A stretch of DNA of 64,000 bases, taken from contig NC_088937.1 in the NCBI RefSeq assembly GCF_033473495.1, positions 372,001 to 436,000 of the forward strand, read 5' to 3'. Below, piece after piece: positions 1 to 64,000 of the stretch. This DNA comes from Cercospora beticola. Its lineage: Eukaryota > Ascomycota > Dothideomycetes > Mycosphaerellales > Mycosphaerellaceae. A model generated the notes under the pieces. It saw only the letters and a list, made by a program, of their open reading frames with translations, was not told where the DNA came from and made no database searches. A program made the position numbers and the translations under genes. Numbering within the stretch: position 1 is the first letter of the stretch; every line of letters begins with the position of its first letter.

Positions 1-953
1 GTGGCGAGGCAATTCGAAGAAAGATTGCGAAACGAAAATTTGTGGTTGAAGCCGTGTAATTGCTCAAGCTGGAGGCTTTGGGTCGTCTTGGTCAGCTTCA
101 CAACAGAGATCTTGCCCTCGCGTACATGACACAAGCTATGCTCTTCGTCTAGGGCCGCTCGGCCGAGTAAAGGTGTGTTTGCAGGTCGGAGTCGGCAACG
201 TCGTTGGAACGCTTTATCGAGTTGAATCTTAACTGCTCCTTCTTCGTTCGCTCAGCGTCCAATTACTGCAAGTATCGTTCCTGAAGAGCTCAGGAAGCTG
301 AAAACAAAGTCTACTGTTTTGATCGAACATTTGTGGGGCCGCCAGGTAACCAATAGCCATTATGGCAGGGGCAGTATCAACACCAACGCAGCTGTTATGG
401 AGAATGTGGTCACTGGAGTCGTGCGGCTGTCTCCGTGTATAAGCAAATTGTCGGCCAGAGTTGGCGCTTGAGCACCCAACGCAGCTCTTTTAATTTGCCG
501 GTCTTGCTGAGGTCGATGAGGCTGAGAAATCATAAGCCGCGACCAGTGTCGCGGGTTGTCCGATTATGATTAGTAGGCATGACACTTCCCAATACGTACA
601 TAGGCGACTTCTCATCGCCGTCAAGTCAACAACCCGGTTTCTATTCTATTAAATTTCAGTCCTTCGTGTTCTGTTATCATCATTGCCAGTCTTCTTCTGT
701 CAGATCCTTTCGCCACACTGTTGGCAGGACTTCTCTTCGGGTCTATTATCTCTTCCATCCACCTCAATGCTGCGCGCTTCGTCAAATGAATCTGGAGAGG
801 GATCATAAGGTCAGGAGGAAGTTCCTACTAGCCGGACAATGCCACGAGCCTTTCATGCTGCATTGACTCTTTCGTAAAAGGATACGACGTCAACGGTGGC
901 CAAGCCTGTGGCGGCTCAAATGACCTTTACATCCAACGACGTGTTTCCCACAG
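1..953. other. No gene recognised
   Basis: Only short overlapping open frames on both strands without recognisable domains or a consistent splice structure. Could be intergenic DNA or an untranslated region; nothing positive can be said. Confidence 0.4.
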
Positions 954-2327
954 CTACAATCCCGCGTGACCCTGCTCAGTCGGTACATTCGCTTGAATTT
1001 TCAACAGACCTTCCCGCAGCATTCTCACTCCTTCAACTGTCTGTTCTTCCATTCTTCGTCTCTTTTTCCCAATCTCAGCAAACCGTTGATCGTCTGCCGC
1101 CATGCGCTCAGTCAGTTTTCTGCCCTCTTCGATCATCCTCCCGCTACGCGCTTTATCGAACTTGGTCGGCAGGCGATCATTAGAATGGTACGATGCCCTG
1201 CCAAGTTGAGGAATGCCACGAGCTTTCACCTCAACCTCAACAACTTCAGCGAGGTACACCAGTTCCAGGAGGGGTAGCTTTTTGACGAGTTTGATAACTG
1301 CTTCCACTCCAGCAGAATCTTCCGTTTCGTCTTCGTTCGCCGTTTCTGCTGCATCTACTGGTGTTCCAGCCTCGGTAACGACTGACCCGCTAGGGAAAAC
1401 TCCTGGTGGATGAGGAGGTCCCGGAAAGCGGAAGGGCGGAATGATGTTGAAGCTTTGGAATGCTGGAGTGGCGGGATACGATCTCAACGGAAGATTCGAA
1501 TTGACGTTCCCAGACCCATCGACAGACACTGACCCACTACGGTAGAAAACTGATGGATCCAGGAGCTCTGGAGGACGGGGCGGTGAGTTGACGTTGGAGC
1601 CCTGAAGTGCTGGAGCGGTGGCATAAGATCCCAATACATTATCCGAACTCACACTGCCAGCCGGAACCACAGGCGATGACCGGCTTTTGTATTGTGCTGA
1701 TGGTTTCCGGGGTGCAGGAGGGCAGTGGAGTCGGTCGACACTGGCATGCTCAAGTGCTGGGGCCGTGGCGTGAGATCCCAAGAAAACACTTGAATTGACG
1801 TTTGCAGCCGCATCGACAGACACTGACCTGCTACCCAGGTATATTGGATGTTGCAGATAGTCTGTAGTGCGTAGGAGTGGATTCACGTCGGAGCCTTGGG
1901 TTGACGGAGCGGGAGCATTCGGTCTCGAGGAAGGGTCCGGGTCGACACCGTTCGAAGCGACAGCAGTGCGAATTGGAAGTACAAATTGATCTATAATAGC
2001 GATGCTGTCAGCTGACTCTCACACTAGAGACACAACTCATAACTTCGTCACTTATCAAGGGACGTACTCACCGTTAGGACGAACCACGTCGCTCTGCAGA
2101 TCCTCGGCGACGCCTGTAGAGACATGTCCGCGCTTTTTCAATCGAGAGGGACGTTCGTGCTCTGGTTGCATCATTTTGCCTTCCAGTGACAGACAAACTT
2201 TGATGAGAATCTTCGTTGTAGGGGGTAAAAGTGACAACATCACAGTTTTATCATCTGTGATCGAAGCAGCAAACTTATACTCCTTTGTCCGTGGCGCAAG
2301 AAGCTTGCTGCTGCCCGTCTCTTTCAT
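954..2327 (-). CDS. Hypothetical protein with imperfect repeats and C-terminal coiled coil
   Basis: Two exons: 2327-2072 and 1990-954, joined over an 81-base intron with a GTGAGT donor, a GCTGAC branch site and a TATAG acceptor. The frame continues exactly across the junction, giving about 430 residues. ATG at 2327 is the first ATG in frame; an extra upstream exon cannot be excluded. The middle holds about three imperfect copies of a Ser/Pro-rich segment (pattern SGSVSVD..NVNS....SYATAPA.Q, then a PP-rich stretch), so the gene grew by internal duplication. The last 90 residues are charged and look like coiled coil (EEGRKLTERMAADDQRF). No known domain recognised. It starts about 100 bases after the end of the dehydrogenase gene on the same strand. 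Confidence 0.55.
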
Positions 2328-2430
2328 CACTTCGACAATGCTTTATCACTGAGGGCTTTGCTATAGCCAGGCATTGCGAGGCATTTCGAAGAAGCACCAG
2401 GAAACTCCATCTCGCGCTCCAATTGCGGTT

Positions 2431-3555
2431 CTATGCTTCGATAGCAGGATTCGAAGTTACATCGAGTGCAGATGGCTCTTTCTGCTCCGCTTCATGCTTC
2501 GATGCAGCGTTTCTCCCCACTAAACCTTTCTGATACGCTGTCATATAATTCTCGTCATTCCAGTCGTCCACTTCGAGATCAAAATATCCACGTTGTTGGA
2601 ATGATTTGGGAACAATTCCCAGCGCTCGTCCTACTTCTGTTAGCACAATTTGCGTGCCCAGAAAGGGAAAGCATTTACCATTGATGCGCTTGTCCGAAGC
2701 TAGATGAGTTGCAGCTTTGCCGGCATCTTTGATGTCACAGAACTCCGCACCAGTAGCTCTGACTGCGTCCCAGAACTGCTGCGGGGCGAGGCTCGTCTGT
2801 ATGAACCTGCGTCAAGTTAGATCGTGAGATTGATGGAACAACAGCATTGTTTCCTACCAAGGCGCAATCAGATTGATTCTGATGTTTTGTGCCGGTCCAG
2901 TCCGACGAATGCTTTTCATGATTGCCCGAACGCCATGCTTAGAAGCATTGTACTGAGGCGCGTCCGCATGGTCAAGGTACCCAGAAAGACTGGCAGTCAT
3001 AATAATGCATCGGTCCCGATCTTCACCCTCAGGCTGCTTCGGGAAGTAGTACATGGCCAGCTTGACGGTGTAAAATACACCAATGATGTTGACTTTGAGG
3101 GTAGTGAGCTCGGGCTCAACTGGATCGCCATTGGAATCTTCGGTGTGTATGAGGGAGTCATCGAGAAGACCGATGCCAGCGTTGGCAATAACGATGTCGA
3201 TGGTCTTGCTTGGTGACCTTTCGAGAGCCGCCTTGAAAAGTTTGACTTGGTCTTGCCATACCAGTACGTTGCCAGGCACGAAAGCCACATTCTCCGAACC
3301 AAGCTCGCTCACTAGCTTCTGTGCTCGGTCCTCAACGATATCGCTGAAGGTGACAAAAGCGCCAGCTGCCACGAAGTGGCGCATGTATTGCTCGCCGATG
3401 CCAGAACCTCCGCCTGTCAGGATGACGCTCTTCCCTCTGAGGCAGGAAAGGTCCGGCGTCGTATCACCGGGAATAGCTTCGCTTCGTGTGAACTCGCTGT
3501 TTGGAGGCATGTTCGGACCTTGATGCTGGAGAACGCGAGAGCTAGTTCTTGACAA
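2431..3555 (-). CDS. Short-chain dehydrogenase/reductase, 15-hydroxyprostaglandin dehydrogenase-like
   Basis: NAD(P)-dependent oxidoreductase of the classical SDR family; substrate unknown. Exons 3555-2858 and 2806-2431 are joined over a 51-base intron that splits the Trp codon of IAPW/FIQT. About 357 residues. The Rossmann motif TGGGSGIG lies near residue 47, IANAG near residue 119, a catalytic Ser in TASLSGYL, and the YNASK catalytic Tyr/Lys pair near residue 206. The segment after IAPWFIQTSLAP is the usual C-terminal lid. The last 40 residues, after DVNDENY-like sequence, are a charged tail with no domain. Two start codons are possible (residue 1, or the Met at residue 16). The family assignment is firm; the reaction is not. 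Confidence 0.85.
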
Positions 3556-6198
3556 TTTATACTGTTCCAGTTGCCCTTATGGAATTCAACGAACCAGGCA
3601 AAGTTCGAGGCTGCCTGAAGCCGTCGAAGATATTATTGACCTCTTCAGATCCACATACCTATAATTTTCTGCGCGCTCCGCTTGCAACTACTCCGCTGAA
3701 GGAGCCGAGGAGCATGTGCTCCGTTCAGCTGAAGCTAGCTTAAGCTCGGCAGGTCTTACAGAGGAAAATGACAATGACATCCTTCCTGCGATTCGACTCT
3801 GCTTCTCTAGTGATCACTGACTCAAGCGTGCCGAGTCGGCCCAAACAATGACATTCGTGAGCTCCAGCCGTTGCAAAAAGGATGAAATTGGCAAATGCTT
3901 CGATATCATAAGGATTGGATGAGGGGAAAGACCATTGCCAAGACATGGAGTTGCTTCGTCAGCCGACCTCATCGAATCCTGCTGTGCGCCCCAATTCCTG
4001 CCTGGCTTCCAACTGGATCCATCAAGCACTACGACCTACATAGCTTTTGAGGCCTCGATTTGCGTAGCGGCATCAGCACCGACAGCTTCTTGGACGTCAA
4101 AGCCTGAGCGGACCCTCTCGACATTGCCAAGATGCACTTGAATTTTCGAAGAAACACGGGTGGTAAATGCTTCGATGCCACCCCAAGCCTCTCATGAAAG
4201 CTCGAAGAACGCTTTCAGGACATTTCGCGGTTCCGGACACGTGAGCTGGAAGAGCCCATTCACCAGCGGTGCGGTCGTGGACTGCGATATTGCTGTGACC
4301 GATTTTCGCTCGTACCACTTGGTGTCTTCGAACAATTCTTCCTACGGGAGAACAGGGGTGGCCAGATCATGAGTCAAAGCTCAATCTGTCTCTTGAACTT
4401 GCCATGTTGAACTCGTGCGGCACACGGGGATCAACTGCGACGCGCCCTATTTCATGTGCTTCGAAAGAACAGGTCAACGAAATGCAAATCGAGATCGACC
4501 ACCAACATTCCGACTTCATTCAGGCTTGATCTCCCTTTCTGCTTGTGTGTGTGTGTCCTGTACACAGTTGGTGGACTGAAAAGCTCTGTCAACGTCCATT
4601 TCAAGTTCAGGAGCGAGCCGTCCCATCACAAAAGGATTAGCTTTCTGTCAGCCGAAGCTTGTTGGTAAACGCAAGGATTTGGATACAAAGGGCCGCTTGA
4701 AGATAACATCGCCCTAGACTTGACGCAGCTCGATCAGAGATCGAATTCTCCTACCACGAAGCATGAAATACGAGAAACATTGGCGCGGAAAACGATTTGG
4801 TGTTACGCTCGGTCTCAACTGCGCTGGTGCTACATCACGTGAAGGGCTCTGCTCATCTCTAATCACGTTTGCTCCAATCTCCTGCGCTCATTGATCCTGG
4901 CACACTGTTGTGAAGTGCTCCAAGCTTAACTCGACATGGGACCATGAGCGTCTGGGCTCAGAACTCTCGAACGGTGGGTTCGAGCAGTTGTAGACTCTGG
5001 CTTACCATCAAGTATAATCGATCGGGCACAAACATTAATCGTTGCGTATATTGCAGTGTGGATGACTACGTTCCTGTGCTCCTGCGGGATTCTTCACTGG
5101 CAGCTACCCAAGTGTCCGAATCAATAGGAGGTCAAGCTTTCGGGTAAACAACATCAACCTGCAGATCTTTGAGCAAGCAATCCTTGACTAGCAACCCGCA
5201 CAAAACCTAGCCTCACAAAGAGTCTCATTCTCGTCTTTCCGACTGCACAGGAGATGCTGGCGGTTGACCAAAGCCACAGTGCTCTCCAGAAGCTGTGCTC
5301 GGTGTTGCCAATGTTCAAAGACTTGTTGTCGACATTCCAGATTCCAGTCGCATCTCGGCGCAGAGATGGAAGTTTACCAGATGGTGACCGCCAAATCGAC
5401 CTAGGGCTTTGCTCGTTCCGCACACCAACCACATTTCCAACGAGCGGCCACCATGCCAACAGGGATCTATGGTCATGCAACATGGACAGATCCCTTTATC
5501 TCAATACCAGAATGATCAGCAGTGAAGTAGACGAATGTCCTCAACCAGAAACTGGAAGCCATACATCTGCCAAATCCGATGACCAATGGAGACTTGCTGT
5601 TCATTCCAGATGACGCTGTAGCTCTCTACCTTGCGTAGTAATCCTCACTTCGACCCACAGCTTCGCGCTTCACAGGGTACTGTCGATAGACTATTGTTCC
5701 TGCGTAATGCCATGGGTGACCCATTCTACCCAATGTGTCAACCAACGCGCTTCCCGCCGTTCTACGTGGGTATATCGACAAGGGCTAAGACGTTCATATT
5801 CAACCATCGACTACATGGCAAGGCAACCCACACACGTGTGCCGACGCAATCGAGACACCTGCTTTTTGGGGTCTTTCCAAGGCATCGCTACAGCTTTTCG
5901 ACGGCATTGCGCACCAAGACGGAGGAGCGAAACCCGCAATGCGCAAGGATTGCGAAAAGTTAAAGTCGAGATCTTCGAAGCTCTCGCCAGGCCACAACCA
6001 TGATCAAGGAGGGCATTCGTATCCTAGCTTGGCCGCCGGCACCTACATTTCTTCATCTGGTCCCCTCGTACAGTAGAGATCATCGAACTGACAAACACCT
6101 TCCTCTAACCGCTGTCGCACAAAGCTACGCCGCAATTCTGGGCTTCGACAGGACAACGTTCTACTCTGCGCAGTCAGGAAGGCGATGCTCACGCGAGA
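3556..6198. other. Long stretch without a clear gene; possible gene remnant on minus strand
   Basis: No frame with a recognisable domain. Between about 4340 and 3740 the minus strand has protein-like segments in more than one frame interrupted by stops (for example APLVNGLFQLTCPEPRNV, then a stop, then EAWGGIEAFTTRVSSK), which looks like a decayed gene. A (TG)n run lies near 4545. The rest shows nothing I can name. Confidence 0.35.
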
Positions 6199-7698
6199 AT
6201 GTCGACTCTCAATCTTGCTCACACGCCAGCGGCAGAGGCTCCACCTGGAATGGTTTCGAACCTGCAAAATCCTCACATCAGAAACCATGCGCCAACATTC
6301 GTACTTGCAATATTCGGCATGTGCATAGCAACAATGTTGCTGACTATGCGCATCTACACAAAAGCAGTGCTGGCCAGGATATTCGGTATCGATGATGTGT
6401 TTCTACTCTTCGCATGGGTACATGGCTATCCGTCGTGACGAATAGTAATCAAATGCTGACATAGATCGTAGGCTATGTCATTAGTAGTTCAGATTTTCAT
6501 CCTCTACTTGAAGGCTGCCGGTCTCACAGGAGTGCACATCTGGGACATCTCTCTGGCGTAGGCGTCTCATCCTATGCCATCTGCCGACCTTCAGAAGGGA
6601 CTAACGTTTCGCTAGTGACTTGAAGCATGTCGTGCTCATCACCACAGCCATCAGCATCGTCTACCTCGCATTCATGGCGTTCGCAAAGTTTTCAATTCTG
6701 ATATTCTATATGCGACTTTCACCACAGAGATGGTTCAAGTATGCGGTCTACGCTACAATGGCCCTGACTGCAACATTCAGCCTCGTCCTGATGCTGTGTT
6801 TGGCATTCGCATGCATTCCACTCAAGCGCGTGTGGGACCCGACAATTACCGAAGGCCATTGCATCAATCGTGGAAATGTGTTTATGGCCACCGCTGGACT
6901 GAACGCAGCGACAGACATAATCATGCTGGTCGGTTGCCTAGGTTTGATCAGAAAAATTGACGAGTGACTGATCAAGCATCGCAGTTTCTTCCCATGCCTA
7001 TCGTCTTCAAGTTACAAGTCCCACGAGTACAGAAGATTGGCCTGGTAGTGATCTTCAGTGTCGGCTCAATGTAAGTCACACGGTGACTCGCCAGGGCCAC
7101 CAGTATCCACCAAGCTCACTACTTTATAGCACAGCAGCGACAAGCATCGTTCGCCTCGTGCTCATGCCGCCTCTCATCGCCAATCTTGACATGCCCTGGG
7201 CACTAACAACGCCTTCTTCCTGGATTTGTATCGAAGCTAACCTCGTGATCATTTGTGGCTCCTTGCCCATTCTGCGACTCTTTTTAAAGCACACCTGGCC
7301 TCGATTGATCGGCGAGACAAGCTACGGGACTGGCCGATCCAAGATTACTGGGCAACCAGGAAGCGAGTCAGCGGAACTCTCCAATCTCGAGAGAAGCAGA
7401 AACGGACGGCCGAAGAGGTACTCTCGTATGAACGATTTTACCCGAGGCGAGACTTTGATGGAGGATGAGCGAGATGGGAGTGAGACGTTCATCATTGATG
7501 ATAAAGAGGCAAGTTCTTGGCAACTTCATCAGTCCCATCCAAGCTAACGTGTTTTCGATATGGTAGAACGTCATCGTACATACGGAACCCGTCGAGCAAG
7601 TGAAGCCCACAAGACCTTTCAGTCAAATATATAGCGGGCTAGGGGTGCCACCAAGTCCGCCATACGGGCATGCGGAGCCGCCACCAAAGCCATTCTAG
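6199..7698 (+). CDS. Rhodopsin-domain fungal integral membrane protein (PTH11-like/SAT20 type)
   Basis: Seven-helix plasma-membrane protein of the large fungal rhodopsin-domain family, often annotated PTH11-like; ligand and role unknown. Six exons fit: 6199-6417, 6472-6557, 6616-6928, 6985-7070, 7130-7508, 7567-7698. Every junction keeps frame, giving about 404 residues. Family landmarks are MRIYTKAVLARIFGIDD after the first helix, the second exon with LVVQIFILYLKAAG, FAKFSILIFYMRLSPQ, the CIPLKRVWDP loop with a following Cys, TDIIML, FKLQVPRVQKIGL and the last helix CIEANLVIICGSLP. The tail is hydrophilic and Pro-rich. The fifth intron appears to use a GC donor (gcaagt); the third has a weak GTCGGT donor. 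No CFEM cysteine domain is present at the N-terminus. Confidence 0.82.
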
Positions 7699-8094
7699 GT
7701 GGATGAGAGCAATTTAGCTTGCAATAAACATGCAAGAACATGTCTGGGTTTTGGCAATTGGCATGCTTGCAAAGCTCGAGTCAAATGTCGAAGTTCATGA
7801 GAAAGGGATGTGTCGGATGATTTGACCTGCGATCATTCGCTGGTCGACTCGCTTGACTTACAGCTTCACATCAGATCGGTTGCTCAGTTACCATATACAA
7901 AGTTTTTTGAGAGACCTCCAGCATGTCTCTGACTTGCATTCGTATTCGCCTAGACAGCTCGCTGGGTCTCACTTCGTAACGCTTGATGGATCTGATTCTC
8001 TCGCAACACCGCCTCGTAATGCGATCATCATTCCGCCGCATTCACGCCGCTGTTGAACATCACTCTACAAGCAATTCGACCCCACGTTCCTGCA
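7699..8094. other. Intergenic between convergent genes
   Basis: Lies between the 3' ends of the rhodopsin-domain gene and the minus-strand NTF2-like gene; no coding frame worth naming. It presumably holds the terminators of both. Confidence 0.5.
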
Positions 8095-8763
8095 TCACTC
8101 GCACGGAATATCCGTCGGCGACACCAAAGGATTGATATCAATATCATTATACTCAATCAAATTCCCCTTCTTAGGCGTGAAATCAATCGTCCCATCCGCC
8201 CTCTTCTGAATCGGGAATTCACTAACATAACTGTATCACCATCGCCATCAGCCAAGAAATTCTCCCTCACGTCATCTGAAACAGCTCAAGACAAATCAGG
8301 AAACTTACTAAGCCCTACTGCAATTCCCTCCATCATACGTCGTATCGATCAAACCCAGCACATGGAACGTCTTCCTCTCCGCAGAATCCTCAACAACAGT
8401 CGTGATATTTGGAAGATGGTTCCAGTGCTTGTTTCCATTCGGTGGCATGAGTTGTTGCTTGAACGCCAAGATATCGGCAGAACCGGTGGCAGTTCTACCG
8501 CGGACGATGAGTTTGCCATTGGGGATGAAGAAGTCGGTGAAACCGGTTGTGGCGGTGGAGAGTTCGGCTTCGTAATAGAGACTATTGGTGAGAGAGTTGA
8601 ATGATCAGTCTGAGAAAGAAAGATGTGTGTAGTGTCGAGCGTACACATCGAGGTAGTTCTTGAACTCGGCATCGACACCTTCACCAGCGACGTAACCTGA
8701 CATGTCGACTGCGGTGGCCAAGCCGAGAAGGCTGGCGGCAGCAAGGGCAGAGAAGCATTTCAT
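8095..8763 (-). CDS. Small secreted NTF2/SnoaL-like protein
   Basis: Three exons, 8763-8645, 8581-8309 and 8230-8095, give 175 residues; the first exon was too short to stand out as an open frame. A signal peptide is clear (MKCFSALAAASLLGLATA). The body resembles the secreted SnoaL-like/NTF2-fold proteins common in plant-associated fungi: YYEAELSTATTGFTDFF, then PNGKLIVRGRTATGSADI, KHWNHLPN, and a Cys pair (GGNCSRAYY and the C-terminal PCE end). Such proteins have no proven common function; some act as enzymes, others as suspected effectors. Both introns use consensus-like sites (GTACGC, GTAAGT). A TATA-like box sits upstream. The structure and fold call are fairly safe; function is unknown. 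Confidence 0.75.
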
Positions 8764-8836
8764 GTTGATGATTTGTATCGTGATTGATAAAATGGGACTG
8801 CAGTAGTATCTCTTGAGTCGAGCGGATTTACCACCG

Positions 8837-8844
8837 CTCTTATA
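8837..8844 (-). promoter_or_regulatory. TATA-like box of the NTF2-like secreted protein gene
   Basis: TATAAGAG on the minus strand about 75 bases upstream of the ATG at 8763, a usual distance in filamentous fungi. Seen as sequence only. Confidence 0.4.
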
Positions 8845-9570
8845 TTCAAGCAGCAGACGTGTGGCACAACATACCGCCCATCGTGCTGCAGTAGTCGCTG
8901 GGCGTGCTGCGATCTAGCGCCGAGCATAGCAAATCGAAATCGTTACTATAGCGCAATAGCGCGTGTCGTCCGTACTCGCGTCGCATAGGCAAGACATATT
9001 CCATGAGCGATTTCCCGATAGAGTATAGCTTTGCATAAGGCCAAGTGATAGTGATGCTGACTGGCTGACGAGCCCCCGAGCCACAGATATGCCGAAGGGC
9101 CAGATGGGAAATCTTCACGCGTCAACTTCGTTGCGAGCTGTATGTTTCAGCTGCTTTGGCCTCAGTCGTCTCTCAAGTTGGGCTCTATTGGCACGCTGAG
9201 CAAGCTTTCAAGACCGTCCCAGACCGTACGACTAAGCTTTGAAGGAATGTTCACAGCGCCCTCAAGCTGAACACCCGCTCTCCATTCTGAGGCTGCTGGT
9301 GTAGCATGCACGGCATTCGTCAAGCGGTCGAAGAAGCCGCATCTTGTTCGACATGAGATCTCAATCTTCGTGGGCCATGCCGCGAGGTCAGCGGCCATCG
9401 CACGTTGCAATCGAGCTCTGATCGAGCGAGGGCCTGCATCAGAATAATGTACTCAAAAGTTTGAGTATGGGCAAATAGCAGAATGAGATGGTGCAATCGA
9501 AGTTGAGAAGAAGAGAAGCGTTGGTGCACAATACCTCTTTCCGTGCAAGATGTCTTCATTGCATCTGATC
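8845..9570. other. Intergenic, nothing recognised
   Basis: Short open frames on both strands without domain signal. Contains the upstream region of the NTF2-like gene and the 3' flank of DUS1. Confidence 0.45.
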
Positions 9571-11424
9571 TCAGCCCATGACCATACCTTCTTTGGGTAT
9601 CTCAGTCCGCTCTTCCACGGCAGATGTCGCTTCTGTCGAATCGCCGGCGTCGGTCTTCGTGACAGTTCCATTCGCGTTCGCATGTCCCCTAGCGCTCATC
9701 TCCTGTTTCGATGCAGCGCCATTCGTCGAGCTCTCTGCCACGGCAGTCTTCACAATTTCGACATGGCCATCAGCCGACACCCCAGCCTTCTCCTTTTCGG
9801 CCTTCTCCGCAGCCAGTCGCGCCATCTCCTTTTTACTTAGCTGCAGGCTGCCTTTTTCCAGAGCCTCCTTGGGTAGAGGCCGCACATATGGCTGGCACAC
9901 CCAAAATGGGCGCTTACATCGCCGGACAGCTGCAGTACTCGATAGCGCAGGGTCTGCGTCCTCTTCGTCTGCAATGTCTGGAGTTCCAAACTTCGCCGGG
10001 TCCTTCTCGTACTCCAGAAGTCCCTCCTTGACAGCAGCTTGAGTTAACTTCAATACATTTTCATATGCGTCGATATCGCCAGCCTTCGATCGAGCCAAAG
10101 CATCCCGAACATCGTGATGTGTACCCACCAGTGATCGCAAAATGTGAAAGCAATGTGGCTGCATAGCAGAGAGATTCGGGTTCGTGCACTTCACATGCTT
10201 CACTCCATTCTTCTTCTTTTCCTTGACGGCCTCACGCTTCTGTTTCTTTGTAGGCGCTTGTCCTTCGACATCGTCCTCGGCGCCTCTCTTGAGACCATTC
10301 GCGTTCCCATTGGTCTCAGGCTGCGAATCTGAGAGCAGAAATAGCTCCTCACGCTGAGGTGGATCCTGGTGGAGGACGTACTTGTGTATAATGTCCAGAT
10401 AACGTCTCAAGATAGCGTCTGCTCTGTAGCCGCCCTTGCCATCCCGCCCTCGCCAGTATTCTCGTCCTTCTTCCCCAACTGGTGGTGCAGTACCAAAGAT
10501 GCTCGGATCGTACAAATTGCCTTCAGCGCTCATCACTGCGTCTGCGCCTGTCGCATCGAGGCACTCTTCAATGTCTCCATGCTGCAGGATGTTGCCATTT
10601 GCAAAAATCACGGTCTCTTTCGGGAGCTCTTCTCGCAGATATCGAATCACAGACCAATCTGCCAGCCCTGTCTCATGCCCTTTCTGATGTCGCTGTCGTC
10701 CGTGCACTGTTATGATACTCGCGCCCGCGGAGAGAATCATCTTCGCATACTCCAATGTCTTCTCTTTCGTCTCTTGAACCCTAAATTTGGCTGTCACCGG
10801 AATATCCAAATTCTTGTGCAGATTGTTGATCAACTTGTAAATGGTGTCCCAATCCTCTTGCAGAAATGCGCCGTAGTTTCCCCTCTTTGCGATGCCCTGC
10901 GGACATCCCAGGTTCAAGTCCACAGCATCGCAATAAGGAGCCACCATCTGTGCAGCTTTCAAGAAAAGGTCTGGATCATTGGCACAGAATTGGACGAAGA
11001 GAGGTCGATCTATCTTCGGATTGCCGTCCAAGTACTTGTCCTCTTCGCCCATTGTCTTTAGGTGCTCTGCGTCTGGAGGATCGGCCATGGTGATAGGCGG
11101 CTTTAGAGGCTCAAAGTGATTCGCTCGGTATTTTGGATTATCGGAGAACAGCTTCGCATGGAACATGGGTGTGTAGCAGAGGATGCTGGATCGCAGCTCT
11201 GGTGGAAGGAAGGAGCGAGTGAGCAGTCGCCATGCGAACTCGGACTGATCGACCATGGGTGCGACGACATATTTCGGAGAGCCGATAGACTCGTAAAAGG
11301 CGCGGCCTTCAAGTTTTGCGGGAGCCATTGTGGCGGCGGAGCGGTGTGGTGTGAGTGAGGTGGAGATTGACGATCGAGAGCCGGCTCGTCGTAGGAGATG
11401 TCGAAGTTTTGCTGCTACAGACAT
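9571..11424 (-). CDS. DUS1: tRNA-dihydrouridine synthase 1 (tRNA-dihydrouridine(16/17) synthase)
   Basis: FMN enzyme that reduces uridine to dihydrouridine at positions 16/17 of the tRNA D-loop using NADPH. Single exon, 617 residues. Landmarks are YVVAPMVDQSEFAWRLL at the start of the barrel, SILCYTPMFHAKLF, LNLGCPQGIAKRGNYGAFL with the catalytic Cys of GCPQ (near residue 176), VTAKFRVQ, and the FMN-binding ITVHGRQRHQKG and VIFANGN segments. The helical C-terminal domain follows, and a low-complexity Ala/Lys/Glu-rich tail of about 100 residues makes it longer than the yeast enzyme. The first 32 residues are Arg/Ser-rich and almost free of acidic residues, like a mitochondrial leader. A second good ATG follows at 11328 (MAPAKLEG), so two isoforms are possible. 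Confidence 0.93.
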   Translation of the reverse strand: MSVAAKLRHLLRRAGSRSSISTSLTPHRSAATMAPAKLEGRAFYESIGSPKYVVAPMVDQSEFAWRLLTRSFLPPELRSSILCYTPMFHAKLFSDNPKYRANHFEPLKPPITMADPPDAEHLKTMGEEDKYLDGNPKIDRPLFVQFCANDPDLFLKAAQMVAPYCDAVDLNLGCPQGIAKRGNYGAFLQEDWDTIYKLINNLHKNLDIPVTAKFRVQETKEKTLEYAKMILSAGASIITVHGRQRHQKGHETGLADWSVIRYLREELPKETVIFANGNILQHGDIEECLDATGADAVMSAEGNLYDPSIFGTAPPVGEEGREYWRGRDGKGGYRADAILRRYLDIIHKYVLHQDPPQREELFLLSDSQPETNGNANGLKRGAEDDVEGQAPTKKQKREAVKEKKKNGVKHVKCTNPNLSAMQPHCFHILRSLVGTHHDVRDALARSKAGDIDAYENVLKLTQAAVKEGLLEYEKDPAKFGTPDIADEEDADPALSSTAAVRRCKRPFWVCQPYVRPLPKEALEKGSLQLSKKEMARLAAEKAEKEKAGVSADGHVEIVKTAVAESSTNGAASKQEMSARGHANANGTVTKTDAGDSTEATSAVEERTEIPKEGMVMG

Positions 11425-11978
11425 GCAGCGCCGGTCGGTAGTATCATGATGGTGGTTGGTAGTGGTTGCTGAACAAAAGTTGTCGAGGCAAGTGACGAAG
11501 TCCGGCCGCTCGGCGGAATTGGTGCCGCTCTCATTGATGCATCATCCTTCAAACTCTCGTCAATATATTGAATCGAGTAGCTGCCTCGCCGACCCCTTCT
11601 CTTTCCTCCTTCTCTCAACTACAACATCCTCCACTACCACCTGCAATCGCCGAACAAGCCCCAAAGCTGCAAGTCTTTGGCCTACATCGCTGTGTATGGT
11701 CATTCACTTAGGCAAGAATCGTCACGTCCTTGCTTGCTATCACAGCGGACAAGCAATACCGTACCCCAAGAGAAGGCCGATCACAGCAGAAAGGGTCTCA
11801 ATCGTCTAAATATACACCAAAGCATGCATGCGCCTCAATCCTTCGCATGGCAAGCGATACAAGCCTCGTCTTGGCTGCCCAGCCTGGCTGTGGTCAGTAC
11901 CCAGACCCGTCCTCTCCATTGCGCTTGCATTTTTAAGGCGGTCTCACCTCCGCCAGAGCCCATGCTCAGACATGCAGC
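11425..11978. other. Divergent promoter region
   Basis: Separates DUS1 (minus) and the DUF6536 gene (plus), and so carries the promoters and 5' leaders of both. Short open frames here have no domain signal. Pyrimidine-rich runs are present on the plus strand near 11600. Confidence 0.45.
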
Positions 11979-14177
11979 ATGGCTTCTGCCTTCACTTACA
12001 CTGCGGTGCCTGCCAAAGAGGAAGTACACGTGCATGAAAGTGACCTACGAGCAGCACACGAAGATGATGCGCCAAAGGCGTTGCCACCTTCTCGATGGAA
12101 GACCTGGAAGGCGGGCGTCGCTGCGTCCACAGCCTTGTGCTGCGCTGTACTCATCACCAACATAATTCTCACCGTATTCGCCTTCCAGCAATTCGCGGGC
12201 AGTATGATGGCGGGCATTGGCACAATCTTTCAAGGTTCATGCAACTCCGTAAATGCCTGGTCTACTGGTCTCCACGTTATCATCAACGTCTTGAGCTCCG
12301 CGATGCTTTCGGCGTCGAACTACACCATGCAATCATTGGCAGCTCCAACACGAGCTGAAATCGACAAAGCCCACGCGAACAACGAGTCAGTCGACATTGG
12401 CCTGCTGAGTTTGAGCAACATTATGGGCAAAGTCTCGGCATGGCGGACCTGCGCCATTTGGATACTGGCTCTTACAAGCCTCCCAATTCACCTGCTGTAC
12501 AACTCTGCTATCTTCAAGACGATTGACAATAACGTCTATGGTAAGTCATCGCTTTTCAAAAGCAGTCTCCTGCAGCTTACCACATCATTAGACATCTTTC
12601 TGGCCGAGGAGAACTGGTTGAACGGCGCGCCTTTCACCGCCACTAATCTACTCTCTGATGATGGAGGTCCCGACGGAAGATTATATACCTACAACTCGAG
12701 CGGTCGATACTACCCGTGGGTGAATGAGATGATACGGGACTATGGTCCATCCTACGATTACCTACGGGAGAAACAGAAGTGGTTCAGCGAAAACTTCCGC
12801 AACGGTAGTGCGGTGCAAAGATTCGACAACGCAGATTGTATGGCAAAGTATGGACAGCACTATATCAGCGGTTATGCTGATATCCTGCTCATCACAAGTC
12901 CGTCCCCCGAGCAAGACAACAGGACATTTCTATGGTGGGGTACCATCGACCATGACAGATGGCCAAAAGGCTGGATTGATCGGCGCCGAGAAACGTCTCT
13001 GGATTGGGTCTTTCCGGGTGGAAACGAAGAATGGATTCGGGCTCATCCAGATCGATGGAGCGCAAACAATCGCATCATTGACTACTGCCTCGCCAGGATC
13101 AACGAGCCGAAATGTGAGCTGCAGTTCACGGTCCAAGTTCTGTTCGTGGCCATTGCGTGTAACGCTGCAAAGAGCGTCGTAATGCTCTTTACGTTGTTTC
13201 TGCACCGAGAGGCAATACTGGTCACCATCGGTGATGCGATTGCCAGCTTCTTGAAAACATCTACTACGACAGGGACCAAGCGCGAGGGACGCAAGATCTC
13301 GAAGAAGATACTCCGATGGAGGCATACTTCACCCTTGCATTGGTACTTCACCATCCCACTCTGCCTCGGCGGCATAATCACGGCATCAATCTACCTCCAC
13401 AAAGGCCTTACTTGGACAGGCATCAATAGCTCAACCAGGCCCTCGCTGGCGACGAGTGGCTTCGGCACACTGAATCCCAGCTCTATCATCGGCGCTGGGC
13501 CTGCACAACGCGGCTTCAAAGGTCTCATTGGCTGCATCATCCTAGCCAATGTACCACAATTGATCTGCAGTATCCTTTACATGGCCTACAACGGTCTCTT
13601 CACCTCCATGCTTCTAGGAGCCGAATGGAGTAGCTATTACCTCCGATACAAGCCTCTTCGTGTATCGAGACCAACCGGGCAACAGCGATCGACGTACTAC
13701 CTTCAGCTGCCTCTCCGCTACAGTATCCTCCTCCTCATCGCAAGCACAACTCTCCACTGGCTCATTTCGCAATCTTTCTTCCTCTCCCGGATCGTCGTGT
13801 ACCGTGAAGGTGTCGCCATCGATCCTCCTGGTCAGGAACAAAGTCGCGTCGCGTTTTCTTGTCTTCCTATTCTTATCGTCATCATTTTAGGATCTTTGAT
13901 GATTCTGGTTGCGATTGGTTTTGGGCAAAGGAAATTGAAGATGGGGTCTATGCCTTTCGTCGGGTCGGATTCGAGGAAGATTCAACAAGCATGTATCGCA
14001 ATGAGAGGGGATGAAGGCTTGGAGGAAAAGCCGATTGCGTGGGGGGAGGTTGATGTGGATTTGGAGCAAGATCAGCAGGCGGTGGTGTATGTGGATGGAG
14101 CCGCGCTATCAGAGAGAAAGAAGGTCTGTGGGTTCACGAGCTTACCGGTGAGGGAGCCTGTTGGGAGTGGGAGTTGA
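11979..14177 (+). CDS. DUF6536-family multi-pass membrane protein
   Basis: Fungal membrane protein with the N-terminal DUF6536 domain: TALCCAVLITNIILTVF, then GTIFQGSCNSVNAWSTGLHVIINVLSS, LSASNYTMQSL, and the RTCAIWILALTSLPIHLLYNSAIF helix. Several further helices lie in the C-terminal half (LHWYFTIPLCLGG, LIGCIILANVPQLICSILYM, YSILLLIASTTLHWLISQSFF, LPILIVIILGSLMILVAIGF). The open frame is continuous for 732 codons, but bases 12541-12591 (gtaagt...attag, 51 bases) look like an in-frame intron. Removing it gives NNVY-DIFLAEENWL and a 715-residue protein that fits the family better. Function unknown. Ends in a short cytosolic tail. Confidence 0.82.
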   Translation: MASAFTYTAVPAKEEVHVHESDLRAAHEDDAPKALPPSRWKTWKAGVAASTALCCAVLITNIILTVFAFQQFAGSMMAGIGTIFQGSCNSVNAWSTGLHVIINVLSSAMLSASNYTMQSLAAPTRAEIDKAHANNESVDIGLLSLSNIMGKVSAWRTCAIWILALTSLPIHLLYNSAIFKTIDNNVYGKSSLFKSSLLQLTTSLDIFLAEENWLNGAPFTATNLLSDDGGPDGRLYTYNSSGRYYPWVNEMIRDYGPSYDYLREKQKWFSENFRNGSAVQRFDNADCMAKYGQHYISGYADILLITSPSPEQDNRTFLWWGTIDHDRWPKGWIDRRRETSLDWVFPGGNEEWIRAHPDRWSANNRIIDYCLARINEPKCELQFTVQVLFVAIACNAAKSVVMLFTLFLHREAILVTIGDAIASFLKTSTTTGTKREGRKISKKILRWRHTSPLHWYFTIPLCLGGIITASIYLHKGLTWTGINSSTRPSLATSGFGTLNPSSIIGAGPAQRGFKGLIGCIILANVPQLICSILYMAYNGLFTSMLLGAEWSSYYLRYKPLRVSRPTGQQRSTYYLQLPLRYSILLLIASTTLHWLISQSFFLSRIVVYREGVAIDPPGQEQSRVAFSCLPILIVIILGSLMILVAIGFGQRKLKMGSMPFVGSDSRKIQQACIAMRGDEGLEEKPIAWGEVDVDLEQDQQAVVYVDGAALSERKKVCGFTSLPVREPVGSGS

Positions 14178-15778
14178 GGTGAGCAACAAGATCACAGGGA
14201 AGGACTGCACCGATTCCACACCTTCACCCACCTTTGCCATCAAATGCTGCTGCTGCTGCTCAGACGCGCTCCTTGCAGTCTAGGCATAAGAACCTGAGTG
14301 GGTCATGCAGGTATCGGCACGGGATCTCAGGGGTACTTCATAAAGATATGGGGTGTCGCGACAGCGCGATTCATGCTTGCCTGAATACCCACACGAAAGG
14401 ATGCAAAAATTGGTACCGTACGCCGGCGTCTTCCCTGCGGACGTCATGAACGATACCTGAGTGCCGAGTACCAAACCACAGACCGGCACCGGAATCGGGG
14501 ATTCCAATTTGTCGGTGTCGAGACCTCAAATCTTTGGCTTAAGGCGCAGGGGCTGAACACCAAGAATTTCAAGCTGTCTCACTCGGACCATCGACAAAGC
14601 TTATGGCAAGATCTTGAATGCTTGACTCCTGAGACAAGCCTCGTGCCAGTGCTTCGTATAGACGCCACGAGCAGCATGAGGGACGATACTTTGTACGAAA
14701 ATGTCCACCAAATGACCCACGGTTCACAAAGCGACCGACTGAGCGCGCGACGTCAGTCTGGACCCACTGGGAACTGACTTCAGCTGGGCTTGGGAGCAGC
14801 ACTTCCAACAGAAGAGATGCCCAGGACAGTGGAATCGATATGGTTGCGCTCGACGGCCTTCCGACACTTCAATACCGGACCGACAGAACCATCACGCATA
14901 ATACTCTGACCTGCGTCGCGAACGAAGGTGTTGTTACAAAAAATAGCATTTCGGTACTACCGCAAATAGTGTGCGCCACGTGGGAAGCAAGCTTCGTACC
15001 TGACGATCATGAGATTTCCGAGATCTAGTGATCGGGTGAGGCCCCGGAACACGCCGACTGACTCTGCTCTGCGAACTGCATGGCAATCGGCACTCCAGAT
15101 CCGTTTGGGTCCGCGAATCCGAGCAATTGTTGTGGAGAGCTGGCTCACCAGCACCGGCCAGCCGGCGATGTCTCACCTTATCCACGATATGCTACAGCTT
15201 ATGCAGGAACAGGTGCGAGTCGAGCACCGCGCTAGCTACAACGGCTCACGTTGTGACGCGCAAGCAACGTGGGCAGGCCTTGATATTTCAAAACAGCACC
15301 GAACCACGAAGCCGAGTCGGCCCTGAAGATGGCGCTATTGCTCTTTTGTCTACACGAGTTCCCACTTCATTCCCCTTTTGGAACCTCATGTCTTGAAATG
15401 GCATTCCACTATGACGAATCCGCCTCGCATGGTTTGAACTTACGGTATTTGCCATGGGGCCGACTCCACAGCCTAGTATCACCATTCATCCGCGTGCTTG
15501 CAATGAACGACGCCACTGCAAGGACGTTCGCAGGGGCCCAGTAGTGTTATCGCTGAAAGCTTGCGAAGTAGATCGTGGTCGAGACCTGGAGTCACAACTC
15601 GTCTGTGAGATATAAGAGAGCCGGTAGGCCGCAGGAGAGAAGAGCCCATCTCCATCGAGGACATCGTCACTTTCATTGAGACTGCTATCAGCTCTACTCG
15701 GGCGTCACTCTTTCACCTTCATTTTACATCGGACTTATTGTATTACTCATTTGATCGACACTTCAATCGTCCACAGAC
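14178..15778. other. Long intergenic region
   Basis: No frame with a domain or a consistent intron pattern. A short (GCT)n microsatellite lies at about 14245-14262. The right end holds the promoter of the secreted protein gene. Confidence 0.45.
15611..15620 (+). promoter_or_regulatory. TATA-like box of the secreted Pro/Gly-rich protein gene
   Basis: TATAAGAGAG about 160 bases before the ATG at 15779, followed by a CT-rich leader. Sequence-only call. Confidence 0.35.
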
Positions 15779-17653
15779 ATGCAGCGAGCAGTCATCGCCT
15801 GCGCGGCGCTGGCAGCAGTTGTCTCTGCTAGCCCTGCACCAGTTCCCCAACTCGATGTTGCACAGCTTGCCGCTGCTACTCCAGCACCTTCAGGCCCGGA
15901 CTCAGTAGCACAAGCAGAAGGCTCAGGCACTGCCACTCTCTACACCAGTGTAGCTGTCTCTGGAGTAGCCACAGCCCAAGCTACCGGCCAAGTCAACAAA
16001 CGCGAATACCAGGATAACAGCTACACTCCCTACTACCCTGCTTTGGCGACACACTACACGACCGACCCAGCCTTGGCCGCCTCCAAGACCACTACAGCTG
16101 GCCAGCCTTGCGTCACACAGCCAGAAGCCGGTACATACTGCGGCTTCATCAATCCACTTGACCCTTGCGCTCCTCAGCCGGATGGATACGGTCCTGTGCC
16201 ATCTCCAGATACTCCATCAGCGTTCCTTGCTTATACTGCCCTCCACTCAGCTGCCAATGCTGCTCCTACCACCATTGCTTCGGCAAACAACACACAATAC
16301 AAGCAGGTCTTCAAGGACTTGAATGCTTCTGTCCAAGGCAGCTCGTACCTTCGGCTCTACAGCTTGAAGAGCTATGACGCTGCAAAGTGCGCTTTGATTT
16401 GCGACCAGACAGATCTTTGCACTGCTTTCGTAAGCATAGGCCTTTCATGAATTTGGATGTTTCGACTAACCAATATTCAGAATATCTTTGCTGAACGCGA
16501 CCCATCTTTGAACCCTACCAACAATGATTCTACTTATGATCCTGGATATCCCACAGTATGGGGACAGGACTGCCCGTAAGCATTCTCGTCTTGACTTCGT
16601 CGAACAATGAGGGGCTAACAGATTGTAGTAACCCTCCTTCCATGACTTCTTTCCGTTGCGCTCTCTTCGGTTCAAACATTGACTCCTCGATGGCCACCAA
16701 CACCGGCCAGCCGCGTGAGCAGTTCCAGATCGTCATCACTGCTAGTAATGGTGAGATCTTCGTCAACTCCTACCTTAAATCCCAGCCGTACTGACATGGC
16801 AATTTACAATCAAGGCTACGACAAGACCAATGTGACTGTCCCACCAACTTGTACAGCTCCAAGCTCCGGCGGTCCATCCTCAACTCCAAGCAGCTCTAGC
16901 AACATCCCATCTTCCACTCCAACCGGTCCTAGCGGCGGACCATCTGGCCCTGGCAACAATCCACCACCTCCACCAGGAAACGGCCCTGCTGGTCCCGGCA
17001 AAGGACCAGGCAATGGCCCACTGCCTCCAGGAAACGGACCCGCCGGTCCTGGAAAGGGCCCTGGCAACAACGGTCCTCCTCCTCCACCACCAAAGAACGG
17101 CCCATCACCACCCCCACCAAAGAACGGCCCCTCCCCACCACCAACCAACCAACCCCCACCAGGCTCAAACTGCTGGAACCCACCCGAGAACTGCCACAGC
17201 AAAGGCATCAATGCCCCCAAATACCACATGGGCGGAAAGTTCTTCCCCGGACCATTCAACCCTCAAGTCTGCAGCAACTATGCCCTTTTCCAGAATGCGA
17301 TTAATGCTCAGGCGGGGAAGAGTCAGTGTCAGATGTTTAATGCGTAAGTCCCATCACTACTCCACCTACCGCCACAGGAGTTTTTTGTGTGCTGATCTAA
17401 TGTGTTCTGGTAGACAATACATCCACAAAAACGGCTGGCCATTCGGAACGTACTGTTCCTTGTTCAGCACGTACTTGAATGGTGATAAATATGGTAGTAT
17501 CAGTACGACTTGGAGCGGGAATGATAAGTATGAGTGCAAGCAGTCTTGGACTTACTCTTTCAATGCGGTAAGTACAACTTCGCTCTCGAGAGACTGAAGA
17601 CAATGAGGACGATACACTAACATTTATGATTTTTGATGTAGCGATGGAACTGA
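15779..17653 (+). CDS. Secreted protein with Pro/Gly-rich linker and conserved Cys domains
   Basis: Six exons fit: 15779-16429, 16481-16575, 16629-16750, 16815-17343, 17414-17567, 17642-17653. All frames agree, giving about 520 residues. The signal peptide is MQRAVIACAALAAVVSAS. The first part has paired cysteines (PCVTQPEAGTYCGFINP, KCALICDQTDLCTAF, then NIFAERDPSLNP, QDCPNPPSMTSFRCALFG, FQIVITASNGYDK), a layout known from fungal wall-associated secreted proteins of unknown function. A linker near residues 300-415 repeats GNGPAGPGKGPG and PPPKNGPSPPP. The last 110 residues are a second Cys-containing domain (NCWNPPENCHSKG...CSNYALFQNAINAQ...WSGNDKYECKQSWTYSF) ending in WN. Likely extracellular or wall-bound; no enzyme motif seen. 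Confidence 0.75.
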
Positions 17654-17874
17654 AACATTGACTGGAATTTGACAGTAGATTGAAGGAAAGTGAAAGTTAG
17701 GAGCAAGAATGTACAACAGTCGTGTGTAGGGATGATACAGCCTCGAAATACGCTGCTATTTTTAGCGTCTTTACCAGCTTCTCCCACAATGGGATCTAGA
17801 CTTTTGTACACGAAAGTTAGCGAAACTGCACTTTTGTTTCAAAGTCGTTCACGGTCTTCGACTTATCGAACATC

Positions 17875-20715
17875 TCACTTCCTCCCTTGGCCGCCTTCGA
17901 CAGCCTCTCTCATGCTCTCCAAAGCCTGCTGATACGCCTCTCGGACTCCCTCGTCCGCTCTCGCCATCTTCACCTCCTCGACGCCAACACTTCTCACCAA
18001 AACTTCACTCCTCACAATCTCCTCCTTGAACCAGCCCGCCTGCTTATGCGTAAGCAAAGTCCATGCTTCACCACTTCTCCCCGCCCTCGCGGTACGTCCA
18101 ACACGATGGACATAGTCTGTCAAGCTGCGAGGAACATCATATTGAATGACATGAGTGAACATTCTGCCCATAAAGCCATCTAAGCCACGGCCGGCGCGAT
18201 CGGTGGAGATGATGAGAGCGGGATCGCTGGGTTTCAGTTTGGTGTGGCGAGGTTGGCGTTTGAGAATGGTGGTGATGTAGGGTTTCCAAGACGGAACGAG
18301 GGCCTTGAGAAGGTGGGTGAGTCGGTTGGCAGATTCGGTGCTGGATGTGAAGATGAGGACTGTGGGAGCAGAGGACTTTGAAGGCGTTGTGATCGAAGCT
18401 CCTTGTATAGACAAATCGGTCTCTTTCGGCGTTTTCTTGGTCCGCGTTTCTGTAGGCTCATCACCTGAAGAGGAGTCGCTATCGGAGTCTGACTCCAACG
18501 TGCTGTCTGAGGCGCTAGAGCTGACCGACGAGATATCATCGGTGTCATCGCTGTCAGAATCAGAGGAAGCATCATCAGGGTCGACGGCGTCAGTGGCCTT
18601 GTTCTTTGCTTGCCCAAGGTTAGTTGGGATGTCCTTCAATATCCTTGACTTGAGCAGCTCGATAGCAACCAGCGGCTTCTCGCTACCGTCTCCAACGGGC
18701 ACAACGAATTCTCCAAGATTTTGCGGCAGCTCGAGTTGCTCTCCAGTAATTTGCACGTCTCCGCTAGCATTCGCTCGTTTCGGGTATGCCTCCGCACCAG
18801 AGTCGGCTTGTGTTTCCGCTGCACGCTCGATGACTAACTTGGGGAATCGAAGCTGGAATGCATACTCCACTTTGACATCGGAAGGTATCGTTGCGGACAG
18901 AACAACTTTTCGTAGTCTCGGTGGCCGAGCAGCTAGAGGCTCCTTCCCTGAGTAATCTCTGAAGACGTGCAGCTCCCGACTAGTCTCGCGGTTGAGCAGT
19001 TCGAGGAAACTGCGGTGCTGGTTGTCAAGCATGCGATCAGCTTCATCGAGTACAAGCCATGTCAAATGCTCCAATGTGAAGCCCTGCGTTTCCTCCAAAT
19101 GGTCTTGCAGACGTTGCGGCGTAGTCACAAATATGTTGACGAGAGACTCGTGCGTCGGCACAAAACCTTTCGGCCATGAAGGCTCCAGCATAGTCTCGAT
19201 AAGGTGCTCGGTCCTTGGATCTGGTTGACTTGCCTCAAGCCATGCAGCATACTCCGGAGACCTTTCATCGTCTGGACAATTCTGGGGCTGACCAAGATCC
19301 GCGATGGCCATGTATCGATCGTACTCAGCCGAATCGTAGTATTTGCCTTGCTTCACCAGCTTCCTTTGTTCCTCGCGCAGACTGTGCTTGCTATTCGATT
19401 GTCCCACTTTGATCTTGCTGCCTTTGCCTAAGGACTCGGCGACTGCAGCAACTTGGGTCACCAATTCTTGGGTCGGCACAACAATTACGGCGCTCAATTT
19501 ACCTTGCTGAGCAGGAACAGAAGTAGCGCGACGGAGAGCTTCGGTAATCGGAAGAAGGTAGGAAACCGTCTTACCACTCCCCGTAGGTGCACTTACGACA
19601 ACATCAGGCAAAACCTTCTCTGAGCCTGGCAGATATACTGCACCCGGAACACCAGGAGGCATGAGTAGCGGGACTAATGCTTGTTGTATTGGCAGTGCGC
19701 CCTCGAAGGTGAGCTTCGTTAAGCGGTCACAGGTAAGCGGGTCAAGTTTGAGCTCTGCCCATGGCTTCTTGCCCACTCTCGAATCCACAAGTGTAGGTTT
19801 CCTTAACCAATCAGGCTGCTCAGACTCCTTGTCCGACACGAAGTCATCCGGCGCAGCATCAGGTATCTCAAGCCGATCCACAGTGGCCAGCTCAGGCTTA
19901 TTAGAAGCCTTCTCTGGCTCTTCAGGCACTGGCGATCGCTTTGCTGATTTCTTGAATTTCCCCAGCACAGTGTCATGCTTCTTTGAACGGCGATCTTCGT
20001 CTTTATCAGGCGATTCTCCATCCTGCACGGTCTCGAGACCTCCAGCAATGACAGCCTCTAGCTTGTGTCGTCTCTTCTGTGTCGGTTGAGGGACGCTTTC
20101 AGCTGAAGGATCTTGAGCATCCGAATTTTTTGCTGGCTCACTCTGTTCTGTCTGCGCAGGTACATCTTTCGGAACATCTACACTGACCTCCAATTCTGCT
20201 GCTCCAGCCACCTCCTTTGTATCCACAGGAGCATGCTCATGTTGCGACTCCTGCTCTTTCGGCGCATCAATCTTTCCGGCCACCCGTATTCCTGCTTTCC
20301 GTGCCTGGGCTTCCAATTTGTGTCGCTTCTTCTTGTTTGTGACGTGCGAGAAGTCACCTCGCGCTTCTGCTGCAGCGCGTGTAGCCTTTATTTCTTCCTC
20401 TGTCGGCTGTGGCACAGGTTTTGAGGGAGATCCTTTGCCCTTCGCTGGCTCTAGCTTTTGTGGCTCAGGCTGCTTCGCGGTCTCGACATGCTGTATCGTC
20501 GCTGGGTCTATCCCCTTCTTCCGCAGCTTTTTCGCCTTGCGCTCTGCTACCTCTTCTTCAGACCTTTCTCGCTTGCGCTTCTTCTCACTTTCGAATTCGG
20601 GAATCGGCTTTGATGTCGTCGGCGGAGGTGTAGGGAGCGAGGGTGCCGCTTGAGCAGCCGAAGTGGTCTTTGGCGGTATGTACCGCTTATACAATCCGTT
20701 CATTTTTATGCTCAA
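17875..20715 (-). CDS. DBP6: ATP-dependent RNA helicase Dbp6 (DDX51-type), 60S ribosome biogenesis
   Basis: DEAD-box helicase of the nucleolus acting in early 60S subunit assembly. Single exon, 946 residues. Motifs in order: APTGSGKT (near 378), VVPTQELV, DEADRML (near 556), LSATI (near 607), STDRAGRGLDG and HRVGRTARAGR (near 875). The Dbp6/DDX51 signature is the late, interrupted RecA1 domain and the segment FVVPVGDGSEKPLVAIELLK before RecA2. The first 300 residues are Lys/Glu/Pro-rich low complexity with nuclear-localisation-like clusters (KKRKRERSEEEVAERKAKK). An acidic Ser/Asp stretch splits RecA1 from RecA2, which makes the protein longer than yeast Dbp6. The short 3' gap to the secreted protein gene shows the two genes converge. 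Confidence 0.93.
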   Translation of the reverse strand: MSIKMNGLYKRYIPPKTTSAAQAAPSLPTPPPTTSKPIPEFESEKKRKRERSEEEVAERKAKKLRKKGIDPATIQHVETAKQPEPQKLEPAKGKGSPSKPVPQPTEEEIKATRAAAEARGDFSHVTNKKKRHKLEAQARKAGIRVAGKIDAPKEQESQHEHAPVDTKEVAGAAELEVSVDVPKDVPAQTEQSEPAKNSDAQDPSAESVPQPTQKRRHKLEAVIAGGLETVQDGESPDKDEDRRSKKHDTVLGKFKKSAKRSPVPEEPEKASNKPELATVDRLEIPDAAPDDFVSDKESEQPDWLRKPTLVDSRVGKKPWAELKLDPLTCDRLTKLTFEGALPIQQALVPLLMPPGVPGAVYLPGSEKVLPDVVVSAPTGSGKTVSYLLPITEALRRATSVPAQQGKLSAVIVVPTQELVTQVAAVAESLGKGSKIKVGQSNSKHSLREEQRKLVKQGKYYDSAEYDRYMAIADLGQPQNCPDDERSPEYAAWLEASQPDPRTEHLIETMLEPSWPKGFVPTHESLVNIFVTTPQRLQDHLEETQGFTLEHLTWLVLDEADRMLDNQHRSFLELLNRETSRELHVFRDYSGKEPLAARPPRLRKVVLSATIPSDVKVEYAFQLRFPKLVIERAAETQADSGAEAYPKRANASGDVQITGEQLELPQNLGEFVVPVGDGSEKPLVAIELLKSRILKDIPTNLGQAKNKATDAVDPDDASSDSDSDDTDDISSVSSSASDSTLESDSDSDSSSGDEPTETRTKKTPKETDLSIQGASITTPSKSSAPTVLIFTSSTESANRLTHLLKALVPSWKPYITTILKRQPRHTKLKPSDPALIISTDRAGRGLDGFMGRMFTHVIQYDVPRSLTDYVHRVGRTARAGRSGEAWTLLTHKQAGWFKEEIVRSEVLVRSVGVEEVKMARADEGVREAYQQALESMREAVEGGQGRK

Positions 20716-21041
20716 ACAGAAGTAGCTGGAGACCGAGAGCGAAGAAGTTGCGCTCAGAAAAGGCTGTACGGGATACCGTAGGATAAATCGCGTCCGAACG
20801 GGAGCAAGCGAACGAACCTTAATGCAACAGAACCACTAAGTTACCACCACCACGCCTCCCTTTCTCTGTCAATGTCAAGTACTCAACCTGCCATCGGAGC
20901 TTACCCTTTCTACCAGGTCGCCGCGACGTACTCTACTGGCTCTGACGATGAAACCCCAAGCGCTCCATTCATATCGACACAGCGACAGCGAAGGCCCCCA
21001 TCCCCACTGATCGCGTCTTTGTCGGACGCATTGCCGCCAAG

Positions 21042-22707
21042 ATGCCGTACAATATTGCGTGAGTGCTACCGCGACAAACAAATCTGGTATCGGCTGACAA
21101 CGGGACAGTATGGTCTCGGACTTCTTCTTCCCACAACCAGGAGGAGTCGAAAGCCATATTTACCAACTTTCAAGCGTATACTTGGTGACCGCTCACTTTC
21201 TTCCGCTGCCACAACTAACCGTGATCAGAAACTGATCGATCGTGGGCACAATGTCATTATCATCACCCACGCTTACGACTCTCCAAAGCGCTCAGGCGTA
21301 CGCTACTTGACGAATCGACTCAAGGTCTACCATCTACCGCATTGGGTTGTCTACCGGTCCACAACATTTCCGACAGTCTTCTCGTCATTTCCAATCCTAC
21401 GCCAGATCTTCATTCGGGAGCAGATACAAATCGTACATGGCCATGCTTCTCTCAGCAACCTGTGCCATGAGGCGATACTTCATGCTCGCACTATGGGAAT
21501 GCACACCGTCTTCACAGATCATAGTTTGTTCGGATTCAGCGATGCCGGCAGCATCATGGCCAACAAACTGCTCAAATTCAGCTTGAGTGACGTGGGTCAT
21601 GTCATCTGCGTCAGTCACACCTGCAAAGAGAACACCACACTCCGGGCGTCTCTAAACCCTCTTGCGGTATCGGTAATACCAAACGCTGTTGTTCCCCACG
21701 ATTTTCGACCCTACTCGCCTTCTGAGGCCGAAAACTTCAAGCATCGCAGCAAGAAAGACGTATATCTTCCTCATCCCCCTGATCCAAGCAAGCTTGTTGG
21801 CCCAGGCGACCCCATCACGATTGTTGTGGTATCGCGGCTGTTCTACAATAAGGGCACAGATCTGCTCATCTCCGCAATACCTCTGCTGCTCCGGTTGCAC
21901 CCAAATTTGCGCTTCTTGATTGCTGGAAGTGGGCCAAAGGCAATCGATCTGGAACAGACTCTGGACTCTCTACCGCAACAGCTTGTCTACACACCATCCG
22001 GCCAAGCTCGCGTCATGCTATTGGGTAGCATCCGCCATGAGGAGGTTCGCGACATCATGGTGCGGGGTCATATGTTCCTCAGCACCTCATTGACTGAGGC
22101 ATTCGGCACAGTGCTCGTTGAAGCAGCTTCTTGCGGCCTGATGGTAGTCGCGACTCGAGTCGGTGGTGTCCCGGAAGTCCTTCCCTCGAACATGACTGTC
22201 TTTGTCCTTCCGGAAGTAGAAGATGTGGTACGCGGAGTCACAGATGCAGTAGGCATCCTCACTTCGAAATCTGTGAGGCGCGACAAATTCCACGACTTGG
22301 TCAAAAATATGTACAGCTGGAGCGACATCGCACGTCGAACAGAGCGAGTATACGATCTCATCACAGGCACGCCATCCGCACCAGATAACGAAGGCTACTA
22401 TGATGAGGAGTTCAAGCATTATGGGCTCCCCGCTCAGCATAATATCTCGTTTGCTCTCATGGACAGGCTGAAGAGGTACTACGGCTGCGGAGTCTGGGCT
22501 GGGAAGCTTTTTGTCCTGGTCGCTATTGTCGACTATCTCATCTTCTGCTTCTTGGAGATCATGTATCCGCGCGAGAAGATCGACGTCTGCAAACCATGGC
22601 CAAAAGTCGTCAAGCAAAGTTTCGAGGAAGAGCAGCATGGAGTTGGGAGGTATGGTAGCACGAAGCAGAAGAAGAGATGGAAGGACCCTCTGAGAGATGG
22701 TGGCTGA
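21042..22707 (+). CDS. SPT14: GPI-anchor biosynthesis GlcNAc-transferase catalytic subunit (PIG-A/Spt14/Gpi3)
   Basis: Transfers GlcNAc from UDP-GlcNAc to phosphatidylinositol, the first step of GPI-anchor synthesis, at the ER membrane. The long frame from 20872 is misleading: the true start is ATG 21042 in another frame. Exons 21042-21058, 21109-21175 and 21229-22707 give MPYNIAMVSDFFFPQPGG... and 520 residues. The introns have GTGAGT/CAG and GTATAC/CTAAC/CAG signals. Features: GGVESHIYQL, the GT4 fold with VHGHASLSNLCHEA, HTVFTDHSLFGF, CVSHTCKENTTLRA, the EAFGTVLVEAASCG donor-site motif and a C-terminal anchor helix (KLFVLVAIVDYLIFCFLEIMY). Length is close to other fungal Gpi3 proteins. Divergent from DBP6, with about 330 bases between start codons. 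Confidence 0.92.
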
Positions 22708-23556
22708 CGAACGTTAGAACTGGAATGTGACAGTCTCGAGCTCAACAAAGAACCTCCTTCCCGGACATTTGCAAGCTTGGCGGCACGCATGATGCCGAAG
22801 GGCAGAGACAGAATCCGTCTCTGGTTGTCTCGCGCTCGGCGAAGAGAGTGCTCCTCAAGTATTTCCTGGCTACATGGCTCACATTATGCCAGGAAATGCA
22901 GACGATCGCTGTCTATGGCGCTTCGTTGCCAGTGGAAAGCCTGGCCACTGGATATCTGCAAGCTCTCTGCGATCATGGCGGGCTCGCAGTGGGGAAGTTA
23001 CACCAACCTTCCCCTCAGCCGAACGTGATCACTCCTAGTCCATCTCCAGCATTCGACAAACTTGGGTGCTGACCGGCCAGTTTCATTCCATCGACCGGAC
23101 CCAGCAGGAACGCTCCAAATATACACCTATCACCACAAATTATGCGAATGTGCAAGCACCGGAATGAACGGCAATATTGCATACGAAAGACAAAACGATC
23201 GTCCTCGATTCAGCGGCTGGGTCAGTATGTGCCCGGCTGCCGCCCTGCTATGGAGGGTTAGGCTACAACACTGAAGCAAGCACCATAGTCGGACAACCGC
23301 CTTCACTCGCCATTATGACAGTCACCAGCGCGGATGATTGGTCATGTGACGAGTGTATGCACGGTACTTCACTCGAGGCCACTGGTTAAGGTTCACTGCG
23401 GTACCGTGCCATGCTATCTTTTTTTTTCACGCGCTGTGTACTTCACAACAGTTCTGAACCCTCCCCTGGTCTCCCACTATCGCCCACTGAGATATTGCAC
23501 TTGCAGCTGCGGCGCTCATCATCAGCGTCAGCATATTACCTGCTCCCATCAACAAC
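22708..23556. other. Intergenic region
   Basis: Short frames only, no domain signal. Includes a T9 run near 23421 and the promoter side of the next plus-strand gene. Confidence 0.4.
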
Positions 23557-24295
23557 ATGACGGACGCAATGGAGGTCAAGTCCCAAGACTATGAGCGTCT
23601 TATTGCTCGGGTCCACGCTCTCCCACGGGAACTGATGTACACCATTCTCGAATACAAGCTCATGTCAACTCTGGAAGACGAGCAACTCCCGGTCAACAAC
23701 GACATCGTCTCGATCAACTTCCATTACAAGCCACCATGGCAGCTATCTTTCAGTCCTGTCAGCCGTCGTGCAGTATCCGCCTTCTACTACGGGAGTTTCA
23801 CCTTCCACACGAGTCTTCTCCCAGGACTCTCGGAGCAGCTTACGAGAAAGTGGCTCGCGAGCCTGTCATCGAAGAATCGCAAAGCAGTCACCGCCCTGAA
23901 ACTGGTCCATCGCGATAAGTTGAGAGTTTTCAACTCGCCGCCCAACGGATACTCCTTGGCTCGGTTTAAAGCTAACACCAACGAACTTCGTCAGTTCGCG
24001 CGCAGCTGGTTCGTGGACGCTGGCTTTTCTGAAGTCAACATTGATGCTGTACAGTGGGAAGTGCAGTTCCATGAAGTGACCCATGTGAGGTGCTACAAAG
24101 TGTGGATGACACACGAAGAGCTAGACAGGATGCATGATGAGGTATGTTGCGTCTTCTATGTTGCCGGATCATTGACGTGAAAAGCTGACGAAGTTGTCCA
24201 AATAGATCAAGAACTCGGACAAATCAATCGCGGATAAATTCAAGTCGCTTCGTCGTCGGATCGGTATCGATGTGGTCAAGGAGAAGTGGCTATGA
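23557..24295 (+). CDS. Hypothetical protein (F-box/BTB-like fungal orphan class)
   Basis: Exons 23557-24141 and 24206-24295 joined over a 64-base intron (GTATGT donor, GCTGAC branch, ATAG acceptor) give 224 residues. The N-terminus (LIARVHALPRELMYTILEYK) resembles the short F-box-like helix pair that opens many fungal proteins of unknown role. It is followed by FSPVSRRAVSAFYYGSFTFH, which fits the after-F-box pattern in such families. The rest is basic and without a named domain. No signal peptide. Function unknown; the splice model is convincing because the second exon ends cleanly. Confidence 0.65.
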
Positions 24296-24642
24296 TTTCT
24301 ACAGCTTCTCATTTGCTTTGCGACCATTGCATAAGGGGGAACAAGAACAGACATGCGACCCAAATTCCAGTAAAGGCGATTTACTGTAGAAGAGCCAAGA
24401 CCTCCTGTGGAGCTTAAGCTTCGTACCGAAATGCGTGGACATGACGACGAGATATACATGTAGCCTACGTCGCGTCGACGTAATAACTGTACATCATGTA
24501 GATGTGTACATATTCAACGGCGTTCAAGCACGCGACTCTGTCTCATTGACCTACTACTCATCTCTGTAATACAATCTTCCAAGCACTTCCACTCGACTGT
24601 CCAAACCAACTCAACATCCCCATCTCCCTCGAATCAACCACA

Positions 24643-24955
24643 ATGCCAAATCCCAACACTGGAGAAGTCAATCCACGTCTCGAGCCAACAGGTCCAGGTC
24701 CCGTGGACGACAGTAAATCTCTCCTCCCTCCCATCCCACCTCCCCACATGCCCTCCATCGTCCTTCACATTTCGCTAACCTTCAGTTGCAGATGGCCCAG
24801 ATCGCCTCACGTCTACCACAGCTCAAAAGATCCCAGCAGGAGATGTAGGAAGCAATAAAGAGACCGAAGGTGGAAGCGAGAACCAGGAACAAACGAGAAA
24901 GACGAGGAGTGCAAAGAATAATGATGAAGGGCAGGATACGGCTGCGAAGAAGTAG
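24643..24955 (+). CDS. Small hydrophilic hypothetical protein
   Basis: Two exons, 24643-24712 and 24786-24955, give 79 residues starting MPNPNTGEVNPRLEPTGPGP and ending in a Lys/Glu/Asn-rich tail. The intron has a GTAAAT donor and a GCTAAC branch site. Two acceptors six bases apart (TTCAG and TTGCAG) would give two proteins differing by two residues. Most of the protein looks disordered. Too small to be obvious as one open frame. No function can be assigned. Confidence 0.55.
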
Positions 24956-25346
24956 AAGATCTTTGTTGGTGGAGGTGAGAGGAGGTGTAGATATTTGTAG
25001 TATGATCGAAGCAATTCGATAATCGATATTCCTCGTCTTGTGCTGATTCTGTGGTTGCGGCTGTGCTGATTGTTCCGATGGACATTGAGACATGCCACAT
25101 GATTGCCTCGGTCGTCGAGGCGTAGCTCATCGCAGCTCGTTCGAAGGTAAATCTTCATTATGAAGCATTTGTTCTGAGCTCCGTTGTTGCAAAACTGGCC
25201 GACTTGTCGTTTCTATACCCTTCGTGGGCGAACATAATGCCTGAATGGGACATATGCTCTGCGCCCTAAGCGTTCCAGCTTGGGCGTTGGGCTTCACTTC
25301 TCGCTCATGGGAGTCTCGTCTGCTTTCTATCGAAGGCCGACTTCGC
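24956..25346. other. Intergenic between convergent genes
   Basis: Contains the 3' flanks of the small hydrophilic gene and the PEX11-like gene; no coding signal. Confidence 0.45.
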
Positions 25347-26213
25347 TCACGCCGTAGCCTCCCACGCCGCTCTTAGATTGATGAATCCAGGCACAAATCC
25401 CGTCAACCCAATCATCGTCTCATTCATCGGACTCTCCTCACACCCATCATACCACCCCCAGTGCACCGCATTCGGGAACCAACCCAAATTCGAATACAAC
25501 TGCAACCACCACTTCTCCTCCAACTCCTGACTCTTCACCCCCACCACACCCTCCTTCTCCACCTGTTGTGCCCCAAACTCCTCATTCCACCTCAACTGCC
25601 TCACCCTCGCCAACCTCACAAACTCCAACAACACATCCGCAAACCAAAACTGCGAACTCACTGTCCACCACCCAGTCTCCCTCTTCGCAAACCGCTCCGA
25701 CCTCAACACTCCCTTCTTCACCAAATACGCCGCATTCTCATAAAACTGATACCCCGTCTGCGCCAAAATCTTCGCCCAAACAATACTCTTCAAGACGGGG
25801 TCCCGGCTCGGCCGCAAATAATTTTCCCTCGCTGCGGCGTAAATATCGACTAACCCGCGTAATCGCCAAAATGTTCGGACTTCATCGATTGCGTCTCCGA
25901 GGCTCTTGACTGCGACGCAAGTTTCTGTGAGCTGGAGGTGTGGAGGCTCGATTGTTGCGACGAAGGCTTCCCCCGGGAGGAGAGATTTTGAGGCATTTTG
26001 TGCGATGGTTTCGGCGAGGTTTTCGTACTTGCGACTCAGTATGCGGAGGAGTTGGGCGTGGGTGAAGGCGAGGGTGTAGAAGGCTGTGCAAAGGAGAGCG
26101 TCGCGGCCGGAGGCGGTGGAGAGGAGGCGGGAGAGGTGGGTGAGGAAGGTGTCGGTTCGATGGGGGAGGCGGTGGAGAAGCAGGTGTTTGAGTTGGGCTA
26201 TTGAGGTGGACAT
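25347..26213 (-). CDS. Peroxisomal biogenesis factor 11 family protein (PEX11C-like)
   Basis: Single exon, 288 residues. PEX11 proteins bend the peroxisomal membrane and drive its elongation and division. The C-terminal signature WLQLYSNLGWFPNAVHWG (near residue 243) and the central VWAKILAQTGYQFYENAAYL match the fungal PEX11C/GIM5-like subgroup better than yeast Pex11. The hydrophobic segments FTHAQLLRIL and LTGFVPGFINL fit a membrane-associated protein. A low-complexity hydrophobic N-terminus (LKHLLLHRLPHRTDTFL) is probably an amphipathic helix. Third-position GC bias is strong, which produces long antisense frames that are not genes. Confidence 0.85.
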   Translation of the reverse strand: MSTSIAQLKHLLLHRLPHRTDTFLTHLSRLLSTASGRDALLCTAFYTLAFTHAQLLRILSRKYENLAETIAQNASKSLLPGEAFVATIEPPHLQLTETCVAVKSLGDAIDEVRTFWRLRGLVDIYAAARENYLRPSRDPVLKSIVWAKILAQTGYQFYENAAYLVKKGVLRSERFAKRETGWWTVSSQFWFADVLLEFVRLARVRQLRWNEEFGAQQVEKEGVVGVKSQELEEKWWLQLYSNLGWFPNAVHWGWYDGCEESPMNETMIGLTGFVPGFINLRAAWEATA

Positions 26214-27231
26214 TTTGGGTGGTATTCGAGGCGAGGGTAGAGGGGCGATATGGAGCTTTGGCGGTGGTGAGGAAGCTCAAGAGAGCTCCGGCAGGGATCT
26301 GCAGGTTGGAGAACTGTGAGGCTATACTGCACCCACTATAGGTCGATGATTGTTCAACATGAAAGAGCTACACTTGAGAAAGAAAATAATGTGTAGCTGT
26401 ATTGTTAGCCGACATGTGAAAGTGGGCCGCGTCTGTGTTTTGAACCTCGGCACGTCTTGCCTTGACGATATTCTTCGAACATCACCTGCTCCCTGTGCTG
26501 ACCACCGAACAACAACTTCGGCCAGCTCATATCAGCGGGCTTTAGCATCTCTGCCACATCCTCCGTGCCACCTCTCGTTGCTTCTCAGAATAAAGTTTGC
26601 GGCCATGAGGAACGCCTGATCAAGTCATCCATCACATTGTCCAACAAAGCAGCCGAGAATGGAGGTACGCATTCATTGAAGACGCGGCAGACTCGTCTTC
26701 CAACAATCGGGGCAAATGGAGCTACGAAGTTGAGAGCATCATAAGCTCGGGCGTTACCAGGCTTGTGGAAACCACCGATTGTGAAGAGCTGAAGTAAAAA
26801 CGGTCCAAGCTGTCTCTTCACAATAGAGTTTATGAATGTCACGGAACTAATTGTACACTTTGTCACATGCATACGGGGACGGATCGCAGGGAATATGTCG
26901 TTTTCTGAGCATTTGCTTCTTTTGTAGCAGACGATCTAGAGCACTCTTACCCTGATCGCCAGACTTCGGTTGGTGGAAGAACAGCCCTGAGTGACCTCGA
27001 TATGGAGCCTAAGTGACTAACAACTTCTTTAGTCAGTCTCGAGCTTATATCCCTGTATTCCACAGATGCATGCTTGGAACTGTATTTCTTCCTGGCTTCG
27101 TCCGGGATCCAGTTCCGTTCCGTTTCAGGAAAAAGCACCTAGATTGCCAGCATAAGATTTATGCCTCCTTGGCTATTGTTGTTGGTAAGCAACACATTTC
27201 GAACGTGAGCTTGCATACCACGCTACCGAGC
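26214..27231. other. Gene-poor start of accessory island
   Basis: Only weak candidates. On the minus strand 27138-26947 reads as a 63-residue frame (SSRLTKEVVSHLGSISRSLR), and 26872-26585 as a 95-residue frame. Neither has a recognisable domain. I do not call them genes. Confidence 0.35.
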
Positions 27232-27510
27232 TCACTGACGAGAGGATATACTCTCAAGATCATCGACATTCACGGCAGAAGCGCAGTCAGGCCATCGATC
27301 GATGCCAGTCTTAGGCTTCGCGACACCGAAATATTCTGAAAACTGGACAGCCATCTTGCCCTTGCCGTCGCGCATCCTACAATGCCGGTCCTTGCGGCAG
27401 TAGGCATTGTAAGCATCTTGACATGACTCGTACTGTAAGGCCCTCGCAATCGTGGAACCTGGCTCACCGGCATAGCTCGCGTCCAACATAGGGTCAAAGC
27501 TACGCGGCAT
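27232..27510 (-). CDS. Possible small Cys-containing protein
   Basis: A 92-residue frame with four cysteines (ESCQDAYNAYCRKDRHCRMRD and DRWPDCASAV) and balanced composition unlike random antisense. No signal peptide at this ATG; a leader could lie on an upstream exon that I could not identify. It may be a fragment of a secreted protein. Weak call based on composition only. Confidence 0.3.
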   Translation of the reverse strand: MPRSFDPMLDASYAGEPGSTIARALQYESCQDAYNAYCRKDRHCRMRDGKGKMAVQFSEYFGVAKPKTGIDRWPDCASAVNVDDLESISSRQ

Positions 27511-27708
27511 GCAAGTTCCAGAGCAGATTTTTGCCGTTTTTCACGAGTGTTTGGCCTGAACACCTTAGACTCCGGACGCTTTTGTTCAAAAAGTCAGAAT
27601 CAAGCACAAAGGCAATGACTGGTTCTGTGGATATATTGCAACTTCACTTCACCGCAGCTCTGAGATTCAATATTCACCCACTGAACTGGACTTGCCTGCA
27701 CTTTACCC

Positions 27709-28396
27709 ATGGCTATCAGTACAGCAGCCCTCATAAGCTTCTCGCTCCTCATGACAAGCGCGACAGCACATCCTAACTCCTCGCCAACAGACCTCCCTTG
27801 CCTCACAAACGAAGAAACACAATCCATCGCCTCCAGATTCGTCACCCTCTTCACCACAGACCCAACAACAGGCAAAATCTTCAACGGCGAAGACTTCGTC
27901 CTCACCCTCGTAACGTCCGGCTTTCAATGGTACGCCGCGGACTCCTATGTCTGTAGCACTCCAGGCAAAAATGATTGTCACCTCGTCGGACCCGATCAGC
28001 CATTCCTGGACAGCAGAGACCGACTAATACAGTCGCTCAAAGGAACAAACGAATCGGATGCCAAAACACCTTACACAAATTACCAAACAAGCGTTCTACA
28101 TGCTTTTGCTAGCTGTGATGAGATCGCTATTAGATTCCATGGGACTGGAAAGGCTAATGCCCAGGCAGCAGCTGTGTAAGTATTGGTAATTTCTTTTGTA
28201 TCTTCATCAGCAATGCTGACTTTGGCTCAACATGACTGTTCTGCAAGACACACCTATCAAATGGCAAGGGACTATCTTGTTGCAGGTAGATTTGGAAACG
28301 AAACAAGTGGAGAAATCGGAGGCTTCGGAGGATACTTTGACAGTCCTGTCGCAACTCGGTGTCAAGAATCTTACCGAATATCTCTTTCAGTTGTAG
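27709..28396 (+). CDS. Secreted NTF2/SnoaL-like protein with a reading-frame problem
   Basis: Exon 1 (27709 to about 28175) starts with a signal peptide (MAISTAALISFSLLMTSATA) and continues as a SnoaL-like fold: ETQSIASRFVTLFTTDP, GFQWYAADSYVC, SVLHAFASCDEIAIRFHGTG. A GTAAGT donor follows at 28176. Past the likely acceptor (GCAAG at about 28247), the protein-like frame is the one reading TPIKWQGTILLQVDLETK and ending ...LTEYLFQL at 28396, which fits the C-terminal strands of this fold. The two parts differ by one base in phase whichever GT-AG pair I try. The spliced frame instead runs HTYQMARD... to a stop at 28413. So the gene carries a one-base frameshift or an unusual junction. Member of the island beside the RiPP-like locus. 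Confidence 0.5.
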
Positions 28397-28624
28397 CTTA
28401 CTTTGATGACTAGGGCTGGCAATGATATGGTGCGATGTTTGTGACAGGCCACAACCGATGAGGGTACTTTCAGCAATTCATTATCGGTACAAGTCACATC
28501 GTATCTCATCGATGGTGTCTCTCTGCTAAAGCTACAAGCAAGGTCAGAAAGCTAGGTACGCAAGTATGCTGACTATTTACTTCCTTGGTCTAGTTCATCT
28601 CATTCTCCAACAGCATATCGATCA

Positions 28625-29024
28625 TCACTCTTCGCGCTTGGTGTTCTCTGCAGCCTCCGGTGGAGTCCCAAGTTCTTCCAAGAAAGTAAGGCTCTGCTTC
28701 ACGCTTGGTGTTTTCGGCGGCCTCAGGTGGCGTCCAAGTCCTGCCCAAGAAGTAAGGCTCCGCTTCGCGCTTGGTATTTTCTGCAGCCTCCGGCGGAGTC
28801 CAGGTCCTGCCGAGGAAGTATGGCTCAGCTTCACGCTTTGTGTTCTCAGCAGCCTCAGGTGGAGTCCAAGTCCTGCCTAAGAATTACGGCTGCGCCTCAC
28901 GTCTGGTGTTCTCGGCGGCCTCTGGAGGCGTCCAAGTTCTTCCCAGGAAGTATGGATCACGCTTGGTGTTCTCTGCAGCCTCTGGAGGCGTCCAGGTTCT
29001 GCCCAAGAAGTAAGGCTCTGCCTC
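28625..29024 (-). repeat. Six tandem precursor units of 20-22 codons
   Basis: Units on the minus strand: 29024-28959 (66 bases), 28958-28899 (60, lacking the leading Glu-Ala-Glu), 28898-28833 (66, with the TAA), 28832-28767 (66), 28766-28701 (66) and 28700-28634 (67, with one extra base in the CCC of 28667-28669). After the last Lys-Arg the frame ends Glu-Glu-stop at 28625. The core PYFLGRTWTPPEAAENT is nearly invariant in protein while codons vary at third positions, so selection kept the peptide after duplication. Only units 1 and 2 are readable from the start codon. Confidence 0.9.
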
Positions 29025-29171
29025 ACGCTTGGCAGCGACGGGCGCCTCTGGAGAGCGGATCAGTCTTATGTAATGCATTCAATAGGATGCGACCTTGATC
29101 TCACCTTCGATTGGAAGAGCACTGGCAACAGCCATGAGCCCCGAAAGAGCTACGACACCAGAGAAGTGCAT
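28884..29171 (-). CDS. RiPP-like Kex2-repeat precursor peptide, truncated by a stop in repeat 3
   Basis: Exon 1 (29171-29105) encodes a signal peptide (MHFSGVVALSGLMAVASA). A 57-base intron (GTGAGA donor, TCCAG acceptor) leads to exon 2 from 29047. As written the protein is 76 residues: signal, short pro-segment ending AAKR, then units bounded by Lys-Arg or Arg-Arg. Unit 1 opens EAEPYFLGRTW and unit 2 DPYFLGRTW; both continue TPPEAAENT. A TAA at 28886-28884 replaces the Tyr codon of unit 3. The same frame continues in further units after it. KR plus Glu-Ala is the Kex2 and dipeptidyl-peptidase processing pattern. This architecture is that of dikaritin-type RiPP precursors and Kex2-processed repeat proteins. 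The UstYa gene lies head-to-head about 1.2 kb away. The peptide product is unknown. Confidence 0.75.
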
Positions 29172-29235
29172 GGTGCAAGTGGTACAACAAACTACCTGTG
29201 ACGATGAGATATGCTGTGGCTGAGAAACTCCAGAG

Positions 29236-29244
29236 CCTTTTATA
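29236..29244 (-). promoter_or_regulatory. TATA box of the precursor gene
   Basis: TATAAAAGG on the minus strand, 65 bases upstream of the precursor ATG. A near-consensus TATA box suggests the promoter was strong and tightly regulated. Confidence 0.5.
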
Positions 29245-30377
29245 TTCGCAGCAGGTAAATGCCTCGGTCGATACGGCTAACGTGACCATGCCGCTTTGCT
29301 TGATCGAGCACGGGATCGCACGTCAGACATGATAGACTCTAGTGTTTCGATCGCGCGGTAGCGAACACAAGTCACTCATAGCTCCAGCACATGAGACCAC
29401 GGCCCCTGCCTGCCCCAAAACTGCCCGGCTATGATGGTCATTGTCTCCTCCCTGTGATTCCAGATGGACAGATTGGAACGAGATGGTTGATCACATGAGT
29501 GGTCATGAGCGGACACGGACTCCTGCGGGAGGTTCATTGATGTAGCTCATTAAGAGCTATTGCGGAACTTCGCCTCACCACGGCCAGAGCACAAGATGGA
29601 ATCATAAGCGAGTGAATAGTCATCAAATTTGAACGTAGTGACATTCGATGTCTAGTATGCGAACACGAGCATGGTATGGTGCTGGCTGTTAGTTTCAGCT
29701 ACCGCTTCGTTTCGACTGTCACGAGGAGCGTTCAACGTGCTGCATCTAGTGATTTTATTCCCAACAGCATGCAATAGCAAGGGCCTAGACCACGAAGAAG
29801 TGATCCGGGCCCGAGGCAAGGCTTACGATGCTAGTACCGATGGGGCAATTCTATGTTGAGTGATCGAGATAAGCATCTACTCCACGGCAGCCTCACGTGG
29901 CCCTTTAGTCTATCATTCGCCGCCGTGGGACAATTTTGCAAATATTGTTAGGACAAAGTGGGTTTGATGATGACCTTTTACATACTCTGGCAATTTCGCA
30001 TAGTCGAACTGTCATCTAAAAGTGCGACTCTCGATTGTGGTTGATGAATACACGATCCGAGGCACTATCTTGTGCAAAACAAGCTCTGCCAAGGTGCCGT
30101 GCAGGCGTTGTTTAAGCGTTGTTTAGGCTTGTGTGGGCGTTTGCCGCTTCAAGGACTAATGGGTTTAGTTGGGAGACTAGAATTCAGCTTCGATGTGCTA
30201 GTCTCAGTGACCCAGGAACCTGCTATCTGGTACCGTGCGGAGAAATTATGGCACCACCCCACGGATTGCTTAACACGTTCCAGTGACTTCGCATGTCGAC
30301 CGAAGAGCCTTATCAAATGCCGCACGGAGTGGGACAATAGAATGGGGATTTTTCGGCATCGAATGCAAGACATCGAT
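29245..30377. other. Divergent region between precursor and UstYa genes
   Basis: About 1.1 kb with no convincing frame. It should contain the control region of both genes if they form one cluster. No obvious inverted repeat recognised by eye. Confidence 0.45.
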
Positions 30378-31475
30378 ATGCCGATGTTTCTGCGACATAC
30401 AAGTCTCAACTCCGGTTTCGAGTGAGAACAACACAGTCACCGTAACAATAGCAGATTCGTTAAGGAGTTCTGAAGAGGAAGTGTGGGATGATGAGAAAGA
30501 CACGCTTTTGTTCGAAGGCAAAGCCATTGGCCATCGTTCGCGTGTTTTCACTCGCACGAACATCCTCCTGGTGATTGTGCTACTTGCTTCAAATCTTATA
30601 TCAGTGCTCACGACATACTCCTTCACGGATCGACATGCCAGAAGCAAGTACTCTCAGGATTTGGAAGGCAGTAAGTTTCAGCAGACATGGTCATCTTTCT
30701 GTTAACAAATGCTCACGCTGATTTACTTTCAGCTGAAAAGGCCTATTCTCACCTCGACCGTTCATTGTCTCGGATGGACTTCAGCAACCACCGGCCAAAT
30801 GTAACAAGTCGTTGGAGTGCTCCTCCAAGCCCAGAAGTCGATGAGGCCTGGGATGAACTAGGTGTGAACGATCAAATTTTGGTGCTCCCAGAGAAGCTCG
30901 GTCGAGAAGTCTATAGCTTCGATCCAAGAATCCATGCGTATGCACCGGATAATTTTCTTGGAGAGGGAATTCCAGGAGGTTTCGGAGTCTTCGTTTAGGG
31001 CATGCATGATATGCACTGCTTGGTAAGTTTGAACTTGATCCTGTTCAGTCAACTTCTGCTAACGATAGATCAGAATGTGTTGCGAAAAGCAATATACTTC
31101 AACAAAGACTATTATCGCCAGTTCGAGAATGACACTTTGACTCCGGAGTGGGATAGGGTCAGCCACGTTCGTAAGTCCCGCTCGTCGTTCCACATTCCCA
31201 GTCCATGCTAATAAATTTCGATAGGACATTGTCTTGACAATATACGCGAGCGTATCATGTGCTCCGCAGATACTAGAGTCATTCCGACCGTATGGCTGAG
31301 TCAAGAAGAGAACTACCCTCTCTTCGGCCGAGAGCACAAATGCTACAGCTACGATGCAATGATGGACTAGTTTCGAGGATGGCACCAGAGTGAGCCAAAC
31401 CGCAGAATAGATTGGAATCGCCATCTGTCGGCGCCTCCGGATGCAGTCTTCACGAGCTACGACGATATAGCATAG
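30378..31475 (+). pseudogene. UstYa/DUF3328-family oxidase, interrupted by two in-frame stops
   Basis: UstYa proteins are membrane-anchored copper-dependent oxidases that cyclise or modify RiPP core peptides. Best model, five exons: 30378-30421, 30465-30670, 30733-31022, 31074-31170, 31225-31475. The last three introns have GTAAGT donors. A transmembrane helix (NILLVIVLLASNLISVL) is followed by a luminal domain with AWDELGVNDQILVLPE, the first HxxHC motif (HDMHC, 31005-31019) and the second (HCLDNIRERIMCSAD, from 31227). Both motifs are intact. TAG at 30996-30998, just before HDMHC, and TAG at 31368-31370 interrupt the frame; coding sequence continues after each, to a final stop at 31473-31475. 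The start exon is the least certain part (43-base intron). Family call is firm; activity is doubtful as written. Confidence 0.8.
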
Positions 31476-31499
31476 TTGTGTATAAGTCTTTGAAGGAAC

Positions 31500-32560
31500 T
31501 GATTGATTATAGATAGATAGATAATTCTTATACGCTGGTCTACCTCTTTTAACTAGAGTAAGCAGCACGCTCTATATTTTTCGTAGGTAGAAAAGCCCTC
31601 GTGCTAGTACTCCGGTAGAAAAACCTCCTTATATCTTTATATTTTATAGTAAGCTCTATATAGCCTGCCGCTTCCGTAGTTTCTAGTTCTCCTTAGGACA
31701 ATTTGCGTTATCTTAATAGTTTAGATCCTTTATAGTAGTTCTCCTTAGTTGTTTCTTATATTATTAGTACTTAGGAGCCCGATCCTCTTATCTACTAGCT
31801 TAGAGACTTAAGCCTATATATATAGTCTTAGTCCCTACGCTAGTATCTATATTAATCCTATATCTAACTCTTTCTTACTAGTTCCTAGAGTAGGTATTTC
31901 CCTATATAAATCCTACTTAGATTTTAACCTTCCTTAGTACCTAGTTATATAACCTATATCTAGAGAAATTCTAGTTTTTATAGAATATCTAGAATAGTAG
32001 GTATCTTTATAGGCAGCTCTAAGTATAGTATAGAGTTAGATAGCTTATATTAGATGCTCTACCTTTAGACTTAAGGTTTCTAGAGGGCTCTAGAGTAGGG
32101 GGACTAGTCTACCTTAGAGTCTCCTATTTAGACAAAAGGCTCCTAGTAGCTAATTGTCCTAGTATTTATAGAGGTACTACTATTCCTTTCTTCTATTTCT
32201 ACTATCCTTGCTCTTTCTTATTAAAGCCTTCCCTTAGGTATACTTAGTTCCTCCTCTTTAGCCTATTTAGAGCCTAGGTTACTACTCTAGCCTCTAGACT
32301 TATAGTAGCATTTACTACCTAGAAGGGCTATCCCGTAGTCGAGTATTAGAATCTTATAGTAGTTGTACCGCGCTAGCGTCGTCTTCGTGTTCTTAGGAGC
32401 TCTCTAATCTCCCTAGGTCGAAATTCTAGACTTTTTTATCGCCTTCTTCCTACCTCTATAGGTGCCTAGCCGCCCTATACTTTGCTAGCATAGCCGAAGC
32501 TATCTGTTTCTACCTGCGACCGCGTAGAGGTATGCAATGGGACTTCGCAGGCACTGATTA
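31500..32560. mobile_element. AT-rich, TA-rich RIP-like degenerate repeat
   Basis: Composition changes abruptly from balanced to strongly A+T-rich with very many TA, CTAG, TTAG and TATA strings, stops in every frame and few CA/TG dinucleotides, the usual footprint of repeat-induced point mutation on a transposon copy. No open frame of any length survives, so the element type cannot be named. It begins with an (AGAT)n run at about 31510 just after the UstYa gene and ends near 32560, where normal composition returns. Edges are by eye. Confidence 0.7.
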
Positions 32561-32678
32561 ATTATATGTACATCCTATAACTACTGTCAGCTATTGTTCA
32601 AACGCTTTGCGTGGATGAGATCCCATAGTAAATGCCCACAGTATGTCCTATCCATCAGTTCTAACAGTCCATAGGATG

Positions 32679-33131
32679 TCAGTAACATGCTGCCTGCGTC
32701 GTGACATTGTTACCGAGGGGCGTAGTACACTGGACGTCAAAGCCACAGTCCTCTCCACACACGCAATAGCCTTCGACGTCACTCGCGTAAGCGCATTTAC
32801 TGTCCGAGCAAGTGAGGAGCTTGCAGTAATCGTTAAGGTCAGCGTCAGCGCAGTAGTACTGTGATCGTGGTAAGTTCCATGTCTGACGACGTACTGTCGT
32901 AGTATGGACATTGCGGCTTACAATCTCTTTGTAAGACTCGTCGCAAAAGAAGCTACGATTACGTCAGCGTGTGATCTTTCCTCCAAGAACTCCGCGAACA
33001 CATACATACCCAGACGAAGATTGATAATTTTGCTTGAGTTCCTGGCAGCTGGTCGGACCTCCGGACTCCTGGCTCCTGCTCCATCCAATGTTGATAAGGA
33101 CAAAGAACGATGTTGGCGACGATAGCCTCAT
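32679..33131 (-). CDS. Small cysteine-rich secreted protein, candidate effector
   Basis: Three exons: 33131-33010, 32952-32922 and 32858-32679, with introns of 57 bases (GTATGT donor) and 63 bases (GTAAGC donor). The second intron is also open in frame, so an unspliced form would add 21 residues. Spliced length is 110 residues with 11 cysteines, ten of them in the last 70 residues: FFCDESYKEIYYCADADL, NDYCKLLTCSDSKCAY, EGYCVCGEDCGFDVQC and a final AACY. The N-terminus (MRLSSPTSFFVLINIGWS) has a modest hydrophobic stretch that could be a signal peptide. Spacing of Cys is unlike any family I can name. It lies directly beside the RIP-like block, the usual genomic setting of effector genes. Confidence 0.62.
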
Positions 33132-34770
33132 GTTGACTTGCGTTGATTAGGACCTTATCGAGTGTGTTCTGAAGCCTCCGGTGGCCTGATGGTAGAAATC
33201 AAGTGAGCAGTCGGATGGAGTAGAAGGATTCCGGACAACTTTGTACCCATTGCTATGCGCTGCGCCGAAGGTCAGCCCGATTCATCCGTAGATGCCCTTG
33301 CCCTGTTTGCGTCGGTGTTGCAACTGTGGAAGGTGACCTATTGGACGGGACCATTGCATGTTATATCGAAATCATTGCAGCAAGCCATGGAGCGCTTCTA
33401 GCACCTACCATGTTCATAGCCGAGATACCACGGTGGCCCAGGTCGTTGAGACAAATTCTGCATCCTCAGGGGCATATCTGCCTGCCGACGAAAGAAGAGG
33501 AAGGGTACCGAAGATGCACTTCGACTTGCGATCTGCTGCCCATTGCCTCGATTCCAGCTTCATCGCCGGTGCTGACCCTCATTTGAGCAGTGGAGTAGTT
33601 CATAGGGCATACTTCCGGCTCCAAAAGTGCTTTCGAGGTGTGCCAGAGTGCAGTGCCTTGTTTCGCCCTCGTCAATTGCAAATACAGTTCTAATCTTGCA
33701 TCCGCGGAACACAAGTTATAAGCTCAAGACTGACTAAACGATTTGTTAGTAGCTTAAGACGGACTAAAGAAGTTGTTAGTCACTTTAATTTCAGATTGAC
33801 CTAAAACAGACGACCTCTCTGGGGCTGTTCAGATCACTCCCTTCCAATCGAAGTCGGACGAGCAGGGCAAAAGTGCTCTAGACTGGCTGCCTGAAAGGAA
33901 GCAAATGCCCAAGATTTGATGTCCCACGCTATCCGTTCCCCGTAAGCATAGGATAATTTGTAACGACAGTTGTCCACGTGCCCCAACACACTCAATCCTA
34001 GTGCATGCGTCGGAGTTAGTTGATTCGTAAGCACTTTCAGCGCCGAACTCTCTCCAGCAGTGAACCATCTCATCTGCCACCCGGTCCCGCTCGTGCCCGA
34101 AGAGGCATTTGTATCGCCGAGAAAAATTGGAGTTAGGGCACGAAAAGGCTGGCTCCATCCACTTTCCGTTTCAGTCGAGTTCGGTTGAATGTGCATCGAA
34201 GCAGCGATCTTCGCGAGTGCATTTGCCTGAGAAGGACATGTTACTGCCTAGAATAGCGAGACAGGGCACGCAGGACGCGCACGAGACCTGCAGGACAGTG
34301 CACACGTCAATGCACGGTGTGCCTTGGTTACTTCAATGCTCGTGGGTGTGTGCGGGCGCTGTTGGAGCCAAATCGGTTGTAAATTTCAGTAGTACTGCTG
34401 TAGAGCAAAGTGAGTGCCAATTTGCCTGTGATCAAAAGCCCGAAAGGCATTGATATGGAGTGATCTATGCTTGAGTCGTCCAGTCATGGAGCTTTTCCTA
34501 TTGACCACAGACCGAACTGCCCAGGCCACTATACTGTGTCTGCATGAGGGAAGAGAGCAAATGCTGAGAGCCAGCCAGCTGTGCCCCTTGATACCGGAGC
34601 CTTGGCTTCGACCGACGACTTCTTATGTCGTTTGCTTTCAGCAATGAGCATGTAAGCTGTGTCGAGAGAGCTGCATGGTATGTTGTTACTACCCTCATTG
34701 ATGAACTTGTACCGACTCGAGGCCAGTTTGGCCCCGTTTCCAGTGGTCGCACTGATGGCAGATTGTAAGC
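33132..34770. other. Accessory DNA with a decayed Cys-rich frame
   Basis: No intact gene. On the minus strand about 34330-33960, one frame is unusually rich in cysteine (CIDVCTVLQVSCASCVPC, then KCTREDRCF, and after a stop SCPNSNFSRRYKCLFGH and ACTRIEC), interrupted by TGA near 34166. It looks like a dead small secreted protein gene. The tandem repeat at 33721-33780 is listed separately. Confidence 0.35.
33721..33780. repeat. Two tandem copies of a 30-base unit
   Basis: 33721-33750 and 33751-33780 match at most positions (agctcaagactgactaaa versus agcttaagacggactaaa, both ending ttgttagt). Differences are few, so the duplication is fairly recent. No coding role seen. Confidence 0.7.
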
Positions 34771-35600
34771 TTAGCGGACTAGAACAGGCTGTGCGAAAGC
34801 TCGAGGGAAGTCTCCGGTAACGCACCTCATGTCCAAAGCTCTGCCATTGTTGAAGTTGTGTTCGTTCTTCCGCAGAAGAGAGCCGTCACTGTCAGCTTGC
34901 AGAAAATGTGCGGTGTCTATCGGAACGAGATCAGGCGATGCCCAGCCTCCGGGGCCTCTTATCCCCACGTAACCGTAGCATTTCCACCCGCCGTCGCGCT
35001 GGAGCCATTTGTACTTGATCAAAGACTCCTGCCCTATGGATGATGTTGTTGTAAACATTCCCCATTGTCTGGTCAATACCCATGCCACCGCTTCACCTTT
35101 CTGCCGATCTACCGTGACCTGGCAATCCAGTATCTTGGTCACGTAGTTGGGTTTCCTTGCTTCCACACAACGCAGATGCTGACAAAGCTTCGCTAGAAGA
35201 TTGGGGCTATCATCGGCGACTTGCGGTATGACGTCCACATCGAAGCCAAGGTGGGTGTAGTTTCGGGAAAGGTATTTCCCAAGGAAGGGAGAGTCCCATC
35301 GCCTGGCGTCGCAGATCGTGAGGAAAGCCATCGTAAGCCACTTCACCCACTCTGCAGCCCTGGCGTCTGTCGAGCGCACGATCCATAGTCAGCGCCAACC
35401 GGAATTGAGCCCGACGAGGATATTGTGCGCTCACCATCATTCACGTGCCGCAGACTTGGTCCTTGATATATGCGAAACTTCAATTCCTGCTGCGCGCATG
35501 CGCATTTCGACGCAGCTTTGGTGCACTGCGCACATCTGCGCTCTCTCGGCTCACTGCCGACACTCTGGGGCCCGTCATTCATCCTGGCTATTTCGTCCAT
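34771..35600 (-). CDS. Hypothetical protein, possibly NTF2-like
   Basis: Exons 35600-35435 and 35366-34771 with a 68-base intron (GTGAGC donor, GACAG acceptor) give 253 residues. The N-terminal 40 residues hold a Cys cluster (RRCAQCTKAASKCACAQQ) that could bind a metal or simply be disordered. The body begins ARAAEWVKWLTMAFLTICDARRWDSPFLGKYLS and contains VAWVLTRQWGMFTTTSS and WKCYGYVGIRGPGG. The helix followed by curved strands suggests an NTF2/SnoaL-like fold. No signal peptide. It forms the right border of the accessory island. Function not known. Confidence 0.6.
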
Positions 35601-36442
35601 CGTGTGCCGTTGTAGACCTGCCTCCGAACACTTCTGAAATAGGTGGCAGCCTCAACACGGACTTGGGAAAGACATATATCGTTCTTGCAGTTCATCACGG
35701 TTACTGTACGCCGAGGTCCAAGTCATTGGTGAAAGGGTGCCATTATCAAGCTGTTGAAAGTCTCTCTCATATGAGCCAGGGTTGTTAGAGATCTTGTACG
35801 ATAGATTCCGGTACTGCCGACCGAACTATATCCGCGGCAGACAACCGCAGCTTGAGCCTCACCCACGGTTTGAGACGTCAAATGGCGCATTGGATATGAC
35901 TCTCTCGAATATGGACTTCACAATGGCCTTTGCCTTGTCGGAACAGCAGTTAGTATGTCCGTCTGGGGCGACTGTGTCGCACTTGCGTAGTATACTCGCC
36001 AGCCAGATGTCGTTACTTATGACTCGTTAGGCTTAGGAGAGGCTCCTAAGGAATTCAGGGCAAGCGCGCGAGAGCGGACCAAAGCAGAGCAGCACCTACG
36101 CCAAGGAATGGCTCATCCAGATATGCTTGCGTGTCAGCCCAGATGGGACTTCTCCTCTTCCAGAGCAGGCTTTGACCTTGCTCAAGTGGACTGTCAAGGC
36201 AAGATTCAACCGGAATTCCAGGTTGAAGCTGAAGAAACCAACAGCTGACTAAGCTGATAAGCTAAGCTCGATCGGGGCTTCAGCATAACCTCAGCTCAAG
36301 CTTGGCATGTGCCCCTCAGGCAGCTGAAACGCAGACACCGACACCGACAACATCCATCTCGTATTTGCATCCCATATCCTGGCCACATTGCCAAGCCCCC
36401 ACAAGCCGAGTACACACATCACATCTCACCAGTACCCATACC
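35601..36442. other. Intergenic region before the calmodulin-like gene
   Basis: No domain-bearing frame. The last 150 bases are the likely leader and promoter of the plus-strand calmodulin-like gene. Confidence 0.4.
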
Positions 36443-37265
36443 ATGGACAAGCTCAGCGAAGAAGAGAAGCAGCACTATCGCGAAGCCTTCTCAGTCTTCG
36501 TAAGTACATCGCCCCACCTACGCCATTCGCAAGTTTGAAATATAAGGATTCAAAGCTAACAATCCAATGCTTGGCCATATAGGACAAGAACGGTGATGGT
36601 GAGAAATCCTGTCAACACACTCATGCTTCCAAAGCAAAGAACTAAACATATCCTTCTTTCCTCCCAGGCGAAATCTCCGCCGCCGAACTCGGCGACGTGA
36701 TGCGCTCCCTAGGCCTCAAACCCACCGACGGCGAACTCCAAGACATGCTCCACGAAGTCGACTCCGATAACAGCGGTTCAATTGATATCAATGGTACGAA
36801 GTCGCATCAAATCTATTCAAACCACTTCTCCTCACGCGATCCTCTCCCAATTGGCCATCCGCCTCTACCTTGCACAACTAACTCCCCAAACTCCGAACAG
36901 AATTCCTCGTCCTCATGTCCCACGTCGGCAGTGCCCAAGACACCGAAGACGAACTCCTCAACGCCTTCCGCGTCTTCGACAAAGACAATTCCGGCACAAT
37001 TTCCGCCTCGGAAATGCGCGAAGTGCTGAAAGCTCTGGGCGAAGATTTGACCGATAAGGAAATTAATGAGATTATGAGTGCCGCAGACACAGATGGAGAC
37101 AAGACGATTGATTGTGAGTGTGCATCCTAGTTCTCCTTGGCCTTTGATGCGATTCAGTTGATTCGGGGTTGGGGTTTGGAGTTGGGCGTTGGATGTTCTG
37201 CTGACGTTGTGGAAAATGTAGTCGAGGAGTTCAAGAAGATTATGCAGGATCCGAAGTTGTCTTAG
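36443..37265 (+). CDS. Calmodulin-like four-EF-hand protein
   Basis: Five exons: 36443-36499, 36583-36598 (a 16-base micro-exon), 36668-36793, 36901-37113, 37222-37265. Total 151 residues. The four EF-hand loops are [36 protein letters not shown] and [12 protein letters not shown]; all keep the acidic first and twelfth positions and so should bind calcium. The start ([19 protein letters not shown]) and the linker differ clearly from canonical fungal calmodulin, so this is a divergent paralogue or calmodulin-like protein rather than CaM itself. The exon layout, with a tiny second exon encoding only loop 1, resembles fungal calmodulin genes, suggesting descent from one. Target unknown. Confidence 0.88.
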
Positions 37266-37753
37266 TTGCCACTTTGGGAAGAGTGAGGCCGGGAGAAGCA
37301 TTCGAGGAAGAAAGGCGGAGATCACATCCAGGCGCGGTTCTCTCAAATGCACCGTGAACGAATCAAAAAAGGGTGGATGGGTCTGAAATGGAGTTCACGC
37401 ATTCGGTAATGATACCAAAGGAAGAAAAGAAAAAGAGACAATGTAAGCTTGCTCCTTCACAGCTTCTCAATGCAAGGACTTGTCAATACAAGCCTAGTCG
37501 CGATTTTATCCCAGAACCTGTGACCGGAAGACCACGGGCACCGAATTTGACACTTCCTGTTGTCCCGTGTTCTAAACATGTGCAGACAATAAGCAGAGAC
37601 CGAAAACTCGAAATTCAAGGAAGTGAGAGCAAAGGCGATTGAGTGGAAGACTTCATAATCATGCTCTTGAAAGTGTCGACGGCAGGAATGTTCAAATCGC
37701 TGTACATCCTCATCCTGAAAAGTACAGGACTCGTGGAAAAACAGAACAACCTT
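37266..37753. other. Intergenic between convergent genes
   Basis: 3' flanks of the calmodulin-like gene and POL12; no coding signal. Confidence 0.45.
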
Positions 37754-39829
37754 TCATATCCTCTTGATTTCAATTCTCGCTCGTTCATGTAGCTGATGTC
37801 CAACATAATCTCCCGCTTCCCTCTCTTCACCTGACAATTTCCTCGGCGAGATGTCCAATGAAGCAAAAGTACCCGCGCCTCGCTTCTTGCTGAGAGTGCC
37901 TGGATTGATGCAGAGGACGCCTTGTACGAACTAGAGAAACGTTAGCCGAAGACCGACAAGAAGAATTCGCATCAGAGCGAAAGTGAAAAACACCGAAGCG
38001 ATACTTACCCTTGCAAAAGGCATCAGCGTGCTGGGCAGAATCAAAACATCCGGTCTCGCCTGCCAAAACTCTCCCAGCTTGTAAAACGACAGATCCAGAT
38101 TCGCCCCCAAAGCAAGTCGTTCTTCGCCTCCAGGCTCGGGAATCTCGCCCTCAATCGCCGTAGGTTTTGGCAGCTCTTCCCTCGATTGTGGCGGAAAGAT
38201 AGGGAAATAATGACTCTGTTCAATGACATGTTCGCTCAGCCGCGCCAGAAGATCATTGTTCAGAGGCTTGTCTCCTGTCGCAGATTGTGCTGCGCCACTG
38301 CGGTGCAGTTCGGACAAGACATCTTGCGAAGACATTCCGACGATGAGTTCGTTGAGGAAGAGGGCCATCGGGTTTGCGACGAACTGGACTTGTCTGGGGA
38401 GGCCCAATTGGGGTTTCGGGACACGATCTTGTGGCCAAGAGACGTGTTTGCTGATGGCGTCGCGCGTAGAAGGCACCATGATTATCGTGATTGTCGATAC
38501 GGTCTGGATTAGGCGTTGGATGGGACCGCTGATAAGGGTGCGAAAGACATCAGTGATAGTTGCTTGGTCCGGCTCGATCTTCGCGTCAGCGGGTAGGTGT
38601 GGTTCAAAGTCTCCAGACGCTACGACTGGATGTTCCAAGTCAAGAAAAGGCCCAGTGAGGATCAGAGCATCTGCGCGCTCAATAGCTGCTCTTTCGAGGA
38701 GGGCATATAAAGGTGCAAAGGAGAGATCGGTATCTGCTGTGTACGGTCCGCTTGCAACAAGCATATGAAGAGGCCTTGTTTCACCATCGGCTGATGTGAG
38801 TCGGTCATTGTGCACGTCGATGTCTTCGGGTCGAGACGCTGCCACTGGCAGAAGAGGCATTGGAAGCACTTCTCGCACCAGGAAATGCTGACCGCTAACG
38901 TTCGTGCCTCGAAGTGCCACAATCTTGCCTGGGAAGAAGTCGAATGTCACGCCGTCCATCTTGAGGGGTACCCTCATACCAGCTCCCATTCTTCGACTGG
39001 TCTCAAGCACTATGCTGGAGGCGTTTAGCTTGCCTATTGGCTGATCACATGCGATTCTCCCGACTGCTACCACCTCTGAAGTCGACTGCGCTGCAGGGTT
39101 TCCAAAGTCGCTGTCTTCCAATTTATGCTCTTTCTGTACTTGCTCCACAAACATGTCGATACGATCGTCGAGAATTTCGGAGACTTCGGACAATTTCATA
39201 GCCATGGGCTTGTAGGAGTACTTGGGTAAGTCCACCGCCGCCTTCAGCTTGAGCCGCGACTCTGCGGGAGGGACTTCTGAGAGCGCAGCAGCAGGTAGAT
39301 GTGTATTGATTGCCTCCACTACTTCGCCCGAATTCTTCCTGTCCTCGAATGCGACTGTAGGCAAGCTCTTCATGACAGGCGTCTTGTTGTCTGCGGGAGA
39401 ACTGTTGAGATTGTTCTTTACAGCCTTCGAAGTGGGTGTATCAAAATTGCTCTTTCGCTTCGCTGCAGATATTCGAGATGCAGGTGTGTTTGAGACCATG
39501 CCATCCAGCATACCGAATACATCTTGTCCTCCTGTTGTTCGTGGTGTGGCTCCCATTCGCTTCGGTGCGTTGTGAGCCTCGGGTCGCTTTCGTGTCTCTC
39601 GTTCCAGCGCTTCTTGTAGCGTCTTCTTAAAGTCCTGCACCGTTTTGTAGTCCAATTTGGTGGATTCGACACCCATGGTGAGGACGTAGCTGTCCCATTT
39701 GTAGAACAAGTCCTCTGGCGACAGCGACATCAGCTGCACGATGTGCAGCAGCTCAGACAGCACATCTTGAGGCAGAGCCTGATCGGGAGCAGCGAAGAAC
39801 TGGTTGATCTGCGCCTCGAGGTCCGCCAT
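37754..39829 (-). CDS. POL12: DNA polymerase alpha subunit B
   Basis: Regulatory B subunit of the polymerase alpha-primase complex, needed to start DNA replication. Exons 39829-38009 and 37930-37754 with a 78-base intron (GTAAGT, branch CTAAC, CTAG) give 665 residues. The N-terminal helical domain (QINQFFAAPDQALPQDVLSEL) is followed by a disordered linker with TPASRISAAKRK. Then come the OB-fold region (VVAVGRIACDQPIGKLNASS) and the inactive phosphoesterase domain (HMLVASGPYTADTDLSFAPL, DALILTGPFLDLEH, IIMVPSTRDAISKHVSWPQ). The second exon carries the conserved end FVQGVLCINPGTLSKK followed by GTFASLDI. Length is close to that of yeast Pol12. Confidence 0.93.
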
Positions 39830-40656
39830 TGCGTGCTGATATCGTGTTGTGTTGTGTGTTCGGATGCTGTGTTTGACGACAGTCCCTCAGCACCATTTGG
39901 GGAGACGCGAAGTGGGCGCGTCGAGGCGCGTCAAATCGGATCAACAGTCGGGCCGAATGCGTAGGCATCGCTCTCTATGAGGTACCCATCTGTTCCATCG
40001 GCATGCATCCTCAAACAACGACATATCTCAGTATTGACATGAGCCGCGCTGGAGATGACTGCTCGCCGAGTACAGAACCTCAAATTCTCGCTCATGTGTT
40101 GCGCCTCGAATTGTACAAGCTGATCGACGACACGACGTAGTACAACGAACCCATTCTGCCGACCTGCCTTTGCCGCAAGCTATGGACTCTACGGCACGCA
40201 AACACGCCTACTCTTCCTGGCATTGACGAATTACCGTATCCTGGTTACTTCTTCACGCCCACGCCCTCGTCAACACCTCTCCCGACTCATCCCTCGGGAA
40301 CATACTCCGCTGCGACAAAGGGACGAATTGGTGTCAAACGAAAGAGGACGCGAGTCGTAGTACTGGGTGTGCTGCTGATTCGTAGATGCAATTCCACTGA
40401 GCAAACCACTGCAGTCGGACCTCGTCAAGCCAAGCAGGGACCAACTGCGCCCAGGTTGTGGTGGCTGTGGTATCATCAAGCCATAAGCCTCATGAGTCAC
40501 CGCTTTGTCGGGTGGTTGCCTTGCTACTAGAAGGAATGTCCCACGTCTGTAAATCATGCCGTGACCGCTGAGCTCAAAGCTATATGTTGCGGTGTCCCGA
40601 TGCGTCAGTGGCATACAAGTATCAGGCGCTACCTCCACTTTGTTCTCACGCCGACA
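39830..40656. other. Intergenic, divergent promoters of POL12 and the NADAR gene
   Basis: No frame with a domain. Contains the start regions of both flanking genes. Confidence 0.4.
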
Positions 40657-41409
40657 ATGACAAGGCAGAAACCGACACAACTTTCTAGCGATCGACTGCA
40701 GACACGAAAACAATTAGCGGGCATCAGTAAAAATAACAGAACTCTCCGTACGCCATCCAAGATGAATAGTACACGAAACAAGAACCTCCAAAAAGGAGTT
40801 TTCCATACGACGGGGTACAACCAGACAGCCGACTCCAAAGTGGCGACGGAATCCGAAGATACGACCTCCAGCCCATCTCCTGTACTCTTCTGGAAACCAA
40901 CACAGACTTATGGATACCTTGGCCAATGGCATATGTCTTCGTTCACCGACCCCAGTAACAACCAGACATTCAATTGCGCAGAACAGTACATGATGTACCA
41001 CAAAGCCATTCTCTTCAACGACCTTGACGTCGCTTCGCAAATCATGCAGACTGATAATCCCCGTCAGCACAAAAGTCTCGGAGCAAGAGTGAAGAACTTC
41101 AGCGACAAGGCATGGAACAAGGAGAAAACGAACATCGTAGAAAATGGGAATTGGTTGAAATTCACGCAGAGCGAGGAGTTGAAGACGTGGTTGCTATCAA
41201 CAGGCGAGAGCGAATTAGTGGAAGCGAGTCCATACGATCGGATTTGGGGCATTGGTTTCATGGCTGGAGATGCCTTGAAGGTGGAAAGGAGTTCGTGGGG
41301 AGAGAATTTACTGGGAAAGGTCTTGATGAGAGTAAGAGATAGATTGAGGGCAAAGGAACTTGAATCGGTCGCAGAGAAGAATGATTTGCAGGAGAAAGTG
41401 GCAGAGTAA
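40657..41409 (+). CDS. NADAR-domain protein (YbiA-like N-glycosidase family)
   Basis: NADAR enzymes cleave N-glycosidic bonds: YbiA-type members act on early riboflavin-pathway intermediates, others on ADP-ribosylated guanine. The domain spans about 150 residues: VLFWKPTQTYGYLGQWHMSSF, FNCAEQYMMYHKAILFND, NPRQHKSLGARVKNFSDKAW, LLSTGESELVEASPYDRIWGIG and WGENLLGKVLMRVRDRL. The Glu in CAEQYMM and the Trp/Gly in RIWGIG are the conserved active-site residues of the family. Start is uncertain: ATG at 40657 is used here, ATG at 40762 (MNSTRNKN) is equally possible and both precede a basic disordered N-terminus. Single exon. Confidence 0.85.
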   Translation: MTRQKPTQLSSDRLQTRKQLAGISKNNRTLRTPSKMNSTRNKNLQKGVFHTTGYNQTADSKVATESEDTTSSPSPVLFWKPTQTYGYLGQWHMSSFTDPSNNQTFNCAEQYMMYHKAILFNDLDVASQIMQTDNPRQHKSLGARVKNFSDKAWNKEKTNIVENGNWLKFTQSEELKTWLLSTGESELVEASPYDRIWGIGFMAGDALKVERSSWGENLLGKVLMRVRDRLRAKELESVAEKNDLQEKVAE

Positions 41410-41529
41410 AATGTGCGGTCTTCTGGTGGAGGCATTCTTGACGAGAATAACCGGCATCCGCTCTATCCAAGTCATCTTTGACGAAGGCTCGTTAACATAT
41501 CGTAGCCTGCATTCGAAGGCGAAAGAGTT

Positions 41530-43450
41530 CTACAGCCTAGCCTTCTGCGCTTGCAACTCCCTCTTCGCACGTTCCCGCAAGTCTTTACGTAAGAACTTGC
41601 CTATCGCATTTCTGAAACGAAAGTCAGTGGCAGTGAAAAATCGCAGGCATTTAGCACTTACTTCGGGATCTCATCAATGAACACAACGCCACCTCGCAAT
41701 TGCTTGTACGGCGCAACCCTGTACTTGACAAAGTCTTTCACCTCCTCTTCTGTGACTTTATTTCTGTCGGTCGCAACAATGTAAGCCCGAGGTAAATCGG
41801 TCGTTGGATCGTCAGGTGCTGGTACGCCGACTACCGCCGCCTCTCGAATATGCGGATGCGTGAACAGCAGATTCTCCAGTTCCGCTGGTGCGACTTGCAA
41901 GCCTTTGTACTTCAGAAGTTCCTGCATTCAAAAGTCAGCCAAATTTCTGGTAGTCCCCTCAGCCAAGCATCCTTCTCGGCCACCCTCCAGACCAGGCAGA
42001 ATCAAAAGCAATGCCCAACTGACCTTCTTCCGATCAACCACATAAAACTTCCCCTCTCTGAAGACTCCAATATCCCCACTACAAAACCACCCCCCACGAA
42101 AAGCCCCCCTCGTCGCCTCTTCATTATCATAATACCCATTCGTAACCAGCGGACTCCTAATCAACAACTCCCCCTCCTGCCCAGGTTCCACATCCCTAAA
42201 CTCCTCATCCACAATCCTCAACTCCACCGCAGGTAAAATATACCCAATACAACCCGTCAAATCAACTTCTCCTTTCGGAATCGCCGTAACCGCACCTGTT
42301 GTCTCCGATAATCCCCACGTCTGTCCGATGAAAGTTTTCGTTCCGTCGCCGATACGTTTATTGGAAGCTTGCTGGAGGATAGAGTCCATGGGTGCGGCGC
42401 CTGTGTTTGCTGCTTCGAGGGAGGATAAATGGTCTGTGATTTCGGGGGATTTGGAGATGCGGAGCCAGATTGAGGGGACGGTGTAAAATGAAGTTATCTT
42501 ATACTTTCTCAAATTGGACAGGAGGTCGGACCAGTTGTATTTTCGCATCCAGATTACTGTTGCGGCGGAGTAGATGGGTCCGATGAGGTAGCCGAACAGG
42601 CCTGCGATGTGGGAAATGGGGAGGTGAGCGAGTGTTGTGGGAGAGGTGGTGGGTGGTTCGAAGGTGCCTTTCTCCATTTCTTTTGCGACCCATTCGCGGA
42701 CGCTGAGGGAGGTGAGATGGGTTTCGGCGACGAGGTTGGTGTGTGAGAGCATGACGCCTTTGGGGAGACCGGTTGTGCCGCTGGACCAGAGGATGACGAT
42801 TAAGCTCGATTTCAATTTGACGGGGTCGGTGATTGTTCTCCATTTTAGTTTCTCTCCCGAGATGGCGTTCACTTTGCCATCCAAGCTTTGCAACTTCCAG
42901 GCTCCTTTCGTTGAGTCGAGCACAAGGACGTTTTGTGGGGGAAGGCCGCATTCCTTGGCAGCTTTGGCGGCAACATCGCGATGCTCTTCGCCACAGACAA
43001 TGAGGTTGCTTTTGCCAATCTTGACTTGTCGGGCAAGTTCAGAAACAGTGGAAGAAGGACTGGCGGCAGAGTACACGCCGCCCGCAGCTATGATGCCGTA
43101 TAGTAAAGCCGGAACCAGAATTTGTCCATGGCTGATTACCGTCACTGTATCTGTATCCGGTCCATCCTTACCAATGCCATACTTGTGTCGAAGGCCATGT
43201 GCGATGTTCTGTGTCAAAGCTGAAAGTTGTGCCTTGTTGATCTTGTTCTCTGGATCCTTGGCTTCGAAGTGAAGTACGGTATCATCTTGCGCAGCTGAAA
43301 GTTCAGATTCTGCAAAATATGTATTAGCGCCAATAGTGGCATCAGGATAGTAGACTTGCCAAACAGTAGCGTCAACAAGTCCATAGACGGGATCGCCTCA
43401 TAGCGCTGTGTGGGGTGATGGTAGATCCTCTCTACTGAAGAAGCTGCCAT
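41530..43450 (-). CDS. 4-coumarate-CoA ligase-like acyl-CoA synthetase, probably peroxisomal
   Basis: ANL-superfamily enzyme that adenylates a carboxylic acid and transfers it to CoA. Four exons: 43450-43360, 43309-42024, 41921-41662, 41611-41530, giving about 572 residues. The first intron uses a GC donor (gcaagt), confirmed by frame. Motifs: SSGTTGLPKGV (A3), GQTWGLSETTG (A5), GELLIRSP, SGDIGVF (A7), YVVDRKK-ELLKYKG (A8) and AIGKFLRKDL with the catalytic Lys (A10). The C-terminus ends Ala-Arg-Leu, an accepted PTS1 signal, so import into peroxisomes is likely. Substrate cannot be read from sequence; fungal members act on aryl or medium-chain acids. The gene ends about 120 bases from the NADAR gene, converging with it. 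Confidence 0.9.
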
Positions 43451-43726
43451 TTTAGTCTTTCTCTATTGAATTCTAATATTTCGTAGCCCAACACGACTGA
43501 GTCTCAAGTATTGAGCTGAAGGGAGCTCCTTTGCAATACCTATATCTCGACCACTTCCTCCAATTAGGAAAGGCGAAGCAATGTGCTACGACCTCGACCT
43601 CGGCGGGCTCGGGTGGGCGCAGCATGGATGCCCCGCTTAGTCGGTCACGTGGCTAACACATGCCAAGCTTGACATGGAGTTCATGAGTCGCTTGTGTCTG
43701 GTGCTGCTGATTAGCAACAAGAACGC

Positions 43727-46700
43727 TCAATGGTCAAGACCATCGAGTTGGACCAGCTTTCTGACAGCTTTGACAACCTCATTCTCTCCCATATCAAGTC
43801 CAGGCTCGTCCAACTTCCTCGCCAGAACCTCGTCAAACATCATTCTCAGCCTGCTGACCAGAACTCCAATCCTAGCCCAGCCTCTCAATCGAATCCAGTC
43901 ATCGACCAGCAGTCCTCTGCCTTGGGGATCAATTGTGATCGGACCAGAGAACATGAGCAGACTGTAAACGTTGAATGGCGTCAGATCCCGAATGAAGACC
44001 TTGCTCGTGGCCATCTTCGTGAAGTAACTCATGTATACCGAGTTTCCAGGGAATGTCTGAGCATCGAAGAGTGTAGACGACGGGTGCACGAAAACGCGGC
44101 CGTTCTCTTCGTTGAAGTACTTGATCGTACGAGCTTCAGGATCCAGTTCGACTGCGCCAGAAGACGATGCAGCATATTTCTTATCAGGGAACTCGATGCG
44201 GGCGACTTGTGGTTGGAAAGAACCGGCAACGAGCGCGCGGATGAGCACTTCGCTCGTGTTGTTACGATTGAAACTTTCCGCGTTGGCATTTCCAGGTCTG
44301 TAGCCAGTGGGAAGGAATCCGATCTCTTGTAGAGATGACAGATATTGCGTTCGGTTGGTGGAGATGTCCAGTAGTGTTTGGTGATTCAGGAAATTAGCAT
44401 CGCACCACCTCCGCAAGGATGAGGTTGGTTCTCCTCCTGCTCTTCCTTCTGACCATTGCTCATACGCATGTAAATCGCAGATGAGGTCTCCTTGTGTACC
44501 ACCAAATGAAGTTCGAGCTGCCTTCGACTCATCCCGCTTGTCCTTGGGACTCACAAAGGGACTCTTGACAGTAAGGATTGCGGCAATGGTCAGCGCAGCT
44601 TCTAGACAGCCAAATGCAGCGCCATATACCAGCAGCTTGCCACAACGAAGGTCAGCGGGAATCATGGACAAGTGTCGCCCAAGCGCTGTCAGGTCAGTAC
44701 TGTCCAGGGCACCTATGCGGCCAAGCAGTTTCAATGCCCCTGCTACAGCCAGCGATTCTGGAGGTGTGAGTGCAGAGGCGAGGAACGATGGCACATCTGC
44801 GACACCCATAGCGCGTACTGACAAGCAAAGTTGCTCGAGTGGTACCCGCCGAATCTCAGGCTCGGGTCGCTCAGCCATCTTGTCCTCTGCGGATCGCGTG
44901 TACAACTTGTAGCACTCGCCCGCCCGAACACGACCAGCACGACCGCGGCGCTGCTTGCATGCAGCCCTCGAAGCCCACACTTCGGCAAGCTTTACCATGT
45001 TATTGGCAGGATCGAAGCTTGTCTCCTTCACGCGACCAGTGTCGATGACGGCCACGATATCTTCGATCGTGATAGACGTTTCAGCAACATTGGTGGCTGC
45101 AATGACCTTGCGCAATCCTCGCGGCGCTCTCGGGAACACTTTTCGCTGTTCAAAGCTTTGAAGCGAGGCGTGCAACGGCAGCGCGTGCAAGTTCGGAATA
45201 TTGCGTAGCGCTCGTAATGCTTGGTCAATCTCGCCCACACCTGGTAGGAAAATCAGAATGCCTCCCTCGATGCTACCCAACTTGTGGTCAATGAGCTCAA
45301 CAGTCCGGGCAATTAGATCGTAATTAATCCTCGTGCCAACAGATCTCAATGCCTGACCAAGGCCTGGCTGTGCTCGTGGCGTTGAAGTCCCCGAGGTGTT
45401 GCCGCGGATCACATCGTCAAGAGTCAGATCCGCCAGACCGTTCGATTCCTCTTCTTCAACGGCACCGCCAAACCCGGTCGCTCGAAGAATCTCATCCAAG
45501 TAGATGTCTTGCACTGGATAAGTGCGACCCTCGATCCCGACTTTTCCAACGCTAGAGGACGCCTTGAAATAATCCTCAAACATTGCAGCATCCAGTGTAG
45601 CACTCATGAGAATGAGTTTGAGATCTTTGCGCTTCTTGAGAACATCCCGCAGCAGCACCAACAAGAAGTCAGTGTCAAGTGAGCGCTCGTGGACCTCATC
45701 AATCACCACATGCGAGACATCAGCGAGGCTTCGCACGACGTCGCCTGTACTTCCGCCAGAGGTCTGCAGGCGGCGAAGCAGGACACCAGTAGTCACAAAC
45801 GTGATCTTCGTAGTGCCCTGTATTTGCTTTGACTCGCCGCGGATCGCATATCCAACCTCTTCACCGACCTTGACACATCTCTCGTCAGCGACACGGTCTG
45901 CGAGACCTATCGCAGAGATTCTTCGTGGCTGCGTGCAGATGATGTTTGCCTGGTCACCGAAGCAGCGCTGTATCAAGTCATCGAGGACGAATTGCACAGA
46001 CTGTGTAGACTTTCCTGATCCTGTCTCACCAGAGATGATTGTGACTTGGTTGTTGTTCACAGTGCTGACGATCGCATCTCGCAGCTTCCAAGCAGGGAGG
46101 TTCTGCCGGGCTTGCAACATCTTCTGCTGTTCGGATGTTGTCTGCCGTTCTTGCCAAGTCCGCAAGAGTCCCTCACTCGTAGGAGTTTGTGCCGACCATG
46201 AGATAGGTTTTGGCTGTCTCCGCGGCTTCTTCTTCGCAGGCCTCGCCACTGTGATGGTCGAAGTTGAGGTAGCAGAAGCTACATCACTCAGCCTTCCAGG
46301 ATCAATGATGATACCGGGTACGTTCTGCTCTAGCCAATCCACAATGTTGAACAGCATTTGAGCCCCAAGGAACTCCTCGTTGGCCGCAACGAGCACTTTC
46401 TTCAAAATACTGAGACGCACATGCGCAGGCAGCTCGGCTTCGATGGACAAGATCGGTGGAGTGTACGGGTAGCCATTGGAGGGTGGCCGTGCACGCAGGA
46501 TGATCGGCTTCTCACCCGCCGTTTGCAGCTCCAGACTGACTGTGCACATTGACTGTTGTTTGGTAAACTTGTCGCCAAAAATGGCCTCTGAAGTTGCCAT
46601 CTCTTCTTCCCAAAGCTCCAGGTCTGGTTCGGAAGGCCTTGCTTGAGGCGCCTCTTGTCCTAGCAGTCTGCACTGAAGCATCTCTGCTGCACGAGCCTCG

Positions 46701-47878
46701 TCCCCATTGCATGAGTCCAAAACTTCCGCGCAGAGTTCGGGAGAGTATCCAGTCGCGGATAGGCGCTTGATCTTTCCCTGGCGTCTAAGGTCACCACTAG
46801 CCATGCTAACGCCAGCCATGTAGTTGTCGGGCAGTGTCCACTTCGGAAGATCGTCTTCCGGCACGTGGATGAGCAGCCACTCGAGGCACTCTTCTTTGTC
46901 CTTGCATATCTCAGTAGTCTCCTCCACATGGCTTTTCCGAAATCCAATCTTGGACAGGTCCTCCACGATGCTTTTCCGCTCGTTGGCAGATAGTTTAATG
47001 TCGTGGGGGTTCCATGCGCCGCCCTGCCGAATGAGTCGTTCAGCATTGCGCCTCGTCACTTCTCCCATCTCGACTTTGGGCACGCGCATCCAGCCTTTCA
47101 AGACGTGTTTGCTCTGAACCTGTCCATCAAGACTGACAACTTCCAGCTTCTTGTCTTCTGCCTGTTGCTTGACCTTGTCCGCTCTGGCCTTGTCCTTGGC
47201 TACCTTTTCTTCGTCATGTCGTTTCTTCGCCAGAAATGGGTCTGCCTCGTACATGTACGCATTGCCCTGCCCTATAGCCTCGCTCTTTAGGTCCTGAAAG
47301 TCACCTTTCCACAAGTCGCGGTACTTAGGCGGCAGCATCATGTGGATGTTTTTCATATTGCTCACTCTGAACAGGGCATATGCAGCTGCGAAATGCCGTG
47401 CTTCAAGAGCACTTTCCTGGGTTCCTCGCTCTTTCAGATAGTCTGGCGGCGGCACGATAGGTGGAAGCGTTACGATCTCCTGTGTTTTCGGATTCTTCTG
47501 CTTGATGATAACTCCTCCCGTCCAGCCCCTCGGATTGCGATGGATGGTATACTCCGGTCGCTCCCACTTCTGCTTCTGACAATGCTCGTTGAACATGGTC
47601 TGCGGCAGCTTGCCAGTCCATGATGCACCACCGATCAGCGTCCTCGTGTCAGGCTTCTTAGGTTCGTCTGGTTGTGCTGGAGTCGAGCCTGCCGCGACCT
47701 TGCCCTTGCTGCTACTTGCCTGTGCATTGCTACTCTCTTGAGCAGGCTTCTTGCTCTTTTTTGGTTTCCCATCGCCGAAGACGATGTAGCTCGTGTCCTC
47801 TTCGTTCAGGGCGGCTGCCGATGGCTTTTTCCCGTTGGCCTTGCCAGCTGCTCGAGGTGCATGTGGCTTGTTGACCAT
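43727..47878 (-). CDS. ucp12: DExH-box RNA helicase with UBA and RWD domains (Ucp12/DHX29/DHX57-like)
   Basis: Single exon of 1383 residues, near the length of fission yeast Ucp12 and yeast YLR419W. Domain order: basic low-complexity N-terminus, UBA-like segment (LSKIGFRKSHVEETTEIC, near 310), a second UBA-like turn, an RWD domain (EEEMATSEAIFGDKF and following, near 430), then the helicase core. Core motifs are GETGSGKST (near 618), TQPRRISAIGLA, DEVHERSLDTD (near 727; DEVH instead of DEAH), MSATLDA, TNVAETSITIEDI and QRRGRAGR (near 975). The HA2 winged-helix and OB-fold (DUF1605) domains close the protein. Relatives act in translation initiation or RNA decay; the exact role in fungi is not settled. 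Confidence 0.92.
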   Translation of the reverse strand: MVNKPHAPRAAGKANGKKPSAAALNEEDTSYIVFGDGKPKKSKKPAQESSNAQASSSKGKVAAGSTPAQPDEPKKPDTRTLIGGASWTGKLPQTMFNEHCQKQKWERPEYTIHRNPRGWTGGVIIKQKNPKTQEIVTLPPIVPPPDYLKERGTQESALEARHFAAAYALFRVSNMKNIHMMLPPKYRDLWKGDFQDLKSEAIGQGNAYMYEADPFLAKKRHDEEKVAKDKARADKVKQQAEDKKLEVVSLDGQVQSKHVLKGWMRVPKVEMGEVTRRNAERLIRQGGAWNPHDIKLSANERKSIVEDLSKIGFRKSHVEETTEICKDKEECLEWLLIHVPEDDLPKWTLPDNYMAGVSMASGDLRRQGKIKRLSATGYSPELCAEVLDSCNGDEARAAEMLQCRLLGQEAPQARPSEPDLELWEEEMATSEAIFGDKFTKQQSMCTVSLELQTAGEKPIILRARPPSNGYPYTPPILSIEAELPAHVRLSILKKVLVAANEEFLGAQMLFNIVDWLEQNVPGIIIDPGRLSDVASATSTSTITVARPAKKKPRRQPKPISWSAQTPTSEGLLRTWQERQTTSEQQKMLQARQNLPAWKLRDAIVSTVNNNQVTIISGETGSGKSTQSVQFVLDDLIQRCFGDQANIICTQPRRISAIGLADRVADERCVKVGEEVGYAIRGESKQIQGTTKITFVTTGVLLRRLQTSGGSTGDVVRSLADVSHVVIDEVHERSLDTDFLLVLLRDVLKKRKDLKLILMSATLDAAMFEDYFKASSSVGKVGIEGRTYPVQDIYLDEILRATGFGGAVEEEESNGLADLTLDDVIRGNTSGTSTPRAQPGLGQALRSVGTRINYDLIARTVELIDHKLGSIEGGILIFLPGVGEIDQALRALRNIPNLHALPLHASLQSFEQRKVFPRAPRGLRKVIAATNVAETSITIEDIVAVIDTGRVKETSFDPANNMVKLAEVWASRAACKQRRGRAGRVRAGECYKLYTRSAEDKMAERPEPEIRRVPLEQLCLSVRAMGVADVPSFLASALTPPESLAVAGALKLLGRIGALDSTDLTALGRHLSMIPADLRCGKLLVYGAAFGCLEAALTIAAILTVKSPFVSPKDKRDESKAARTSFGGTQGDLICDLHAYEQWSEGRAGGEPTSSLRRWCDANFLNHQTLLDISTNRTQYLSSLQEIGFLPTGYRPGNANAESFNRNNTSEVLIRALVAGSFQPQVARIEFPDKKYAASSSGAVELDPEARTIKYFNEENGRVFVHPSSTLFDAQTFPGNSVYMSYFTKMATSKVFIRDLTPFNVYSLLMFSGPITIDPQGRGLLVDDWIRLRGWARIGVLVSRLRMMFDEVLARKLDEPGLDMGENEVVKAVRKLVQLDGLDH

Positions 47879-48308
47879 AATGTCAACGTCTGCGCGTGCG
47901 AGCGCGAGCTAGAAAAGACGTTGATGTCCATTTCGAAATTTTGGGGAAAGCTGCAGAGGGAAGACGCGACCCAGCGGCGGTCGATGAAGTGAACGCGGGG
48001 TGACAGCGGGCCGATGTTCAGCTCGTGCTTTTGAACAACTTCACTTCGTTTCCATCTCACGTTCATCACAATCATCAGCAAACTGGGAAGACCTATCACA
48101 AGAACGATCGTTGAATACTTTTGGACTACTCATGATGCCCTCCTTCGTCCAAATCGCGCAGCACCACCTGCCTCGCTCCGAATCAGCATCCTCAGAGGAC
48201 GGCGCGACTTTTCCTTACCACTCGTCATCGCCATCGTATCTTGCCCAAGAATTGCATCTGGTATCCATGGCCAGGAGAGAATTTCTTTCAAGCTCCCTTG
48301 TGCGCCTG
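47879..48308. other. Intergenic region
   Basis: Upstream of the ucp12-like gene and downstream of the hypothetical gene at 48309; no coding signal. Confidence 0.4.
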
Positions 48309-48873
48309 CTACTCACTCATCTTTGCCGATCCTGTGTCCTGCTGTGTTGTTCCGACGTTGATAGCTGATCCCCTCCGGTACATGATTACGGCGGCAGGGT
48401 CGTCCGTAAAGTCTTTTCTGTCTTGACCCAGCGCCTCAAGATGCTCCGTCACCTTAAAGACCGAGTTCGCCACATCAGTGACTCCCATAAAGATAGGACA
48501 AGAGTTGCCAAACTTCGCAGCGAGCGCAGCCTTGACGAACGCCGTGACGCTGCTGCCAAACTGGACGGGCTCCGCGACTGATGTTCGATAGTTCCCGAAA
48601 GAGAGCTGGACGTAAATTCGCTGGGTGTCTGGGCATTGGCTCGCGAGAGTCGCCATGATGCCCGGCATGTTGACGCCATAACCCTGCTCTGCGGTTACAT
48701 TTAACTCAGATCGTAAACAAAGCAAGGCTTACAGTTATGCTCCAGTCACAATGCACGACCAAATGCACCATGTCCACGTTTTCCGTTGGGCCATTGAGTA
48801 TCTTGAAGGAATCGCCGCTGGCATGAATGACAGTCCAGCCTCCATTAGAGTTTGCGGTCTTCGAGGCAGCCAT
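48309..48873 (-). CDS. Hypothetical protein
   Basis: Exons 48873-48733 and 48683-48309 with a 49-base intron (GTAAGC donor, tandem acceptors GAG/CAG three bases apart) give about 171 residues. The sequence MAASKTANSNGGWTVIHASG, then FKILNGPTENVDMVHLVVHCDWSIT, joins to GYGVNMPGIMATLASQCPDT and FGNYRTSVAEPVQFGSSVTAFVK. It looks like a folded single-domain protein, with no signal peptide and no family that I recognise. A further upstream exon in 49446-49070 (a minus frame with several cysteines) is possible but unproven. Confidence 0.5.
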
Positions 48874-50677
48874 ATTTGCGGTCGAGTTGGGGCGGCTAGT
48901 TCTGCAGGAGAAAAGCTGTGGTCTTCAAGGATATTTGTTCGCGTGATCGATGGAGAGATCTTCAAGGATACATGTAGTTGCTGAGTGTGATGGGTAGAAA
49001 GTTGTCCGACCTTCGAGCAGAAATGGAAAAGCTGACGCGAGGTCAAAAGGCAGCAACCATTCACTCACTTGCACAGCCGCCGCAAAAGTGAGCACATCAC
49101 TTGCAAACGGACAACCTTTCACTTCTATATCGGTCGCAGCTGCGGAAGAAATCCGAGCAACATTCTGCGAAAGAGAGGCGACACAGTGGACGGCGGCGCA
49201 AGAGCACAGGAAGACACTCGATGTTGCAAGCATCGGAAACCACTCACTAGCCCCATCTTCGTAGGAGCGCATTATATGACCTGCCCCATCGAAATCCAGC
49301 GTGGACTGAGGCGATGGCGCACCTACCCGCGCATCAATCGCCCACTTGCTAGTCCAGGGCCATCTCAGACTTCTACTTCCTGAAATAAAAATCATGCACT
49401 TCCCATGCCAGACTGTCGGGTTAGGAACAAACCAGTTATAGTACATGGCGCTTCTTACACGTGAGAAGGATAAGTGAAGAACAGGAAGGGCGAAAATTAT
49501 GAATAAGGCAGGAAAGTTCGACTTGGTTGCACTATATAGATAAAACTCTACGCAGGTGACAAAATCACAGTATCAGCGCCGACACATGGCAATCTCCATT
49601 CGACTAGCAACAAAGGCCTTCTTGTGCAGGAGGGCCGAGACCAAGTTTTGATGGCTTCTTCATCAATTTTCATTGACGCAAATTGCCTTGGCTTGCTCGG
49701 GCTCAGGCCGAGAAACGCGTTGCTCTTTCTCCACGAACGCGTCGACTCCACCGCCGTTCTTGACATCAACTGTGACTTTTCATCATTGCCCGCGGTGTCA
49801 AATGAGATCAGCATCACACCGCTCCTGAGATACAGAACTGCAATCTACACCGTCTGCGCATTTTCGGCGCGTCGACAAACTCGGCGCAGAAGCCTGCGAG
49901 ATAGTTGCATGATGAAAGAGATCGACTCCAGCCAAATGAACGACGATGGACATGAGTGAACTGCCACTCCAGCTACAAGTCGGAGGTCGCTGCTGATGAG
50001 CCGCAGACGTTGAAGTGATCATCCATCAAGATGAGCTTATTTGCGATGGATGGAGTCTTGTCTCGCGGCTTCATCTCCGTGGTCCCGGATTCCTCTACAG
50101 CGTCCACGTGCACAGTCCTGCAGGTGTAGAGCGCACACTCTCTCATGCTGAAAGTCGCCACAACATATCCATATCTGAGTAGGCGCAAGACGACAGCCGC
50201 TCCAGGTCCAATGTGCATCATGCAGTTTGGCGGCTTGCCGTTCAAGCTCCGCCCCCGAGAGCGAGCGGAACACTCCTGTTCAAGCAGATCCAATGGTCGG
50301 ATATGCACGAAAAGGGATCTCTACCAGAAGTCTTCCTTGACGCACTGACAAAACAACGAAGTATGGTTGACATTCCACTTCACAGCATTGTTTCAAAACA
50401 GACTGAGCTCCTACTTTTGCTCATGGTATATCACGATCATCCTGGGCAGTGAGACCGGTACCACAATGGAGCGTCCTATTTACAACGCATCTGACGTATG
50501 GCACCAAGAACTTGACAACGGTTGACGATCGGAGACTTCCGTCGTCTTCGCCAACGGTGAGAGAAGAATATTCAAGAAGGTCTCTGGACCATCACTTTCA
50601 TCTTGCCCTCTCAGACTCTTCGTTGACAGTCAAACACGCTCACTTCTTACACTCATTTAACACACACTCGTTTCATC
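48874..50677. other. Long region without a secure gene
   Basis: Open frames such as 48925-49446 (minus) and 49624-49959 (plus) have no domain and no consistent splice partner. The right end, from about 50560, is CT-rich and is the probable leader of the HsbA-like gene. Confidence 0.35.
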
Positions 50678-51909
50678 ATGCATTTTTACACAGTCGTGGC
50701 GTTGGCCGCCATCGCCACATCGGCCAATGCTCAATTGCCAGGTCTCGGTGGACTTGGTGGAGCAGCCGCCGCGCCAGCTGCGCCGAAGGCCAAATTGACG
50801 GCCCAAGAAGTGAAGGCGAGCATTGAAGAGATCACTGATAAGGCCGCCGATACCGAAGTCATCGCTCAACGCATCAAGAGCAAGGCTGACGGCTTTCAAG
50901 TCGGTCCCGTGCGTTCATGAAGCTTGTTACATTTCCGTGTCTATCTGGAAACTAATGTTCGCGCTAGGAGCTTATTGTTAGCATCAAGGAGATCAACCAG
51001 CTCTTCACCAAAGAGAGCGAGGCTTTGGCGGCGCAGGATGATCTGCCGGAGGCGCCAGAGTTGAAGGAGCCTGAAGCTGCGGAGCCAGCACTGGATAGGC
51101 GACAGCTGCCTGTCGATGCCTTAAGCGGCCTTCTGGGCCAGAAGAAGGCTCCCGGCAAAGCACCAGCAGACAAGCGCCAGCTACCTGTCGGCGCCTTGGG
51201 CGGTCTCTTGGGTCAAAAGACGGCCCCAGGCAAAGCGGCAGGAGAGAAACGACAGCTCCCTGTCGGCGCGTTGGGCGGCCTCTTGGGCCAGAAGGAAGCT
51301 CCTGCTAAAGGTAAAAAGGGAGAGAAACGACAGCTGCCTCTCAACGCTGTGAGCGGTCTCTTGGGCCAGAAGGAAGCACCTGCCAAAGCACCGAAAGAGA
51401 CCCCAGCCAAAGCAGAAAAGGAAGCTACCGGCAAGGCCCAGAAGACAGCACCTGCTAAGGCCCAAAAAGCAGCACCTGCTAAGGCACTGAAGGGAGCACC
51501 TGTCAAAGCACAAGAGCAGAAACGTCAACTCCCTGGTCTCCCTCTTCCGGGCTTGGATAGCGTCACAAACACCCTCTCCCCAGGCAAGCCCGAAGCATCA
51601 GCAGATGAGCCCGTGCTTGAGCAGGTCTTCTTCGCCGTCGAAGATCAAGCCGAGATATGCTACGCCTTCACCGACTTGACCAAGGTTCACGAGATGATGC
51701 TCAAGACTGTCATCGAGAAGCGCGAGTTCTTCACTTTCAACACGATCACTGCCCAGACTGCTAAGATTCTGCGTCTCCTTGAACGCGAATTCGATGAGTT
51801 TGCGGCGGTGCTCATTGAATCTGTTCCAACTTGTGCGTTCAGCGTCAAGCAGGACCAACAGAAGATGGAGAAGACCATGAAGAAGTCCATCGAGACTTTC
51901 ACCTTGTAG
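50678..51909 (+). CDS. HsbA-like secreted protein split by Kex2-type repeat units
   Basis: Exons 50678-50908 and 50968-51909 give 390 residues with a signal peptide (MHFYTVVALAAIATSANA). Residues about 40-105 (LTAQEVKASIEEITDKAADT, and after the intron ELIVSIKEINQLFTKESEAL) and about 285-390 (LEQVFFAVEDQAEICYAFTDL, FNTITAQTAKILRLLEREFDEF) together look like one helical HsbA domain, the hydrophobic surface-binding protein family. Between the halves lie four units opening with dibasic RR or KR followed by QLPVGALGGLLGQK-type sequence, a Lys/Ala/Pro-rich stretch and a fifth degenerate KRQLPGLPLPG. Kex2 cutting would release amphipathic peptides with an N-terminal Gln able to form pyroglutamate. 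No oxidase gene is nearby. Likely a surface-active secreted protein. Confidence 0.78.
51103..51405 (+). repeat. Four tandem dibasic-bounded units of 25-26 codons
   Basis: Units begin at 51103, 51178, 51253 and 51331, spacing 75, 75 and 78 bases. Each starts with Gln-Leu-Pro directly after Arg-Arg or Lys-Arg and carries the near-invariant core LLGQK, then a variable Lys/Ala/Pro spacer. A remnant KRQLPG recurs at about 51520. The core is kept while the spacers differ. Confidence 0.85.
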
Positions 51910-52383
51910 ACTGGGCGTGACATATGCTTGCAAGGCCGGCCACGTCGCTGGAGCTGCGAAAGTGACTATGTAGAAGTCAGAGATTCCGTTGATAGCAGGC
52001 AGCGGATAGACAGCAACATGCTCTAATCAAAACCGACATGTTGTTAGTGATCATTTCGGCGTGCCGTAGCTTATCTCACCTCGTCCCTCAACGTATTGAA
52101 CATGTCAACGACTGTACAAACCGAGTTGCAAATCTCGAGCAACGCGTTAATAGCACATTGGTGAGTTTGAGCAAGTCGAAGCGCTCGTAGCTCTGAATAT
52201 GCAGATCAAGTCCTGAATCAAAGTGTCGTCAAGGTTTCATGGTTGACTTGATTGTGGTTGCGGCGAAAGCGGGAGTGCCATCCACACAAGACCCAAGCCA
52301 CTCCTCTCTGGTCTGATCTCTGGCATTGAACAGCGTGGTGCGAAGCTGACCATCACCAATTCTCTCTCTACGCGCCGAGCATC
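51910..52383. other. Intergenic region
   Basis: Terminator side of the HsbA-like gene and promoter side of the mL67 gene; no coding signal. Confidence 0.4.
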
Positions 52384-54019
52384 ATGCAAAGGAGCATGCG
52401 CGCCGCTCAGGTGCTCCCCAAGGGCCATGGGGAAGCCATCTACGCCTACTGCAATATCCGCACCAACCAGGTGCTCTACTCATTGGAGCGGACACTACGA
52501 GTACGCGCCTGCTGTGTCTTCATGGAGTCATGAATGCTAACAAATTCGCAAGCAATCACATTTAGAGCAGCTCGCAGATGTCGGGGCCAACAACAATCCC
52601 CCCAAACTCCGCAAGGATATCTGGCGACCGCTTTTCACCGTCCATCTCCCCGACCGACAGCAGGGCCTCGAGCTGTTTCGAAGTTTGCGCGAATATCGGT
52701 TGCTGCACGAGACCAATTGGGATCTACCTGAGTCCATCAAAACGCCATACACCGAGAAGCAGATTGAGGAAATGCAGGCCAAGCTGGACAACCGCGGAGG
52801 AAGCAAGAAGGAGACTGTTTTTGATGTTATCAAGCGGGAAAAGAAAAAGCTACGCGTCAAGATGGTCATGAATCAAAAGGCGAATAGCGTGGCTGATCTA
52901 GCTGCGATCCTGGTGCGACAGGAGCAACAAAGTGCATCACTGGCAAGCCAAAAGGAAGCCCTGTTGAAGCGGAGAAAATCGAAGGTCCTGGGTGAGATCA
53001 TAAGTCTGGCGAAGGAATTCGAACGCAGTGGCAACAAGGATCTGGACAAACAAATAGCTGAACTCAGGGCCGAGGTGAAGGAGGCCGTTAAAAAGAGCCT
53101 GGACAAGAGTAACACCGCCAAGGTGAGAAAGGAACAGTATCAAAAAGCACAAACAACCCGCGAGGCTCTTCAGAAGGTCAGGGTCCAAGCAGAAAAGAGG
53201 CTGTGGGCATCCGAGTCTGTGAAGAAGGCTAAGGAGAGGGCAGCTACCGAAACCTCTTCGCGAGAGGAAGCTGCTAGAGCAAATGAGGCAGCTGCCGAAG
53301 GCGCACAGGAATCCAATCCCAAGGAATCTTCGCCCAGTAAGCCAATCGTGGTTGAATACAGGCAATTCATCGAGCCGTACCCACCGGAGTTGGACCCCAT
53401 CCGTGCAGCACTCGAGGGCAAAGCTTTCAGCAAGCGTGATCCATTGTACAGAGCGCACCAGAGGGATGTGCGACTTGTACAGAGACCAATTTATAGCACG
53501 AAAGGCATCGCGGTTCAGTGGGCAAATTCGCTCGATCTCGAATACGCCGAGATGTGGCCCGAGAAAGTCAAGCACTTGAATATGGGTTTTGTCAGGAATG
53601 CGGCGCCCAAAGCTGATGCGGAAGCCATTCACGAGGTATCGGACTTTAAGGCCCAGCAATGGAAATCCAGGCCCGCGAACTGGGATGCGGTGCTCAGATC
53701 AGGGCAGACAGGGGCAGTGGAAGCTGCGGAGCCAGTCGCTGAAGGTGGTTCAGTAGTTGAGGCACAGGCGGCGGAGCAGAAGCAGGAAGAGGATCGTCAG
53801 GCTGTGCTACAAGAGGTCAAAGAACGAATTCTCCTGGACTTGAAGGTCAAAGCGAGTACACCTACGCACCGTTGGCCTAAAGCGCTGGCAAAATCGCGCC
53901 GACAGCGAAGAGATTCACTTCGGCAGAACAAGCCAATAATGAGTCAGACTTCGACTACTGAGAATGAGGTGGTGCTCCCTGCGGAACCGACAAGCTCGGA
54001 AAATGCACCAACGCTATAG
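52384..54019 (+). CDS. MHR1: Mitochondrial large ribosomal subunit protein mL67 (Mhr1)
   Basis: Fungal-specific mitoribosome protein, in yeast also linked to mitochondrial DNA recombination. Exons 52384-52500 and 52553-54019 give 527 residues. The conserved N-terminal half reads GEAIYAYCNIRTNQVLYSLERTL, then QLADVGANNN, KLRKDIWRPLFTVHLPDR and GLELFRSLREYRLLHETNWDL. The middle is a long charged helix with RKSKVLGEIISLAKEF. The later segment YRQFIEPYPPELDPIR and the VQWANSLDLEYAEMWPEKVKH stretch are typical of the Pezizomycotina form. It is about twice the size of yeast Mhr1 because of the coiled-coil insert and C-terminal tail, as usual in filamentous ascomycetes. Confidence 0.85.
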
Positions 54020-54470
54020 AGGCTGATCGGGAGCAAACTTTTGTGCATGTATGTATAACATTAGTAGATGCCGAATACGATCCACGTCGGACGCAGCAGC
54101 CTTTCGGCAGCAACATGATTCGATCGTTGACGGACAGATCTGCCCAGCGCCTGAAGTATGGGGACGATGATAGTTCCACCAGGCCCAGTCACTCGCCAAT
54201 AAGAACTCCTGGATCCAACTTGGGCCAACCACAGAATTCTCGACCTGCTCGAAACTACTATCAAACACGTTCGATTCCTAGACGATTGTGCGACAAAAAT
54301 TTTCCTTTGACCGGGCAAGACAGTTCGCTGCGCCTCAGCATCTTGGTGAGACATATTGTTTGCGTAGCACGCAACATAGATGCCATATAAATACACCCTT
54401 CAGCGCAGAGCTTGGATTCGGCATACCGACAAGCACACATCAAGTCTTCCTTCTCCAACTTCAGCACACG

Positions 54471-55531
54471 ATGAACAACAACCAGCGTGCTCCGCCCTCT
54501 CGTTCTTCGACTCAAGCTGCAGCTCAGTCACTACAATCCAGCCACCCCAATGCCGTTCTCGACCAGGGTGTGCATACTCGAACTAGCTCAATGTTGCATC
54601 CTTCGACCACAAGCAGCATCCCGTTAGACCCATGGGCCTCTTCTCATGAGTCAGTCGCCACGCTTTACGGCGGTCGGCCCGCTTTACCTGCAGATGCTGA
54701 ATGTCCCACACCCGACCCCATCTGGATGCTCTGTCAACTCGATGAGCACGAAGGAAAGGCTCTACGCATGCCACTAGCCTCTCGGCGCAATTTCCTGTGC
54801 GCCATAGGCGTTACGCGCATGCACGACGGCGTTGATAGCGAGCTCGCCAACAAGATAATTCTCGAATGGTATCATCTCCAAAGGGTCAATCGCGCTCGTC
54901 AGCACAAGGCTGCAATTAAACAACAGCCCACTTTCGCCCGATACCTGTCGCAACAGCCTGCAGTCCCGATCTCTGTAGACGCCGAAGCAGCTCTCAAACG
55001 TGTCGCGAGTCGTCGCAAAGAAAACAAGAAGGACACGCCGGCATCCGCCGATTCCAGCCCGGAGAAACCGCCACGACTTGATATCTCTTATGAACATCAG
55101 ATCGGGCAGCTCAAAGAACGCCTGCAGAATTTCAAGGTTTAAAGCAGAGCACACCGTTCAGAACGCCGGGAGGAACAGAACGACTCCGAGATACTTGCAC
55201 GTGCACTCATCGACAGCCGACGGGAGATTGGGATCTTGAAATCACGAGAGAAAATTTTGTTCCAGCTGGCACTTGATCGGGAGCTACTGGATGAGGAAGT
55301 GGAAGCCGAACATCGTCGGGACTTGGACAAGAAGTTGGCAGAGGCGCGTCTTCATGCTAGACAGGAGCAGGATCAGCACTCGAGGAAGCCAATGAGAGCC
55401 ACAGAAAAGAAGTCGATCTGAAGAACAATGCAATCCGAGATCGCGACGAGATACACAAGGCGTGCCTTCGAAGGATCGAAGAGGCGGGGGGTCATTTGTA
55501 CTTGGCTGAGAAGGATTATATCAAAGAATGA
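54471..55531 (+). pseudogene. Coiled-coil hypothetical gene broken by one stop and one frameshift
   Basis: The frame starts at ATG 54471 (MNNNQRAPPSRSS; the longer frame upstream is probably leader) and reads a plausible protein: DPIWMLCQLDEHEGKALRMP, FLCAIGVTRMHDGVD, then a coiled coil (ISYEHQIGQLKERLQNFKV). TAA at 55140-55142 stops it, yet the same frame continues as coiled coil (REIGILKSREKILFQLALD, LLDEEVEAEHRRDLDKKLAE). Near 55355-55385 the coiled-coil frame shifts by one base and runs on through EEANESHRKEVDLKNN and RDRDEIHKACLRRIEEAGG to TGA at 55529-55531. No splice pair removes either lesion. As written only the first about 223 residues can be made. Confidence 0.55.
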
Positions 55532-56459
55532 TTTCAGTGATCTTTGGCACGAAATATGCTTGCACATTGCTCACTGGCGTCAGGTCGGGCGGGAGGGTGT
55601 CGAGGATTTGCGGGCGAGGATGATTGACTTGGGACTACGATGTTTCTCTGGGTTGCAAGATGGTCACTGCAGCGTCATGCTCACGCCAGTCGATATTTGA
55701 TAGAGAATGAAGGACATGACCACCATCAAATGACACTTCTTGTCTTCCGATTCTCTTCCTACAACTGCGTGCATAAGAAAGACAGATGAAGTCCAAGACA
55801 GTCCGGTCGCCGCCGGCTTGGCGGTCTGGCACCCTCCGCATCATTTCTTTCTCTGCTCTCACGACCTCCAAGTCACACAAATGCAGATGTTATTCAAGCT
55901 GCGAGCAAACACACGAGCTACAGCTTTGATCATGTACTTCAACAATCATCACCTCGAGTATGCGCGTCCCGCGTTCGCACGAAAAGGCTTTTGAATTCCA
56001 CCTATGGAAGCGTTCCAGAACGTCTGCATTTCTGGTGGCACGCACGAGCTACCCGAAGCCATACCCGAGCGGATCGCTTGCATCGCCAATAGCAACACTT
56101 CTGCTGCTGCTGCGATACTTTCTATGCTGAAAGCATGATTGCGCCAGCAGAATGAGGATCTCAAGAAATACAGCCTCCCATGGTCAGCGACTCTTTCATC
56201 TTCTAGACAAGGCACTCCGCCTGTAAGGAATCTCAATACTGCCACGAGCACGTGTCGTTACACAGAATCCAGGCGAGCTATATTGGCACCCGTGTTCATG
56301 CATCTCAGCTCCCGACATGCAAGCCACGGCTTGAACCTCATTTCTGGCTGCTGATCGCGCCACATGGTCTCACCTCTCCTCCCGTTCTAGGCCCAGCATT
56401 GAGAGCTCCCAGCTCTCCACACACCAGATAATCGTCTCCACGCGTCAACATTGAACAAC
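55532..56459. other. Intergenic region
   Basis: No frame with a domain; right end is the leader of the GT34 gene. Confidence 0.4.
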
Positions 56460-57447
56460 ATGGCATATCTGGATAAAGGCGACTACAATCGCCGCTCACG
56501 ATACATCAACCGCGGCCGCATCATCCTTCTCTGCGCCTTCGTCCTCCAAGGCTTTCTCGCGTACCACCTCGGCGTACGATCTGTAGACATCCCAGAAGAA
56601 TATGAAGAACCAGCGTTCAATTTCTCTCCGCTCGAGGGCGCAGCTCCAGATAACCCGATGACATGCAGATCGACTACTCAGAAGCCCAACGAAGTTTCCA
56701 AGTTCGTTATGGGCTCCATGTCCGATAAAGAAACGAGCTATGACTGGCTCGTGATGGCCAACAAGAATCGCTATGCTGCAAAGCAAGGTTATGACATTAT
56801 CTGGGATCTTGAGAAGAATCACAAGTACACCAAGGACTGGGACCGCTTGACTGCCATGGAGAAGGTCATCCGAGGGAAACTGAAGGGAGATAATTCGTAT
56901 GAGTGGATTTGGTGGAGCGATTATGATTCGATCATTACCAATTCTTCGGTCAAATTGGAAAATATCGTCGAAGATGCATTGGCTGAGATTGAAGATTCAT
57001 CTCGCAGGTCGCAGATTGATATTATCATGACTCCAGATTGCTGGCCGATGAATAGCGGGAGTTTGCTTCTGAGAACCACGAAATGGTCTTTGGGATGGAT
57101 TGAAGAAATGTGGAAGGAGAAAGAAGTGGAGAATGAGGAAGGGAATAAGAGAAGCTTGCAGGATTGTCTGAGAGTAAGTCTCTTCCTCAGGACAAAATCG
57201 TTCTCCACTCAATGCTAACACGCCACAGGACATGTACGCCAACGACCTGCACAACATGAAGCACAAGGGGACCTTTGTGAAGCAATATAAGATGAACGCC
57301 TTTCCGACTGAGATCCATTGCCACGAGGATGATCGGCCTTGGCAGGAAGGAGATTTCATGATTCACATGGCAGGCGCATGGGCTCATGTTCATGAGAAGG
57401 ATCCTACAGGGTTGCTGTTGCGAAAGTATGCGCAGTTTGCTTTTTGA
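56460..57447 (+). CDS. GT34-family glycosyltransferase (Mnn10/galactosyltransferase-like)
   Basis: Golgi type II membrane enzyme of family GT34, which in fungi includes alpha-1,6-mannosyl- and alpha-1,2-galactosyltransferases of glycan outer chains. Exons 56460-57173 and 57229-57447 give 310 residues; the intron has GTAAGT, a GCTAAC branch and CACAG. Short cytosolic N-terminus, then one anchor helix (RIILLCAFVLQGFLAYHLGV, residues about 20-39). The catalytic domain shows YDWLVMANKNRYAAKQGYDI, the DxD-type motif in WIWWSDYDSIITN, NSGSLLLRTTKWS, and the terminal EGDFMIHMAGAW. Donor and acceptor sugars cannot be told from sequence. Confidence 0.88.
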
Positions 57448-58368
57448 TTCGGAAAGGACGTAAGTAGGTGAGTGAGCGCTTTTCTGTCAGCTTCTGTGAG
57501 GAATTGGCCCCGCAGATTTCTATATGTCTGGCTTGCCTCCTAGGAGATCTAGCAAGTTGCCGCACTCCGATTTATGCATCGAACTCCTTTCATATTGTAC
57601 AAAGCCACTTCATGACTAAAGTTGGACCTCTTGACAGGTCGCAGAAGAGGCACGCAATTTGCCAAGTGCAGCGGTCTGCAAAGTATGCCATCTTGAAATC
57701 GACACCGAGAGGTCCGCACGATCTCATGAACTCCATTCCGGAGGAGAAAAGCACTGGGATCAGCAGACAACAAGCACTTCTCGGCAGCTCCTCTCAGCCA
57801 CAAAAATGCCCCTCCAAAACCAGTGCGGAATCACCCACCGCCCTACAGCACGAGATCTTCATCATTTCTCCCTCTCCAACCAGTAAAACATGTCAGATGT
57901 CCATCTCTACGCCTATCCCCGCCTCAAAGTTCTTAAGCCGGCCTCGGCGCAGCTATAGTCACCATCAGCTACACTGCCAAGCCTCGATGATATCCCCAAA
58001 TAGGAAGGAGACAAGCCTCGTCGCAAAGCGTATATCCTACGATCACTTCCTCCTGGGGAAGACTTCCCGCTCGCAGATCTATCGCTTGCTGTCACTCGTC
58101 GCTCACCTGCTTTTATTGGTCTGGTGAGTTTCACGATGTGAGCGTGGAGAGATGCAACGCTAGAACACGCAAGGGCATTCGAGTCGATCGCACATGCTGT
58201 GGTTGGCGAGGAAGGAGGGGGGAGGTAGTTGCAACTGACAAGAGAGCTAGACATTGTTGTTGATATATTTTCTCACTTTCGCCACACCATCGAAGCTTCA
58301 GCATCCCTTCAATCGAATTCTGCAAGAGTCTATTCTTTCTGCTGAGCGAAGCAGCACTCTTACCCAGC
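57448..58368. other. Intergenic region
   Basis: Long open frames (plus 57468-58127, minus 57913-58254) lack domains and splice support, and are judged chance frames. Right end is the leader of the carboxypeptidase gene. Confidence 0.4.
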
Positions 58369-59785
58369 ATGCTTTCCAAAGCTCTTGCCCTCCTCCTTCT
58401 CCCACTTGGAGCTTTCGCATCACCAGTCGACAATGAAGCCCGCCAGGTCCGACCGCTCACCTACGAAGGCTATGAAGCTTTCAAGGTCGACATCACTTCG
58501 AGCACCGCCGAGACACTCAGAGCCCTAGAGGGAATCGACTATGACCAATGGGCGCTCGTTCACAACGACCACATTGATATCTCCATGGCGCCAGCTGAGA
58601 TCGCTAAGTTTAAGAAGTTGGGTTTGAAGTACAGCTCGAAGATGAAGGACATTGCTGGGGCAATCAGAAAGGAGCAGGAGGTTGCTGGGTGGAGTGGTGA
58701 GTAGTCTCCCACACTCGCTCTCAAAGTTCAAAAAAGCGATAGGACTCTGAGCTGACGACTTGTCTTGCAGGACGCATGCAAGCCAATGGTCTACCAGACA
58801 GCACTTGGTTCAACAGCTACCACAGCTACGCCGAGCACGTCCAATTCTGGAAAGACTTGCAAGCTTCCATCCCACAGCATTCGCAGATGGTCAGCTCGGG
58901 AACTTCTCTCGAAGGACGCGATATCTTTGGTTTGAAGCTGGGCGTCGCAAACGCTACCCGGACAAAGAAGGCCGTGATCTGGCATGGCCAAGTCCATGCT
59001 CGCGAGTGGATCACAGGCATGACACTCGAGTATATCACCTACTCTATGATCAATGAGTTCAACCGCGGCAACTCAGACGTCGTCAACTTCCTGAACACCT
59101 ACGATGTAAGCCCATCATGCCTTGCCTTACCATCATATCCATCTAACACAACCCTCAGTTCTACATCTACCCCTTCGTCAACCCCGACGGCTTCATCTAC
59201 TCCCAAACCCGCGAACGCCTCTGGCGCAAAAACCGCCAACTCCCACCCCGCGGCAGCTCCTGCTACGGCGTCGACGTAAACCGCAACTGGCCTCACCAAT
59301 GGTCCACCAACAGCGGCGGAAGTAGCACAAACCCCTGTAACCAAGCCTACCGTGGTGCTTCCGCCGGCTCTGAACCCGAAACAAAAGGCCTCACACGCAC
59401 GATCAACAACATTGCCTCTGCACAAGGCATCAAGCTGTACATCGACTGGCATTCTTATGGAAACTATATTCTGTCGCCGTATGGATATACTTGCTCGAGT
59501 TTCCCAGCGAATAATGCGAAGCTTGTGAGGTTGGGACGGGAGACGGGTGATGTTATTGGAGCGGTTTATGGACAGAGTTTTACGACTGGGCCGACTTGTC
59601 AGACGTTGTATGCTGTTAATGGCGGTAGTTTGGATTATGTGTATGATGTTAGCAAGGCGGAATTGAGCTATGCATGGGAGCTGCGCGATAAGGGCGAATT
59701 TGGCTTCATGTTGCCTGCTGATCAGATTCGCCCGACTGGTGAGGAGAATTGGAGGGGTATGCTGTATTTGTTGAAGAATATGTAA
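58369..59785 (+). CDS. Secreted metallocarboxypeptidase A-like (peptidase M14A)
   Basis: Zinc exopeptidase removing C-terminal residues; secreted as a proenzyme. Exons 58369-58696, 58771-59105 and 59159-59785 give 429 residues. Signal peptide MLSKALALLLLPLGAFAS, then the activation pro-domain to about residue 110 (AFKVDITSSTAETLRALE). The catalytic domain carries zinc ligands in HARE (residues of VIWHGQVHAREWITG) and the His of DWHSYGNYILSPYG. The substrate site is DVNRNW, and the catalytic Glu is in AWELRDKGEFGFMLPADQI. All key residues are present. The third exon starts FYIYPFVNPDGFIYSQ. Similar fungal enzymes digest proteins outside the cell or in host tissue. Confidence 0.93.
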
Positions 59786-59887
59786 GCAGGCGCTCCGGGA
59801 AGGAGGGTTTCGTAGAGAGACTGTGGCTTCGTGGTCGATCGATGGATCAGAGAGATGATAAGCCATTCGATTATTCCACACTTTCAA

Positions 59888-60757
59888 TTACATAGCATTC
59901 GGCAGTGCTGTTGCTCCTCCGTCGACAAGCAGATCCGCGCCTGTTATGAAGCTGGCTTGTGGGCTCGTCAAGAAGACAACCGCGTCTGCAATATCTTCTT
60001 CAGTACCCTTGCGAGGGAGGGGCTGTGCCTCGATATACTGGGTGATCGGGCCTGCCAGCTCACCCTTGAGCAGATCTTGTCCCATGGGCGTCGAGATGAA
60101 TCCAGGACTGATGGTATTGATGCGCACATTTCGCTTCCCGTACTCGATACACGCGGCTTTCACGCGTAGAATGTTGGCCACTTTAGAAATGCAATAGGCT
60201 TTTTGGCCCCCATCTTTTTCGAGATCGATGGCGGGTATTTCGAGGACTTTGGCTGGAGATGCCGTAGTGAGATGTTGCTTGATTTCAGCAGGAAGGCCTA
60301 ACTCGACGTGGCCTGCTGTGCTGGCCATGCAGACCATGGAACCTCCAGGAGCGATGATGTCTTTGAAAGCGTCCACGACATGAATGGTGCCGACGAGATT
60401 TACATCGTAGATCCGAGAAGCTGGAGCTCCAGTGGGCGATATGCCTGACGTACGTTAGAGGCGACTGATTTTGCGCAAAGCTGTGTGGGGTTTTCACGAT
60501 AGCTTACCTGCAGTATGCACAACAATCTCGACATTACCCAAGTTCTTCGCATGCTCGACAAACGAGCGAACCGATTCTGCGTCTGCGACGTCCACTTGCT
60601 TGGTCTCAACATTGAACCCGGCATCGCCAAATGTCGTTGCGGCTTTCTTGAGAGCGTCTTCAGAATAATCTGCAAGTAACAGGCGTCTCCCACTGCCCAG
60701 ACGGCGGGCAATGGCCAAGCCCATACCGCCTATGCCAGTGATAACAACAGTCGACAT
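59888..60757 (-). CDS. Short-chain dehydrogenase/reductase (3-alpha-HSD/carbonyl reductase-like)
   Basis: Exons 60757-60508 and 60444-59888 with a 63-base intron (GTAAGC, branch CTAAC, GTCAG) give 268 residues. Cofactor motif TGIGGMGLA (a TGxxxGxG variant), Asp in LLLADYS suggesting NAD preference, DVADAESV, catalytic Ser in MASTAGH, YCISK catalytic pair, and SPGFISTPMG. The long insert between the catalytic Ser and Tyr (LGLPAEIKQHLTTASPAKVL) is typical of the 3-alpha-hydroxysteroid dehydrogenase/carbonyl reductase subgroup. Ends in the usual GADLLVDGG strand. Substrate unknown. The gene converges with the carboxypeptidase gene with about 100 bases between stops. Confidence 0.9.
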
Positions 60758-61435
60758 TCTGAAGGATTTGCGAATTAGTGGAAAGGAATGTTGTGTGTTC
60801 AGCTCGTCGAAGCGGGGAACTTGAGCTCTTTTATGTCGTAGCTATCCTCAACAAATGTGAAGTGGCATCCGAACCCTATGCATTAGAACAAAGCTACTGC
60901 GCAAAAGTGAGGTGGCATGAAGCTGCGCGCACACACGCAAGCATTCACCGGAGATGCAGAGGTTCAGCGCGTTTGGACACCGCCGAGATTGGTAGTACAA
61001 GGAGGATCATCGTATGACTCTACAAGGTCCGGCATTGAACGTGATGAGGCATCGTATCATTCTTGCCTGGTTTGCAGCTGAAAAAGGAGGATGTCAGGCT
61101 CGTAAATGTACGAATGCCGCACCATGAGCAGTCCCTAGGAGACTTAGAAGCAGAACTGCCGCGTGTGTCGCGCCAGGCTAGTTGTAGAGACGACAATGCA
61201 TTGCCCGCGAGGTGGGCCGAGATCAAAAGCAGATTTGTAGTTGTGAACTTCGTATTGGAAGCGAAGCGATGTGAATATTGTTGTTGCAAAGAGGAAGAAC
61301 GGAGAAAGGCCGGCTCTCAACTCTCAAGTTTCGTCTGAGCACTGACCTCATTCGGCAAGATCAGCCGAGATCCCAGTGGCCTTCGGCGAACACGTCTCCG
61401 ACGAGCTTCCACTAAATACAAACACAACTATACCC
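60758..61435. other. Divergent promoters of the dehydrogenase and SWC5 genes
   Basis: No domain-bearing frame on either strand. Confidence 0.4.
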
Positions 61436-62506
61436 ATGATGGACGAAGACATGGAGGATGTAGACCGCAAAGCGGAGGAATCTGGCGAAGAGGAATATGA
61501 CGAGAATGCCGACGAAGACTTCAATCCCGACCAAGCGAAAGACGACCAGGACAACTCCGAGTCCTCGTCCGACGAGGATGACGAAGAAGCAGCGAAAACA
61601 CCCAAAAAGAAGCCCTCCAGCAAAAAACGCAAAACCGACGCCGCCCCAGATGCAGACCTCGACTCAGGCGACGAAGCCACAATTCGCGAGCGCAAAACGA
61701 AGCGAAGGAAAAAGGCAGCGCAAGATGAAGAGGATTCCGGTGGTGAGGGCGGTTTCATTCGCACGCGTCGTCAACGCGAAGTAGAGAAAGAGGAACGGCG
61801 GAATCGTAAACGTGGCGTACGGGAAGGTGCCGTAACCATAGACGTGGACAGAGTATGGGCAGAGTTGAGCAGTATACCTGTTGGCAGAACAGTTTTACCA
61901 CCTGTTGCGAAGAGGCTTGGTGGAGGAGATGATGGAGAGGACATGGATGTTGATGGGGATGAGAAAGAGAACGGAGGGGAGATGGTGAGGATTCAGAGGA
62001 AGAGTCAGTATGCGGGAGAGATCACATATGTGGATGTGGATGTTCCGAGGAATAGTAAAGAGGCTAGGAAGTATTTTGAAGAGCATCCGGAGTTGGATCC
62101 TGACAGGAACGATTCTGGTGGTACGGGCGATACTGCTGGCAACACGAACTCCGCGTCTGATGCTGCCGCGAGGAATCGTCCACTTCGTCGGCCATCGATG
62201 TTCGAGCCAAATCCTACTGGCCTGGTAAAGGGTGTTGCGCCAGAGAAGTTACGTTTGAGGACCCCTTCTAGGCTGGATGTGCTTATGGAGCAGAAACGGC
62301 TGGAGGCGAAGAAGGGTGCACAAAAGTTGAACACTATGCAGATGAGTCAATACGACTGGAAGAGTTATGTGGAGAAGGAAGGGCTGAAGGACGAGTTGGA
62401 TGTGTATGAGAGGAGTGGAAATCGCTTTTTGGCAAAGGAGGCTTTCCTGGATCGCGCTGCGGGGGCAAGAGAGGCGAAGGCGAGAGATGCGAGGATGAGG
62501 TTGTGA
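61436..62506 (+). CDS. SWC5: SWR1-complex subunit Swc5 (BCNT/Craniofacial development family)
   Basis: Subunit of the SWR1 chromatin remodeller that loads histone variant H2A.Z; nuclear. Single exon, 356 residues from ATG 61436 (MMDEDMEDVDRK), the first ATG in frame. The N-terminal half is acidic with Asp/Glu/Ser runs, the histone-binding feature of Swc5, followed by basic clusters (KKKPSSKKRK, RKTKRRKK). The C-terminal BCNT domain contains LNTMQMSQYDWKSYVEKEG, LKDELDVYERSGNRFLAKE and AFLDRAAGAREAKAR, the family's defining pattern. Confidence 0.9.
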   Translation: MMDEDMEDVDRKAEESGEEEYDENADEDFNPDQAKDDQDNSESSSDEDDEEAAKTPKKKPSSKKRKTDAAPDADLDSGDEATIRERKTKRRKKAAQDEEDSGGEGGFIRTRRQREVEKEERRNRKRGVREGAVTIDVDRVWAELSSIPVGRTVLPPVAKRLGGGDDGEDMDVDGDEKENGGEMVRIQRKSQYAGEITYVDVDVPRNSKEARKYFEEHPELDPDRNDSGGTGDTAGNTNSASDAAARNRPLRRPSMFEPNPTGLVKGVAPEKLRLRTPSRLDVLMEQKRLEAKKGAQKLNTMQMSQYDWKSYVEKEGLKDELDVYERSGNRFLAKEAFLDRAAGAREAKARDARMRL

Positions 62507-63368
62507 TTATGATGCATGGAACCAAAAGGGGAGTGGATGGCCGCTGCAAGCAGAAGTTCTGTGAAGATGAAGATTGCATTTCTTATGATACCCGGCACTG
62601 TCTGAATAGCAGAAGGCCACCATTTAGCATCTACTGGCGCATTGTCTGCTACATTGAAATCAATGCGTGATGTCCACAGCCTCGAGATTGTCGAAAAGAA
62701 TGTGTAAAACTGTACCTCGTCCATGTAACCTGAATTATGCATTGTTCAGCTGGGGCAGACACAGCGCTGCGCAAATCGTCATTCGGGCCAAGGCACCTCC
62801 GAAGGCTCCGGCGAACAGCTGGGTGGGAAGGAACGGCGACAGCGCAACAGAAAGCCTCCTGCTCCTGATCCCTGTTCCCTCGATATTTCTCACTCCACTT
62901 CTAGTCCACTGCTCACACTCCTTTTGCACCATCACTCATCTCCCACTTCTCTCCTGATTCCTTCTGCGCAACTTGTCTCCTTCAAACTTCTCTTCTACAT
63001 CGGCCCCGGCGAACCCGCGACTCCGACGAACCTGCAGCTGCATCACATTCGCGCGAACCGGAACTGGGCGCGATAGCGATAAGACACGAGCGAACGCGCG
63101 CGCGCCATATCCCGAAGACAGGCCGCATTGCATCTGCATTGTCCCCTCTTTGCGCCAGTCAGCGGTGGTAGCACAGAGACTCGCCTACAGCTTCCAGACA
63201 TCTTGCACGTGGGAGCTGACTTTGGAGCTACTGCAACGTCCATCATCTGGAACCTCCTGATAAGGGACCAACTGATCGCTGATCATCGACGCAACATCAC
63301 CACGTTTGAATCAGCAGAACGCGGGTTATACGGAGAAGGCATACCTGGAGTTCCAGCAAACAGACAAG
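62507..63368. other. Intergenic region and PIS1 leader
   Basis: No domain-bearing frame. The last few hundred bases are CT-rich and GC-mixed, as expected for promoter and 5' leader of the next gene. Confidence 0.4.
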
Positions 63369-64000
63369 ATGGCTCGCGACGCAGTACAAGAAAGAGAGCG
63401 ACATAGGGCAAATGGCAACGGCCACTTGAATGGCTCTATGCAACAGAATGGACATCCCAAAGCTCCACAGATTGCAGTGGACAACAACGATGATCAAACG
63501 GATGAGAACATCTTTCTCTTCATCCCGAACTTGATCGGTGAGTTCCTCCAGCGCGATACCATCACTTCCATACACTCCCGCGAAGACAACCCACAACTGA
63601 CGCCCGTTCAGGCTACGCCCGCATCGTCCTCGCTATCGCATCCCTGTACTTCATGCCACTGCACCCACGCCGCTGCAGTTTCCTCTATTCCATCTCCTGC
63701 CTTCTCGACGCCGCAGATGGCATTGCCGCACGCAAATACGAACAATCCACACGTTTCGGAGCCGTACTCGATATGGTCACCGATCGATGCACTACCACCT
63801 GCCTACTCGTTTTCCTCGCAACCGCCAAACCAGCATATTCAGTAATCTTCCAACTCTTGATCAGTTTGGATCTCGCTAGCCATTACATGCACATGTATGC
63901 TACGTTGGTCATGGGCGGACAGAGTCAGAGCCATAAGAATGTGGATGCTAAGAAGAGCTATGTTATGCATTTGTATTATACCAATAAGGTAAGCCGAAGA
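63369..64000 (+). CDS. PIS1: Phosphatidylinositol synthase, N-terminal part (cut by window end)
   Basis: CDP-diacylglycerol-inositol 3-phosphatidyltransferase of the ER, making phosphatidylinositol. Exons 63369-63537 and 63612-63988 are visible; a GTAAGC donor at 63989 opens a second intron that runs out of the window. The first exon is a hydrophilic N-terminus (MARDAVQERERHRANGNG) ending at NIFLFIPNLIG. Exon 2 carries the complete CDP-alcohol phosphotransferase motif D-x2-DG-x2-AR-x8-G-x3-D-x3-D in LLDAADGIAARKYEQ...FGAVLDMVTD, then a membrane helix, SLDLASHYMHMY and the QSQSHKNV segment typical of PI synthases. The 3' part lies beyond 64000. Confidence 0.93.

What the first reader, a model, noticed from the sequence alone, without database searches (positions are those of the whole stretch)
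28625..31475. Candidate undescribed dikaritin-type RiPP locus: Kex2-repeat precursor head-to-head with a UstYa gene
Seen: a secreted precursor with six 20-22-residue units, each bounded by Lys-Arg (once Arg-Arg) and carrying PYFLGRTWTPPEAAENT, and 1.2 kb away in divergent orientation a DUF3328/UstYa gene with both HxxHC motifs. Known: this pair is the hallmark of ustiloxin, phomopsin, asperipin and epichloecyclin clusters, where UstYa oxidases cyclise aromatic core residues. Inference: Tyr, Phe and Trp of the PYFLGRTW core are the likely crosslinking sites, and a new cyclic peptide was made by this lineage. I know no precursor with this core. No tyrosinase-like or methyltransferase gene was found next to it, so the cluster would be minimal or partly lost.
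Basis: partly seen in the sequence, partly recalled or inferred. Interest (0 to 1): 0.92.

Follow-up and report, generated by a model that had tools for sequence, protein, structure and literature searches.

The report
Decayed fungal peptide gene pair
A fungus close to or identical with the sugar-beet leaf-spot fungus carries a secreted repeat-peptide gene next to a gene for a peptide-modifying copper enzyme; the pairing is a known kind and recurs elsewhere in this genome, but this copy is broken.

Summary
The pair is real. On the minus strand (29171-28625) lies a secreted Kex2-processed repeat protein (KEP) of six units; head to head with it lies a UstYa/DUF3328 gene (about 30412-31475) with both HxxHC motifs. 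Five units keep an identical 15-residue core although at least 17 nucleotide changes separate them, all synonymous: the peptide was under purifying selection. The genome is Cercospora beticola or a close relative: a C. beticola record has the identical 76-residue product, ending at the same residue. Both genes are damaged here, and the neighbouring NTF2-like gene probably is. A KEP-like array with a head-to-head UstYa match recurs at 5 of 20 other UstYa places examined, so the pairing is unlikely to be chance; it is a known kind (22% of surveyed fungal KEPs). New here: the unit, not found outside C. beticola in two protein searches nor in one paper search, and its spacers, made only of X-Ala/X-Pro dipeptides. 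That Ste13 (pheromone-type) signature is reported absent from ustiloxin, phomopsin and epichloecyclin precursors, though pheromone-like KEPs beside DUF3328 genes have precedents. The mature unit probably starts at Tyr (YFLGRTWTPPEAAENT). Crosslinking is inferred. Verdict: a decayed new member of a known kind.

The parts
28625..29171 (-). Kex2-processed repeat precursor gene, broken: six units, in-frame stop in unit 3, frame shift in unit 6
   Evidence: P0001 identical over its 76 residues
29048..29104 (-). 57-nt GT..AG intron of the precursor gene
   Evidence: the C. beticola protein P0001 fits the same splice
28992..29171 (-). signal-peptide-like start (MHFSGVVALSGLMAVASALPIEEAPVAAKR) and first unit start
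   Evidence: by eye, no signal-peptide program was run
28593..28883 (-). open frame after the internal stop (rest of unit 3 to unit 6, 97 aa)
30412..31475 (+). UstYa/DUF3328 gene, broken: introns 30671-30732, 31023-31073, 31171-31224 (read by eye); in-frame TAG 30996-30998 and TAG 31368-31370; start codon not found
31005..31019 (+). HxxHC motif 1 (HDMHC)
31164..31232 (+). HxxHC motif 2 (HVRHC), split by the last intron
   Evidence: (exon pieces), junction read by eye
29172..30411 (.). divergent intergenic stretch of about 1.2 kb, presumed shared promoter region
   Evidence: head-to-head arrangement also at five other loci
27709..28413 (+). neighbouring secreted NTF2-like gene, probably broken at its intron; membership of the cluster not shown
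   Evidence: (C. kikuchii and C. berteroae relatives); no Pfam match of its own
31512..32552 (.). dispersed RIP-like element of about 1.05 kb behind UstYa, between direct repeats 31498-31511 and 32553-32566 (14 bp, one mismatch)

Best explanation
This is the remnant of a small KEP-UstYa peptide pathway. When whole, a secreted precursor was cut by Kex2 after Lys-Arg/Arg-Arg; X-Ala/X-Pro dipeptides (EAEP, DP, EAQP) were trimmed by a Ste13-type dipeptidyl peptidase; this gave six copies of YFLGRTWTPPEAAENT. The divergently transcribed membrane copper enzyme UstYa oxidised the peptide, most likely at Tyr1 and/or Trp7. In this lineage the locus has decayed: the precursor stops after two whole units, UstYa is interrupted before its copper site, and the NTF2-like neighbour is probably broken. 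Shown: the anatomy, the damage, past purifying selection on the unit, the recurrence of the head-to-head pairing in this genome, and the presence of Kex2-type and dipeptidyl-peptidase genes. Inferred: processing, UstYa as modifier, site and kind of modification, loss of function.
For: Units: five 15-codon cores differ by at least 17 nucleotide changes in 13 of 45 columns, none changing a residue; naive chance 2e-11 (unit 6 left out). Spacers of all six units consist only of XA/XP dipeptides. One Kex2-type P-domain match; five DPPIV-type matches, two of them strong and full-length. UstYa profile match and motifs. Pairing: 6 of 21 UstYa places examined have a KEP-like array, all 6 with a head-to-head UstYa match, which is the nearest one in 5 of 6. 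All six cores contain Tyr. A C. beticola protein on a contig of different length (4,201,081 against 4,239,515 bp) ends at the same residue, so the unit-3 stop is probably there too (its DNA was not seen). Published: DUF3328 genes peak right beside KEP genes (PMC7329392, section 7); a DUF3328 enzyme uses the HxxHC pair as a copper site and loses activity when it is mutated (PMC12435403, passages).
Against: The Ste13 signature is said to be generally dedicated to alpha pheromones in Ascomycota and absent from the toxic cyclic peptides' and epichloecyclin precursors (PMC6339444). No product, expression or co-expression data. No intact copy of either gene was found. UstYa damage rests on one assembly and on gene models read by eye. 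Only 21 of 34 UstYa places were examined, three of them not picked at random, and no random-region control was run.
Confidence: 0.6

Rival explanations
1. The repeat protein made linear peptide hormones or effectors (pheromone-like, Kex2/Ste13-processed), and the UstYa gene next to it served another substrate or none.
For: Clean Ste13 signature in all six units; PMC6339444 calls such KEPs good hormone candidates (passage); 78% of surveyed KEPs have no DUF3328 gene nearby; the precursor still encodes two whole units although UstYa is broken.
Against: A head-to-head UstYa match is present at 6 of 6 KEP-UstYa places found in this genome, one of which (L036) has the same Ste13 signature. Only 3 of 216 KEPs of the fungal-pheromone group, and none of 227 of the yeast alpha-factor group, have DUF3328 neighbours (PMC7329392 section 8).
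Confidence: 0.22
2. It is the alpha sexual pheromone precursor of this fungus.
For: Architecture (signal peptide, repeats, KR-EAEP spacers) matches; two exact DNA-pattern searches for the two-cysteine WCxxxGQxC type gave 0 and 9 matches (3 for the reversed control pattern), and none of the 8 of 9 that I read is a repeat precursor.
Against: The unit has no cysteine and no PYGxPxG, the two dothideomycete pheromone types (PMC6339444 section 8); it is damaged; a UstYa gene is adjacent.
Confidence: 0.05
3. The genes still work: the stops are spliced out, read through or assembly errors.
For: The truncated precursor still has two whole units; UstYa gene models were read by eye; the second TAG lies near the end of the profile.
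Against: A C. beticola protein record on another contig ends at the same residue; damage of different kinds hits neighbouring genes as well.
Confidence: 0.1

Closest known systems
KEPs accompanied by DUF3328 genes (Umemura 2020, PMC7329392; abstract, sections 7 and 8 and passages seen)
   Same: Secreted precursor with Kex2-bounded repeats, DUF3328 gene adjacent, Tyr in the repeat, tyrosinase usually absent
   Different: New unit sequence; Ste13-type spacers; both genes broken
Asperipin-2a type dikaritin (single UstY gene; from passages of PMC12048977 and section 7 of PMC7329392)
   Same: One UstYa gene, small cluster
   Different: No reductase or other partner found next to it; core unrelated as far as recalled; product unknown
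Pheromone-like KEPs with a DUF3328 gene nearby (Rutstroemia Ccg-4 homologue, 2 genes away; 17 of 76 KEPs related to putative Basidiomycota pheromones; PMC7329392 section 8 and passages)
   Same: Pheromone-type precursor near DUF3328
   Different: Their sequences were not compared here; a head-to-head arrangement is not stated in the passages; other fungal groups
Ascomycete alpha-pheromone precursors (PMC6339444, section 8 and passages)
   Same: Kex2 plus Ste13 (XA/XP) processing signature, repeated identical peptide
   Different: No cysteines, no PYGxPxG; UstYa gene adjacent
L036 locus of the same genome (C7:42000-48500), units (K)R-DA/EP/NA-QFYPVYG
   Same: KEP with Ste13-type spacers, head to head with a UstYa match
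   Different: 16 in-frame unit motifs in an open frame of 285 aa; different core

Membership tests
Kex2-processed repeat protein (KEP) | Signal peptide and several near-identical repeats bounded by KR/RR | tested here: met
   signal peptide by eye only
Dikaritin-type RiPP (ustiloxin, phomopsin, asperipin) | DUF3328/UstYa gene with HxxHC(x)nHxxHC beside the precursor gene | tested here: met
   but the gene is interrupted before motif 1
Dikaritin-type RiPP (ustiloxin, phomopsin, asperipin) | Aromatic residue (Tyr) in the repeated core | tested here: met
   five of six units
Dikaritin-type RiPP (ustiloxin, phomopsin, asperipin) | Precursor without Ste13 (XA/XP) signature, as described for the known ones in PMC6339444 | tested here: not met
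   six of six spacers are XA/XP dipeptides. This is a description of few known members, not an agreed criterion.
Dikaritin-type RiPP (ustiloxin, phomopsin, asperipin) | Tyrosinase, methyltransferase, transporter or peptidase in the cluster (not all present in every known cluster) | tested here: not met
   nearest tyrosinase match on the contig lies 3.3 Mb away; no such domain among the window ORFs scanned within 10 kb (not every ORF was scanned)
Dikaritin-type RiPP (ustiloxin, phomopsin, asperipin) | Crosslinked cyclic product | not testable with these tools
   needs mass spectrometry
Ascomycete alpha pheromone | Two cysteines or PYGxPxG in the mature peptide | tested here: not met
   unit sequence against PMC6339444 section 8
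Ascomycete alpha pheromone | Kex2 site followed by XA/XP dipeptides | tested here: met

The most novel reading that the evidence does not exclude
A hybrid kind of fungal peptide: pheromone-style precursors, trimmed by Kex2 and a Ste13-type peptidase to an exact N-terminus, that are then oxidised by a divergently transcribed UstYa copper enzyme. Two loci of this genome (window and L036) show both signatures; they would be concrete intermediates for the published proposal (PMC7329392) that cyclic KEP peptides arose from linear ones, and this copy would show such a pathway being lost. Precedents for pheromone-like KEPs near DUF3328 genes exist (Rutstroemia; 17 of 76 KEPs related to putative Basidiomycota pheromones), so the idea is not without forerunners.
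Probability: 0.25. Interest if true: 0.48.

Novelty: new member of a known kind. Interest (0 to 1): 0.32.

Why it matters
If right, it adds an unreported peptide unit to the KEP-UstYa family in a crop-pathogen genus, shows clear Ste13-type spacers together with an adjacent UstYa gene in an ascomycete, and gives a case of such a pathway decaying, with five sister pairs in the same genome for comparison (their integrity was not checked). The broken copy itself probably makes no modified product; the sister loci are the better test.

Tried and rejected
Rejected: RIP as a proven cause of the UstYa stops. The element behind the gene looks RIP-mutated (TpA/ApT 2.15) but the UstYa gene does not (0.62; window 0.60). 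Rejected: recent duplication of the pair; no second copy in the genome. Rejected: shared cassette with the NTF2-like gene; no match at E<=1 in the 17 loci L015-L031 (L035-L037 not tested), though it seems to decay too. Rejected: the 51-kb KR-repeat protein as part of this cluster (about 19 kb from UstYa). My first reading of the NTF2-like gene's last exon was in the wrong frame, as the alignment with relatives showed; the query carries that error. On checking the draft I found that section 8 of PMC7329392, which I had read, does report pheromone-like KEPs near DUF3328 genes; a statement that I had seen no such case was taken out, the passages were read again, and the interest of the novel reading was lowered from 0.55 to 0.48 and the overall interest from 0.33 to 0.32.

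Dead ends: the pheromone pattern searches gave no candidate; no paper in the held library contains the string YFLGRTW; the two papers that hold both Cercospora beticola and DUF3328 were seen as listings only. The KEP scans were two: the strict one, at three or more units, found L017 alone among the 17 loci; the looser one added L019, L021, L035 and L036, and also listed arrays that I judged by eye to be low-complexity or wrong-frame (L021 minus strand, L027, L028, other frames of L017, L035 and L036). L019's units are bounded by KK or RK, not KR.

Full report
What was checked. The window is contig C3:372001-436000 of a 36.07-Mb fungal assembly in 10 contigs. The minus strand from 29171 encodes a signal-peptide-like start, a 57-nt intron (29104-29048) and six units bounded by KR or RR. 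Units 1, 2, 4 and 5 read PYFLGRTWTPPEAAENT in frame. Unit 3 has an in-frame stop at the start of its core. In unit 6 the frame shifts by one base after FLGRTW. TRF scores the array 424 and 500 at two periods. The spliced product up to the stop, 76 residues, is identical to P0001, an unnamed Cercospora beticola protein on a 4,201,081-bp contig; contig C3 here has 4,239,515 bp, so the records differ, though they could be two assemblies of one strain. That the stop is in that record too follows from where its protein ends; I did not see its DNA. The genome is therefore C. beticola or very near it.

The UstYa gene. PF11807 matches the plus strand at 30783-31367 with 97.5 bits over profile 65-215; the last exon piece alone gives 3.4e-13 and the exon-2 piece 20 bits, below the cut-off of 25; the exon-1 and exon-3 pieces match nothing. 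Introns at 30671-30732, 31023-31073 and 31171-31224 were read by eye. Motif 1 is HDMHC and motif 2 HVRHC across the last junction. A TAG at 30996-30998 lies before motif 1, so a protein ending there would lack the copper site that the DUF3328 enzyme CctR needs (PMC12435403, passages). A second TAG at 31368-31370 lies at about the end of the profile and may be the natural end. I found no in-frame ATG back to 30300. The stretches that match it in the 17 other loci then held share 28-63% identity over 15-53 residues, so this is no recent duplicate of those.

Selection on the unit. Over 15 codons, five in-frame cores (unit 6 left out) differ in 13 of 45 columns by at least 17 changes and in no residue; if changes fell at random over sites the chance is about 2e-11. 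The estimate ignores transition bias and exchange between units, but it says that the peptide was kept while the DNA drifted. The damage is therefore later than most of the divergence between units.

Processing. All six spacers between the dibasic site and the core are EAEP (4), EAQP (1) or DP (1), that is one or two X-Ala/X-Pro dipeptides. Such spacers are the Ste13 signature of alpha-factor-type precursors (PMC6339444, passages). The genome has one P-domain (Kex2-type) match and five DPPIV-type matches, two of them strong and full-length.

Is the pairing meaningful? PF11807 has 63 exon-level matches in the genome (a lower bound), which I grouped by eye into 34 places. I examined 21: the window, 17 stretches of 10 kb and three of 6.5-7 kb (chosen from the remaining places, not at random). 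KEP-like arrays lie at 6 of 21: the window, L017 (EVPYEVGLTYADYG), L019 (DVAKPDYQYLV, bounded by KK or RK), L021 (QYIGVPYAYYNNY), L035 (AYKFFSDGPYGG) and L036 (QFYPVYG, 16 motifs). Each has a UstYa match head to head with the array; it is the nearest UstYa match in 5 of 6, while at L017 the nearest is tail to tail. All six cores contain Tyr. I ran no control on random stretches; the rest of the window has one further KR-repeat protein (50968-51909) with no UstYa close by. In a published survey 1758 of 7878 KEPs (22%) have a DUF3328 gene among the 15 nearest genes, with a peak at the adjacent position (PMC7329392, section 7).

Where it departs from known members. PMC6339444 (passages; section 8) states that the Ste13 signature is absent from precursors of the toxic cyclic peptides and of epichloecyclins, and is generally dedicated to alpha pheromones in Ascomycota. 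Here it occurs at two KEP-UstYa pairs, the window and L036 (15 of 16 L036 units have DA, EP or NA, one has none), and not at L017, L019, L021 or L035. This combination has forerunners: PMC7329392 (section 8; passages) reports three of 216 KEPs of its fungal-pheromone group with a DUF3328 gene within 15 genes, one of them (Rutstroemia) two genes away and discussed as a pheromone turning cyclic, and 17 of 76 KEPs related to putative Basidiomycota pheromones. It is the one paper of the held library that contains both STE13 and DUF3328 as words. The unit here has no cysteine and no PYGxPxG, so it is neither of the two dothideomycete pheromone types.

Surroundings and decay. The neighbour 27709-28413 has relatives of 209 residues in C. 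kikuchii and C. berteroae (named NTF2-like; 74 and 72% identity in the alignment), but its downstream part cannot, by eye, be joined in their frame with the intron ends that I could read, and P0004, an entry without name on a contig of the same length as P0001's, is cut to 107 residues. The window's own protein matches no Pfam family. These two relatives also show that proteins of both species are in the searched collection, in which no precursor with this unit was found outside C. beticola (97-residue query, 440 candidates, one hit, artificial array, the 8000 candidates sharing most words, none). Small repeat proteins are often left unannotated, so absence there is weak. Behind UstYa sits a dispersed element of about 1.05 kb: besides the window's own copy, 39 others at 87-94% identity over nearly its whole length were listed, and only 40 of 195 candidates were scored. 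It is flanked by a 14-bp direct repeat with one mismatch (31498-31511 and 32553-32566) and looks RIP-mutated, while UstYa does not. PEX11 at 25347-26213 is an open frame. No tyrosinase match lies nearer than 3.3 Mb on the contig.

Verdict. A real, formerly selected KEP-UstYa pair that has decayed in this lineage; a new member of a known kind with one unusual trait (Ste13-type spacers). That UstYa crosslinked Tyr, Phe or Trp is plausible and untested. Interest is moderate, and lies more in the five sister pairs, whose integrity I did not check, than in this copy.

Noticed in passing
L036 (G000:C7:42000-48500) 392-1249 minus: KEP with 16 in-frame QFYPVYG motifs, spacers DA/EP/NA (Ste13-type), head to head with a UstYa match that has both HxxHC motifs; about 42 kb from a contig end.
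   Followed up: partly
L017 (G000:C9:616000-625999) 4685-5485 plus: KEP-like array with units EVPYEVGLTYADYGREG between two UstYa matches; the frame is interrupted inside the array, probably by introns.
   Followed up: partly
L019 3527-4030 minus; L021 9380-9712 plus; L035 6485-6943 plus: Three more KEP-like arrays head to head with UstYa matches (DVAKPDYQYLV; QYIGVPYAYYNNY; AYKFFSDGPYGG). A tyrosinase fragment match lies at C4:56048-56287, about 7.5 kb beyond the L035 stretch.
   Followed up: partly
window 50968-51909 plus: Another KR-bounded repeat protein (RQLPVGALGGLLGQK units, 4 copies) with a weak HsbA match behind it (E 0.0046, below cut-off); no UstYa nearby.
   Followed up: no
window 31512-32552: Dispersed RIP-like element of about 1.05 kb, at least 40 copies with this one, with an (ATCT)n-like end and a 14-bp direct repeat at its flanks, suggestive of a non-LTR or SINE-like element.
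   Followed up: partly
window 27709-28413 plus: Secreted NTF2-like gene, 209 residues in C. kikuchii and C. berteroae but apparently broken here; whether it belonged to the KEP-UstYa cluster is open.
   Followed up: partly
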